Position numbers and translations under genes: made by a program. The notes beneath the pieces are model-generated. The model made no database searches and was not told the origin of the DNA. It saw only the letters and a list, made by a program, of their open reading frames with translations. From IMG/VR virus record IMGVR_UViG_3300043409_000685, positions 1 through 35,142 of that record: a DNA stretch of 35,142 nucleotides; one strand, 5' to 3'. The stretch is from a virus. Of the stretch, positions 1 through 35,142 are shown piece after piece (position 1 is the stretch's first letter; the number at the start of each line of letters is the position of its first letter).

Positions 1-126
1 CGGATTTTATAATCTCGTAGCATCCATGCGCGCCAATTGGCGCGCATGAAAATCAACTAAATTGGAGTAAAACATGAACAAAAAACAGGCGCACGAGATT
101 CACGGCGGATTGACCCAAACGACAAA
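1..126. repeat. 126-bp direct repeat, left copy (right copy 34972-35097)
   Basis: Positions 1-126 are identical to 34972-35097. The repeat covers the last seven codons of the 34779 gene, a 24-bp palindrome, a ribosome binding site and the first codons of a following gene. After base 126 the copies diverge: the left continues into 127 onward, while the right continues for 45 different bases to the contig end. The contig begins exactly at the repeat, so its true left boundary is unknown. It can be a circular-assembly overlap plus a variant branch, or a real duplication. The length is one less than a common assembly k-mer (127), which favours the first reading. Confidence 0.9.
25..48. promoter_or_regulatory. 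24-bp perfect palindrome in leader between early genes
   Basis: A perfect palindrome with arms CATGCGCGCC / GGCGCGCATG around AATT; the second copy is at 34996-35019. In RNA it forms a very stable ten-pair hairpin. No T-run follows, so it is not a normal intrinsic terminator. It lies between the stop codon of the upstream small gene and the ribosome binding site at about 63-67. It may be an RNA-processing or stability element, or a protein binding site. Confidence 0.6.
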
Positions 127-139
127 CGGAGAAAATCGC
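74..139 (+). pseudogene. 5' remnant of a conserved phage gene (intact start at 35045)
   Basis: ATG at 74 follows a GGAG site (ATTGGAGTAAAAC). The first 17 codons are the same as in the gene starting at 35045. There they continue into KMPCKSYSLPT, the conserved start of a phage protein family. Here the reading frame instead runs via NGENR into the gene that has its own ribosome binding site and ATG at 140. I read 74-139 as what is left after most of the family gene was deleted. A 95-residue fusion (74-361) remains possible because the frame stays open. Confidence 0.55.
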
Positions 140-361
140 ATGAATACATTAGGTTGGAGCAGTATCAGATCGATCGGCAAAGCCGATAACGCTAATCGTT
201 GGTATCCCAGCGCCGACGTCGCGCCGTACTTTAGCAGCCTGCGCGCACCGTCGCGCGCATGGCCGCATTCGTACGCCAAGGCAGCGCAAACGAAGAAATT
301 TGCTGCCTGGTTGCTGGCCAATCGCCCGGAAATCGCTACTCGTCTGGGGGTAACGGTATGA
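140..361 (+). CDS. early hypothetical protein, 73 aa
   Basis: I do not recognise this protein. I chose ATG 140 because GGAGAAA sits seven bases upstream and because the in-frame region before it (74-139) looks like a deletion remnant of another gene. The product is basic and soluble, with many Ala, Arg and Ser, a W-Y-P-S-A-D stretch near residue 20 and no membrane segment. It is the first complete gene after the contig join and belongs to the plus-strand early unit. The stop codon overlaps the next start as ATGA, which suggests translational coupling. Proteins at this place in lytic phages often act on host functions, but nothing in the sequence shows which. Confidence 0.6.
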   Translation: MNTLGWSSIRSIGKADNANRWYPSADVAPYFSSLRAPSRAWPHSYAKAAQTKKFAAWLLANRPEIATRLGVTV

Positions 362-450
362 GAGAGGAAACGCTAGGCGAAGCAATCGCGGCGCTCGTGT
401 GCTGCGGTATCGGTACGGCGCTGCTGCTGGCGCTCGGTATTTTAATTTAA
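358..450 (+). CDS. 30-aa single-membrane-span peptide
   Basis: ATG 358 overlaps the upstream stop (ATGA). The product has an acidic head (MREETLGEA) and then an unbroken hydrophobic run of about 20 residues (IAALVCCGIGTALLLALGIL), so it should be an inner-membrane peptide. A Cys pair lies in the middle of the span. It is the first of three very short membrane peptides in this operon, all starting by ATGA overlap (see 1654 and 1887). Function is unknown; small phage membrane peptides include holin-like, superinfection-exclusion and membrane-enzyme regulator types. Confidence 0.55.
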   Translation: MREETLGEAIAALVCCGIGTALLLALGILI

Positions 451-466
451 TCAAGAGGATAAAATC

Positions 467-616
467 ATGGATATCATTCGCAAGTTTAAATACTCGCAGT
501 TTGACACCGGTTGGGCCGTGGTCGATGACGACGGCGACGTGCAGGCGTTTTTTGACGACGTCGAAGGCGACGACGACGCGGCGCTCGCGGCGGCGCGGGA
601 TTGGGTGCAATCATGA
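467..616 (+). CDS. early acidic protein, 49 aa
   Basis: ATG 467 follows a good site (AGAGGA, six bases before the start). The product is very acidic (runs DDDGD and GDDDAA) with aromatic residues near the N-terminus and no membrane span. Its first residues (IIRKFKYSQFDTGWAVVDDD) look like a small beta-sheet protein. Very acidic small early phage proteins include DNA mimics that block host nucleases or nucleoid proteins, so that is a possible but untested role. Its stop overlaps the next gene's start by ATGA. No family is recognised. Confidence 0.6.
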   Translation: MDIIRKFKYSQFDTGWAVVDDDGDVQAFFDDVEGDDDAALAAARDWVQS

Positions 617-837
617 GCCTTACACTTGAAGAACAGGAAAGAGCAGCGTTCGCCGACGGCAATTACGATCTCGCGCGCACGCTCGCTCGCGTGATTGAAT
701 TGGAGGACGACGCGTGCGAGCTGCGCGCGGCGGCGACGGACGACGCGCGCACAATCGAGCATATCCTGCGGATCCTGCGCGACGCGCTGGTTGATGACTG
801 CTGGCGTGAGCGGGCGGCGGCGGCGCTCGCCGAGTAA
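613..837 (+). CDS. early helical protein, 74 aa
   Basis: The start is taken at ATG 613, which overlaps the upstream stop (ATGA); the frame is open to 601 but has no better start. The product is Ala/Arg/Glu rich and almost surely all alpha-helical, with charged heptad-like spacing (ERAAFADGNYDLARTLARV, then ELEDDACELRAAATDDARTI). It could form a coiled coil. No domain is recognised. The GC content is high, with many GCG and CGC codons like its neighbours. Confidence 0.6.
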   Translation: MSLTLEEQERAAFADGNYDLARTLARVIELEDDACELRAAATDDARTIEHILRILRDALVDDCWRERAAAALAE

Positions 838-849
838 AGTACTCGGCTT

Positions 850-871
850 ATAGCGCCCGGGCGGGCGCTAT
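850..871 (+). other. GC-rich hairpin between early genes
   Basis: ATAGCGCCC and GGGCGCTAT form a perfect nine-pair stem around GGGC, eleven bases after the stop of the 613 gene. No T-run follows, so it is not a standard terminator. It fits an mRNA processing or stability hairpin, or a weak attenuator before the next gene at 910. Confidence 0.55.
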
Positions 872-909
872 GAGGCGCGCACTGCGTCGATAACCTGGAG
901 TCAACTAAA

Positions 910-1248
910 ATGCACACGTACACAATGCATGACAGCAAAGGCCAGCCGTTCGGCGCGCCGGTATCCTATACGCCCATTATTTTTATTTGCGGCACCACCA
1001 CGCACCGGCTGGCGCTCCACCGTGAGGCGGGCGCGGCGCCGGCGGCGTATCGTGAGTGGGCGGTATCGCACCCCATAATCGGCGCCAAGGTGTGCCGCGT
1101 TACCGGCACGGTCAGGGGATTACCGTGCAGCAGCAAGGGTTTAAACAGCAAGCAGGCGCGCGCGGCGGCGATGGCACAACTTGAGGCGCTGTGCGAGCGT
1201 ATCGGCGGTGCGAAGTTTAACGACACGATTAAGCAGGTGCGACCATGA
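910..1248 (+). CDS. early hypothetical protein, 112 aa
   Basis: ATG 910 has GGAG nine bases upstream (CCTGGAGTCAACTAAA). The product is soluble and basic. It has a beta-rich N-terminal half (SYTPIIFICGTTTHRLALHR) and a helical C-terminal half with K/R residues (SKQARAAAMAQLEALCERIG). I recognise no family. It follows a hairpin at 850-871 and a 72-base gap, so it may head a separately processed part of the early transcript. The stop overlaps the next ATG by ATGA. Confidence 0.65.
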   Translation: MHTYTMHDSKGQPFGAPVSYTPIIFICGTTTHRLALHREAGAAPAAYREWAVSHPIIGAKVCRVTGTVRGLPCSSKGLNSKQARAAAMAQLEALCERIGGAKFNDTIKQVRP

Positions 1249-1424
1249 TTATTACTCGAAAAACGGGGCTGGCGCTGATTCGCGCCAAAAAGGCGGTACG
1301 CGTTGGTCTGGTGACTTGCGGCACCGCAACGGGGGATCGCTTGTTTGTCTGCGTCACTCGTAGCGATTTGCAGCGGGCCGACCATTTTCCGGCGATTTAT
1401 AGAGACCAGCAGGTGCAACCATGA
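1245..1424 (+). CDS. early hypothetical protein, 59 aa
   Basis: ATG 1245 overlaps the upstream stop and its own stop overlaps ATG 1421, both as ATGA, so it sits in a translationally coupled chain. The product is basic with a short beta-rich core (RVGLVTCGTATGDRLFVCVT). No family is recognised. No separate ribosome binding site is visible, as expected for coupling. Confidence 0.6.
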   Translation: MIITRKTGLALIRAKKAVRVGLVTCGTATGDRLFVCVTRSDLQRADHFPAIYRDQQVQP

Positions 1425-1657
1425 GCGCGGCCATTGTTACCCGTTACCACGGGCCGACCGACACAAAAGGCGCGCGCGTGTCGGCGCGCATGATGGACGC
1501 GCGGCCCGTGTTCATCCCGTACGCGTACGAGTATAGCGAGCGGGACGCTCACGCGGCGGCTGCGGCGGCGCTCATGGCCCGCGAGGGCTGGCCCGTGGGC
1601 TGCCCGATGGCCGTGGGCGGGATGCCCGACGGCAGCTACGTGTTTGTACGCGAATGA
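1421..1657 (+). CDS. early hypothetical protein, 78 aa
   Basis: ATG 1421 is coupled to the gene before it by ATGA. The protein has an aromatic stretch (FIPYAYEYSERDAH), an Ala-rich helix and a Gly/Pro/Met-rich segment (GWPVGCPMAVGGMPDGSYVF). It is soluble with no obvious signal peptide. I recognise no family. Its stop overlaps ATG 1654 of a membrane peptide, again by ATGA. Confidence 0.6.
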   Translation: MSAAIVTRYHGPTDTKGARVSARMMDARPVFIPYAYEYSERDAHAAAAAALMAREGWPVGCPMAVGGMPDGSYVFVRE

Positions 1658-1713
1658 TCGCGCTCGGCGTGTTCCTGGTGCTGGCGCTGCTGGCCATCGT
1701 TTTTGACTTATAG
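1654..1713 (+). CDS. 19-aa membrane peptide
   Basis: ATG 1654 overlaps the upstream stop by ATGA. The whole product is MIALGVFLVLALLAIVFDL, a single hydrophobic helix just long enough to cross a membrane, with one acidic residue near the end. It is too short for normal gene calling. The coupled start and the similar peptides at 358 and 1887 support it being translated. Confidence 0.4.
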   Translation: MIALGVFLVLALLAIVFDL

Positions 1714-1722
1714 GGGTGCAGA

Positions 1723-1890
1723 ATGAAAAAATATATTCGACCATTTCGTATCGAAACGAACGGCGGGCGTATCGTCGGCCACGCCGGAGCAATAGAACAG
1801 GCAGAGTACATCGCCGGTAAAGGGCGGGGGCGGTGGGTGCTGCGCTGGTTGTACGGGAAATACATCGCCGTACGGCAGTACACATCATGA
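1723..1890 (+). CDS. early basic protein, 55 aa
   Basis: ATG 1723 follows AGGGGTGCAGA, a fair ribosome binding site. The product is strongly basic, with Tyr and Trp spread through it (MKKYIRPFRIETNG, then GRGRWVLRWLYGKYI). Charge and aromatic pattern would suit nucleic-acid or membrane-surface binding, but no family is recognised. Its stop overlaps the last gene of the unit by ATGA. Confidence 0.55.
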   Translation: MKKYIRPFRIETNGGRIVGHAGAIEQAEYIAGKGRGRWVLRWLYGKYIAVRQYTS

Positions 1891-1946
1891 TTTACGCGGC
1901 GATCGCGTTAATAATCCAATGGATTATTGACGTTCTGACGGAATAA
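1887..1946 (+). CDS. 19-aa membrane peptide, last gene of early unit
   Basis: ATG 1887 overlaps the upstream stop by ATGA. The product MIYAAIALIIQWIIDVLTE is a hydrophobic helix with an acidic tail. Its stop codon lies directly before the terminator at 1944-1976. The start geometry is the same as for the peptides at 358 and 1654. Confidence 0.4.
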   Translation: MIYAAIALIIQWIIDVLTE

Positions 1947-1976
1947 AAAAACGGGCCGAAAGGCCCGTTTCCTATT
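1944..1976. terminator. bidirectional intrinsic terminator
   Basis: The nine-pair stem AAACGGGCC / GGCCCGTTT (1949-1957 with 1962-1970) has a GAAA loop. An A-run on its left (1944-1951) becomes a U-run for minus-strand transcripts, and TTTCCTATTTT on its right serves plus-strand transcripts. It lies between two convergent operons: the early unit ending at 1946 and the replication unit ending at 1972. This is the clearest terminator in the window. Confidence 0.92.
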
Positions 1977-4260
1977 TTACTATCCGCAGTGCATCGGCCA
2001 GCGGCGAGCTTCCCGGCGGCGATTCTACCAGGCGGCGCAGTTCCGATTTCGTCGCGCGCGCCAGCTCGGGCGCGCAGTAAACATGGCGGCGCGTGGAATA
2101 CTCGGCGCTGGTGACGCGCCCGCAATCGAGCCATTGGCACTCGAGCAAGGCGTGGTGCAGGGCGGCGGCGGGAATCCGCTGGCCGGGGGCGAGGCCGGCG
2201 CGGAGCGTGAGGTCAGCGCACAGGACGTGAAAGGGGGCGGTGATGGCGCCAGCCTCGAACGGCCCCTCGCGGCCCCGGATCATCTCGCACAAAATTGATT
2301 CGGCGGGCGACTGGCCATTGGATATCAGGCTGAGCTTGTATTCAGTGATGGGCGGTGCTGCGGCCGGGTTGAACGCGCTCACGTCGCGGCGGTACAACCA
2401 GGCGGCGATTGCCTCGAAGCCGCCAGACTCGAACCAGCGCCACATCCGCTGGCCGCGCTCCGGTGGATCCATCCGGGGCAGGTCAGACCAGACACAGAAC
2501 CAGCGCCGATCCTGAGTATCCAGCACGATCGGCACCCGGTCGTTGCTGGACGCGATGACCAGGCACCGGTTTACGACGTTGTAGGGGTGTTGCATTTTTT
2601 TATTAACGAGGATGGTTTCCGGCGGCGCGGCGATGATCGGTTTTAAATGGTTGGCCAGCGCGCGGCGGTCCTTGGCCTCGCTCTCGCGCAGTTCGTGCAG
2701 GATGATGACCTCCGATTCGTAGGCGTAGCCCCACTGCGAGTTAATGGTGTTGTTGTTCAGTTCGCCCTTGTTGCGCCCCTGACCGCATAGCGCCCACAAG
2801 AACGGCGCCCAGAACGTGTCTTTTCCGGAGCCTTGATACCCGGCGATCAAAACGGCGTGGTTGATTTTGGTGCGCGGTTGCTGGAGCTTGCACGCCATGA
2901 CGTCGTAGATATGCTCGCGGTCAGCGCGCTCGGGGATCAGGGCGGCGCAGTGGTCGAGCCAGAGTGATATGTCGGCCTTCAGTTCGCGGTTCACCGGCGG
3001 GCGGGCGTCGCGCCACATGTTGCCGAACACGTCACCGTCGCGCGTCACCAGCACGTCGTCACCCGCTGAATAGGTGATGCCGACCAGCGCAGGCGCGCCC
3101 ATCGTCTGGCGGTTTTCGTCAAAGCAAATCGACGCCTCGACGCGGCGAGACTTGCCCTTGGCGTCGGTGTGGATGGAATGGCATGGGATGTGCCGGAACA
3201 GGGCATTGAACACCGTGCGCGGGATGTGGTGGCGCTCCTGCATATCGAAAAACGCCTCGTCGGACAGCAGGTAAGCGAACCGGGTGTACCAGCCAGCCTT
3301 TTCGACGCGTCCGATCTCTTTGCGCTCAACGGCGGCGATTAACGCCCCGGCCTCGGTGCTAGCGCTGAACAGGTCACCGGGTTTGAGTTTGGCCAGCGTC
3401 GTGGCCATCACGGCGGCGAGCAGCTCGTCGCGCAAGCCGGTGGTGTGGGCGGGCCCACCCTGCTCGGCCACCCAGGCCAAAAAGCGGGCGCTGTTCCAGT
3501 CCTGACAGTGCGCGTGGAGACAGGTGTAGGCGCGGTTGACGGGCATGTAACGGCCTTCGATCTCGCCGGTGGTGTGCGCCTCGCTGTTGGGGCAGACCAC
3601 GCCCCACCATCCGGCGGCGTTGCCTTGGGCGGTCAGGTGCCCGGCCTCGGACAGCCACGCCAGCACGTCGTCGCTGCCGTCGTCGTCGAGCGCCACCCGG
3701 CGCGCGGTGGCGGTGTCAGCCGGATCAGGTGTCACGCCCAAGGCGGCGCAGACCTGCTCGACGGTGAACTCGCGGTGCGGGTGGAACTCGGTCAGGATGG
3801 CGGCGAAGCGGTCGCGGCCCGGTTTGATGTTGACCGAACCGGGGATGCGCCAATTCCGCACGGCGTTGATCGCGCCGTCGTCGGTGTAGCCAGCAGCGGC
3901 GAAGGCACGCTCGGCAGCGGTAGCCACGGCCACCGGCACCTGCTCACTCAACACCCAGGCCCATTGGTAGTTGCCGGGTGAAGTTTCGATCTTCCATGTC
4001 GGCTCCAGCGGTGGCACCTTGCTCTTGGTGCCCACGTCATCGACGGCGAGGAACGTGACGTGAGTGCAATTGGCGGTGCTGGCTGAGATACCGCCGGTCA
4101 TGCGGTCAAGGATGAAGCTGCCACTGCTGACATACCACGCCTTGCCCTCGGCGCGGGGGGCGTCGGGCAGTTGCGGTATCCACGCTTTCGTTTTTTGCTG
4201 GACAAAAAGAACAGTTTCGCCCTCGGGGGCCAAGCTGGTTACAAATTCGATAAAATCCAT
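1972..4260 (-). CDS. primase-helicase (primase-like N-terminus, DUF5906/VirE-type helicase C-terminus)
   Basis: This 762-residue protein should prime and unwind DNA at the replication fork. Residues 68-76 (VTFLAVDDV) and 136-147 (NWRIPGSVNIKP) resemble motifs of archaeo-eukaryotic-type primases found in phage and plasmid replicases. A zinc-finger-like patch follows: C223, H229, C247 and C252 in CPNSEAH and CLHAHC. The helicase part has a Walker A loop GYQGSGKDT (474-482), a hydrophobic strand ending in HEL at about 524, and a sensor-like IASSND (569-574) with Arg residues near 585. I chose ATG 4260 because AGGAGA lies eight bases upstream; the longer frame to 4308 has no such site. It is the last gene of the replication operon and ends at the terminator. 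Confidence 0.85.
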   Translation of the reverse strand: MDFIEFVTSLAPEGETVLFVQQKTKAWIPQLPDAPRAEGKAWYVSSGSFILDRMTGGISASTANCTHVTFLAVDDVGTKSKVPPLEPTWKIETSPGNYQWAWVLSEQVPVAVATAAERAFAAAGYTDDGAINAVRNWRIPGSVNIKPGRDRFAAILTEFHPHREFTVEQVCAALGVTPDPADTATARRVALDDDGSDDVLAWLSEAGHLTAQGNAAGWWGVVCPNSEAHTTGEIEGRYMPVNRAYTCLHAHCQDWNSARFLAWVAEQGGPAHTTGLRDELLAAVMATTLAKLKPGDLFSASTEAGALIAAVERKEIGRVEKAGWYTRFAYLLSDEAFFDMQERHHIPRTVFNALFRHIPCHSIHTDAKGKSRRVEASICFDENRQTMGAPALVGITYSAGDDVLVTRDGDVFGNMWRDARPPVNRELKADISLWLDHCAALIPERADREHIYDVMACKLQQPRTKINHAVLIAGYQGSGKDTFWAPFLWALCGQGRNKGELNNNTINSQWGYAYESEVIILHELRESEAKDRRALANHLKPIIAAPPETILVNKKMQHPYNVVNRCLVIASSNDRVPIVLDTQDRRWFCVWSDLPRMDPPERGQRMWRWFESGGFEAIAAWLYRRDVSAFNPAAAPPITEYKLSLISNGQSPAESILCEMIRGREGPFEAGAITAPFHVLCADLTLRAGLAPGQRIPAAALHHALLECQWLDCGRVTSAEYSTRRHVYCAPELARATKSELRRLVESPPGSSPLADALRIVK

Positions 4261-4325
4261 GCTATAGTCTCTCCTGTTGTGGTGGTTGTTTTGGCGGCTC
4301 ACGGTCACTCCCCCGTGGGCCGTTT

Positions 4326-4619
4326 TTATTTACGGTGACCGCAAAACATTACCGGCCCCTGTCGGTGCGACATTTTATTTATCTGATCCATTTGCTTATC
4401 AGATAACTGCCGCCCCAATTCGATGCGGGCTAGGCACGAATCAACTATTGATCGTTCCATACTATTCTGATCTGGACGCTGGCTAAATTTATTGCCCGCG
4501 CAGATGTCTAGGCACTTTTCGTGCGCGCTTGCCAATTGCTTTTCGTAGTCGTTGTTGTCATTACCTTGAGCTAACGCAGCCTGTTTTTTAGCCTCGAAAA
4601 ACGCGCCCGCGAAAATCAT
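4326..4619 (-). CDS. hypothetical protein in replication operon, 97 aa
   Basis: The start ATG overlaps the polymerase stop as ATGA, with GAGG upstream. The protein is helical and charged, with many Gln and Asn (AALAQGNDNNDYEKQLASAH) and four cysteines (CLDIC, SC, FC). No signal peptide or membrane span is clear, and no family is recognised. It sits between the DNA polymerase and the primase-helicase, so a replication accessory role is possible on context alone. Confidence 0.7.
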   Translation of the reverse strand: MIFAGAFFEAKKQAALAQGNDNNDYEKQLASAHEKCLDICAGNKFSQRPDQNSMERSIVDSCLARIELGRQLSDKQMDQINKMSHRQGPVMFCGHRK

Positions 4620-6559
4620 TTTCCATACCTCGTCATAATCTTGATCTCAACGGCCAACGGCAGACCAGCGGCCCACTCATCCGGAGTACACATCACGCTA
4701 CGCATCCGCGCCACCGTTGCCTCGGCCATGCGCTCGGAACACTCGACAACAATCTCATCGTGGATATGCAGAATCACGTCCTCCAGTTGGCGCAGCGCGC
4801 CGCGCAATATGTCGTTCGCGGTTGCTTGGGTAGCGTTCTCGACGGCCAGCCCGCGCCACAGACGCGCGCGCGGCCACTCGGTCGCATCGGCGGCGGGCTT
4901 CCAGGACGCCTTCAGGTAGGACACCCCGTCGTTGTCGAGCTTGGCGAACGGGTAGCATAGCACCCGACCGGACGGCAGGGAATACCAAAGGTGCTGGCCA
5001 TCATATAAATAACACACCCGGCCAGCATGGCACTCATGCCCCTTGCGGAGCAAGGCGCGAGTGTAGGCGGCTTCCAGGTCTTGGCCGTGCTTCATGGCCC
5101 AGGGGTTGGCGCGGCGCCAGGTCGAAATAGCGCGGGCGATCTCACCTTCGGTCATCTGCACACCGTAGACGCGCCCGAAAGTCTCGAACGAACCGGGGCC
5201 ACCTAAGAAACCAAGCGCCAGCTCCTGCACCTTGCCGACCTGCCGCTGCGCGTCAGTTACTGCCTTATACCGGACGTTGAACGTCGAGGAGGCGTTGACT
5301 TTGTATGGGTCGAGGCCCAACCGGAACACGTCTAACTTGGCTTCGCCGGCGGGGCAGTTGGACAGCCACGGGTTCACACGGCCTTCAATCGCCGCCCAGT
5401 CGGCCACCACGAACACGTTACCCGGCGCCGGGACGAGCGCAGGGCGTAGCATCCCCTTTAGAACGTCCGTCACGCGCTTGCCATATGATGGCACAATTTG
5501 ATGCCCCCGCACCATAGCCTGCCGCACGGCAGCGGGGTCTTTTGCGGTCTTGCGCGTCAGGTTGTGGATCTGCGCGCCATAACTGGCAGCGCGGCCAGTG
5601 GCGCTGCCGCCGGCGAACACGAACGCACCGCGCACGCGGTCATCCTCAATGTCAGCAAGCGCGGCCAGCCGCTTGAACTTGGCAACACTAGACGCCCACA
5701 GGTCATCAGCGCACTGGATGACCTCGGCCACGTCGGGCGGCACCTCGTCGGGGCCGAGCGTGAGCAGGTTGGCGCGCACGGTCTTGTCGATCGAATACTT
5801 GATCTCGCCATCTACATGCCGGGTCATCAGCTTGACGGCCTCGGGGCCGACACGGGCCTGCACCCATTGCCGCATCCGGGGCGAGCGCACACTGGCAAGC
5901 TCACCCTTGGACACCTCGCGCACAATATCTTGTATCTCTTGCAGCTCGGCCTCGGCGTATCCTATCGCAGCGTCGCATAGATCGGTATCGACCATCACGC
6001 CACGGTCATTGATGCGCTCGTTGACGTGGTAGTCGGCCAGTTCTTGATCGGACAACGGGCGCAGGGACTGACTGACGGCGCGCATAGCGCGCACGTCCTG
6101 TTCGCAGTAGGCCACCATCTCGGCCATCAGTGTCGGGTCGTCGTTGAAGGTGCCGTCCTTGCGCGGGACGCACAAGAGGCGAATCAAGGCGGCGCCACGA
6201 TGGTCTTTACGCATCTTGCTGCTGACAGCGCGGCCTACATCCTCCAGACTGCCGGGTAGACAGTTAGCACGGGACTGCGCGGCGGTGCAGGTAAACCGCT
6301 CAAGCGGCGGCTCAACTAAGCCAAGCGTGGGGCATAACACATACCAAAAGACAAGCCGCTCGAAAGCGGCGTTGTGGGCCATGATCTGATGGCCGGCAAT
6401 GGCGGGGAACGGCTGACCCGGCAACCAGGTCAACACCTCGCCGTCATCGAAGGCGTAGGACATGCACAGCACCTCGGTGCTGGCATCCTGCGCGTAGTTA
6501 TAAACGCCGCGACTGGGTAAGTCGCAGCGTGATCGTGTCTCAAAATCGAGCCAGATCAC
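4616..6559 (-). CDS. polA: DNA polymerase, family A, with 3'-5' exonuclease domain
   Basis: This is the replicative DNA polymerase, 647 residues. The N-terminal proofreading exonuclease (DEDDy type) shows all three motifs: LDFET (D5, E7), HNAAFE (62-67) and YCEQD (Y151, D155). The polymerase domain has TGRAASYGAQIHNLTR (321-336), motif A DWAAIEGR (387-394), motif B RQVGKVQELALGFLGG (439-454) and motif C HDE (600-602). No 5' nuclease domain is present, as in other phage enzymes. The start is GTG 6559, with AGGAG eight bases upstream. It lies in the order nuclease, DUF2815-slot protein, polymerase, primase-helicase, a replication module widespread in phages. Confidence 0.95.
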   Translation of the reverse strand: MIWLDFETRSRCDLPSRGVYNYAQDASTEVLCMSYAFDDGEVLTWLPGQPFPAIAGHQIMAHNAAFERLVFWYVLCPTLGLVEPPLERFTCTAAQSRANCLPGSLEDVGRAVSSKMRKDHRGAALIRLLCVPRKDGTFNDDPTLMAEMVAYCEQDVRAMRAVSQSLRPLSDQELADYHVNERINDRGVMVDTDLCDAAIGYAEAELQEIQDIVREVSKGELASVRSPRMRQWVQARVGPEAVKLMTRHVDGEIKYSIDKTVRANLLTLGPDEVPPDVAEVIQCADDLWASSVAKFKRLAALADIEDDRVRGAFVFAGGSATGRAASYGAQIHNLTRKTAKDPAAVRQAMVRGHQIVPSYGKRVTDVLKGMLRPALVPAPGNVFVVADWAAIEGRVNPWLSNCPAGEAKLDVFRLGLDPYKVNASSTFNVRYKAVTDAQRQVGKVQELALGFLGGPGSFETFGRVYGVQMTEGEIARAISTWRRANPWAMKHGQDLEAAYTRALLRKGHECHAGRVCYLYDGQHLWYSLPSGRVLCYPFAKLDNDGVSYLKASWKPAADATEWPRARLWRGLAVENATQATANDILRGALRQLEDVILHIHDEIVVECSERMAEATVARMRSVMCTPDEWAAGLPLAVEIKIMTRYGK

Positions 6560-6569
6560 GCTGCTGCTC

Positions 6570-7220
6570 CTACGCTACAACCCGACGACGACGGCCCGCC
6601 GGCGCGGGGGCCGGAGCCTCTGCTGCCGGTGCCTCTGGCGCAGCGGCATCAGCAGTCAAGCTGACCCACTCTTTCACACCAAATGTCGGCGTGTAGATGC
6701 GGCCATACGACTTGTGTTGGTAATGCTCCTTACCCAACGTGATGATCGGCACAGGTGTGGACTGATCATGTTCCACCTGCACCGCGATTGCTACGGCCAG
6801 CTCCTGCACACCGCGCTTGCCGCCCACCGACGTGGTGGTGAACCGCGCTTCCATCCCGGCATCCTCACCGCTGATGCACTTCAGGCTCATGCCGACCTGC
6901 GTTTCCCAACCCTTCTTGGCGCCGGGAGGCGCCGCGTCCAGCTCCGGCAACGGATCGCTAACCGAGGCCATCTTCTCGCCCAACACCTCACCATCGCCCC
7001 AGGCGATGTAGCCGTGGACAAACGAGAACGGATTAACGGCCCACTGCGAACCGTCCTCGACTTCGGTCTGGTCTGCACCGAATACCCAGTGCCCGGTCTT
7101 GTCCATCTTGAGGATGACCATGCCCGAGGGGCCGGCAGCGGCCTCCAACTTGCGGAGCGATTGAGACAGGCTTGCTACTGCCGGGAGTCCTGCACCTGCG
7201 AACGTGACTAGATTTGACAT
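6570..7220 (-). CDS. putative DNA-binding replication protein in the DUF2815 slot, 216 aa
   Basis: No motif identifies this protein on sequence alone. It has an extended, probably beta-rich body (GHWVFGADQTEVEDGSQWAV, MSLKCISGEDAGMEARFTTT) and ends in a low-complexity tail of Ala, Pro and Glu followed by a basic end (GRRRRVVA). ATG 7220 follows AAGGAG. It lies directly between the DUF2800 nuclease and the family A polymerase. In many phages that position is held by a DUF2815 protein thought to bind single-stranded DNA. A role as ssDNA-binding protein is therefore inferred from position and the disordered tail, not seen directly. Confidence 0.7.
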   Translation of the reverse strand: MSNLVTFAGAGLPAVASLSQSLRKLEAAAGPSGMVILKMDKTGHWVFGADQTEVEDGSQWAVNPFSFVHGYIAWGDGEVLGEKMASVSDPLPELDAAPPGAKKGWETQVGMSLKCISGEDAGMEARFTTTSVGGKRGVQELAVAIAVQVEHDQSTPVPIITLGKEHYQHKSYGRIYTPTFGVKEWVSLTADAAAPEAPAAEAPAPAPAGRRRRVVA

Positions 7221-7231
7221 TACTTTACTCC

Positions 7232-8347
7232 TTAGATTTTAGAAAGAGCAGCGGTCAACTGCTGCCCGATTTGCAAAACCGCTGGCCTCGGATCTGACTC
7301 CGGTGCCAACGTATCGCCCGAAGAAACCGATACGACCAGTCCTTCAGGCAGATTCTGTTTTTTAGCCTTCAGCAGTTTTTCTGCTTGGGCCGGTGAAACA
7401 ATTGCCAATTTCATAGGGTCAACGCCTAATGCGTTCAAGGCATCTGCCGCCTTACCTTGATCGACCCAACTGCGTGTGCCACGCTTTGCAACCAGTTTCC
7501 AGCCGGGTATTTTATAACCCTTCTCGATCTTGGTCTGCACCAGCGCGTTCAGGTCATCGATCCAACCCTGCAACAGCACGGCGTTGGACGCATACACGCC
7601 TAGCATGTCGTCGTCGATGGCGTCGAGCTTGACCTTCAGCGCCCGGTCTACCGCGCCGGTCATGGCGGGGCAGGTCGGCTTGGCAGGGCAGAACTTGCAA
7701 TGCGAACCCGGCTTCAGCGCCGCGTCGGGTAGACTGGCTACCTTTACCGCCCGTTTCAGATCCTTCTCGAACGCCTTGATGCGCGCTGGCGTGGTCGTCC
7801 AGCGCCGTATCACTGGCGGCTGGATGATGACGCACTCGATACTCGTAGCGCCTTCAAACACCCACGCCGCCTCGGGCGTACGCATAGCCGCAGCGGCGTA
7901 ATACATAAGCTGCTCGTTTTCTTCTGCGTCAACGGCAATGCCATCGCCGAACTTCCAGTCGATGACATACGCCGTGTCACCCAAGCGGCCCAACACGTCG
8001 CAAGATCCGAACGCACCCGGCAGGTAAGCACCAAACCCGACGCGTGTCTCGATCGCGTATTGCATCTGCCATTCGGGGTCGAGCGTGTCCAGCAGATCCA
8101 GCGCGGGCTGAAGCTTCTGGTCGATCATATCTTGATCGAGTATCTGCCCCTCGTATTCCCTGCCGATCAATTCCGCAGGCATTTTGTCATCCAGCAGCAC
8201 CTCGCTGATGGCATCGTGCAGCAGTGTGCCCTTGTCGGCGTAGGTGCTGCTTGGTGCCGGTGGTGCCAGTTTTACCAACGCCACGCTGCCGGGGCAGTTC
8301 ATCACGCGCTTGGCGGTGCTACCGCCTACAACTGTAGAGTGTTGCAT
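7232..8347 (-). CDS. DUF2800 family nuclease (PD-(D/E)XK, Cas4/RecB-like)
   Basis: This 371-residue protein matches phage DUF2800 proteins, which belong to the RecB/Cas4-like exonucleases and probably process DNA ends during replication or recombination. Visible features are the N-terminal SxxxRxxxCPGS signature (STAKRVMNCPGS, 10-21), H44 in ADKGTLLHD, the catalytic pattern around GSCDVLGRL and VIDWKFG, QLMYYAAAA downstream, and a C-terminal Cys cluster HCKFCPAKPTCP that would hold a zinc or iron-sulfur site. Its start overlaps the upstream stop by one base (TAATG) with GAGGAGA before it. Confidence 0.9.
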   Translation of the reverse strand: MQHSTVVGGSTAKRVMNCPGSVALVKLAPPAPSSTYADKGTLLHDAISEVLLDDKMPAELIGREYEGQILDQDMIDQKLQPALDLLDTLDPEWQMQYAIETRVGFGAYLPGAFGSCDVLGRLGDTAYVIDWKFGDGIAVDAEENEQLMYYAAAAMRTPEAAWVFEGATSIECVIIQPPVIRRWTTTPARIKAFEKDLKRAVKVASLPDAALKPGSHCKFCPAKPTCPAMTGAVDRALKVKLDAIDDDMLGVYASNAVLLQGWIDDLNALVQTKIEKGYKIPGWKLVAKRGTRSWVDQGKAADALNALGVDPMKLAIVSPAQAEKLLKAKKQNLPEGLVVSVSSGDTLAPESDPRPAVLQIGQQLTAALSKI

Positions 8348-8646
8348 TATTTCTCCTCGGCGTATTCAGCGGCAAGATCGGCCACCAGATCGGAGCCGGT
8401 CAGGTGCTTGACCAGCATGGCCTCAACGGTCTTGCGCTCGCGCTCGATACGATCCTCGAAAGCGCGAGTGTTGCTGCTCATGCTAGCGACATAAAGTTCG
8501 TGGGCGTAACTGGGATCGCGCTCATCCAGTAAAAACTCGTACAGGTCAAACTTGGCCCGACCCTTTGCGGGATACTGACCGTGGTCAAGTATAGTCTCGA
8601 CTACGACCTCCAGCGCCAGCTCCATATCACGCTTTGTTATTTCCAT
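8347..8646 (-). CDS. hypothetical protein in replication operon, 99 aa
   Basis: I chose ATG 8646 (MEITKRDME) because GAGGA lies six bases upstream; an upstream ATG at 8673 has only a weak site. The protein is acidic and helical (LALEVVVETILDHGQ, FEDRIERERKTVEAMLVKHL) and soluble. No family is recognised. It is translationally coupled to the DUF2800 nuclease (TAATG), which suggests it works with that enzyme or at the same time. Confidence 0.7.
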   Translation of the reverse strand: MEITKRDMELALEVVVETILDHGQYPAKGRAKFDLYEFLLDERDPSYAHELYVASMSSNTRAFEDRIERERKTVEAMLVKHLTGSDLVADLAAEYAEEK

Positions 8647-8674
8647 AATGTCCTCATCTCCGTGGTATTCCATG

Positions 8675-8917
8675 TTAGCGGCCGCCCTTTCCAACCAACA
8701 ACGAACCGCGCAACGGGCCGCTTAACCACAAAAATTCGCGCGTTGCAACTGCACCGGCTTTGAGCAATTCAGCGGCGGTGTATTCCCGGCTTTTCTTTTC
8801 TACGTGTCCGGGGGCAACATAGGTTGCACGCTGGTAATGCGGCAGGTAAGTGATACCGTTCAGCAGGTATGTAGTGGTCGCGGCGGTGGGGACTATGTAG
8901 TCTCTCGATTCCATCAT
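8675..8917 (-). CDS. first gene of replication operon, hypothetical, 80 aa
   Basis: ATG 8917 follows AAAGGAC by seven bases. The product has a Tyr/Thr-rich N-terminal part (RDYIVPTAATTTYLLNGITY), a likely helix (TAAELLKAGAVATREFL) and a basic Gly-rich end. I recognise no family. It is the promoter-proximal gene of the minus-strand replication unit, under the palindromic control site at 8948-8980. Confidence 0.65.
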   Translation of the reverse strand: MMESRDYIVPTAATTTYLLNGITYLPHYQRATYVAPGHVEKKSREYTAAELLKAGAVATREFLWLSGPLRGSLLVGKGGR

Positions 8918-8947
8918 TTTAGTGTCCTTTAGGTGAGTGGAGAAATA

Positions 8948-8980
8948 ATAGTAGCACACTTTTATTTTGTGTGCTAAAGT
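8948..8980. promoter_or_regulatory. divergent promoter pair sharing a palindromic operator
   Basis: A perfect inverted repeat TAGCACAC / GTGTGCTA (8952-8959 and 8969-8976) has a nine-base AT spacer. Each arm supplies a possible -35 (TAGCAC), with a -10-like hexamer 17 bases further on: TAAAGT at 8975-8980 on the plus strand and TACTAT (reading 8953 to 8948) on the minus strand. Predicted starts suit both ribosome binding sites. The hexamers match consensus only moderately. The geometry suggests that one dimeric regulator could control the replication unit and the rightward unit together. No regulator gene has been linked to it. Confidence 0.55.
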
Positions 8981-9006
8981 TTTTTACGTTAATAAAGGAG
9001 AACCAC

Positions 9007-9195
9007 ATGCAAATTCAGACGGCATTTATAACAACCAAAGAATTGCAGCAAGCGTTGCGGGAATACTGCGCTGCCAACGGCGGCGCCCCCCTCATCGTCA
9101 TTATCCAGAGCTACGAAAAACAGATCCGGGTGGAACTTGCGCCCGGCGGCATGATTACCGCAGATGTGTTCCACCATGCCGCTTACGGAGCGTGA
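9007..9195 (+). CDS. hypothetical protein, first gene of rightward unit, 62 aa
   Basis: ATG 9007 follows AAGGAG by seven bases. The protein starts MQIQTAFITTKELQQALREY and contains PLIVIIQSYEKQIRVELAPGG, suggesting one helix and a small beta-sheet. No family is recognised. Its end overlaps the VRR-NUC gene by 20 bases, so the two are probably coupled. Confidence 0.65.
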   Translation: MQIQTAFITTKELQQALREYCAANGGAPLIVIIQSYEKQIRVELAPGGMITADVFHHAAYGA

Positions 9196-9463
9196 CATTG
9201 AACGCTACCTTGTGCGCCGCACCATTGAGCATGGTGGCGTGGCTTACAAGTGGGTGTCACCGGGGCGTGTCGGTGTGGCCGACCGCATCGTGCTGCTGCC
9301 TGGTGGCGTGGTGTGGTTCGTGGAACTCAAGACCGCAACGGGGCGGTTGTCACCGTGGCAGAAGCTGTTTGCGGCTGAGATGGCGCGGCTGGAACTGAAT
9401 TACATCGTGATTAGGTCAAAGGAGGAAGTCGATGGATTCGTTAAAAAAACAAGTGGACGGTGA
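9176..9463 (+). CDS. VRR-NUC domain nuclease
   Basis: This 95-residue protein is a stand-alone VRR-NUC (PD-(D/E)XK) nuclease, a family that often acts as a Holliday-junction or flap nuclease in phages. The core signature is GVADRIVLLPGGVVWFVELKTATGRL split as GVADRI (catalytic D), FVELK (catalytic E and K) and SPWQ after it. YKWVSPGRVG precedes it, as in other members. I prefer ATG 9176 (MPLTERDIERYL), which gives the normal family N-terminus; ATG 9164 is also possible. Neither has a strong ribosome binding site, so coupling to the upstream gene is likely. A VRR-NUC next to a SNF2-like helicase is a common phage pairing. Confidence 0.92.
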   Translation: MPLTERDIERYLVRRTIEHGGVAYKWVSPGRVGVADRIVLLPGGVVWFVELKTATGRLSPWQKLFAAEMARLELNYIVIRSKEEVDGFVKKTSGR

Positions 9464-9650
9464 TCACTATAAAGACATGCCGATCCAGCCGGTGCTGTAT
9501 ATCCACAGCAACGGCATTGGTTATTTTGAAGGAAATGTAATCAAATATGTCAGCCGTTGGCGCGCTAAGAACGGCATCGCCGATCTGGAGAAGGCCAAGC
9601 ACTACATCGAGCTGTTGATTGAACTGGAGTCACCTCGTGCCGCTTCGTAG
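9432..9650 (+). CDS. DUF3310 protein (T7 gp1.7-like domain)
   Basis: The 72-residue product shows the full DUF3310 pattern: GDHYKDMPIQPV at the start, then FEGNVIKYVSRWRAKNG, ending in DLEKAKHYIELLIE. The same domain occurs in T7 gp1.7, which has nucleotide kinase activity, but most members are much shorter and uncharacterised. ATG 9432 has AAAGGAGG directly upstream, inside the end of the VRR-NUC gene. Its 3' end overlaps the helicase start. Confidence 0.93.
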   Translation: MDSLKKQVDGDHYKDMPIQPVLYIHSNGIGYFEGNVIKYVSRWRAKNGIADLEKAKHYIELLIELESPRAAS

Positions 9651-10929
9651 TTACCAAGAGACAGCCGCCGACTTCCTCTACGAGCGCGACCGGGCGATGA
9701 TCCTAGCACCTGTCGGCGCTGGCAAGACCGCCATCACGCTCACCGCCATGCGCGACATGCTGGCGGCGGGCGTGGTGCAGCGGTTCCTCGTTGTCGCGCC
9801 CAAGCGTGTGGCCGTCAGCGTCTGGCCGGTGGAGGCCAAGCTGTGGGCACCCGCGCTGTCGTTGTCGGTCGTCATCGGCACACCGACGCAGCGCGTCAAG
9901 GCGCTACAGGCCAACGTGCAGGTGGTGGTCGCTACCTACGACAACCTGCAATGGCTGGCAGAGCAGCCGCTACGCTTTGACGGCGTGGTGTTTGACGAGC
10001 TGACGCGCCTGAAGAACCCCTCGGGCAAGCGGTTCAAGGCGCTGCTGAAGGTGCTGGACGCTATCCCGATCCGGTGGGGACTGACCGGCAGCTTTACCAG
10101 CAACGGGTTGGAGGACGTATTTGGCCAGTGCAAGGTGATTGACCAGACGCTGCTAGGCCGCGCCAAGGGCGCGTTCCTGCAACAGTATTTTCACTGCATC
10201 AACCGGGATTTTGGCGACTGGACGCCCGCTGCCGGCGCGTTGGAGCAGGTCATGGCGCGCATTAAACCGGCCACCTTCGTCTTGGACGCTGGCGATTACA
10301 AGGACAAGCTGCCGCCGCTGCACACGGTGGTGATGCAGTGCAGCATGGACATGGCCGACTACAAGGATATGAAAAAGAATTTTATGCTGCTGTTTCCCGA
10401 CACCCAAGCTGTCGCGGCCAACGCGGGCGTGGTGACCAGCAAGCTGCAACAGCTGGCGTCGGGTTTCGTCTACGCCGAGGGCAAGGCAACGAAATGGCTG
10501 TCGGATCATAAGTTTGAGGTGCTGGACGATCTGCTGGCCGAGAACCAACACGCCAACACGATCGTCGCTTACCAGTATCAGGCCGAGCTGGCCGAGTTGC
10601 AGCGCCGCTATCCCGGCGCCGTGACGCTGGACGAGCCGGATGCCATCGACCGCTGGAACGCCGGTAAGGTCAAGCTGCTGCTGGCGCACCCCAAGTCTGC
10701 CGGCCACGGTCTGAACCTGCAACACGGTGGCTGTCACATGGTGTTCCTGTCGCTACCGTGGTCGCTGGAACTCTACGAGCAGACCATCGGACGGTTGCAC
10801 CGCAGCGGCCAGCGGCATGACGTGTGGATCTACGTCCTGCTAACCAAGGACACGGTAGACGAGAAGATTTACGCAGCACTGCACGAGAAGAAGTCCGTAT
10901 CACAATTAGCTATGGAGGCTTTGCAATGA
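9637..10929 (+). CDS. SNF2-like superfamily 2 helicase
   Basis: This 430-residue ATP-driven DNA translocase or helicase has Q-motif-like LRSYQ at residues 3-7, Walker A APVGAGKT (24-31), motif II FDELT (D120, E121; a DELT version of DEAH), motif III WGLTGSF (147-153), HGLNLQ-type motif V, and motif VI QTIGRLHRSGQRHD (about 382-395). The last is typical of SNF2-like proteins. GTG 9637 was chosen as the start because GGAG is eight bases upstream and the protein then begins right at the Q-like motif. It overlaps the DUF3310 gene. In related phages this helicase works with the VRR-NUC, polymerase and primase-helicase encoded here on the opposite strand. Confidence 0.93.
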   Translation: MPLRSYQETAADFLYERDRAMILAPVGAGKTAITLTAMRDMLAAGVVQRFLVVAPKRVAVSVWPVEAKLWAPALSLSVVIGTPTQRVKALQANVQVVVATYDNLQWLAEQPLRFDGVVFDELTRLKNPSGKRFKALLKVLDAIPIRWGLTGSFTSNGLEDVFGQCKVIDQTLLGRAKGAFLQQYFHCINRDFGDWTPAAGALEQVMARIKPATFVLDAGDYKDKLPPLHTVVMQCSMDMADYKDMKKNFMLLFPDTQAVAANAGVVTSKLQQLASGFVYAEGKATKWLSDHKFEVLDDLLAENQHANTIVAYQYQAELAELQRRYPGAVTLDEPDAIDRWNAGKVKLLLAHPKSAGHGLNLQHGGCHMVFLSLPWSLELYEQTIGRLHRSGQRHDVWIYVLLTKDTVDEKIYAALHEKKSVSQLAMEALQ

Positions 10930-11084
10930 AAAGGATCGACACATTGAAGGGTAAGTTGAAGGCGGCGAAGGCCGAGCTAATCATCCGTTACCGGCAGTTC
11001 AACGCCGCCCAACGGGGGCTGATACGGGTGTTGCATAACATTAACGAACTGGAGAAGAAGATTGAAAAAGCTAACCTGGCGTGA
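10926..11084 (+). CDS. small coiled-coil protein, 52 aa
   Basis: ATG 10926 overlaps the helicase stop by ATGA. The product is strongly basic and helical (LKGKLKAAKAELIIRYRQF, then VLHNINELEKKIEKANLA), probably a coiled coil. Coupling to the helicase suggests a partner or accessory role. No family is recognised. Confidence 0.6.
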   Translation: MKRIDTLKGKLKAAKAELIIRYRQFNAAQRGLIRVLHNINELEKKIEKANLA

Positions 11085-11265
11085 GCTAAACCATACCCTT
11101 GGCACCAAGACCGAAGCCGAGGTGCTGGACATGCTCAACGAAGAACGAGTTAACCTGCGCCGTGTTGTGGTGCTGGAGCGACTGCATCAGCGGTATAACA
11201 GTTTGCGGATAACGCGGGAACGTATTGAACTTCTTAAGGAGGCCACATCGAAATGGAAAAGATGA
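11062..11265 (+). CDS. hypothetical conserved-type phage protein, 67 aa, TTG start
   Basis: The start is TTG 11062 (MKKLTWRELNHTLG) with GGAG five bases upstream, inside the end of the previous gene. The product is a helical, charged protein with LTKTEAEVLDMLNEER-like composition and VLERLHQRYNSLRITRERIE in the second half. Small proteins of this pattern are common near phage replication genes, but no function is known to me. Confidence 0.65.
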   Translation: MKKLTWRELNHTLGTKTEAEVLDMLNEERVNLRRVVVLERLHQRYNSLRITRERIELLKEATSKWKR

Positions 11266-11420
11266 CGTTAACGAAATTTAAAGTTGTGCTGGAGAAATTT
11301 ATGCTTGCTCGCGCACGATACTTGGACAAGCACACGAGTCTCTCGGCAACGGAATGGAAAGCTGCCGATCTAGAACTGGCGCTAGCATATAACCGCTACA
11401 CAAAGGAGGGAAGAAAATGA
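11253..11420 (+). CDS. small helical protein, 55 aa
   Basis: ATG 11253 lies eleven bases after AAGGAGG; ATG 11262 in the same frame is an alternative. The product (KFKVVLEKFMLARARYLDK, then EWKAADLELALAYNRYTKEG) is helical and basic. It overlaps genes on both sides, the following one by ATGA. No family is recognised. Confidence 0.55.
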   Translation: MEKMTLTKFKVVLEKFMLARARYLDKHTSLSATEWKAADLELALAYNRYTKEGRK

Positions 11421-11617
11421 ACATTATCGCGTGGGTAAAAAGGTTGTATGCGTTGCCACCGGTCGAGGAAATGATGACTTCCGAATTGGAAGAAGCTCGT
11501 CGTGATCTGCTGATAGCAGAAACCGCTTCGGATTACGCGGAGAGCGCGGTGATCTACAACCGCCAGCGTATTGAGAGATTAACTGCCTCGCTGAAGGAGG
11601 GATTGAACAATGGCTAA
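11417..11617 (+). CDS. hypothetical protein with coiled coil, 66 aa
   Basis: ATG 11417 has GGAGGG before it and overlaps the upstream stop by ATGA. After a hydrophobic-basic N-terminus (MNIIAWVKRLYALPPV) comes a long acidic helix (TSELEEARRDLLIAETASDY). The N-terminus could touch the membrane as an amphipathic helix. Small proteins of this outline are frequent in phages, but I cannot assign a role. Confidence 0.6.
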   Translation: MNIIAWVKRLYALPPVEEMMTSELEEARRDLLIAETASDYAESAVIYNRQRIERLTASLKEGLNNG

Positions 11618-11870
11618 ATACCGGAAAAAACCTGTGGTGATTGAATCATTCCGTTTGGGCATAGACCCCATGCCAGATTGGTTTTGTGATGCACGTTCGG
11701 CAAACAGGATACGAACATACGGAGAATATAAGCATCTCACGCATTGCGAGATCGAAACGCTTGAGGGCACGATGGATGGGTTTCGTGGCGACTACATCAT
11801 TCAGGGGGTAAAGGGTGAAATATACCCATGCAAACCAGACATTTTTGATTTGACCTACGAGGAGGTGTGA
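11610..11870 (+). CDS. PGDYG-type phage protein, 86 aa
   Basis: The protein begins KYRKKPVVIESFRLG and ends with ETLEGTMDGFRGDYIIQG and VKGEIYPCKPDIFDLTYEEV. This matches a widespread small phage protein whose hallmark is a GDY/DWII turn followed by GVKGEIYPCKPDIF. The function of the family is not established. ATG 11610 has AAGGAGGG upstream. One cysteine each at FCD, HCE and PCK gives three possible metal ligands. Confidence 0.8.
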   Translation: MAKYRKKPVVIESFRLGIDPMPDWFCDARSANRIRTYGEYKHLTHCEIETLEGTMDGFRGDYIIQGVKGEIYPCKPDIFDLTYEEV

Positions 11871-11871
11871 G

Positions 11872-12090
11872 ATGAGTGAATACGAAAACATTGAAAAGGT
11901 CAAGCGGCTAGATTTTGACCGACTTGACATGCTGGTCAGTGAAAGAATTGGTGCGCTTAAACTGTTAGCGCAGGGTATGACAGAGCGCGAGGTAAACGAC
12001 GAGATTTGCCGCGACCTGATATTGCCCTGCGTTTATTTGCTGGCGCAGTTTCTGGAGTCTGTGAAGATTGAAGACAAGGAAGTGAAATGA
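11872..12090 (+). CDS. hypothetical helical protein, 72 aa
   Basis: ATG 11872 follows GAGGTGTGAG. The product is acidic and helical (MLVSERIGALKLLAQGMTER, LPCVYLLAQFLESVKIE) and has no membrane span. No family is recognised. The stop overlaps the next start (ATGA). Confidence 0.6.
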   Translation: MSEYENIEKVKRLDFDRLDMLVSERIGALKLLAQGMTEREVNDEICRDLILPCVYLLAQFLESVKIEDKEVK

Positions 12091-12320
12091 GCGTGACAGT
12101 CGTAGCACTGGGCGACGAAGGGAACCGCGCATGGGGGCGGTTCCGGCTAATCACTAATAAAAAAAGAGGCGTAAAAATAGGTGATGCAGTTCGCACCAAA
12201 CGCGGGATGCAGTGTGTTATCGAAAGTTGGGACAACAACAAGGTACATGTCCGTAGCGAAGAAGGCCGACCGCACTCATTTTACCCCGCGTCGTTGCGTT
12301 TAAAAATATTGGAGGTGTGA
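12087..12320 (+). CDS. small beta-barrel-like protein, 77 aa
   Basis: ATG 12087 overlaps the stop before it. The C-terminal part (VKIGDAVRTKRGMQCVIESW, then KVHVRSEEGRPHSFYPASLR) has the strand and turn spacing of an SH3-like or KOW-like barrel, which often binds nucleic acid or protein. This is a shape judgement, not a family match. Confidence 0.6.
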   Translation: MSVTVVALGDEGNRAWGRFRLITNKKRGVKIGDAVRTKRGMQCVIESWDNNKVHVRSEEGRPHSFYPASLRLKILEV

Positions 12321-12321
12321 G

Positions 12322-12660
12322 GTGAATACAATTCGGCATTGTGAAAAGTGCGGTCAGGTAATGTTTCCCGACGATCATTGGCAGAGAAAACTAGCCGCCG
12401 CACTAGAGCAGCGGGACAAGGCAACGCGGGAATCTGATGCGATGGATGAATTTCTCGGCGCGGCAGCGAGGCGTGAAAAAAAAGCATCGGCAATTATCAA
12501 ATCGCTGACTGCCGATATTAATATCATTGTCCCATTTCGGGACTACACGGAAATGTCACCCAAAGATTGCTACGAGCTTGGGATGATGGATGGTGTCGCT
12601 GCGCTGAAATCTCAGATTAATGCCGCAATCGACGCGGCAATACAGGAGTGTGGGAAATGA
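12322..12660 (+). CDS. zinc-knuckle-headed helical protein, 112 aa, GTG start
   Basis: GTG 12322 has GGAGG ten bases upstream. The N-terminus HCEKCGQVMFPDDHW offers two Cys and His residues for metal binding. The rest is helical. KLAAALEQRDKATRESD and the C-terminal INAAIDAAIQE share wording with the genes at 12657 and 12989, suggesting module shuffling. The stop overlaps ATG 12657. No function is recognised. Confidence 0.6.
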   Translation: MNTIRHCEKCGQVMFPDDHWQRKLAAALEQRDKATRESDAMDEFLGAAARREKKASAIIKSLTADINIIVPFRDYTEMSPKDCYELGMMDGVAALKSQINAAIDAAIQECGK

Positions 12661-12992
12661 ATACGCCAACTAAACGGCTGCACGATAAACTCTACGAGTT
12701 TGCTGACGAACTCGCCGCCGCACTAGCCATCATTGACGAAGAACGCGGGCGGGCGCATCACATGGAGGCGATGGTTTTGAAGCACGAGCAGCAGATAAAA
12801 GATATTGCCGCACACCTGCTGGAGCTTAAGCGGCTAGTAACGCCGATGATGGAGTTTAAACGCCGTGAATGGGTAGGGCTGACGGATGATGAAAAGGCAT
12901 ACAGCAACACGAATTACTTAGGAAAGAGCGCGGAAGCGTGGCATGGTGGAGTGGCGTGGGCAGAATCCAAGCTGCGGGAGAAGAATACATGA
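12657..12992 (+). CDS. coiled-coil hypothetical protein, 111 aa
   Basis: I chose ATG 12657 because it overlaps the upstream stop (ATGA); a longer frame from 12648 is less likely. The product is a long helix (ADELAAALAIIDEERGRAHH, KHEQQIKDIAAHLLELKRLV) followed by a Trp/Tyr-rich tail (EAWHGGVAWAESKLRE). It shares the xLAAALxxxDxxR segment with the previous gene. No family is recognised. Confidence 0.6.
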   Translation: MNTPTKRLHDKLYEFADELAAALAIIDEERGRAHHMEAMVLKHEQQIKDIAAHLLELKRLVTPMMEFKRREWVGLTDDEKAYSNTNYLGKSAEAWHGGVAWAESKLREKNT

Positions 12993-13171
12993 GCAGAGAT
13001 AAAGAGTATGCCCTAGATGCAAAAAGATACCGGTGGTTGAGGACAAAAGCTTTGTGGGATTCGGATAAATTCCCAATCCCGCCGGAATTTGCTTTTCCCG
13101 AGGCGGCGCTATTTGACCAAGGGATGATGTTGGACGCGGCTATCGACGCCGCAATGCGGGAGGAAAAATGA
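12989..13171 (+). CDS. hypothetical protein, 60 aa
   Basis: ATG 12989 overlaps the stop before it, with CGGGAGAAG upstream. The sequence DAKRYRWLRTKALWDSDKF followed by a C-terminal LDAAIDAAMREEK is a pattern seen in many small phage proteins, where a short DAxRYxxLR head is joined to a DxAIDxA(M/I) tail. Function is unknown. The tail is shared with the gene at 12322. Confidence 0.65.
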   Translation: MSRDKEYALDAKRYRWLRTKALWDSDKFPIPPEFAFPEAALFDQGMMLDAAIDAAMREEK

Positions 13172-13410
13172 GCGAGACTCAAGATTGGAAAACGATAATC
13201 GTGGATATCCACGGGATGGGCGTCCCTTACCGAACGCTTGCGCGTAAGTTTGGCGTTTTGACTAATACGGTCAAGCTATGGGCCTACGGGCACCATCAGG
13301 CAAGGCTGTCTTACGAACAAGGGCTCTGGTTATTAAAACTGCGCGAGGTGCTGGTTGATGCTAAGCCATCATCCTTCCGGCGTCCGTCTGAACCCGCGCC
13401 ACACGATTAA
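13168..13410 (+). CDS. helix-turn-helix DNA-binding protein, 80 aa
   Basis: The product contains VPYRTLARKFGVLTNTVKLW (about residues 19-38), a clear helix-turn-helix: ARKFGV as the first helix, the turn, then TVKLWAYG as the recognition helix. It should bind DNA. It is the only recognisable DNA-binding regulator in the window and so a candidate for the palindrome at 8948-8980 or for the late switch. ATG 13168 overlaps the previous stop. Its last 50 bases overlap the 3' end of the endolysin gene on the other strand, and no terminator separates the two units. Confidence 0.7.
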   Translation: MSETQDWKTIIVDIHGMGVPYRTLARKFGVLTNTVKLWAYGHHQARLSYEQGLWLLKLREVLVDAKPSSFRRPSEPAPHD

Positions 13411-13873
13411 ACCAGCCTTTGCCAAACGTGCCAAACGTCGGCAGGGACTGGTAAAACGCCTCTTTGCCGTAACTGAAACTCTCGACCAGATCCGACGGGT
13501 CAGCAGCGGTCGCAGCAGCTATCGTGGCCCTGCCGATACTGCCATCAGCGGTCACACCTAGCGCAGCTTGTAGGAGCTTTGCAGCGCGTCCTGGGCCCAT
13601 GTTTACCGCAGCATCGAACACCGCGTAATCCACACCTCTCGGCAGGTCATCGCACTTGCAAGCGTCCCAGTATTTTGCTTTGTACATCGGCGCCACCAGC
13701 TCGGGTGTCAGTGCCCGCATCTCGGCCTCGTCAACACCGCGCTTAACCCAGTCTCGCCATGCTTTTTGAGTGACACCCAGGTTGGTCATGCCGCCGGGAT
13801 CTGATGGATGATTGACGAAGCCGCCTTCTGCTGCCAGCACCAGCACCAGTGATGATTGGAAATTACTTAACAT
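13361..13873 (-). CDS. endolysin, glycoside hydrolase family 108 muramidase
   Basis: This 170-residue enzyme cuts peptidoglycan for host lysis. The family signature EGGFVNHPSDPGGMTNLGVT holds the catalytic Glu (E16), and VDYAVFDAAVNMGPGRAAKL plus a peptidoglycan-binding-like C-terminal part (ALGVTADGSIGRATIAA) follow. I chose ATG 13873, which has GGGGA six bases upstream; a GTG at 13885 is in frame. There is no signal peptide, so export depends on the holins encoded just upstream. It is the last gene of the late unit and overlaps the convergent HTH gene over 13361-13410. Confidence 0.93.
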   Translation of the reverse strand: MLSNFQSSLVLVLAAEGGFVNHPSDPGGMTNLGVTQKAWRDWVKRGVDEAEMRALTPELVAPMYKAKYWDACKCDDLPRGVDYAVFDAAVNMGPGRAAKLLQAALGVTADGSIGRATIAAATAADPSDLVESFSYGKEAFYQSLPTFGTFGKGWFNRVARVQTDAGRMMA

Positions 13874-14087
13874 CGTTATCCCCACTTGAGAATTTTATAC
13901 CCGCCAGCAGTCCGATGAACCCGCCAATGATGGTCTGAAACGCTGGAGCTAGTAGCTTGAAAATGTCCTCGTTATTCACTTCTTTGTCAAAGAGTCCGAC
14001 GCACAACGCAAACACCATCCCGGCAATGACGATGCACAAGGTAAAACTAACCATTGTCGTCACAACAAAAGTCAGTTTTTCTTTCAT
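13863..14087 (-). CDS. two-span membrane protein, probable holin
   Basis: The 74-residue product has two membrane spans, roughly 7-32 (VVTTMVSFTLCIVIAGMVFA) and 43-65 (LLAPAFQTIIGGFIGLLAGI), with a charged loop KEVNNED between. It is coupled to the gene before it by ATGA, has GGAGAGGG upstream, and overlaps the endolysin start. Size, topology and position make a holin or antiholin likely. Confidence 0.8.
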   Translation of the reverse strand: MKEKLTFVVTTMVSFTLCIVIAGMVFALCVGLFDKEVNNEDIFKLLAPAFQTIIGGFIGLLAGIKFSSGDNDVK

Positions 14088-14518
14088 CTGCTGCCCTCTC
14101 CACCTTTAACTTTTTCAACCGATCTCATTGCGCCAAGGCCCAACATGCCCATCAGTATCTGCAACGTCAGGTCGGTGCTGATTACCGGGAACTCGCCTGT
14201 ATACCCAAACCAAACCTTGGCAGCGAACCGGGCGAACGGCTCAACCAGCGCGGCGTAAGCAAGCCCAGCACCACACACCCAACCGATACCAGGGCGCCAG
14301 CCCGCAACCCACCAGTTGGTTGATTTAGCTTCTTCAATGTTGGTCTGGATTTGCAGTTTTGCTAGATCGGTTTCAGCCGCAAGATGGGCAAGCTCCCCAT
14401 TTTGTTGCATCTGGAGGAGTGCCTTTTGCGCCTCGGCTTGTTTTTCAGGGTCAGGAAAAAACCTAGAAATTAGCGACTGAGCAGCGGAGAATAATCCCGA
14501 AATTACCAACGGGTTCAT
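14084..14518 (-). CDS. holin of 3TM family
   Basis: The 144-residue protein matches the 3TM holin family known from phages and gene transfer agents. The hallmark NWWVAGWRPGIGWVCGAGLA starts its first span, followed by AALVEPFARFAAKVWFG and a last segment ILMGMLGLGAMRSVEKVKG. The N-terminal half is an amphipathic, charged helix. It would form the membrane lesion or regulate its timing. Two holin-like genes in one cassette suggest a holin/antiholin or holin/pinholin pair. Confidence 0.88.
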   Translation of the reverse strand: MNPLVISGLFSAAQSLISRFFPDPEKQAEAQKALLQMQQNGELAHLAAETDLAKLQIQTNIEEAKSTNWWVAGWRPGIGWVCGAGLAYAALVEPFARFAAKVWFGYTGEFPVISTDLTLQILMGMLGLGAMRSVEKVKGGEGSR

Positions 14519-14748
14519 TTGTCGGCCTTTGCTTCCAGCTTCTCAAATATCTTTGCCAGCATCGCTTTGATGTCGCGGATGTCCTCTCGGTAGTCACTAC
14601 GGATAACATATTCTCGGGGCAAGTCCTCGCGCAGACCGGCAAGATCAGACTTCAGTTCTTTGACCGCAGCCCACAGTTCCCGCGCAAACCAGCCGAGTAC
14701 ACTCATGCCGATACCGGCCAAGGCGTTTATTAAGTGCTGGTTTTCCAT
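14515..14748 (-). CDS. membrane-anchored coiled-coil lysis-cassette protein, 77 aa
   Basis: The N-terminus LINALAGIGMSVLGWFAREL is a membrane span. A charged coiled coil follows (VKELKSDLAGLREDLPREYV, DIRDIKAMLAKIFEKLEAK). Similar proteins are common in podovirus lysis regions; by topology it could play a spanin-like or hemolysin XhlA-like part, but this is inference. It is coupled to the 3TM holin by ATGA. A decayed second copy of its N-terminus is visible at 15332-15394. Confidence 0.75.
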   Translation of the reverse strand: MENQHLINALAGIGMSVLGWFARELWAAVKELKSDLAGLREDLPREYVIRSDYREDIRDIKAMLAKIFEKLEAKADK

Positions 14749-14750
14749 TA

Positions 14751-15311
14751 TTATTTTGCGCCTTCAGGTTTATACGGCAAAGAAACTGGATGTTTATAGC
14801 AGGCTTTTGGATCGCCCTGCCCTGCTTCAGTCAAAAATGCAGTGGCAGCAGGAACCTGACCGGATGGGCAATGACATGTGGCGATGCCGTTGGCGCCACG
14901 CTTACAGTTCCAGCTAAAGCAGTTACTCGCCCTGGCTCCCTGCTGGATGCTGGCCGGGCATACCTGGATGACGACATTCATGTCCTTGGGCTTGTTACTG
15001 AAATTACTTGCTTCCTGCGGATAGATCATCTTGGGCCAGAAGGTTGACCACACATGGCCGCTGTCTGTAGGCGCGCACGACCCCTTCATGTTCCCCATAG
15101 CAGTATCAGCAATGTTATTGCCTTTAAGAATAGGGCATCGGCACACGACCTCTGGATAAGCAACACCGTTGTTCCCAGTGATCGTCTTGCCAGTCGGCTT
15201 ACATGTCGATGCCGCGCACAGGGCAAACTCACCGTTGCAGATGGTAAGTCCCTGCGATAAGCCGGCTGTAGATGCAAACATTGCCAACAGAAAAAGCAGG
15301 GTTTTTATCAT
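14751..15311 (-). CDS. secreted twelve-cysteine protein, 186 aa
   Basis: The start (MIKTLLFLLAMFASTAGLSQ) is a clear Sec signal peptide, with cleavage probably near residues 18-20. The mature part has twelve cysteines, including VCRC, NCFSWNC and TCHC, and few long helices, as in a disulfide-bonded periplasmic or outer-surface protein. I recognise no family. I chose ATG 15311 because it directly precedes the signal sequence and has AAGTGA upstream; a GTG at 15323 is in frame. It sits between the coiled-coil lysis protein and a decayed copy of that protein, so it may have arrived by insertion. Roles in lysis timing or superinfection exclusion are guesses. Confidence 0.75.
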   Translation of the reverse strand: MIKTLLFLLAMFASTAGLSQGLTICNGEFALCAASTCKPTGKTITGNNGVAYPEVVCRCPILKGNNIADTAMGNMKGSCAPTDSGHVWSTFWPKMIYPQEASNFSNKPKDMNVVIQVCPASIQQGARASNCFSWNCKRGANGIATCHCPSGQVPAATAFLTEAGQGDPKACYKHPVSLPYKPEGAK

Positions 15312-15331
15312 TTTGTTAATCACTTAAGATT

Positions 15332-15394
15332 TCAATGGTCAAACCAACAACCGGCAGCGCCGGCAACGATATTGATTAGGGACTGGGCTTCCAT
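15332..15394 (-). pseudogene. decayed duplicate of the 14515-14748 gene start
   Basis: A 20-codon frame, MEAQSLINIVAGAAGCWFDH, begins in the same context (CAATAATGGAA) as the intact gene, which starts MENQHLINALAG. Eight of the first twelve residues agree, and WF recurs after a short gap; the stop comes at once. It looks like the stump of a second copy. The ATG overlaps the stop of the 877-aa gene upstream. Confidence 0.6.
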
Positions 15395-18027
15395 TATTGG
15401 GTACCTTCCTCTTGTTGCGGGGCGGGTTGACCTTGCGCTTGTAGCGCCCCACGCGCGGCACCGGATTGAATATCATCAACGGCATCTTTGACCCACTGAA
15501 TGCCGTATTTCTTGCCGACGGCAATAGCCTCGTCAATCTTAGCGCGGTCTAGCTGATCTATGCGAGGTTTAACGGCAGCAAAAACTTTTACAGCATCTGT
15601 TGGGTTTAGCAGCAGTTCTTTTAACCGCGCTTCCGTTGCTTTAGACGCTTTATTTGCCCAAAATTTACTAAATAATGAAGTTACGCCGTAACGCCACCCC
15701 GATACGGGGTTCATAAAACGCGAAATAATTTGTTCCGGCGCAATACCAGTAAACATTTCAATTCCCGTTTTTGGCACTGTTTCGCCACGGAAAGATACAT
15801 CGCTAACGTCCCGTTGTAGCCGGTTAGACACGGTAGCAAAATCGGCTACTTTTGCGGCATAGGCAGGCCCGAACACGCGATTAAACACCGCTGCCTTACT
15901 GCGGTCGTTCAATAAACCAATTGGATCGCCGGAGGTGACGATATCGTCCAGCATGAACGATCGTGCGGCATTAACGGCGTCTTTATTGGTTCCGTATTGC
16001 TGCATAAATTTGTTTGTAAAGCCTACGTCGGCATACATCTTGGTTACTAACTCCTGCGGGCTTTTAAACCCTCCGCTGCTGACGATCTGATCGCCAGCGA
16101 CGCTTTTGAACTGCTCGTTAAGCCGCGCCTTGTAGTCGAGCAATGCTTGGACGTTATTGACGCTACCACGCAGCTCGTCGTCAAGACCGGGTATCAAGGA
16201 CACGCCGCCCTTATTTTTATCAAGCCATTTATTCGCCGCTTTGGGGTCGATCACGTCGTTCTTCAGCGCGGCCCTACTGAAACTATCTACGAAAGCGTCC
16301 CGCGTAACCCGCACACCTTCTTCGCCAGTGGCCTCTAGAAACTGCACCACGTTTGACTTGTTGCCAATCAACGCGGGCGCAATCTGTTCAACAAACTTTT
16401 TGCGGTCAATCAATTTGAGCGTATCCGCGCTGAACGGTAGCCCGACCTTTTGCAGATACGCGTTATCTGCGTTACGGTACGCCGTGACAAAATCAGGGTC
16501 AAGGCTCTCAATATGTCCACCTACACGTTGCTTTAGCTCGATTAACAGCCGTATCTCTGCCAGTTCATCCGTCTTGCGTAGTGAGCGATTAATCTTTCTC
16601 TTAAGTGAATCCAAATCCTCCACGGTAGCGGCTGAAAAAGCCACACCGCCGGGTGTTGCTGGTTTTCCTTCAATGGTCAAAATTGCGCTAGGTTCAGTCG
16701 TTTCCGGCCGGAATTTTGACCGCACGCGGTAGTAGATAGAGGGGAAAGTCTTGAAGATATCGGAAGCTTGTGCGCCAGCTACAAAGTTATATATATCATC
16801 CACAGCCGCCGCCGGGAGTTCTACGTTCTTATCCTTAGCAATTTTGAACGCTTCGTTATACTGCGGAGTTACGGACTTACGCGCAGCGTCTTCTTTTTGC
16901 GTTACCAAGTCTTCTATCCGTTGCCCAAGTACGGTTGGATCAATTTCTTGGTTACGGGATAAGCGGGCTATATTTTCGTCAATTGTAAGTATTTTTTTAG
17001 CTTGCGTTTTTCTAATATCGCCCATTGCGGTCGTAAATTTAACACCAACGGTGGATGGATCCCCAAACAGTCGAATTTGATTGGCGGTCAACGCCCGTTT
17101 TGCCAGTTCGTATTGCGAGCCGTATTGGGCGCGGAATACTGGATCGCGAGATGATAGGTTCTGTATAAACGTATTGATGACGGGATTATCGGCCAACAAC
17201 GCGCTGATCGGCATGTTGACTTCTACACCACCTGGCGCGCGCAACGATATGTTTTGTTGCGCTTTGACTGCTTCTTCCAGCGCGGTCATAAAGTTAGGGT
17301 CTGCCGCGCCAGCCGCGATAAAGACGTTATTGATACGGTTATCTACGTTACGCAACAGTTCGTCTTCCGGTGCTTTACCTCGTATTTTATTGACCAGATT
17401 TACCGACGCATCGTAAGCTTTTCCGATTAGTGGGCTTGCTTTTAGCGCAGTCCCCATACCGTATCCAGCACCGCCGCCGCCCAGTAATCCACCCGCCACC
17501 GCGCCGATGACGGGCGCGCCTACTTTCTCACCCGCGTATTGCCCTGCGATAGCGCCAGCTTGACCACCCGCGCCTATTACGGCCTGTTCAGTCGGATACA
17601 TCATGGCCTGACCGAACATACCTAACCGTCTTGTCGCGGCCAAGGGGCCAAACAAATAGGATGTAGGATCTGAAACCGCCTCCGCACCACCCGCGATAAT
17701 ACGCTGGCCCATCGTAGTAGGTTCCGCGCCAGTGCTACCGAGGAACCGCATGGTCGGCTCACGAACCGCAGCGGCACCACTTTCCATTGCGGTAACCACG
17801 TCGGTTTGTGGGCCGCCAAATTGCGGCGCAACAGCGGCGCCATACCCGCGCAGTAAGCCACTAGCATACGCCGGTATATTGGTAATGCCTTTGCGTAGCG
17901 ATTCCATAACCACCGCGCCGGTGCTAGGCGCTGCGGGCTGAGCGCCGCCGGATAATTCTTCTAGCTCCGCGTCGGTTAACGGCGTATCCGAAAAATATTT
18001 TTTTCCGTCTATAGTGTATGTCGGCAT
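15394..18027 (-). CDS. large internal virion (DNA ejection) protein, 877 aa
   Basis: This is probably an ejection protein that leaves the capsid with the DNA and helps it cross the cell envelope. After a short head (MPTYTIDGKKYFSDTPLTDA) comes an Ala/Gly-rich stretch at about 145-200 (AIAGQYAGEKVGAPVIGAVA, GGLLGGGGAGYG) that could insert in a membrane. The rest is long and helical. The C-terminus is Gln/Pro rich. Large size, this hydrophobic Gly patch, and a place after two other virion-interior proteins at the end of the structural genes fit the role. No lytic transglycosylase motif is seen. RBS AGGGA lies before ATG 18027. Confidence 0.75.
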   Translation of the reverse strand: MPTYTIDGKKYFSDTPLTDAELEELSGGAQPAAPSTGAVVMESLRKGITNIPAYASGLLRGYGAAVAPQFGGPQTDVVTAMESGAAAVREPTMRFLGSTGAEPTTMGQRIIAGGAEAVSDPTSYLFGPLAATRRLGMFGQAMMYPTEQAVIGAGGQAGAIAGQYAGEKVGAPVIGAVAGGLLGGGGAGYGMGTALKASPLIGKAYDASVNLVNKIRGKAPEDELLRNVDNRINNVFIAAGAADPNFMTALEEAVKAQQNISLRAPGGVEVNMPISALLADNPVINTFIQNLSSRDPVFRAQYGSQYELAKRALTANQIRLFGDPSTVGVKFTTAMGDIRKTQAKKILTIDENIARLSRNQEIDPTVLGQRIEDLVTQKEDAARKSVTPQYNEAFKIAKDKNVELPAAAVDDIYNFVAGAQASDIFKTFPSIYYRVRSKFRPETTEPSAILTIEGKPATPGGVAFSAATVEDLDSLKRKINRSLRKTDELAEIRLLIELKQRVGGHIESLDPDFVTAYRNADNAYLQKVGLPFSADTLKLIDRKKFVEQIAPALIGNKSNVVQFLEATGEEGVRVTRDAFVDSFSRAALKNDVIDPKAANKWLDKNKGGVSLIPGLDDELRGSVNNVQALLDYKARLNEQFKSVAGDQIVSSGGFKSPQELVTKMYADVGFTNKFMQQYGTNKDAVNAARSFMLDDIVTSGDPIGLLNDRSKAAVFNRVFGPAYAAKVADFATVSNRLQRDVSDVSFRGETVPKTGIEMFTGIAPEQIISRFMNPVSGWRYGVTSLFSKFWANKASKATEARLKELLLNPTDAVKVFAAVKPRIDQLDRAKIDEAIAVGKKYGIQWVKDAVDDIQSGAARGALQAQGQPAPQQEEGTQ

Positions 18028-18037
18028 AGCGATATCC

Positions 18038-19372
18038 CTAGTCAGCTACCGTTACTACTTTACCGCTGGATAATGTCCTAGTTTTAGTGCCACCAGCCGC
18101 AGGGGTGTTAAATTCGGGAATATCAGACGCCAACGCAAAATCGTCTTCGTTAAATCCCGCCCGTTTGGCTATTTTACGTTGCGCCTCTATTTCGGCTTTA
18201 CCTTTCTTGAGCGCAACCAAACGCATGGCTTGCAATGTCTTTTTAATTTTTGTTTGCGTATCAAGCGTAGGTGTTCCGGTAAACATCGTAGACGTTGCAT
18301 TTAGAAAGCTGCCAACAAGTGATGGGTCGCCACCCGCGCCTTTTATTTCCTTGTAGCTCACGTCGCTACCCGATAGCGCCTTGGCTAACTGCGTCCTCGC
18401 GGTGTTAAAGGATATAAAGTTCCCTTCTCTCATCGAGTCATCAATAGCCTGAAGTGCTTGGTCAGTCTCATTGATGGTCGCCCTAAATGATTTAACCGAA
18501 TTAAAAGTTTTTTCCCGCATTACAGCTATGGCGTTTACGTCTTTTATGCCCGGTATGATATTTTCTACCTTAACAGTGCCCCTACGTTCTGCTGATGCTT
18601 CAGCGCGTTTATTGACCGCCACAATTTCAGCTTGGGTTAGGTCGGCAAAGGGTTTACCGTATAACTCCAGTGAAATAGCTTCGCGTTCTACACCAAACCG
18701 CACTGATTTGTCGGCGCCCAATGCCAGCCTATTAAGAGCCTTTACGTATTCGGTGTTATACGTTGGGGAGCCTTCTGGTCCCGATTGCAAAGCAATTTCT
18801 TTGGCCAGAGCAATCTCTTTAACCTGCGCCGCCGGCGCTTTAGAGGTTAACCGTTGCAAGTCTGCAAGCTGACCTGTAAACGATTTCAGCGCCGCTGCGC
18901 GACCCGGAGTGTCTTCCGGCAACGCCGTAATTTGGTCTATTCTTTGTTGCAACGCGCTCAATGATTCAGCGTTGCGTTGCTCAGATGTTTTCTTTTCTTC
19001 CGTTCGTTGTTGAGCCAGTGCTAATGACGCGTTGGCCTCCCGAGCGCGGGCAGCTAACGCTGCCGCCAGATTGTTATTGCCCATCTGCGCGGCCATCTGC
19101 GCGCCCTTGGCTATAGACTCAGGATCGTTTGGGTTTATCTGGCTGAGAATTTGCTGCTGCTGCGTAATCCTTTGCAGTTGCGGATCCTGCACACCGAACA
19201 GTTGTCCAACGCCAGAACCGAGCTGCTGACCCGCCATATAAGTGCCGTAGGCCGCGCGCGCCATCGGATCCAGCTGCGCGTAGTTTGCGGCGTCCTGCTG
19301 CTGGCGCTGTAGCTGCGCCTGCTGATACATTTCCGGTGTCTGAAACAGTCCGGCGATTGCGCTTTCTGCCAT
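18038..19372 (-). CDS. internal virion protein, Gln-rich coiled coil, 444 aa
   Basis: The N-terminal 150 residues are Gln/Ala rich (QAQLQRQQQDAANYAQLDPM, QRITQQQQILSQINPNDPES), then come long charged helices. This is the composition of podovirus ejection or internal core proteins. It follows AGGAGA and lies eleven bases before the 877-aa gene. I cannot name a specific family. Confidence 0.7.
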   Translation of the reverse strand: MAESAIAGLFQTPEMYQQAQLQRQQQDAANYAQLDPMARAAYGTYMAGQQLGSGVGQLFGVQDPQLQRITQQQQILSQINPNDPESIAKGAQMAAQMGNNNLAAALAARAREANASLALAQQRTEEKKTSEQRNAESLSALQQRIDQITALPEDTPGRAAALKSFTGQLADLQRLTSKAPAAQVKEIALAKEIALQSGPEGSPTYNTEYVKALNRLALGADKSVRFGVEREAISLELYGKPFADLTQAEIVAVNKRAEASAERRGTVKVENIIPGIKDVNAIAVMREKTFNSVKSFRATINETDQALQAIDDSMREGNFISFNTARTQLAKALSGSDVSYKEIKGAGGDPSLVGSFLNATSTMFTGTPTLDTQTKIKKTLQAMRLVALKKGKAEIEAQRKIAKRAGFNEDDFALASDIPEFNTPAAGGTKTRTLSSGKVVTVAD

Positions 19373-19386
19373 AATTTAATCTCCTA

Positions 19387-20457
19387 TCACGGTGCGCTAT
19401 AAGCAAAAGGCGACGACTCGTATCCGGCTAGATCTTGGGCATTATATTGTTGTTGCAGACGATACGTATCTACCGGACTAGTTTGACTCTGCTGGTATCG
19501 GTTGTATAGGTCAGTCAACGACGGGGCAGCTTGCGACGCGTAATTACCGAGGCCGGAAAGCAGACCACCTGACGGACTGTACCCGCCAACCTGCTGCATG
19601 GTTCTGGCAGCTCCTGCACCGCCCTGAAACAGAGCATTTGCGCCCGTCTGATTGACGTTTCGACCACCTAGCGCAGCGCCCATTTCTAGCGGTGCCTGGC
19701 CTAGTGATTCTATAGTCTGTGCGGTGCCAAGGCCCGCCGTAAACGGTGCGTATGAACCGGCTAGGCCACTGGTGTATTGGCCGAGCAGACCCGCGCCAGT
19801 GCCGAATAGGCCCGCGCCAAAGGCCGTTTGCTGCTGGCCCATTTGCTGCGCTTGCGCGGCCAATCCTGCATCCTGCTGCGCGATCGCGTTGTAGTAAGCC
19901 TCCAGTTCAGGGTTCGCCGCACCGAGCCCGCCCCCGCCTCCGGGTCGCATACCTGTGCCGCCGACGGCCAGCCCGCCGCGCCCGGTTTGGAATAGCTGGT
20001 TTTGCAGTCCGGCGTATTGCCGTTCACGCGATGGCGCCAGCAGATCCTGCTGCCGTTGCATGTATTGAGCTGCGGCCTGTTCTGGTGACTGTGCCAGATA
20101 TCCCGCGCCGAGGTTGAATAACCCAGAAGCAGCGCCGGTCAGCGGTGCGTAGCGGCCTTGTGCCGCTTCAGCCTCACCTAATCCTTGTCCGGTCAGACCC
20201 ATAATGCGGTCCTGATAGGCTTTCAGTTCAGGACTGAGCGTGTAGCCAGCACCGGACACGCGGCCATTTGCGTCGGTCGTGAAGTTTGATTGCCCGAACC
20301 GTGTGGTAATTCCTACTGGGCGAAACCGCGATTCTTCGGCGGCTAAACGTGCCGCGTCCATTTGCGCCCGGGCCGATGTGTTAGCGGCCTCGCGCGCGGC
20401 GTCGGCTTGGTTTCTAGATCCAAAATAATTTAATACACCGCCGACAAGATCACCCAT
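19387..20457 (-). CDS. internal virion protein, Gly/Ala/Gln-rich, 356 aa
   Basis: The first residues (MGDLVGGVLNYFGSRNQADA) and the long low-complexity Gly/Ala/Gln body (GTGMRPGGGGGLGAANPELE, QQMGQQQTAFGAGLFGTGAG) resemble the smallest of the three ejection proteins of podoviruses. Repeats of the G-A/T-G-L-F/L type suggest amphipathic or membrane-active segments. ATG 20457 follows GGAGA. It overlaps the gene before it by eight bases. Confidence 0.7.
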   Translation of the reverse strand: MGDLVGGVLNYFGSRNQADAAREAANTSARAQMDAARLAAEESRFRPVGITTRFGQSNFTTDANGRVSGAGYTLSPELKAYQDRIMGLTGQGLGEAEAAQGRYAPLTGAASGLFNLGAGYLAQSPEQAAAQYMQRQQDLLAPSRERQYAGLQNQLFQTGRGGLAVGGTGMRPGGGGGLGAANPELEAYYNAIAQQDAGLAAQAQQMGQQQTAFGAGLFGTGAGLLGQYTSGLAGSYAPFTAGLGTAQTIESLGQAPLEMGAALGGRNVNQTGANALFQGGAGAARTMQQVGGYSPSGGLLSGLGNYASQAAPSLTDLYNRYQQSQTSPVDTYRLQQQYNAQDLAGYESSPFAYSAP

Positions 20458-20755
20458 GATTATTTCTCCAAATATATAGCTTACGTATCACACCATCCAA
20501 GCATAGTTGGTGGTCTACGAACTCAAACCCACACAATTTAGTCCATTTAGCCATTTTTTTATCGTCTATAAACGGCATTGCGTAAAGAAAACAAGTCTGC
20601 CTTTTCGCCCACGAAAACCATGCGGTAAGAAATTCTTGCCTTACCGTTTTAGTCCATTTCAAAACATCCATATGTATAAATGTAGCGCCCGGTATTTCTT
20701 CTACGTATACGCCGAACGATGGATTTTTTACTACAGCTACACGGTTCGTTTCCAC
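20450..20755 (-). CDS. GNAT-like protein in virion gene block, 101 aa
   Basis: The C-terminal half (MPFIDDKKMAKWTKLCGFEF, then VDHQLCLDGVIRKLYIWR) has the pattern of an acetyltransferase-fold end: a helix leading to a GFE strand, then a final strand. Small GNAT-like proteins occur beside internal virion genes in several podoviruses. The acetyl-CoA loop (R/Q-x-x-G-x-G/A) is not visible, so it may be structural only. The start is GTG 20755 with a weak site; it overlaps the tail protein by 19 bases. Confidence 0.6.
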   Translation of the reverse strand: METNRVAVVKNPSFGVYVEEIPGATFIHMDVLKWTKTVRQEFLTAWFSWAKRQTCFLYAMPFIDDKKMAKWTKLCGFEFVDHQLCLDGVIRKLYIWRNNHG

Positions 20756-21453
20756 ATATACACCGTAATGTAGGGTTGGTAATTTTGGTTTGTTCCCGCC
20801 ACGCTACCGGCTGGAACAGCGTTGGTAATATTTGCAGTTCCCGACTGCGTTGTTCCACCGTTTGAAATTGGCGCGGTAGATATGTCGTTTCTATACGCGC
20901 CAGCCCCGCCTGTAAGCTCCGTATTTGATTGTTGTAAGTGCGTGTGCCCTGCGTCTGTCGCTACGTGGGTATGCGATACAACCACCGAATCCGCAGAACC
21001 ACCTGTTTCTTCTGCCGTGTCGAATAGCGCGTTTCCAGAATCAAATCCAACAGGCACACGCCCCGCGCCAAAGGCCGTCCAGGTGCCGAACCCCAACAAC
21101 GTGCCAGGGTTAGTGCTGACAGTGGCGTTGATGTAAATCGAGCCGACAGGATGCAATGCTGCAAGTGCCGCCTGCACAAAAGCCGTAGTTGCTATTGCCG
21201 TGCTGCTATTACCAAAGGTCTGCGTTGTTGCAATAGACCCTGTAGGGAGCGTCGGTGTTATATAAACAGTTCCAGATGGAAGCGTAGGTGTCCCGGTAAA
21301 CGTAGGTGACGCCAGATCCGCTTTAGTTGCTACTGCCGTAGCGATATTGTCATACTCCGTATTGATCTCGGTGCCCTTGACAATCTTCAGCGGATCGCCG
21401 GGTGACAGATTGTCTTTGGTCGCAAAGTTGGTGCTTTTTACATAATTTGACAT
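20737..21453 (-). CDS. tail tip / collar-domain receptor-binding protein, 238 aa
   Basis: The protein has Thr/Pro-rich repeats (SPTFTGTPTLPSGTVYITPT), then a phage collar domain: HPVGSIYINATVSTNPGTLL followed by GFGTWTAFGAGRVPVG and HTHVATDAGHTHLQQSN. His-rich loops of this sort bind metal in short tail fibres. It ends NYQPYITVYMWKRTV, a common end for such proteins. It probably binds the receptor or caps the tail. AGGGATC precedes ATG 21453. Confidence 0.85.
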   Translation of the reverse strand: MSNYVKSTNFATKDNLSPGDPLKIVKGTEINTEYDNIATAVATKADLASPTFTGTPTLPSGTVYITPTLPTGSIATTQTFGNSSTAIATTAFVQAALAALHPVGSIYINATVSTNPGTLLGFGTWTAFGAGRVPVGFDSGNALFDTAEETGGSADSVVVSHTHVATDAGHTHLQQSNTELTGGAGAYRNDISTAPISNGGTTQSGTANITNAVPAGSVAGTNQNYQPYITVYMWKRTV

Positions 21454-21462
21454 GACGGATCC

Positions 21463-23022
21463 CTACGTAAACTTGCCATTTTTGGCTTGAATTTCAATCT
21501 TCTGAATAGACAATTGCGAACCGTTAATCTCTGCCTCGTAACCTGTTTGCACAACCTTGCCCGCACCACTGGCGCTGATCGTTAGCGTTTGCAACGCCAC
21601 GCCATCAGCATATTCAGCCAGAGGACTACCGTTTGCTCCGTATTCGGCCACGTTGTAATTTGACACGCCCTGCGCGGGAATAAACGAATTTGCAGATAAA
21701 TAATTGGAGGAAAAATCAAAGGACCATTTGAATGTGATGTATTGATTTGTGCCACCAATAACCACAATCCCCAACCTCTTTAAAACAGACGTTTGCGACT
21801 GATTTCCAAGATCGGAATGATTGGTGTAATACATCATCCGGTAACTAGATGCGTTGTCTTGGAAAGTTGAATACTTGGTGACATAGCCGTTTTTGCCGAC
21901 TAACAGATCGCCGTTACGACGCGACAACAGCGAAGTCGGTTCGATGGAATCCCACGACGTAACTCTCGATGAGCCGTCATCCAACTGGCCTCTGGTGTCA
22001 AAGCAGTAGGTCTTTTTCGCCCCCGGCAGGTTCAAAAGGTAGAAGGCGTCACGCTCGGAAAATACCGATTTGATCGCCGCAGCGTCCTCACCTGAAACAA
22101 GGCCCATCACGTCATTTCGGACATTTTTGGATAAATCGCGGAACGGCAACGATTTCTCTGAAACGGTGCGGAGCAGAGAACGCACCCCCGTATTCGACAG
22201 GAAGATTACATCGGTTGCAATTGGCTGGATGCTGTCGCGTGACAGGCAACCAGTGCCAACAATGGTGTCGCTCAATGTTATGTTGGCCGGGCTGGTGGCG
22301 CCGGAATAGACCAGAATTTGCCGTTTACCAAAGATGAACAGAAAGCCGTTATGCGAGGCCAAGCCTGTGATTTCGTCCGACCCCTGTGCCCACACGCGGC
22401 TTACATCTAAACTGCCCGCCGTGCCGGTAGACCAGACATGGCCGGAAAGCAAGTCAGAAAAATAGATTGTGGTCTTCTCGGTAGCCGTATTTGCCGCCCA
22501 CAGACGACCATACGCGCTCAGGACGATGTTGGCGCTCGGCACCGTGCCGACGTATCCTGTTTTCTCAGACACGCGCCTATAGGTCGTGACGCTCACCGCA
22601 GGGTCGTATATCAGCGGATCGTGCGCCGATTGAAAGAAATACGTAATGCCGTTGAGTGACGCGCACTGCCAATTGCTCGCCGTAATGGTTGGTCCCGTCC
22701 CACCACCGCCGTAGGTCAGCTCGACAATGGCATTGCTGCCGTCCAACTTAAACAGCTTGTTGTTGCCGGCGAATAATATCGTCAGTGTGCCATCGGACTG
22801 CACCAGCTCGTGCATGACGCCGATGTCGTTGGCGCCGAGATTGCCGGTAGACGAATTCAACCTTGCGTAGCCTTTGCGGGATCCGATGCGCCCGTATTGG
22901 TCGATAATGCAGTTGTTCGCCACCAAAGCAAATCCAGACGCTAAATCTAGCGGGGAGTCCTGGGTGTTTAACCCAAAGAACCCCGGCGCAGCGGTTGTGA
23001 ATACTTGTATGGTCTGTGCCAT
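21463..23022 (-). CDS. tail nozzle / stabilisation protein (P22 gp10-like), 519 aa
   Basis: The N-terminus FFGLNTQDSPLDLASGFALV and the following NNCIIDQYGRIGSRKGYARL match the start of podovirus stabilisation proteins, which form a beta-propeller nozzle below the adaptor. Repeated blade-like units with YFS, FLFIFGKRQILVYSG and the central CLSRDSIQPIATDVIFLSNT fit this. The gene is next to the adaptor, as in P22-like gene order. Confidence 0.8.
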   Translation of the reverse strand: MAQTIQVFTTAAPGFFGLNTQDSPLDLASGFALVANNCIIDQYGRIGSRKGYARLNSSTGNLGANDIGVMHELVQSDGTLTILFAGNNKLFKLDGSNAIVELTYGGGGTGPTITASNWQCASLNGITYFFQSAHDPLIYDPAVSVTTYRRVSEKTGYVGTVPSANIVLSAYGRLWAANTATEKTTIYFSDLLSGHVWSTGTAGSLDVSRVWAQGSDEITGLASHNGFLFIFGKRQILVYSGATSPANITLSDTIVGTGCLSRDSIQPIATDVIFLSNTGVRSLLRTVSEKSLPFRDLSKNVRNDVMGLVSGEDAAAIKSVFSERDAFYLLNLPGAKKTYCFDTRGQLDDGSSRVTSWDSIEPTSLLSRRNGDLLVGKNGYVTKYSTFQDNASSYRMMYYTNHSDLGNQSQTSVLKRLGIVVIGGTNQYITFKWSFDFSSNYLSANSFIPAQGVSNYNVAEYGANGSPLAEYADGVALQTLTISASGAGKVVQTGYEAEINGSQLSIQKIEIQAKNGKFT

Positions 23023-23032
23023 TCAGCAAATC

Positions 23033-23692
23033 CTAAATAGCGACGAATTCGCCTTCTTCTGGAAAGCGGGTGCCTTCCAGGGCAATACTATCGGACAACA
23101 TCCCACGATAAAGCTGATATGCCTCGGATCCTGTCAGTCCACCATCCTCTCCGCGCTCGACCAGCGCGCGCGCATAGGCGTTTTGGATCACCAGCTCGGC
23201 AGGCACCGATATCACGTCCCCTGCCAGCGTGAGCGTTGCTTGCGGAACAACCAGGCTAAATTTCAACGAATAGACGCCATCTGGAATTGGGAATACGTTA
23301 ACTTTGGTGTCGTAGGTCGAAGCATCGACGCCGTTGAACGAGTAATACACCGGGATCCCGGTAGCCGGGGAAGCGGGGAAATTCAGATACCGGTTCATCA
23401 TCGCAAACGTAACGTTGATTAGCGTGATGAAGCTCGTCGCGTTGATTGCATCGCGCACCTGAAACTTTTGCCCGGATCCAGTGACCGTATAGGATGAAGT
23501 GGCCGCTACCGTGGGCACCGTAATCGTGGTGGTTAAAACATTCCACGAATACGAATCTTCAACCTGACGTTTTGCGTCGTTTACGAATTTTCCGATCAAC
23601 GTGGCGTAGGTTGTTTCTGAGAGACTAGACACCTGCACTTCACGCAGGCGCACCAGAACATCATTAACAGCTTGCAGAAAGGTAGTGCTCAT
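23033..23692 (-). CDS. head-tail adaptor (tail tubular A / gp4-like), 219 aa
   Basis: The start FLQAVNDVLVRLREVQVSSL, followed by VNDAKRQVEDSYSWNVLTTT, is typical of the ring adaptor that docks under the portal in podoviruses: an N-terminal helical bundle, then a beta-domain, then a C-terminal helical hairpin (QNAYARALVERGEDGGLTGS). It overlaps the next gene by four bases, and AGGGAA lies before ATG 23692. Confidence 0.82.
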   Translation of the reverse strand: MSTTFLQAVNDVLVRLREVQVSSLSETTYATLIGKFVNDAKRQVEDSYSWNVLTTTITVPTVAATSSYTVTGSGQKFQVRDAINATSFITLINVTFAMMNRYLNFPASPATGIPVYYSFNGVDASTYDTKVNVFPIPDGVYSLKFSLVVPQATLTLAGDVISVPAELVIQNAYARALVERGEDGGLTGSEAYQLYRGMLSDSIALEGTRFPEEGEFVAI

Positions 23693-24021
23693 GCTCGCTG
23701 GTTCCCTTCGATTTCAAGTGTCACTGCAACAGCAAAAGTAGACGCCGATTCGGTAGTCACTTTTAATATGTCGTCTTCTTCCAGAACAATGTAGGAGGAT
23801 ACAAAATCATTCAGAGATTTTGACGTGATAGCGTATTGATACACAACTGAATAGGTTGCGCTGGCGCTGCTATCCACCCAATCAAACGTGACGTGTTTGT
23901 TGCTGGCCGACTGATTCGTTGCGATTAAGCTAACAATTTTGGCGTAGTAACCCTTCGGCACCGTATATAGTGTCGTCAGTGTATTCGCGGTAGGGTTGCT
24001 ACCAATTGAAATTGGCCTCAT
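23689..24021 (-). CDS. beta-sandwich structural protein, 110 aa
   Basis: The product is Ser/Thr/Val rich and beta-predicted (TLTTLYTVPKGYYAKIVSLI, DDILKVTTESASTFAVAVTL), with the look of a small head or tail decoration protein. It is coupled on both sides by ATGA. No family is named with confidence. Confidence 0.65.
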   Translation of the reverse strand: MRPISIGSNPTANTLTTLYTVPKGYYAKIVSLIATNQSASNKHVTFDWVDSSASATYSVVYQYAITSKSLNDFVSSYIVLEEDDILKVTTESASTFAVAVTLEIEGNQRA

Positions 24022-24317
24022 TTTCGTGCTTTATTCCTAGCTGAAATAGCGCGGCCTTTAGCCCGGGCATCTGCTTTGGATGAAGCACCCCACGCGTTGA
24101 GAGAAAGCAGAAGACGTGTCGGTTCCCCGTTTTTCTGCTCTGGCCCAGGCATTGCGCCCATCCTCGATAAAAAGGAGGCCCGACGAGGGTTGTCACCTGA
24201 CTTGACCGGGGGCTTTAAATTGCCTCCCGTAGCTGCATTATAAGACTCTCTACCGGCACTATTCAAGCCGCCTTTAGGGTTTTTACCTTCTTTTCGCGTC
24301 CACGCGGGAGATTTCAA
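24018..24317 (-). CDS. DUF6321-type basic protein, 99 aa, TTG start
   Basis: The sequence KSPAWTRKEGKNPKGGLNSA, followed by GRESYNAATGGNLKPP and SFLSRMGAMPG, is a widespread small phage protein with a very basic, Gly-rich body and a Ser/Ala/Arg end. I place it in DUF6321 from memory. The start is TTG 24317, overlapping the stop of the 24314-24472 gene (TTGA) with AGAGGG upstream. Its high charge suggests contact with DNA in the head. Confidence 0.75.
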   Translation of the reverse strand: MKSPAWTRKEGKNPKGGLNSAGRESYNAATGGNLKPPVKSGDNPRRASFLSRMGAMPGPEQKNGEPTRLLLSLNAWGASSKADARAKGRAISARNKARK

Positions 24318-24472
24318 TACGCCCTCTTTTTAGGCATTTTGGCCTCAGACATGGCGATCGCCACGGCCTGTTTCCGCGATTTAACCACTGGGCCAGCTTT
24401 GCTGCCTGTATGCAGCTTCCCCATCTTGTATTCATGCATTACTTTGCCGATTTTCTGCTGCCCTTTGGTCAT
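24314..24472 (-). CDS. small DUF6496-like basic protein, 52 aa
   Basis: ATG 24472 is followed by KGQQKIGKVMHEYKMGKLHT, then GPVVKSRKQAVAIAMSEAK, the pattern of the small phage/bacterial family I know as DUF6496 (KxMxEfKxGxLxSGSG, then RKQAIAIAlSEA). It is very basic. It overlaps the DUF6321-type gene by TTGA, so the two are probably made together. The ribosome binding site (AAGGAATAACTCCG) is some way upstream and only fair. Confidence 0.8.
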   Translation of the reverse strand: MTKGQQKIGKVMHEYKMGKLHTGSKAGPVVKSRKQAVAIAMSEAKMPKKRAY

Positions 24473-24482
24473 TTTCACGGAG

Positions 24483-24890
24483 TTATTCCTTGGTTATTGG
24501 CCCACCGGATTTCCACGCGTCACAAGTGCGGGCCGCGGCACAAGTGAACTGAAACAGGTCGCAATAGCCGAGATCAGCCGCCGCGATGAATTCTTCATCG
24601 TAAGACAATTCGCCCTTATTCTCGTCTTTTTCTAGGCCACCGAGGATACATTTCATCATCTTGGGGGTCTGGATGAACGCCGCACAATTGCCGCAGCGCA
24701 TACCTTTTATGGCATCCGTAGGGGCGTTATACATCTTGGCCTTTTTCAACCAAAAGGCATCATTGGCCTCATTCGGATTTGGAGGACCGTAGCCATATTC
24801 TTTGAACGCATGGTTGCGGTTCTTCAAATTGGTCGTTATGTCCTGCGTTGCCAGCGGGCATGTCACGCCAGACAATAGTCCTTCTTTCAT
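24483..24890 (-). CDS. cysteine-rich, HiPIP-like protein in head gene cluster, 135 aa
   Basis: The C-terminal half has RCGNCAAFIQTPKMMKC, then DLGYCDLFQFTCAAARTCDAW, a spacing seen in high-potential iron-sulfur-like phage proteins and able to bind an Fe-S cluster or zinc. There are seven cysteines in all. The N-terminal half is soluble and helix-rich (NPNEANDAFWLKKAKMYNAP). Such proteins turn up beside head genes in many marine and freshwater phages, but their job is unknown to me. ATG 24890 follows AGAGG. Confidence 0.7.
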   Translation of the reverse strand: MKEGLLSGVTCPLATQDITTNLKNRNHAFKEYGYGPPNPNEANDAFWLKKAKMYNAPTDAIKGMRCGNCAAFIQTPKMMKCILGGLEKDENKGELSYDEEFIAAADLGYCDLFQFTCAAARTCDAWKSGGPITKE

Positions 24891-24893
24891 AAC

Positions 24894-25103
24894 CTATGCC
24901 TCTTTTCTGGGTCGGCCACGCCTTTTTGCAATATGGTTAGACGTGAACATCGTATCCGTTCGCACCGCGTTATGGTCGTAAACATCAGTTGCTGGATCTT
25001 GATCGACACGGACATATCCTTGATGCCCGCGCATTGAATCAATATCATGCTGCAACGTGAACGTCACCGTATTGCCACTTTGCAAACAACGAAAGGTAGC
25101 CAT
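24894..25103 (-). CDS. small protein with C-terminal AT-hook, 69 aa
   Basis: ATG 25103 is chosen because AAAGGAC precedes it; a frame to 25184 would cross the hairpin at 25125-25140. The N-terminal part is a small beta-domain (ATFRCLQSGNTVTFTLQHDI). The C-terminus IAKRRGRPRKEA holds the AT-hook core RGRP between basic residues, which binds the minor groove of AT-rich DNA. A role in DNA binding inside the head, or in regulation, is inferred. Confidence 0.7.
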   Translation of the reverse strand: MATFRCLQSGNTVTFTLQHDIDSMRGHQGYVRVDQDPATDVYDHNAVRTDTMFTSNHIAKRRGRPRKEA

Positions 25104-25124
25104 TTCAGTCCTTTTAAGCAGGTA

Positions 25125-25140
25125 GGGGGCCGAAGCCCCC
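25125..25140 (-). other. GC-rich UUCG-loop hairpin after 25145-25471 gene
   Basis: GGGGGC and GCCCCC pair around CGAA (TTCG on the transcribed minus strand), four bases past the stop of the decoration-like gene. UUCG loops are very stable. No U-run follows, so this fits an mRNA 3'-end stabiliser or a leaky attenuator rather than a full terminator. Confidence 0.6.
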
Positions 25141-25144
25141 ACCC

Positions 25145-25471
25145 CTAAACGATGCCGCGAGTTACTACAAGGCGTATCTTGCAAGACGCCAGATCAACGG
25201 TCGAGCCAGACTCGTTTTGAATACGAATAGACACCGACCCGGCGGCGTCAACATAAGCGGTAATGCTCATGCCGACTTCGCTTACTGCAAAAGAACAACC
25301 AATCACCATATCGCCCAAGGCAACGCCAGGAACGGCTACGGTATCCGTTTCGCCAACGCCATCCGCCAGCGAACCGGCGTCGAGCGTTGCAGTGACAAAC
25401 CATGTGTCGCTAAAAAGACCGCGAAACTGGTCATTCCCACGTCGGGAAGTAATTGCGGTAGCAGCTGCCAT
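25145..25471 (-). CDS. probable capsid decoration protein, 108 aa
   Basis: The product is a small, acidic, beta-rich protein (LADGVGETDTVAVPGVALGD, VSIRIQNESGSTVDLASCKI) encoded right behind the coat gene with its own AGGAGA. Hairpins lie on both sides (25125-25140 and 25498-25521), which could give it a high separate mRNA level. Position and size suggest a head decoration or fibre-base protein. No specific family is recognised. Confidence 0.65.
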   Translation of the reverse strand: MAAATAITSRRGNDQFRGLFSDTWFVTATLDAGSLADGVGETDTVAVPGVALGDMVIGCSFAVSEVGMSITAYVDAAGSVSIRIQNESGSTVDLASCKIRLVVTRGIV

Positions 25472-25497
25472 AGTTAAATCTCCTAAAGTTAAAGATG

Positions 25498-25521
25498 CCC
25501 CCCGTCATCACTGACGGAGGG
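25498..25521 (-). terminator. hairpin after the coat gene (partial terminator or stabiliser)
   Basis: On the minus strand CCCTCCGTCA pairs with TGACGGGGGG around GTGA, with ten pairs including one G-U, starting ten bases past the coat stop. A mild T-rich tract (CATCTTTAACTTT) follows. It could end part of the transcripts or protect the coat mRNA. Confidence 0.5.
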
Positions 25522-25531
25522 CGGGTCTGCA

Positions 25532-26494
25532 TTAGGCAGGCACGGCCAACGCATACGCGGAGCTGGACAGCGCAGCACCAGAACTTGCTGCCGCACGCAG
25601 AGCCGAAACACCGTACAGGGTATCGGCGGTGTAAAGCGTTGCCAGATATTCCTGCTTGTATTGCGTCTGCGAACGAACACCGACCTGCTCAATCAAGATC
25701 ATCGAATCACGATGGCCCATCAAGCAGATGCGATCGAGGCCGCTGGAGCCAGCGCCGAAGTCTGCATTGGAGGTCGTGAATACGGGGATCCCGTAGAGTT
25801 GGCCGATTTCGCCGTTGCGGATTGCGTTGCCATTGCCGACGAACGCCTGCTCAGTGTAACGAGCAAGGCCCATCAACGTGTTGCGGCTCGACGGCGGGAT
25901 GATGAAGAAACGCCCATCCATAGGCGCGTCGGTGTCATCCAGGCGTTGAATCGTGCGACGGATCGCCGCATCGGTCAGCGCAGCCGCGTTCGATGTGCTG
26001 CTGTTATACGCGGTCGTGCCGTCGGATCCGATAAACGCTTTGCTGGTGGCGGTTGCCGTTGCGTAGTCGTTGGTGCCGACTGTGGCGCCATTGAACGCGC
26101 GCCCGAGCTGGATCAGGTCAGTATCAACCTGTTTCGCCAGGGCATAGCCCGCGTCTTCGGTGTAAAACGAACGCAGCGAACTCAACGCCTGAACCTCGAC
26201 GATATCTTCGATCAAGCGGCTGTACTCATAGTGCTTGTTGATCGATATCGAAACTTCAGTTTCCGTAGCGGCTATCAGCGTAACGGCAGTTGATGCCGCT
26301 TTAGCCGAGGCCGATCCACGAGTCGGGGCGGGGACGTGAACGGTGTCACCCTTTTTGCCCTTGAAGTTCATGCGTTTTACAACATTCGCCAGCACAAGAT
26401 TTTTCTTGTAGGCGGCAACAATTTCATCACTCCAAATTTCGGGGATGAAGGTAGCTGCGGTAGTAACGGTTACGGCAGGGGTCGGAAAAGCCAT
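25532..26494 (-). CDS. major capsid (coat) protein, 320 aa
   Basis: The protein has the layout of podovirus HK97-fold coat proteins: an N-terminal arm (TTAATFIPEIWSDEIVAAYK), NFKGKKGDTVHVPAPTRG for the E-loop/P-domain region, ISINKHYEYSRLIEDIVEVQ in the spine helix part, and an A-domain-like middle with MDGRFFIIPPSSRNTLMGL. The C-terminal half contains the GIPVFTTSNA and DRICLMGHRDSMILIEQVGV strands. It lies directly after the scaffold gene with AGGAGA before ATG 26494. Confidence 0.9.
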   Translation of the reverse strand: MAFPTPAVTVTTAATFIPEIWSDEIVAAYKKNLVLANVVKRMNFKGKKGDTVHVPAPTRGSASAKAASTAVTLIAATETEVSISINKHYEYSRLIEDIVEVQALSSLRSFYTEDAGYALAKQVDTDLIQLGRAFNGATVGTNDYATATATSKAFIGSDGTTAYNSSTSNAAALTDAAIRRTIQRLDDTDAPMDGRFFIIPPSSRNTLMGLARYTEQAFVGNGNAIRNGEIGQLYGIPVFTTSNADFGAGSSGLDRICLMGHRDSMILIEQVGVRSQTQYKQEYLATLYTADTLYGVSALRAAASSGAALSSSAYALAVPA

Positions 26495-26515
26495 TTGTAA
26501 ATCTCCTAAGTTAAG

Positions 26516-27274
26516 TTATTTGACCCGGCCCTCGGCGTAGGCTTGCATGATTTCATCACTCAATGCCTCGTATCGGTTCGGGTCGTTCATTTTCAGCCGG
26601 ATAAGGTCTGCCCGACGGTAGACGCGTCTTGAGGATTCGCCAGAACCACCTATATCAACCGATGCGGCTTTGAGGTTTTGCTTACGGGTTTTTTCACCTG
26701 CATTTTCCGTTTGCCTTGCCTTAACGCCACGCAGTTCTTTGTAGGTAGACAACAATTCGTTCGCACTATCGAAATCGAATTCACCATCTGCTTTCGCCCA
26801 GAGGCCCAATCGTATCGGACTCAATTTCACCCAATTAGCAAACTCGGGGTCTTGAGCCACTTCAACAAAATCAGGGTGCTCTTTGCTCAACTTCTGCTGA
26901 ACCTGCATCTTTTTAAAATCGCCGCTTGCTTGCCGCGCAGCAATGATATCGGGATGACGATCGACGGTTGCTTGAATTGCTTTCTTTGGATCTTCAAAAA
27001 AATCTACTTCAGGCTCTTGCTCTTTAGCTGCCACCGGAGCGGTGCCGAGGTTGTGCTTAATGAGTTCATCAGCCAGCTTACGGACTTCACCGACTTCTTG
27101 TGCTTGCTTACCGATCAGCTTCTCTGCTTCCTGGTGCATCTTCACAATATCATCTAACGATTTACCCCGATATTTTTCGGGAACGATAGTTGATGATTCT
27201 TCAACGGTGTCTTCCAGCTTTATATCTTCTGACTTAATATCCTCTTGCGACTCGACTTCGTTTTCGATCAGCAT
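26516..27274 (-). CDS. scaffolding protein, 252 aa
   Basis: The product is acidic and highly helical: an N-terminal charged stretch (ENEVESQEDIKSEDIKLEDT), a conserved-type PEKYRGKSLDDIVKMHQEAE, a middle DFFEDPKKAIQATVDRHPD, and a basic C-terminal helix (YRRADLIRLKMNDPNRYEAL) like the coat-binding end of podovirus scaffolds. It sits between small genes and the coat gene, the usual scaffold place. It should guide procapsid assembly and then leave. Confidence 0.85.
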   Translation of the reverse strand: MLIENEVESQEDIKSEDIKLEDTVEESSTIVPEKYRGKSLDDIVKMHQEAEKLIGKQAQEVGEVRKLADELIKHNLGTAPVAAKEQEPEVDFFEDPKKAIQATVDRHPDIIAARQASGDFKKMQVQQKLSKEHPDFVEVAQDPEFANWVKLSPIRLGLWAKADGEFDFDSANELLSTYKELRGVKARQTENAGEKTRKQNLKAASVDIGGSGESSRRVYRRADLIRLKMNDPNRYEALSDEIMQAYAEGRVK

Positions 27275-27330
27275 ACTATTTTCCTTTTCCTGCCACTTAA
27301 GGTTGTAGGAGATTAACCCGCCAAAATTGG

Positions 27331-27558
27331 TTACGAGTTAGCTTTTTGCTCAGCTTTCAACTTGTCCAGGTGACGCTGCTCAAACCGTCCATGTGCAGAC
27401 GGGAATGAACCGGACCACCCTTCCAACTTGATTGCTGGCGCAGAAATGGCGCGCTTAGCAGACGCGCCACAATCACACTGAACGATATTGTGTTCAAACT
27501 CAACGTATCGTTCGATCCTGTGCCCGCTTTCGCAGACAAATTCATACATCCGTTTCAT
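27331..27558 (-). CDS. FmdB-like zinc ribbon protein, 75 aa
   Basis: The start MYEFVCESGHRIERYVEFEH followed by VQCDCGASAKRAISAPAIK is the FmdB-type zinc ribbon, which usually has two CxxC/CxxxGH knuckles. Here the ligands are C, GH and CDC. Phages often carry one between the portal and coat genes; function is unknown. It overlaps the next upstream gene by 17 bases. Confidence 0.8.
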   Translation of the reverse strand: MKRMYEFVCESGHRIERYVEFEHNIVQCDCGASAKRAISAPAIKLEGWSGSFPSAHGRFEQRHLDKLKAEQKANS

Positions 27559-27784
27559 TCTGTAAATCCTCGTATGTCCGTGAGCTGGCCTCGCGTAAGG
27601 TTTTCAGCCACGTTAGAATAGAAATCTCACCTTTTTTAAACTGTAACTGTTTTTCACTTTCTACGGCAGAAATATTATTAAGCGCGGCTATCATGGCGTC
27701 TATATCTATTATCAGATCAGTCCAGCCTTCGGTAGCCATCATGGAGAACCGGGCTTCATAATATGCCTGTAATTCTGGACTCAT
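27542..27784 (-). CDS. hypothetical helical protein, 80 aa
   Basis: The product is helical and acidic (SPELQAYYEARFSMMATEGW, LIIDIDAMIAALNNIS). This small gene type is common in podovirus head clusters, usually next to an FmdB-like ribbon gene as here. The ribosome binding site (AGGAG) is 12 bases from ATG 27784, rather far. Confidence 0.65.
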   Translation of the reverse strand: MSPELQAYYEARFSMMATEGWTDLIIDIDAMIAALNNISAVESEKQLQFKKGEISILTWLKTLREASSRTYEDLQNETDV

Positions 27785-27822
27785 TTACCAAGGCACTCCT
27801 ACAGCCCAAGTAGTATTCATAA

Positions 27823-28026
27823 TTACCAACCCGCCAAGTCTGCATACTTCTGACCGTCCTCGCCACAATCAACGAGGAATTCGTCTTTCTGTTCTGCGCT
27901 GTAGTTGCGGCACTTTACGCGCTTGAGTTCTTTAGGGACATCGTTCTCATCCAGCACTTCCTCCAGCCACGTACCTTCTAAGGTGTTTGACTTGATGTCG
28001 TGACACACTGCGGCTAAGTATTTCAA
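27823..28026 (-). CDS. hypothetical protein, 67 aa, TTG start
   Basis: TTG 28026 has AAGGAG seven bases upstream and overlaps the fibre stop (TTGA). The protein has a beta-strand N-terminus (KYLAAVCHDIKSNTLEGTWL) and an acidic C-terminus (FLVDCGEDGQKYADLAGW). No family is recognised. A gap of 38 bases separates it from the 27784 gene. Confidence 0.6.
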   Translation of the reverse strand: MKYLAAVCHDIKSNTLEGTWLEEVLDENDVPKELKRVKCRNYSAEQKDEFLVDCGEDGQKYADLAGW

Positions 28027-30191
28027 GATGTTGCTCCTTTGTGAATGTTGAAGTTAAACTGAATCGCATCGGATAACGATCCAACTGTGTCGTTCCGTAG
28101 TTTTATAATTACAGTGCCAGCACTCCACGCGCTTGCTTGTAATGTGTAATTAACAAAGTTACCCGAAGAAGAATTAAGATTAACTGTGATTGTATCTGCT
28201 GCCGCAAGTATGGAATTGTTTAAGGTAAAAGTCACCGTTGTTAGTCCACCCAACGCTGCGCCATTCATCGTTATTGTTCCACAAGGCTTGTTCAACGTTA
28301 CAGCAGTACTCTTATCCGTTGCCTGTGTAACCGTCCCACCAGCGCCTGTGCCGTAGCCTAGACCTGCGACATTAGTAACAAGCACGTTGCCGCTGGAGTC
28401 GATACGCATACGTTCTGCAAGAGTATCGCTAACTCGTGTTTGAAACACCATTGCGCCACCAGTGCCGTTGGTGGTGGTGTTCACTGCATCAATTTCAGCA
28501 AGCGTCCTTATGCTTGTATCTCTGGCTTGAAACAACAATGAAGCCGCCGTTACTCCAGAGACAGTTGTATCGCCTGTACCGTCGTGGATGCTCAACTGAC
28601 CGGCTGTAGCAGATGCGCCTTTTACCTCAAGTTTGTAAGCCGGGGCAGTCGTCCCAATGCCCACTTGGTCAGACGAATTAACAGTTATCGCCATAAACCC
28701 TTGATTAGGCCCATAGCCACGACCAATCTTTAACTTCGCACTATCGTTGTCATCGATCCCGAAATACCAATTTGCTGAAGCGCTACTGTTTAGCAGCTCG
28801 TAGGAAGGAGAATATCCGGAAGCTCGCACTGTGGGGGCAGAACCGACTGTGCCTGTAGGTTTTGTAATGTACAGACCCACTGATCCCGCACCGGATTGGT
28901 CTATTTGCAACTTTCCATTTGGCGAACTCGTCCCAATCCCCACATTGCCGCTGCTGGTTGCAAAGTTGGAACCGATTGTCGAACTTAACGAAGTAAACGC
29001 ACCCGTAGTCGGAAGCGTAAAGCCTACAGTGCCGTTAATGTTGATGCTGGCAGTGCCGGTGAGGTTGGTTACTGTGCCGGAGGCGGGGATGCCTAGAATT
29101 GCACCGTTACCTAGCGTGGCTACGCCTGTGACTCCAAGAGTGCTAGAAAATGTGCCGGTGGTAAACGCACCCGCCAGCGGAGTCGTAGCGCCCACAGTGC
29201 CGTTAATGTTGATACTGGCAGTGCCGGTGAGGTTGGTTACTGTGCCGCTGGACGGTGTGCCGAGCGCACCGCCGTTGACGACAAACGCACCAGCAGTTCC
29301 GGTATTAACTCCCAACGCGGTAACGACACCTGTCCCTGTGGTCGTAGTGGCTGGAGCTGCTCCAGCACCGCCGCCCAGGACTAACGCGCTGGCAGTAAGC
29401 GCAGCCGATGTTGCCCAGGTAGACGCGCTTGAAAAGTAAGGTACGCCGCCGCTGGTTCCTGCCACGGTCAACGCCAAGGTGCCGGATGCGGTGATCGGTG
29501 AGCCAGCAACCGAAATTAAGCCGCCAGTGAAGGACTGCGCCACGCTGGTAACCGTGCCGCCGCCGGATACTGTGGCCCACGATGTAGCCGTCCCGTTGGT
29601 GGTCAGGAACTTGCCGCTGTTGCCCGTTTGCGACGGAATGAGTGCTGTGATCTGCGCTTGCAATGACGCCAGCGTGTCCAGCACATACTGGGATGTGCCG
29701 CCGCCACTAGAAACAATCTTGATCTGCTCGGCCAGCTCGGGCGCTACCACTTCGCCAACATTCATTTCGACGCCGGTAGAAAGCGAGATTACCAGGCTAC
29801 CGTCGAAGTCGATGCGCGCGTTCGTGACCGACACGCCGTCGGCGCCATCAGCGCCATCTGTGCCGTTGCGTCCGTCTGTGCCCTTAATGCCGGGTGCGCC
29901 ATCGCGTCCAGCCTTGCCATCCTTACCTGGCTTGCCGTCGCGCCCATTGGCGCCATCACGACCATCCTTGATCGTTATGACCCGCTTCTCAATCGCGTTG
30001 CCTACGGAATCAAACCGTTCTCGTATGTCTGACTCGATCTTCTTCAACGCTTCGACAACAAGCTGCACGTTTTCGGCAACCTTTTTGCGCTGCATGTCCT
30101 TAACTTCGGACACCGAATTATTCACTACGCCAAACACATTATCAGCTATGCCATCGATGTTACCGTCGCTGAACATTTTATCGATATCCAT
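28023..30191 (-). CDS. collagen-like tail or head fibre, 722 aa
   Basis: Residues 1-75 form a helical head (VKDMQRKKVAENVQLVVEAL). Residues 77-119 are fifteen uninterrupted Gly-X-Y triplets (GRDGANGRDGKPGKDG and so on), a collagen-like trimer stalk. A long Ser/Thr/Gly beta-region follows with repeated modules (GTVTNLTGTASININGTVG twice, 56 residues apart) and VGIGTSSPNGKLQI-type fibre repeats. The C-terminus is beta-rich. It should be an elongated trimeric fibre. The gene lies between portal and scaffold rather than with the tail genes at 20.7-23.7 kb. The start overlaps the portal stop (TAATG). Confidence 0.85.
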   Translation of the reverse strand: MDIDKMFSDGNIDGIADNVFGVVNNSVSEVKDMQRKKVAENVQLVVEALKKIESDIRERFDSVGNAIEKRVITIKDGRDGANGRDGKPGKDGKAGRDGAPGIKGTDGRNGTDGADGADGVSVTNARIDFDGSLVISLSTGVEMNVGEVVAPELAEQIKIVSSGGGTSQYVLDTLASLQAQITALIPSQTGNSGKFLTTNGTATSWATVSGGGTVTSVAQSFTGGLISVAGSPITASGTLALTVAGTSGGVPYFSSASTWATSAALTASALVLGGGAGAAPATTTTGTGVVTALGVNTGTAGAFVVNGGALGTPSSGTVTNLTGTASININGTVGATTPLAGAFTTGTFSSTLGVTGVATLGNGAILGIPASGTVTNLTGTASININGTVGFTLPTTGAFTSLSSTIGSNFATSSGNVGIGTSSPNGKLQIDQSGAGSVGLYITKPTGTVGSAPTVRASGYSPSYELLNSSASANWYFGIDDNDSAKLKIGRGYGPNQGFMAITVNSSDQVGIGTTAPAYKLEVKGASATAGQLSIHDGTGDTTVSGVTAASLLFQARDTSIRTLAEIDAVNTTTNGTGGAMVFQTRVSDTLAERMRIDSSGNVLVTNVAGLGYGTGAGGTVTQATDKSTAVTLNKPCGTITMNGAALGGLTTVTFTLNNSILAAADTITVNLNSSSGNFVNYTLQASAWSAGTVIIKLRNDTVGSLSDAIQFNFNIHKGATS
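29026..29079 (-). repeat. 54-bp repeat inside fibre gene (second copy 29194-29247)
   Basis: The two 54-bp copies differ at a single base and are 168 bp apart, so the repeat keeps the reading frame. They encode the GTVTNLTGTASININGTVG module. Near identity at DNA level suggests recent duplication or gene conversion, a way to change fibre length. Confidence 0.85.
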
Positions 30192-32260
30192 TATCTCAGC
30201 GCTCCAGAAAGTTTAGTCAAAAACTCGTTTTCCATTTCAGCAACGCTATCGCTGGCTTTTGACATTTGCAGTTCTACGATCTTGCTCTTGTTTTTGATAT
30301 CCGCTTCCTTCAGCATCAATTCTGCGATCTTCACCCGCTTGTCAAACTCGCGGCTGTTAGCGTCATCCGCGTTGGGTAGATTCTTGGTTACCGAGGCTAG
30401 GATCTTGGCTTCGGCTTCTTTCGGCATTAGCTGCACTTCGGTAAGCAACTTCTGCACTTCGGCACGGTTCTGCTCGGCCTGCGTCGTGTTGAGCGCAATC
30501 TGTGCTTGTGCGGCTTGCATCGCTAATTGCTGTTGCACCTGCTGCATCTGCTGCGCTTCCGGGTTCGGTTGCGACATTTCATCCAGTTTTGCCATCAGCT
30601 CGTAGCGATTCGACAGGCTGGAATTACCCAAGATGCCCTTCAGGATCAGCGGCAGCACTGGCGTATCTGGTCCCAGTGTCTGCAATAACCCAATAAACTG
30701 CTGCTGCTCGTACTCGCGCGCGATGATGCCCAGTGTTGCCGTCGGGATAAACTTCATGTCCACCGATGGATACCGTTCGGGGTCAAACTGCATATACCGA
30801 TAGGCCGCTTTGTAAATGAACGGAATCAAGAAATCCTCTTGAAAGTTCACCAGCGTGCGCTTGTATTTCTTGATGATGGTTGCCACCGCCATTGACATTC
30901 CGGCGCCATCACGGTTGCCCTGGCTAACCATGCCCTGCGAGTCCAGCGTGCCGGTTGCCTGCAGCAACATAGTCTCGAACACCTTGGCCGTTGTCAGATT
31001 GTTGCCGTCGGTGCTGCCGAACTTGAACGGATACAGGATCTCGCTCGGCGCGCCGTTGGTGAGAATGGCCTTACCAGGCTTCACTTCAAACTTTGCCCCG
31101 CGCGGTAGCCGTGTGGCGTCCATAGCGATCATCGGGCTGGTGGTCAACGCCAGTGAGTCCAGATGGCTACGCACCTGGGCATCGATCGCCTTCTGCATGT
31201 TAAAGGCTTTTTCAACCGTGCCGCGGCCAAGCAGTCGATTCGGAACAGTATCGTCCTGATACGAAATGATCGGACGATCCTTCATCATGTACGGACTTTC
31301 TTCGGCCTTCAGCAGCACGCTCTCGTTTGCAATAACAACGATTGCTTCCACCAAGTCGGAATACTCATCCTGCGCTGAACTCTCGGGAAACAGATCGACG
31401 ATATCTTCGTCGCTGTTCGTCAGCAGCTCGCGCGGCACCAGACCGTAATAGGTCAGCAAGCGCACTTTCCCGTCACGATACTGCGTGATCTCTTGCGTAG
31501 GCTCCAGCTTTGTGTCTTCCGAGTCTGTGCCTAGCTCCACCTTACGATAGATGCCGTCTTCCTGCCCTTTGACGATCTTGTGGATGGAAATATACTTTTC
31601 CACCGCCACGCCCATGCAGTCATCAACACTGGTGCCGTTTGGGTCGAACAGGAAATTCTTGGGGTTGACCGGCATAATTACAACGCCGATGCGCTCCTTC
31701 TCCTGCACACCTATTGCCGCTTGCCCCATCTGCCCGGGTATCGGTTGCGTAGCAGGCACAAACAGCTTGCTAGCAACCACCGCAATCTCGCCTATGCCGG
31801 TGCCGTAAATCTCGGCCATTAGCTCGATTTGGTCGATAGATTTTCGGATCTTATCAACCTTGAAGTCTTCCATGAGCTGCGCCTTCAACATCTCCACGTC
31901 CAACGGGTTGTTGTTCACATCCCGCAGGTCGTCCTGGATGTCGAAGAAATCACCCTGGCCGAAGATCGCTTCCATGATCTCCGCGTGCCGTGTCTCGACG
32001 GCCTGCTGCGCGGCTGGCGTGACGATGCGACTGCGCTCAGAATCGCGGCGCTTGTCCTGCGCCGCCCATTGGCCGCGAAAGATGCGCTCGTATTCTTCCC
32101 ACAGGGCTAGAAAATTGGTATCGCGGTAAGTGCGCCAGCGGTCGCAGTGGTCGATAACGAAAGATGTCAGCTCGCGATCATTTTCGGTCGGCTGCTGGTA
32201 TTCATACTCGCCGATGACGCCGTTCTCATCGCCGGTTTCACTGTCATTCACAAACGCCAT
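30191..32260 (-). CDS. portal protein (head-tail connector), 689 aa
   Basis: This is the dodecameric portal through which DNA enters and leaves. It shows the family pattern of podovirus portals: FVIDHCDRWRTYRDTNFLAL, WAAQDKRRDSERSRIVTPAA and ETRHAEIMEAIFGQGDFFDI at the N-terminus, YGTGIGEIAVV and NPKNFLFDPNGTSVDDCMGV in the wing, DDTVPNRLLGRGTVEKAFNM in the stem/crown region, and a long Gln-rich C-terminal coil (EAQQMQQVQQQLAMQAAQAQ) that could form a barrel. It lies directly behind the large terminase with GGGAG nine bases before ATG. Confidence 0.9.
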   Translation of the reverse strand: MAFVNDSETGDENGVIGEYEYQQPTENDRELTSFVIDHCDRWRTYRDTNFLALWEEYERIFRGQWAAQDKRRDSERSRIVTPAAQQAVETRHAEIMEAIFGQGDFFDIQDDLRDVNNNPLDVEMLKAQLMEDFKVDKIRKSIDQIELMAEIYGTGIGEIAVVASKLFVPATQPIPGQMGQAAIGVQEKERIGVVIMPVNPKNFLFDPNGTSVDDCMGVAVEKYISIHKIVKGQEDGIYRKVELGTDSEDTKLEPTQEITQYRDGKVRLLTYYGLVPRELLTNSDEDIVDLFPESSAQDEYSDLVEAIVVIANESVLLKAEESPYMMKDRPIISYQDDTVPNRLLGRGTVEKAFNMQKAIDAQVRSHLDSLALTTSPMIAMDATRLPRGAKFEVKPGKAILTNGAPSEILYPFKFGSTDGNNLTTAKVFETMLLQATGTLDSQGMVSQGNRDGAGMSMAVATIIKKYKRTLVNFQEDFLIPFIYKAAYRYMQFDPERYPSVDMKFIPTATLGIIAREYEQQQFIGLLQTLGPDTPVLPLILKGILGNSSLSNRYELMAKLDEMSQPNPEAQQMQQVQQQLAMQAAQAQIALNTTQAEQNRAEVQKLLTEVQLMPKEAEAKILASVTKNLPNADDANSREFDKRVKIAELMLKEADIKNKSKIVELQMSKASDSVAEMENEFLTKLSGALR

Positions 32261-32263
32261 ATA

Positions 32264-33520
32264 TCAGACTCCCGACACTACGTCGATAGGCACCCAGGTG
32301 TCTTCCTGCTCCTCAAAATACGACGTTATCGCCAACTGATCTATATAGGAAAGCGCGTCTGGCAGGTCGTCGTGGACGCCCTGCGCTGGGAACATCAATA
32401 ACTGATCCACGAATTCATCAAAATCCTCATCACTATTGAGGATAACCCGACCATGCTCGAAACGGCCTTGCAACGACCAGATGATCCGGTCTGCCTTTTT
32501 TCGGTTGCCATGCGTCAGGTCAATAATGTGAGAATATACATTACTTTTACGCATTAGGTCACTTAAATATGGCAAAACGGCGTTTTTTAACGCTCCGCGC
32601 TCAATTCCCACTGCTACCGGGCGATAATCGCGTATTGCCATCAGGATATTGGACGCGGTTTCCTTGATGTCCCAACGGCCATGATCGATCTTTTTCACCC
32701 ACCACTTGCCGTCATCGGTAACTTTGACCACGGCGATCGCGGTTTCGTCCAGCCGCTTGCGCGCATTTGCTGCTTGCTTGGAAACTTCTTCAAATCCGGC
32801 TAGATCGCACGCTATATAGTAGCTTCCGACTTCAGGCTCTTCGCCATACTTAAGCCATACCTCTTTGAAGATATCGCTACCGGCGGTATCGAAGCTCGCC
32901 ATGTATTCCTGTTTGAAACTGAAGCTCGATAGCGTCTTCTTCGCGCTCTCGATCTCGTCCGGGTCGATCATCGGGTTGTCTTTGGTCGTGAAATGCCAAG
33001 ACTTCCAGTCGGAATCCGTTTCGTTCTTTCCAAGGTTGAACAGATCGTAAAACCAATTGCGCCCTCGTGGGGTGCCGATAAAGATTGCGCGCCCTTTCTT
33101 GTCGCTCAAGCTGGCTCTGATGACCTGCTCCCACGCCTCGGACTTGATATCTGCCACCTCATCCAGGACCGCATAGGTCAGGCTGACCCCGCGCAGCGTG
33201 TCCGGTCGGTCGGCGCCGCGCACGTAGATGCGCGCGCCGTTGATGAGTGTGATATCCAGATTGTTGACGTGGCTAGATTGAATCACCTCCCTTCCCAGAT
33301 CCAGCAGCAGATCCCAGATGATCTGCCGGGACTGCCCCATCGTCGGGCTGACATACAGCACTGCTGATCCTTGCGGGCAGCGCAACGCCTCGATCAATAA
33401 CGTCGTTGCCGCCAGTCTTGACTTGCCGCAGCGCCGACCGGCTGCGATCACCTTAAATCGTGTGGTGTCCTTGAAGACTTCCTGCTGCCAAGGCAACAGG
33501 CTGAAGTTTAAGTCGGCCAT
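32264..33520 (-). CDS. terL: terminase large subunit, 418 aa
   Basis: This motor cuts and packages DNA. The ATPase has Walker A AAGRRCGKSR (26-35), Walker B YAVLDE (D120, E121) and the coupling motif IFIGTPRGRNWFYDLF (147-161). The RNase H-like nuclease shows D239 in YYIACDLAG, E307 in VGIERGA and the last acidic pair in DDLPDALSY (about 384-392). The start overlaps the small-subunit stop (TAATG). The length is at the short end for the family but all motifs are present. Confidence 0.93.
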   Translation of the reverse strand: MADLNFSLLPWQQEVFKDTTRFKVIAAGRRCGKSRLAATTLLIEALRCPQGSAVLYVSPTMGQSRQIIWDLLLDLGREVIQSSHVNNLDITLINGARIYVRGADRPDTLRGVSLTYAVLDEVADIKSEAWEQVIRASLSDKKGRAIFIGTPRGRNWFYDLFNLGKNETDSDWKSWHFTTKDNPMIDPDEIESAKKTLSSFSFKQEYMASFDTAGSDIFKEVWLKYGEEPEVGSYYIACDLAGFEEVSKQAANARKRLDETAIAVVKVTDDGKWWVKKIDHGRWDIKETASNILMAIRDYRPVAVGIERGALKNAVLPYLSDLMRKSNVYSHIIDLTHGNRKKADRIIWSLQGRFEHGRVILNSDEDFDEFVDQLLMFPAQGVHDDLPDALSYIDQLAITSYFEEQEDTWVPIDVVSGV

Positions 33521-33834
33521 TAGGCCACGTCCTCTATGTCCTTTTGCCCCGGCGTCGCTTCAATAGTCGCGCCAATACCAGTGATGTTTATCGTCACCGC
33601 GCCACGGTGTCCTTTGTCTTTCTCAAACAAACTGACCGGCAGCGTGCGCTCCATACATAACTTCAGTGCGGCCATCTGGCTAGGATGATCGTCGTTCATC
33701 GCAATATCCACCACTTTCTGCACCACGCGCTGGCCGCTGCTGTCGAGCAGCATCTGCTTTAACTCGTTCAAACGCTGGTAGTCCGTCTTCGGCAGCACCT
33801 TCGGCGCGCGATACCGTTTGGTCAGCTTGTCCAT
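33520..33834 (-). CDS. terS: terminase small subunit, 104 aa
   Basis: The product has a basic N-terminus (MDKLTKRYRAPKVLPKTDYQ), a helical middle (RLNELKQMLLDSSGQRVVQK) with NDDHPSQMAALKLCMERTLP, and a C-terminal beta-hairpin that would contact the large subunit. It is just upstream of, and coupled to, terL. It should recognise the packaging site, which may lie in the repeat-rich stretch just upstream (33835-34281). GGAAA precedes ATG 33834. Confidence 0.8.
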   Translation of the reverse strand: MDKLTKRYRAPKVLPKTDYQRLNELKQMLLDSSGQRVVQKVVDIAMNDDHPSQMAALKLCMERTLPVSLFEKDKGHRGAVTINITGIGATIEATPGQKDIEDVA

Positions 33835-33840
33835 ATTTCC

Positions 33841-33885
33841 AACTATAACTTATTACTAGTTAAACCGCTACTGTAAGTAGCTTAC
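33841..33885. promoter_or_regulatory. AT-rich leader with overlapping inverted repeats upstream of terS
   Basis: Directly upstream of terS are CTACTGTAAGTAG (33868-33880) and GTAAGTAGCTTAC (33873-33885), two perfect inverted repeats that share eight bases and so cannot both fold at once. CTTATTACT at 33849-33857 recurs at 34622-34630. This looks like an operator or a switchable RNA, but no clear -10/-35 pair is seen. Confidence 0.4.
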
Positions 33886-33910
33886 TTGCGCCGTTTTGCT
33901 CTTTTTTTGT

Positions 33911-33961
33911 GGGTGGGGGGGTCCGCAAATTTCTCGTGCCGACCGATACCCCCTCCCCCCC
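33911..33961. other. G-tract and C-tract pair
   Basis: GGGTGGGGGGG (33911-33921) and CCCCCTCCCCCCC (33949-33961) can pair as a hairpin with a 29-base loop, and each strand carries one run that could take part in a G-quadruplex. A T-run (33902-33908) precedes it on the plus strand. For leftward transcripts an A-run follows, so it is not a terminator. Confidence 0.6.
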
Positions 33962-33964
33962 ATG

Positions 33965-33989
33965 TTGCACTGCAGCATATTGCACTGCA
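33965..33989. repeat. two direct copies of TTGCACTGCA
   Basis: TTGCACTGCA occurs at 33965-33974 and 33980-33989, a 15-bp period. It lies between the C-tract and the 8-bp array, upstream of terS. Spaced direct repeats of this size near terS would suit a terminase recognition site. Confidence 0.6.
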
Positions 33990-34008
33990 CCATGCGGATT
34001 TTTGCCCG

Positions 34009-34233
34009 GGAGCCAGCGGGCCAGCGGATCCGCCAGCCAGCCAGCCAGCGGATCCGCCAGCCAGCCGACGAGCCGACGAGCCAGCCAGCCAGCCGACGAG
34101 CCAGGCGAGCCGGGCGAGCCAGGCGAGCCGACCAGCCGACGAGCCGACGAGCCGACGAGCCGACGAGCCGACGAGCCGACGAGCCGACGAGCCGACGAGC
34201 CGACGAGCCGACGAGCCGACGAGCCGACGAGCC
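34009..34233. repeat. low-complexity region with 8-bp tandem array
   Basis: From 34009 the sequence is built of CCAG and GGATCCG-containing units, then of the 8-mer AGCCGACG. From 34134 to 34233 the 8-mer repeats perfectly for 100 bases (12.5 units); earlier copies at 34063-34133 are imperfect. Because 8 is not a multiple of 3, all three plus frames encode the same 8-residue repeat (RRADEPTS) and none contains a stop; the minus strand is also open. I see no ribosome binding site before it, so I treat it as noncoding. Together with 33835-34008 it fills the 447-base gap between terS and the 34282 gene. Confidence 0.9.
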
Positions 34234-34281
34234 AGATTATGTTAAATCACGTGGGCGTAAAGATATTGCGTGCGCAGCCTA

Positions 34282-34497
34282 TCAGTCTGATTTTTTCACT
34301 AACGCGATATTTTCCGGTCGCATACCTGGGCGGTACCCTAGCGCGTGCAAATGCTGGTAGATCGCTAGAATCTCATGCCAACCTTGCGAGAGATCGCCAG
34401 ACCCAGCTGCTAACAATACCGCGCGCGCCAGGGGGGTAAGTGGCCGCCGGAACGCGACGGTATCAATTTTGCATGGGCGGCCTTTCATGCGCGCCAT
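34282..34497 (-). CDS. hypothetical first gene of late unit, 71 aa
   Basis: The protein is basic at the start (MARMKGRPCKIDTVAFRRPL) and helical after (LARAVLLAAGSGDLSQGWHE, ILAIYQHLHALGYRPGMRP). The ATG has no Shine-Dalgarno site; TATAGA sits at the distance of a -10 box if the ATG itself were the transcript start, so a leaderless message is possible. No family is recognised. It is separated from terS by the repeat region. Confidence 0.55.
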   Translation of the reverse strand: MARMKGRPCKIDTVAFRRPLTPLARAVLLAAGSGDLSQGWHEILAIYQHLHALGYRPGMRPENIALVKKSD

Positions 34498-34611
34498 TGT
34501 ACTCTATAGGCACTATTAGCTACTTTTGACCCCGGTAAAAGTCGCGCCCACAGAAATCCGGGTACCTACTACTAATATCTAATAAATGTACCAAACAGTT
34601 TTGTGATCTAC

Positions 34612-34639
34612 TGAAATATAGCTTATTACTGATATTTCA
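34612..34639. promoter_or_regulatory. inverted repeat in divergent early/late control region
   Basis: TGAAATAT (34612-34619) and ATATTTCA (34632-34639) are perfect inverted arms with a 12-base spacer, inside the 281-base gap between the leftward late unit and the rightward early unit. A second pair GGTAC / GTACC lies nearby (34561-34565 and 34588-34592). A protein binding here could switch between the units. Confidence 0.5.
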
Positions 34640-34696
34640 ATGCGTTGGCGCTGTCGCGCGGCAAATAAAACTGCAAAGTTTGCACGTTAAAATTAT

Positions 34697-34725
34697 TTGT
34701 GACGAAAAAGCTTGCAAAATAGAAT
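34697..34725 (+). promoter_or_regulatory. sigma70-like early promoter
   Basis: TTGTGA (34697-34702), a 17-base spacer and TAGAAT (34720-34725) match the -35 and -10 consensus at four and five of six positions. Transcription would begin near 34732 and give a leader of about 47 bases before ATG 34779. It is the best host-type promoter in the window and would drive the early unit through the contig join. Confidence 0.65.
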
Positions 34726-34778
34726 CAGGCATGGTGAAATGCTCTTGCTGTCCCGAAAATCAACTACAGGAAACTACC

Positions 34779-34991
34779 ATGAACAAATCCGAAACACGCG
34801 AATTGAATAAACTGATTGCCCTTGCAAATGCAATAGCTGGCACCGATTCGCGCCATTGTGTGGCATATCTGGCACGCGGCTATAGCGCGCTAATCCGTGC
34901 TACGCGCACAACGAACTCGCGCGATCACATGCTCGATTGCGCTCAACGCAATCCCGCCGTAATCGCGCACCCGGATTTTATAATCTCGTAG
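34779..34991 (+). CDS. first early gene, hypothetical conserved-type protein, 70 aa
   Basis: ATG 34779 follows AGGAA by seven bases. An in-frame ATG at 34731 would be at the predicted transcript start, so it is unlikely. The product (NKSETRELNKLIALANAIAG, VAYLARGYSALIRATRTTNS, then VIAHPDFIIS) is helical and basic and resembles small early proteins found in many phages and plasmids, all of unknown function. Its last seven codons lie in the 126-bp repeat, so it directly precedes the gene start at 74 / 35045. Confidence 0.7.
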   Translation: MNKSETRELNKLIALANAIAGTDSRHCVAYLARGYSALIRATRTTNSRDHMLDCAQRNPAVIAHPDFIIS

Positions 34992-35097
34992 CATCCATGC
35001 GCGCCAATTGGCGCGCATGAAAATCAACTAAATTGGAGTAAAACATGAACAAAAAACAGGCGCACGAGATTCACGGCGGATTGACCCAAACGACAAA
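34972..35097. repeat. 126-bp direct repeat, right copy
   Basis: This copy is identical to 1-126. Here it is preceded by the rest of the 34779 gene and followed by 45 bases not found elsewhere in the window. Joining this copy to the left one closes the genome at 34,971 bases. Confidence 0.9.
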
Positions 35098-35142
35098 AAT
35101 GCCGTGCAAATCCTACTCTTTACCTACAATCGCGTGCGTTAC
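35045..35142 (+). CDS. 5' end of intact conserved phage gene (runs off the window)
   Basis: ATG 35045 follows GGAGTAAAAC. The 32 visible codons begin NKKQAHEIHGGLTQTT and continue KMPCKSYSLPTIACVT. From memory, a family of phage proteins starts with GGL(S/T)xxxKMPxxSYxLPAxxCxxG and goes on with a CxxCYA motif; its function is not known to me. The fit is good over the short part visible. The same first 17 codons at 74 lead into something else, so this is the likely ancestral form of that locus. Confidence 0.6.
   Translation, partial: MNKKQAHEIHGGLTQTTKMPCKSYSLPTIACV

Follow-up and report, generated by a model that had tools for sequence, protein, structure and literature searches.

The viral record analyzed here (IMGVR_UViG_3300043409_000685) is a single stretch of 35142 b, which is referred to as the window. 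The large terminase gene (terL) occupies 32264–33520 on the minus strand. The same strand carries a 104-aa gene in the terS position (33520–33834), which is conserved in 190 viral-contig relatives, and a 71-aa gene (34282–34497), which is conserved within the clade. The product of the terS-position gene gave no match in Pfam and PHROG at an E-value of 0.001. A tandem array sits between these two small genes in a noncoding gap of 447 bp (33835–34281), with the 71-aa gene lying upstream of it. This gap was previously regarded as the only large one of the genome, which does not hold, as the far side of the 71-aa gene is flanked by a second noncoding gap of 282 bp with 39% GC (34498–34779). This second, AT-rich gap separates the 71-aa gene from a plus-strand ORF with its ATG at 34780, and may serve as a divergent control region. 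The window is collinear with two relatives of 35117 and 35218 b, which are opened at other points, in one case within the gene at 28023–30191; the ends of the window are therefore probably arbitrary, and these 35-kb genomes look like complete ones that are permuted or circularly assembled. Among cultured phages, no close relative was found; the terS-position protein had no match, and terL shared about 24–29% identity in the matches listed. A search of bacterial genomes gave no relative. Furthermore, an Rfam scan of 33400–35142 gave no match, a sigma-70 promoter scan performed no better than shuffles, and structure predictions for the 71-aa protein and the terS-position protein were of insufficient quality for use.

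Over exactly 100 bases (34134–34233), the array repeats perfectly with a period of 8, corresponding to 12.5 copies of AGCCGACG, which reads CGTCGGCT on the terS strand. With imperfect copies included, TRF extended the array to 34063–34233 (20.5 copies). A degenerate flank composed of 4/8/20/24-bp units occupies 34011–34133, for which TRF periodicities of 24, 20, 12, and 4 bp were obtained at 34011–34145, and a short 15-bp duplication (33960–33993) is located between this flank and a G-tract described below. The longest period-8 run generated by chance was 19 bases in 100 whole-window shuffles and 22 in 2000 local shuffles, in comparison with the 100 observed, which confirms the existence of the 8-bp array; no array of comparable size was detected in the rest of the window. 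The preliminary description emphasized that the array is open in every frame with the same peptide. The plus frames at 34009–34233 are indeed free of stops and encode the repeat SRRADEPT, but this openness carries no information, because a random 8-mer is stop-free in all frames of a strand with a probability of 0.71 at the genome composition and 0.98 at the composition of the array. A coding repeat was also considered and rejected, as the units, and hence the peptides, vary among relatives, and the unit of the relative L002 introduces stops on the terS strand. The window as a whole has three Chi sites (GCTGGTGG) on each strand, and Chi differs from the array unit. The exact four-unit array was not found in other viral contigs; in bacterial genomes, it was found in 20 scattered stretches, mostly of Actinobacteria.

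On its terS side, the array adjoins a G-rich element of ~68 bp (33894–33961, minus strand), located just upstream of terS and occurring once in the window. This G-element consists of G7-A-G5-T, a core, a C-rich arm, and an A-tract, and all relatives with contigs extending to this point possess it in a fixed geometry. In the relatives, a first G-tract (G6-10) is separated by A, or rarely by T, from a second one (G3-5), which precedes T, a stretch of variable sequence, a core rich in AT, the C-rich arm, and the A-tract. The interrupting base and the A-tract lie 45–46 nt apart in 51 of 72 cases, the remainder being mostly those in which the pattern caught an earlier A-run. The exact pattern identified 113 viral contigs, with a span of 61 b in every match listed, so that the G-element constitutes an undescribed and widely conserved cis element beside the terminase genes of uncultured phages. 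A second half-site, positioned ~37–47 b further towards terS (about +91 to +101), is clear in L076, L232, L245, and L252, and two or more half-sites were detected by a loose pattern at 19 of 75 loci. The hairpin potential of the G-element is modest, with a mean z of −1.67 on the terS strand and −0.75 on the other strand. Single-copy occurrence, conservation, and a position beside terS are what is looked for in a cos/pac site, and all three were found for the G-element, which most likely represents a packaging-initiation (cos/pac-like) signal. Against this reading, full-length contigs open at different points, and the contig ends close to the G-element are not confined to one base. The expectation that a packaging or control site lies in this gap is supported, with the modification that the likely site is the adjoining G-element and not the array.

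The cos region of phage lambda (cosQ-cosN-cosB) offers a parallel, in that a compact cis signal with a GC-rich stretch is placed directly upstream of the small terminase gene. Furthermore, lambda cosB holds three TerS sites (R-sites), to which the second half-site found towards terS at some G-element loci may be likened (PMC4669245). In contrast, the sequence of the G-element is unrelated to that of lambda cos, and the likeness rests on position, copy number, and half-sites. To our knowledge, no hypervariable array lies beside lambda cosN. If the G-element is the packaging start, it would provide a sequence tag for the genome ends of phages that are available only from metagenomes.

The array was then compared among IMG/VR relatives, comprising 578 obtained by a terL search and more added from terS and 71-aa searches. 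The array unit is not conserved among these phages sharing the terminase: the same spot is occupied by TGGCCTGA in L002 and L202, TGGCCGTG in L012, CTCGAGCTCGTCCGG in L013, ATCGCCC in L014, and a mixture of TGGC and TGGCCCGC in L003/L004. The close relatives L008, L009, and L010 have no array at this spot. In the terL tree, the array-less L008 groups with the array-bearing L002/L213 (96/98 with L002), and the array-less L009 groups with the array-bearing L004 (100/100), indicating that the array was lost, gained, or replaced more than once in the clade. The preliminary description proposed a comparison of repeat number between related phages and named absence from close relatives that package normally as evidence against its view; units and lengths do vary, and L008 and L009, lying within an array-bearing clade, come close to that case. 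The units of TGGC[CT]CGC type, which within the degenerate flank adjoin the G-element most closely, occur in the window as well as in L002, L202, and L003/L004, and probably represent the ancestral type. In three full genomes examined, no comparable array was present elsewhere.

These comparisons bear on the proposal that the small terminase, or a regulator, binds the 8-bp units to stage packaging. Such a binding array would adjoin terS and the probable packaging site, as the present one does, and short-repeat arrays are also known near the ends of T7. However, the unit is wholly changed between phages whose terS-position proteins are 82–89% identical, the array is missing in close relatives such as L008 and L009, and its length is free to vary, which together make the proposal improbable.

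The turnover of the array is most evident between near-identical contigs. G020 (L202/L213) and G001 (L002) are identical at 3526 of 3526 bases from the G-element onward and are separated by about three differences in a total of 21.2 kb (summed from several comparisons), whereas their arrays are 659 and 467 b long with a different unit order; the flank beyond the array exhibits 95.8% identity over 311 b. Similarly, G008 and G009 are identical at 6496 of 6500 bases downstream and have different array units, and L259 and L264 are identical over 680 b downstream and only about 53% alike upstream. Two readings follow, namely an extremely fast change of the array or repeated exchange at its boundary with the G-element. 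The recent expansion suggested from the purity of the array is in line with these data. A role as a spacer tuning late transcription is disfavored, as the length differs by ~190 b between two phages near-identical over 21 kb. The units are arranged head-to-tail in tandem, and the copy number varies between near-identical genomes, the latter being observed in short-read contigs of relatives and not in the window's own population. The array in itself is therefore of an ordinary kind, a minisatellite, and it is the place that is unusual. As in other minisatellites and VNTRs, near-identical genomes differ in how many copies they carry and in the order of the variants; what sets this case apart is the recurrence of arrays with unrelated units at a single fixed position in a phage group.

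Short-read assembly may have put long arrays together wrongly, and chimeric joins through a repeat could mimic such recombination, a concern raised by the G020 flank beyond its array with its identity to G001 of only ~96%. Contig ends numbered 38 in 350 b around the G-element (−150 to +200) and 15 in 850 b further upstream, making them ~6-fold denser near the element, the pattern expected of a site at which a single downstream sequence is joined to many different upstream ones. These ends are spread over many bases and do not concentrate on a single base. They were also considered as physical ends of the genome, for which their scattered positions are not decisive. An assembly artefact with a false copy number or chimeric joins might be suspected from the use of metagenome contigs, from arrays of 467–659 b that probably exceed the read length, and from array contigs that often end nearby. 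Nevertheless, L003 and L004 carry the same array in different metagenome records, the perfect run of the window is only 100 b, and arrays occupy the same place in many records. Given arrays at the same spot in independent metagenomes, we consider it very improbable that the array is an artefact, while the copy number in short-read contigs is uncertain.

Repeats are distributed unevenly about the G-element. An excess of direct 9-mer repeats (z > 3 versus shuffles) was detected at 75% of 63 loci for the 300 b of the terS-distal flank and at 7% on the terS side, a contrast that is suggestive but not a pure intergenic control, as the terS-side segment is partly coding. Other kinds of sites were also located in the terS-distal segment. 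Strict DnaA boxes number six in L034, within 250 b (−251 to −16, counted from the G-element), and two or three each in L023, L035, L180, and L196, lineages in which this segment may act as an origin of replication. With at most 3 mismatches to the Fur-box consensus AATGANAATNATTNTCATT, Fur-box-like sites were detected in the 450 b upstream of the G-element at 20 of 75 loci; the corresponding 450 b downstream contained none. Palindromes of AGGGTNNACCCT were present within 300 b upstream at 48 of the 75 loci, often several at a time. These sites, together with the repeat excess throughout the group, are consistent with an origin or late-control region that extends from the 71-aa gene to the G-element, in which binding sites are swapped between lineages and the 8-bp array is the iteron- or operator-like version of this clade. 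Direct repeats in a noncoding segment, accompanied by DnaA boxes in other lineages, indeed recall iteron-type origins. On the other hand, the unit in the clade of the window is non-palindromic and GC-rich, and, in a manner different from iterons, varies among close relatives and is absent in L008–L010; moreover, no strict DnaA box and no Fur-box core were found in the window. We regard an origin or control region as a serious alternative, although less probable than the explanation preferred below.

Neutral expansion, one of the options raised earlier, agrees with the high purity of the array, its GC-rich low-complexity units, their rapid turnover, and the occurrence of similar microsatellites in unrelated bacteria. 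In its pure form, namely slippage in a tolerant spacer without any link to the G-element, this explanation is unlikely, as repeats with unrelated units recur at one spot and, across many lineages, always to one side of the element, and no comparable array exists elsewhere in the full genomes examined. The explanation that we prefer, and hold about as probable as not, treats the array as a hypervariable minisatellite that has no sequence-specific function in itself, lies beside a functional G-element that is likely the packaging start, and is proposed to undergo break-driven turnover. The packaging role of the G-element, the lack of function of the array, and the break-driven turnover are conclusions that we infer. 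Terminase cutting, fork stalling at the G-tract, or both would generate breaks; on their unpackaged (terS-distal) side, repair would proceed through slippage and through unequal recombination involving short direct repeats. Through such repair, repeat units could arise, expand, and be swapped on the terS-distal flank, and the repeats would be a fast-evolving by-product on the unpackaged side of the G-element. Slippage alone does not explain the DnaA-box clusters or the operator-like palindromes of other lineages. We regard as doubtful the further proposal that the packaging-start element itself drives arrays to be formed and replaced continually, on one side only, in the DNA that remains after the packaging cut, and thereby sets up a built-in boundary between the late genes and other parts of the genome that is hypervariable and prone to recombination.

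Phages T7 and T3 possess short-repeat arrays beside their terminal redundancy, which in T7 are located at both ends. Short tandem units are thus placed where the packaging machinery acts, as it putatively does here; the present repeats appear to be one-sided, unlike those of T7, and undergo complete unit turnover. A literature search, which reached few subscription papers, gave no account of such arrays beside phage terminase genes. These findings shift attention from the repeat to the G-element and make the locus a natural record of the birth and turnover of repeats. If the repeats are break-driven, packaging would be linked to local mutation and recombination.

Two minor observations were also made. 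The G-tract at 33949–33961 contains GGGGAGGG, which matches the FtsK KOPS consensus GGGNAGGG; the tract also resembles the G-run of mitochondrial CSB II. Repeated palindromes of GTTAGTGAGCACTCACTAAC and TAGACTGACCAGTCTA were observed at 1–90 of L020 and at about 920–1247 of L021, and these are reminiscent of TetR-family operators.

Follow-up and report, generated by a model that had tools for sequence, protein, structure and literature searches.

The window analysed here is the whole of one virus record, 35,142 bases long, and its two ends share the start of a gene before they diverge. Positions 1-126 and 34972-35097 form an exact direct repeat of 126 bases that carries a GGAG and an ATG, with the start at 74 in the left copy and at 35045 in the right one. 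Past the left copy, the sequence continues with CGGAGAAAATCGCATG, a GGAG at 128-131 and, at 140-142, the ATG of a 73-aa open reading frame (ORF, 140-361). Past the right copy, 45 bases run to the end of the contig and extend the frame opened inside the repeat, which from the ATG at 35045 encodes the 32 residues MNKKQAHEIHGGLTQTTKMPCKSYSLPTIACV. The two 45-base continuations share 10 of 45 bases; elsewhere in the window, the right-hand tail finds no ungapped match better than 26 of 45. A sequence-only reading of this record had proposed that the contig ends carry two versions of one locus, that the repeat includes the start of a gene of a phage protein family, and that the left end jumps at 127 to the ribosome-binding site (RBS) and ATG of another gene; all three points are borne out, and the gene that starts in the repeat is identified below as GP88 (PF17338). 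The features of the locus, in window coordinates, are as follows.

1-126, no strand: left copy of the 126-base end overlap, an exact direct repeat.
25-48, second copy at 34996-35019, no strand: perfect 24-base palindrome ahead of the GP88 start, evident in the sequence.
74-361, plus strand: fusion frame of 95 aa, open throughout, made up of GP88 residues 1-17, NGENR and then, in frame, the 73-aa protein.
126/127, no strand: putative deletion junction, GACAAA followed by CGGAGAAAATCGCATG, placed by comparison of the two ends and by the intact order in relatives L208, L209, L224 and L252.
140-361, plus strand: conserved phage protein of 73 aa (MNTLGW...), next after GP88 or one small gene later in four relatives; 17 related viral loci, 56-84% identity (L252, 77%).
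34779-34991, plus strand: gene for 70 aa that precedes the GP88 start; several other phages have distant homologues (35-41%) ahead of their GP88.
34972-35097, no strand: right copy of the end overlap (exact direct repeat), with leader, palindrome, RBS and GP88 codons 1-17 plus two bases.
35045-35142, plus strand: 5' part of an intact GP88 gene, 32 residues of which are encoded before the contig stops (GP88 profile, E=3.8e-13).
35098-35142, plus strand: tail present at the right end alone; it encodes GP88 from codon 18 onward (the repeat supplies two bases of that codon, the first and second) and reads in frame KMPCKSYSLPTIACV.

The assignment of the right-end frame to GP88 rests on homologues because the 32-aa fragment by itself matches no Pfam family and no PHROG family. 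In a tblastn search against phages (E≤10), the fragment gave three weak matches, namely, gp33 of Pelagibacter phage HTVC027P (E 0.03), phage 023Pt_psg01 (E 1) and Flavobacterium phage 1/32 (E 8). The first two belong to PF17338 (2.5e-28 and 3.4e-34, respectively), and the alignment with the fragment covers their N-termini; the window contains just these 32 residues of GP88, and Pfam itself does not report them. Intact relatives match the same family (L208, 5.2e-25; L011, 5e-23), with intact homologues scoring 82.6-119.1 bits against a cut-off of 24.4; no NCBIfam family exceeded its own cut-off. We collected GP88 loci from scans of viral contigs for a KMPCKSYSLP-type motif, for the terminase and for the 73-aa protein, and from phage isolates. 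This yielded at least 131 GP88-matching loci, a count that includes repeats of one contig and the two isolates. A script took the frames at 119 of these to be complete, one of just 87 aa; 73 sequences were left after near-identical and odd-length ones were dropped, and the alignment comprises 71 of them, without the isolates L005 and L006, which were omitted for the structure job. When the window was searched with the profile of the 71 relatives, the right-end peptide was found at E=3.8e-13 and nothing else matched at E≤10, so that there is no second GP88 copy. The peptide scores 47.6 bits against this profile, compared with at most 22.7 bits for 1,000 controls in which the 45 tail bases were permuted as single bases and stops were read as X; residues 18-32 contribute 22.6 bits when scored separately and the 17 repeat-coded residues 10.9 bits. 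The concern that the tail might be unrelated DNA is answered by its in-frame GP88 sequence, and a random chimeric tail is rejected on the reading frame together with the profile score.

Residue conservation points the same way. The positions that reach 95% among the 73 sequences within residues 1-32 are T16, K18-C21, S23-P27 and C31, and all 11 are present in the right-end peptide, with positions 18-27 of the profile being biased because many of its members were selected by the scan for that very motif; part of the 47.6 bits draws on members so selected. L208 and L209, retrieved through the 73-aa protein and hence independently of the motif, share the window's GP88 continuation. Identity to the window in the repeat-coded part and in the tail is 39/53 and 37/45 for L208, 39/53 and 35/45 for L209, and 45/53 and 32/45 for L011. 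A scan for HGGLTQTT returned 24 hits, and all 15 that are GP88 starts run on into KMP, from which the left end of the window differs; the other 9 hits were judged by eye not to be GP88, and some of the starts represent two loci of near-identical contigs. Intact relatives also contain, in the part of the protein past the end of the contig, the CxxCYA motif and a C-terminal cysteine cluster; C45, C48, A50, C184, C193, C196 and C199 are invariant across the 71 homologues. Thus, the earlier suggestion that the right end enters the conserved continuation of a phage protein family holds, on the strength of the profile match and of CxxCYA in the intact relatives.

The order of genes in relatives bears on which of the two ends is the intact allele. 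In L208 and L209, GP88 is followed by a 57-aa ORF and then by the homologue of the 73-aa gene; in L252, a 97-aa ORF occupies the intermediate position, and in L224, the homologue comes directly after GP88. Because these four relatives have an intact GP88 upstream of the 73-aa homologue, the right end is best read as the intact allele and the left end as a derived deletion that retains 17 GP88 codons, the retention of this stub being the reason to regard the deletion as the derived state. The left end was already taken for a deletion allele in the sequence-only reading, and it has the corresponding structure: the GP88 leader, start codon and 17 codons are kept and joined at the RBS of the next gene, and the resulting fusion frame at 74-361 scores 9.6 bits against the GP88 profile. 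L252 resembles the window piecewise on both flanks (81% over 34506-34774; 79-91%, in larger pieces, from 138 to 6000) and does not have the 70-aa gene. The sequence-only reading placed the changeable gene at the head of the early operon: in L252, GP88 is the first gene past the shared leader, whereas in the window it would come after the 70-aa gene at 34779-34991. The piece missing from the left end corresponds to 614 bases in L224 and, by arithmetic, to about 880 in L208 and 930 in L252, which suggests a loss of about 0.6-0.95 kb and an intact genome of about 35.6-35.9 kb. The prediction that the right-hand path rejoins the left one near 127-140 stands in part: judging from the four relatives, it would do so about 0.6-0.95 kb on, but in three of the four one extra small gene intervenes.

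GP88 is variably present at this position and in related genomes. Among the loci found through the 73-aa protein, a GP88 match lies upstream in 3 of 17, some of the loci holding little upstream sequence, and in L210, L211, L212 and L216, which were read in detail, four other small ORFs occupy the place of GP88. Among 80 records with a relative of the window's terminase, mostly fragments, GP88 was found in 7 (2/40 and 5/40); of the 6 that reach at least 30 kb, 1 has it. Of two records near 35 kb in length, both with a terminase at 97% identity, the one of 35,117 bases is without GP88 and the one of 35,218 bases has it. L009 is a relative that lacks GP88 and has a terminase at 97% identity; in its early region, positions 7432-8124 (minus strand) encode a protein that matches the central domain of the DNA polymerase III beta clamp (E 1.4e-7).

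All 1,310 terminase matches among phage records are under 60% identity, and in a host search, the terminase pattern occurred in 7 genome contigs, none confirmed as a relative. The sole phage record with DNA similarity to positions 1-8000 (E≤1e-5) is Podoviridae sp. ctNMl277 (MW202483.1), at 66% identity over 14%. It shares with the window a terminase, then a block of small genes mostly on the plus strand, then primase and DNA polymerase on the opposite strand; its matches fall at 2354-5659 of the window, and none at the GP88 locus. Scans with exact 50-base and 32-base patterns for a second contig with the intact allele returned none, in a search that may leave out near records. Elsewhere in the window, a GC-rich tandem repeat, mainly of 8-base units (GACGAGCC and variants), lies at 34012-34233 between the terminase genes and the small plus-strand genes, and a 104-base direct repeat (28993-29096 and 29161-29264, 84% identical) lies within a large minus-strand ORF, 28023-30191, which has a collagen-like stretch.

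Inverted repeats that by eye resemble the window's palindrome precede GP88 in L208, L209 and L011, and other hairpins, also judged by eye, precede neighbouring early genes in relatives. In L208 (2779-3088) and L209 (4226-4540), a hairpin and GGTCAACACTGGCCAATA-like spacers recur, again by eye, after GP88 and after the next ORF; these recurring elements are a possible substrate for recombinational loss or exchange of genes. An Rfam search gave nothing at gathering score, and scans for promoters and terminators near the locus remained at chance level.

How the two alleles came to stand at the ends of one contig can be approached through the ends of other records. We compared 27 records of at least 30 kb, hand-picked from the loci (at least two more of that size, G081 and G087, were left out), and found an end overlap in 18 of them, 13 of which have 123 or 127 bases, as listed here.

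No overlap: 9 records.
123 bases, flush: 7 records.
127 bases, flush: 5 records.
117 bases, flush: 1 record.
127 bases plus a 447-base divergent tail: 1 record.
126 bases plus a one-mismatch stub: 3 records.
64 bases plus a one-mismatch stub: 1 record.

Overlaps of 123 and 127 bases are presumably linked to particular assemblers. The window's 126 bases come close to these lengths and equal the three stub cases, and because the other overlaps are mostly of 123 or 127 bases, a biological terminal repeat is disfavoured; the 126-base repeat is probably an assembly overlap. This agrees with the account of circular viral contigs in the CheckV paper (PMC8116208), where fixed odd-length terminal repeats are considered likely to be assembler k-mer lengths. 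The overlap and the gene order fit a closed circle of 34,971 bases, and closure yields the order terminase, small genes, primase, as in L011, with the order from GP88 to primase as in L208. The ends are, however, not flush and identical, as those of a complete circular or terminally redundant genome would be: 45 surplus bases follow the overlap at the right end, and they are not homologous to the other end. The short stubs of four comparison records are near copies of the other end with a one-base difference, and in G098 (41,532 bases), the 127-base overlap gives way to a tail of 447 bases, 369 of which agree with the other end, so that the ends of this record seem to hold two strains; none of the 18 overlapping records has a non-homologous tail like that of the window. 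The window resembles the class with 126 bases plus a stub, yet its stub agrees with the opposite end at 10 of 45 bases, a structural rather than a single-base difference. This supports two alleles that diverge at a fork, where the contig probably broke.

We propose that the record was assembled from a mixed phage population, with GP88 intact in one part and deleted in the other, and we put the probability of this reading at roughly 75%. The phage would have a genome of about 35 kb, and its assembled circle would have been broken where the population is polymorphic. In some of the genomes, GP88 would follow the 70-aa gene (34779-34991) and precede the 73-aa gene (140-361), from which one small gene may separate it. 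In others, GP88 would have been lost from codon 18 to a point just ahead of the RBS of the 73-aa gene, presumably by ordinary illegitimate recombination, leaving the GP88 leader, the start codon and 17 codons in an in-frame fusion with the downstream gene. With both alleles being, most likely, members of one population, the assembly graph would fork where they diverge, so that the contig's first 126 bases lead up to the fork on the deletion path and its last 45 follow the fork on the intact path.

Two related phages that share at least 126 identical bases, only one of which has GP88 next, could have produced the same contig if the assembler crossed between them. The early region is indeed mosaic, with relatives differing in the gene that directly precedes the 73-aa gene; L252, close to the window in the early region, has no terminase match (in a search where no record matched and that had no positive control); and the 447-base tail of G098 agrees with its other end at just 369 positions. 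However, the five relatives compared are 71-85% identical to the window in the repeat-coded part plus the tail, and therefore, an identical stretch implies a far closer genome than any found, so that we regard such a cross-over as unlikely. We are still less inclined to see one of the junctions as technical, that is, as a chimeric read, an amplification artefact or a misassembly, even though the left junction is backed by 126 bases of upstream sequence and the right one by 45 bases: the right tail is in frame and carries conserved GP88 sequence, and the left junction falls on the RBS of the very gene that comes after GP88 in relatives, neither of which is to be expected of a random chimera. 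A chimera between homologous templates is a possible variant of the technical explanation.

Given the palindrome just ahead of GP88 and the hairpins that, by eye, precede neighbouring genes in relatives, a programmed or recurrent on/off switch of GP88 through excision could also be envisaged, but the junction lies inside the coding sequence, away from the palindrome, and the deletion is absent at 15 other GP88 starts, which makes a switch highly improbable.

The sequence-only reading had placed the variable gene among those exchanged for host takeover or anti-defence; the family, motif and structure comparisons made here turned up nothing that bears on either role, and GP88 looks, weakly, like a radical-SAM-type Fe-S protein. 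The AlphaFold model of the L208 protein, built from the 71 sequences, has a mean pLDDT of 93 and six strands of at least 3 residues. Foldseek found no match to it in the PDB at E≤0.001, its top rows being xylanases and other barrels, with 7bi7, an entry from nitrogenase-cofactor work, ranked 15th and viperin 44th. In a second look with VIA-align, radical-SAM proteins, several of which we take to be of that class, make up 14 of the best 15 rows, led by QueE (Z 6.8, 3.8 Å over 140 residues); a Z under 8, however, may reflect no more than a common arrangement, and many of the radical-SAM rows are tied with a chitinase (Z 5.2). The GP88 sequence matched no solved structure. All 71 sequences have cysteines spaced as CX13CX2C behind the first strand and as CX8CX2CX2C close to the C-terminus, and HDSGD follows the second strand in 60 of 71, with a near variant in the others. 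The spacing CX13CX2C departs from the canonical radical-SAM CX3CX2C motif; for QueE, a CX14CX2C variant and a six-strand core are described (PMC4389238), against the CX13CX2C and the six predicted strands of GP88. Thus, with a confident model and invariant cysteines on one side, and a Z below 8 and other barrels in Foldseek's own top rows on the other, the data weakly suggest a radical-SAM-like Fe-S protein as the leading idea. BFVD proteins named 'Gene product 88 domain' that match the model come from tailed phages, a Nitrosopumilus spindle-shaped virus and Halogranum tailed virus 1. We recognised no publication on GP88 or PF17338 in a literature search whose coverage leaves out most subscription journals. 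Quite tentatively, and with more doubt than confidence, GP88 may be pictured as a widespread viral family of small enzymes of radical-SAM type, in which the cluster loop is extended and four cysteines form a second site; here, the gene would segregate as present or absent in one phage population, in a slot where small genes are swapped among relatives.

The biology at this locus is ordinary variation of phage gene content, made more interesting by the unstudied GP88 family. The end of a contig can record a difference in gene presence that a flush-end test of circularity would miss, and the locus would offer a natural deletion contrast for a family that occurs in phages and, judging from the BFVD names, in archaeal viruses. 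The radical-SAM resemblance, if true, would be the first biochemical hypothesis for GP88, and if the protein is of this type and segregates in the population, its selective cost or benefit might be read from allele frequencies over time.
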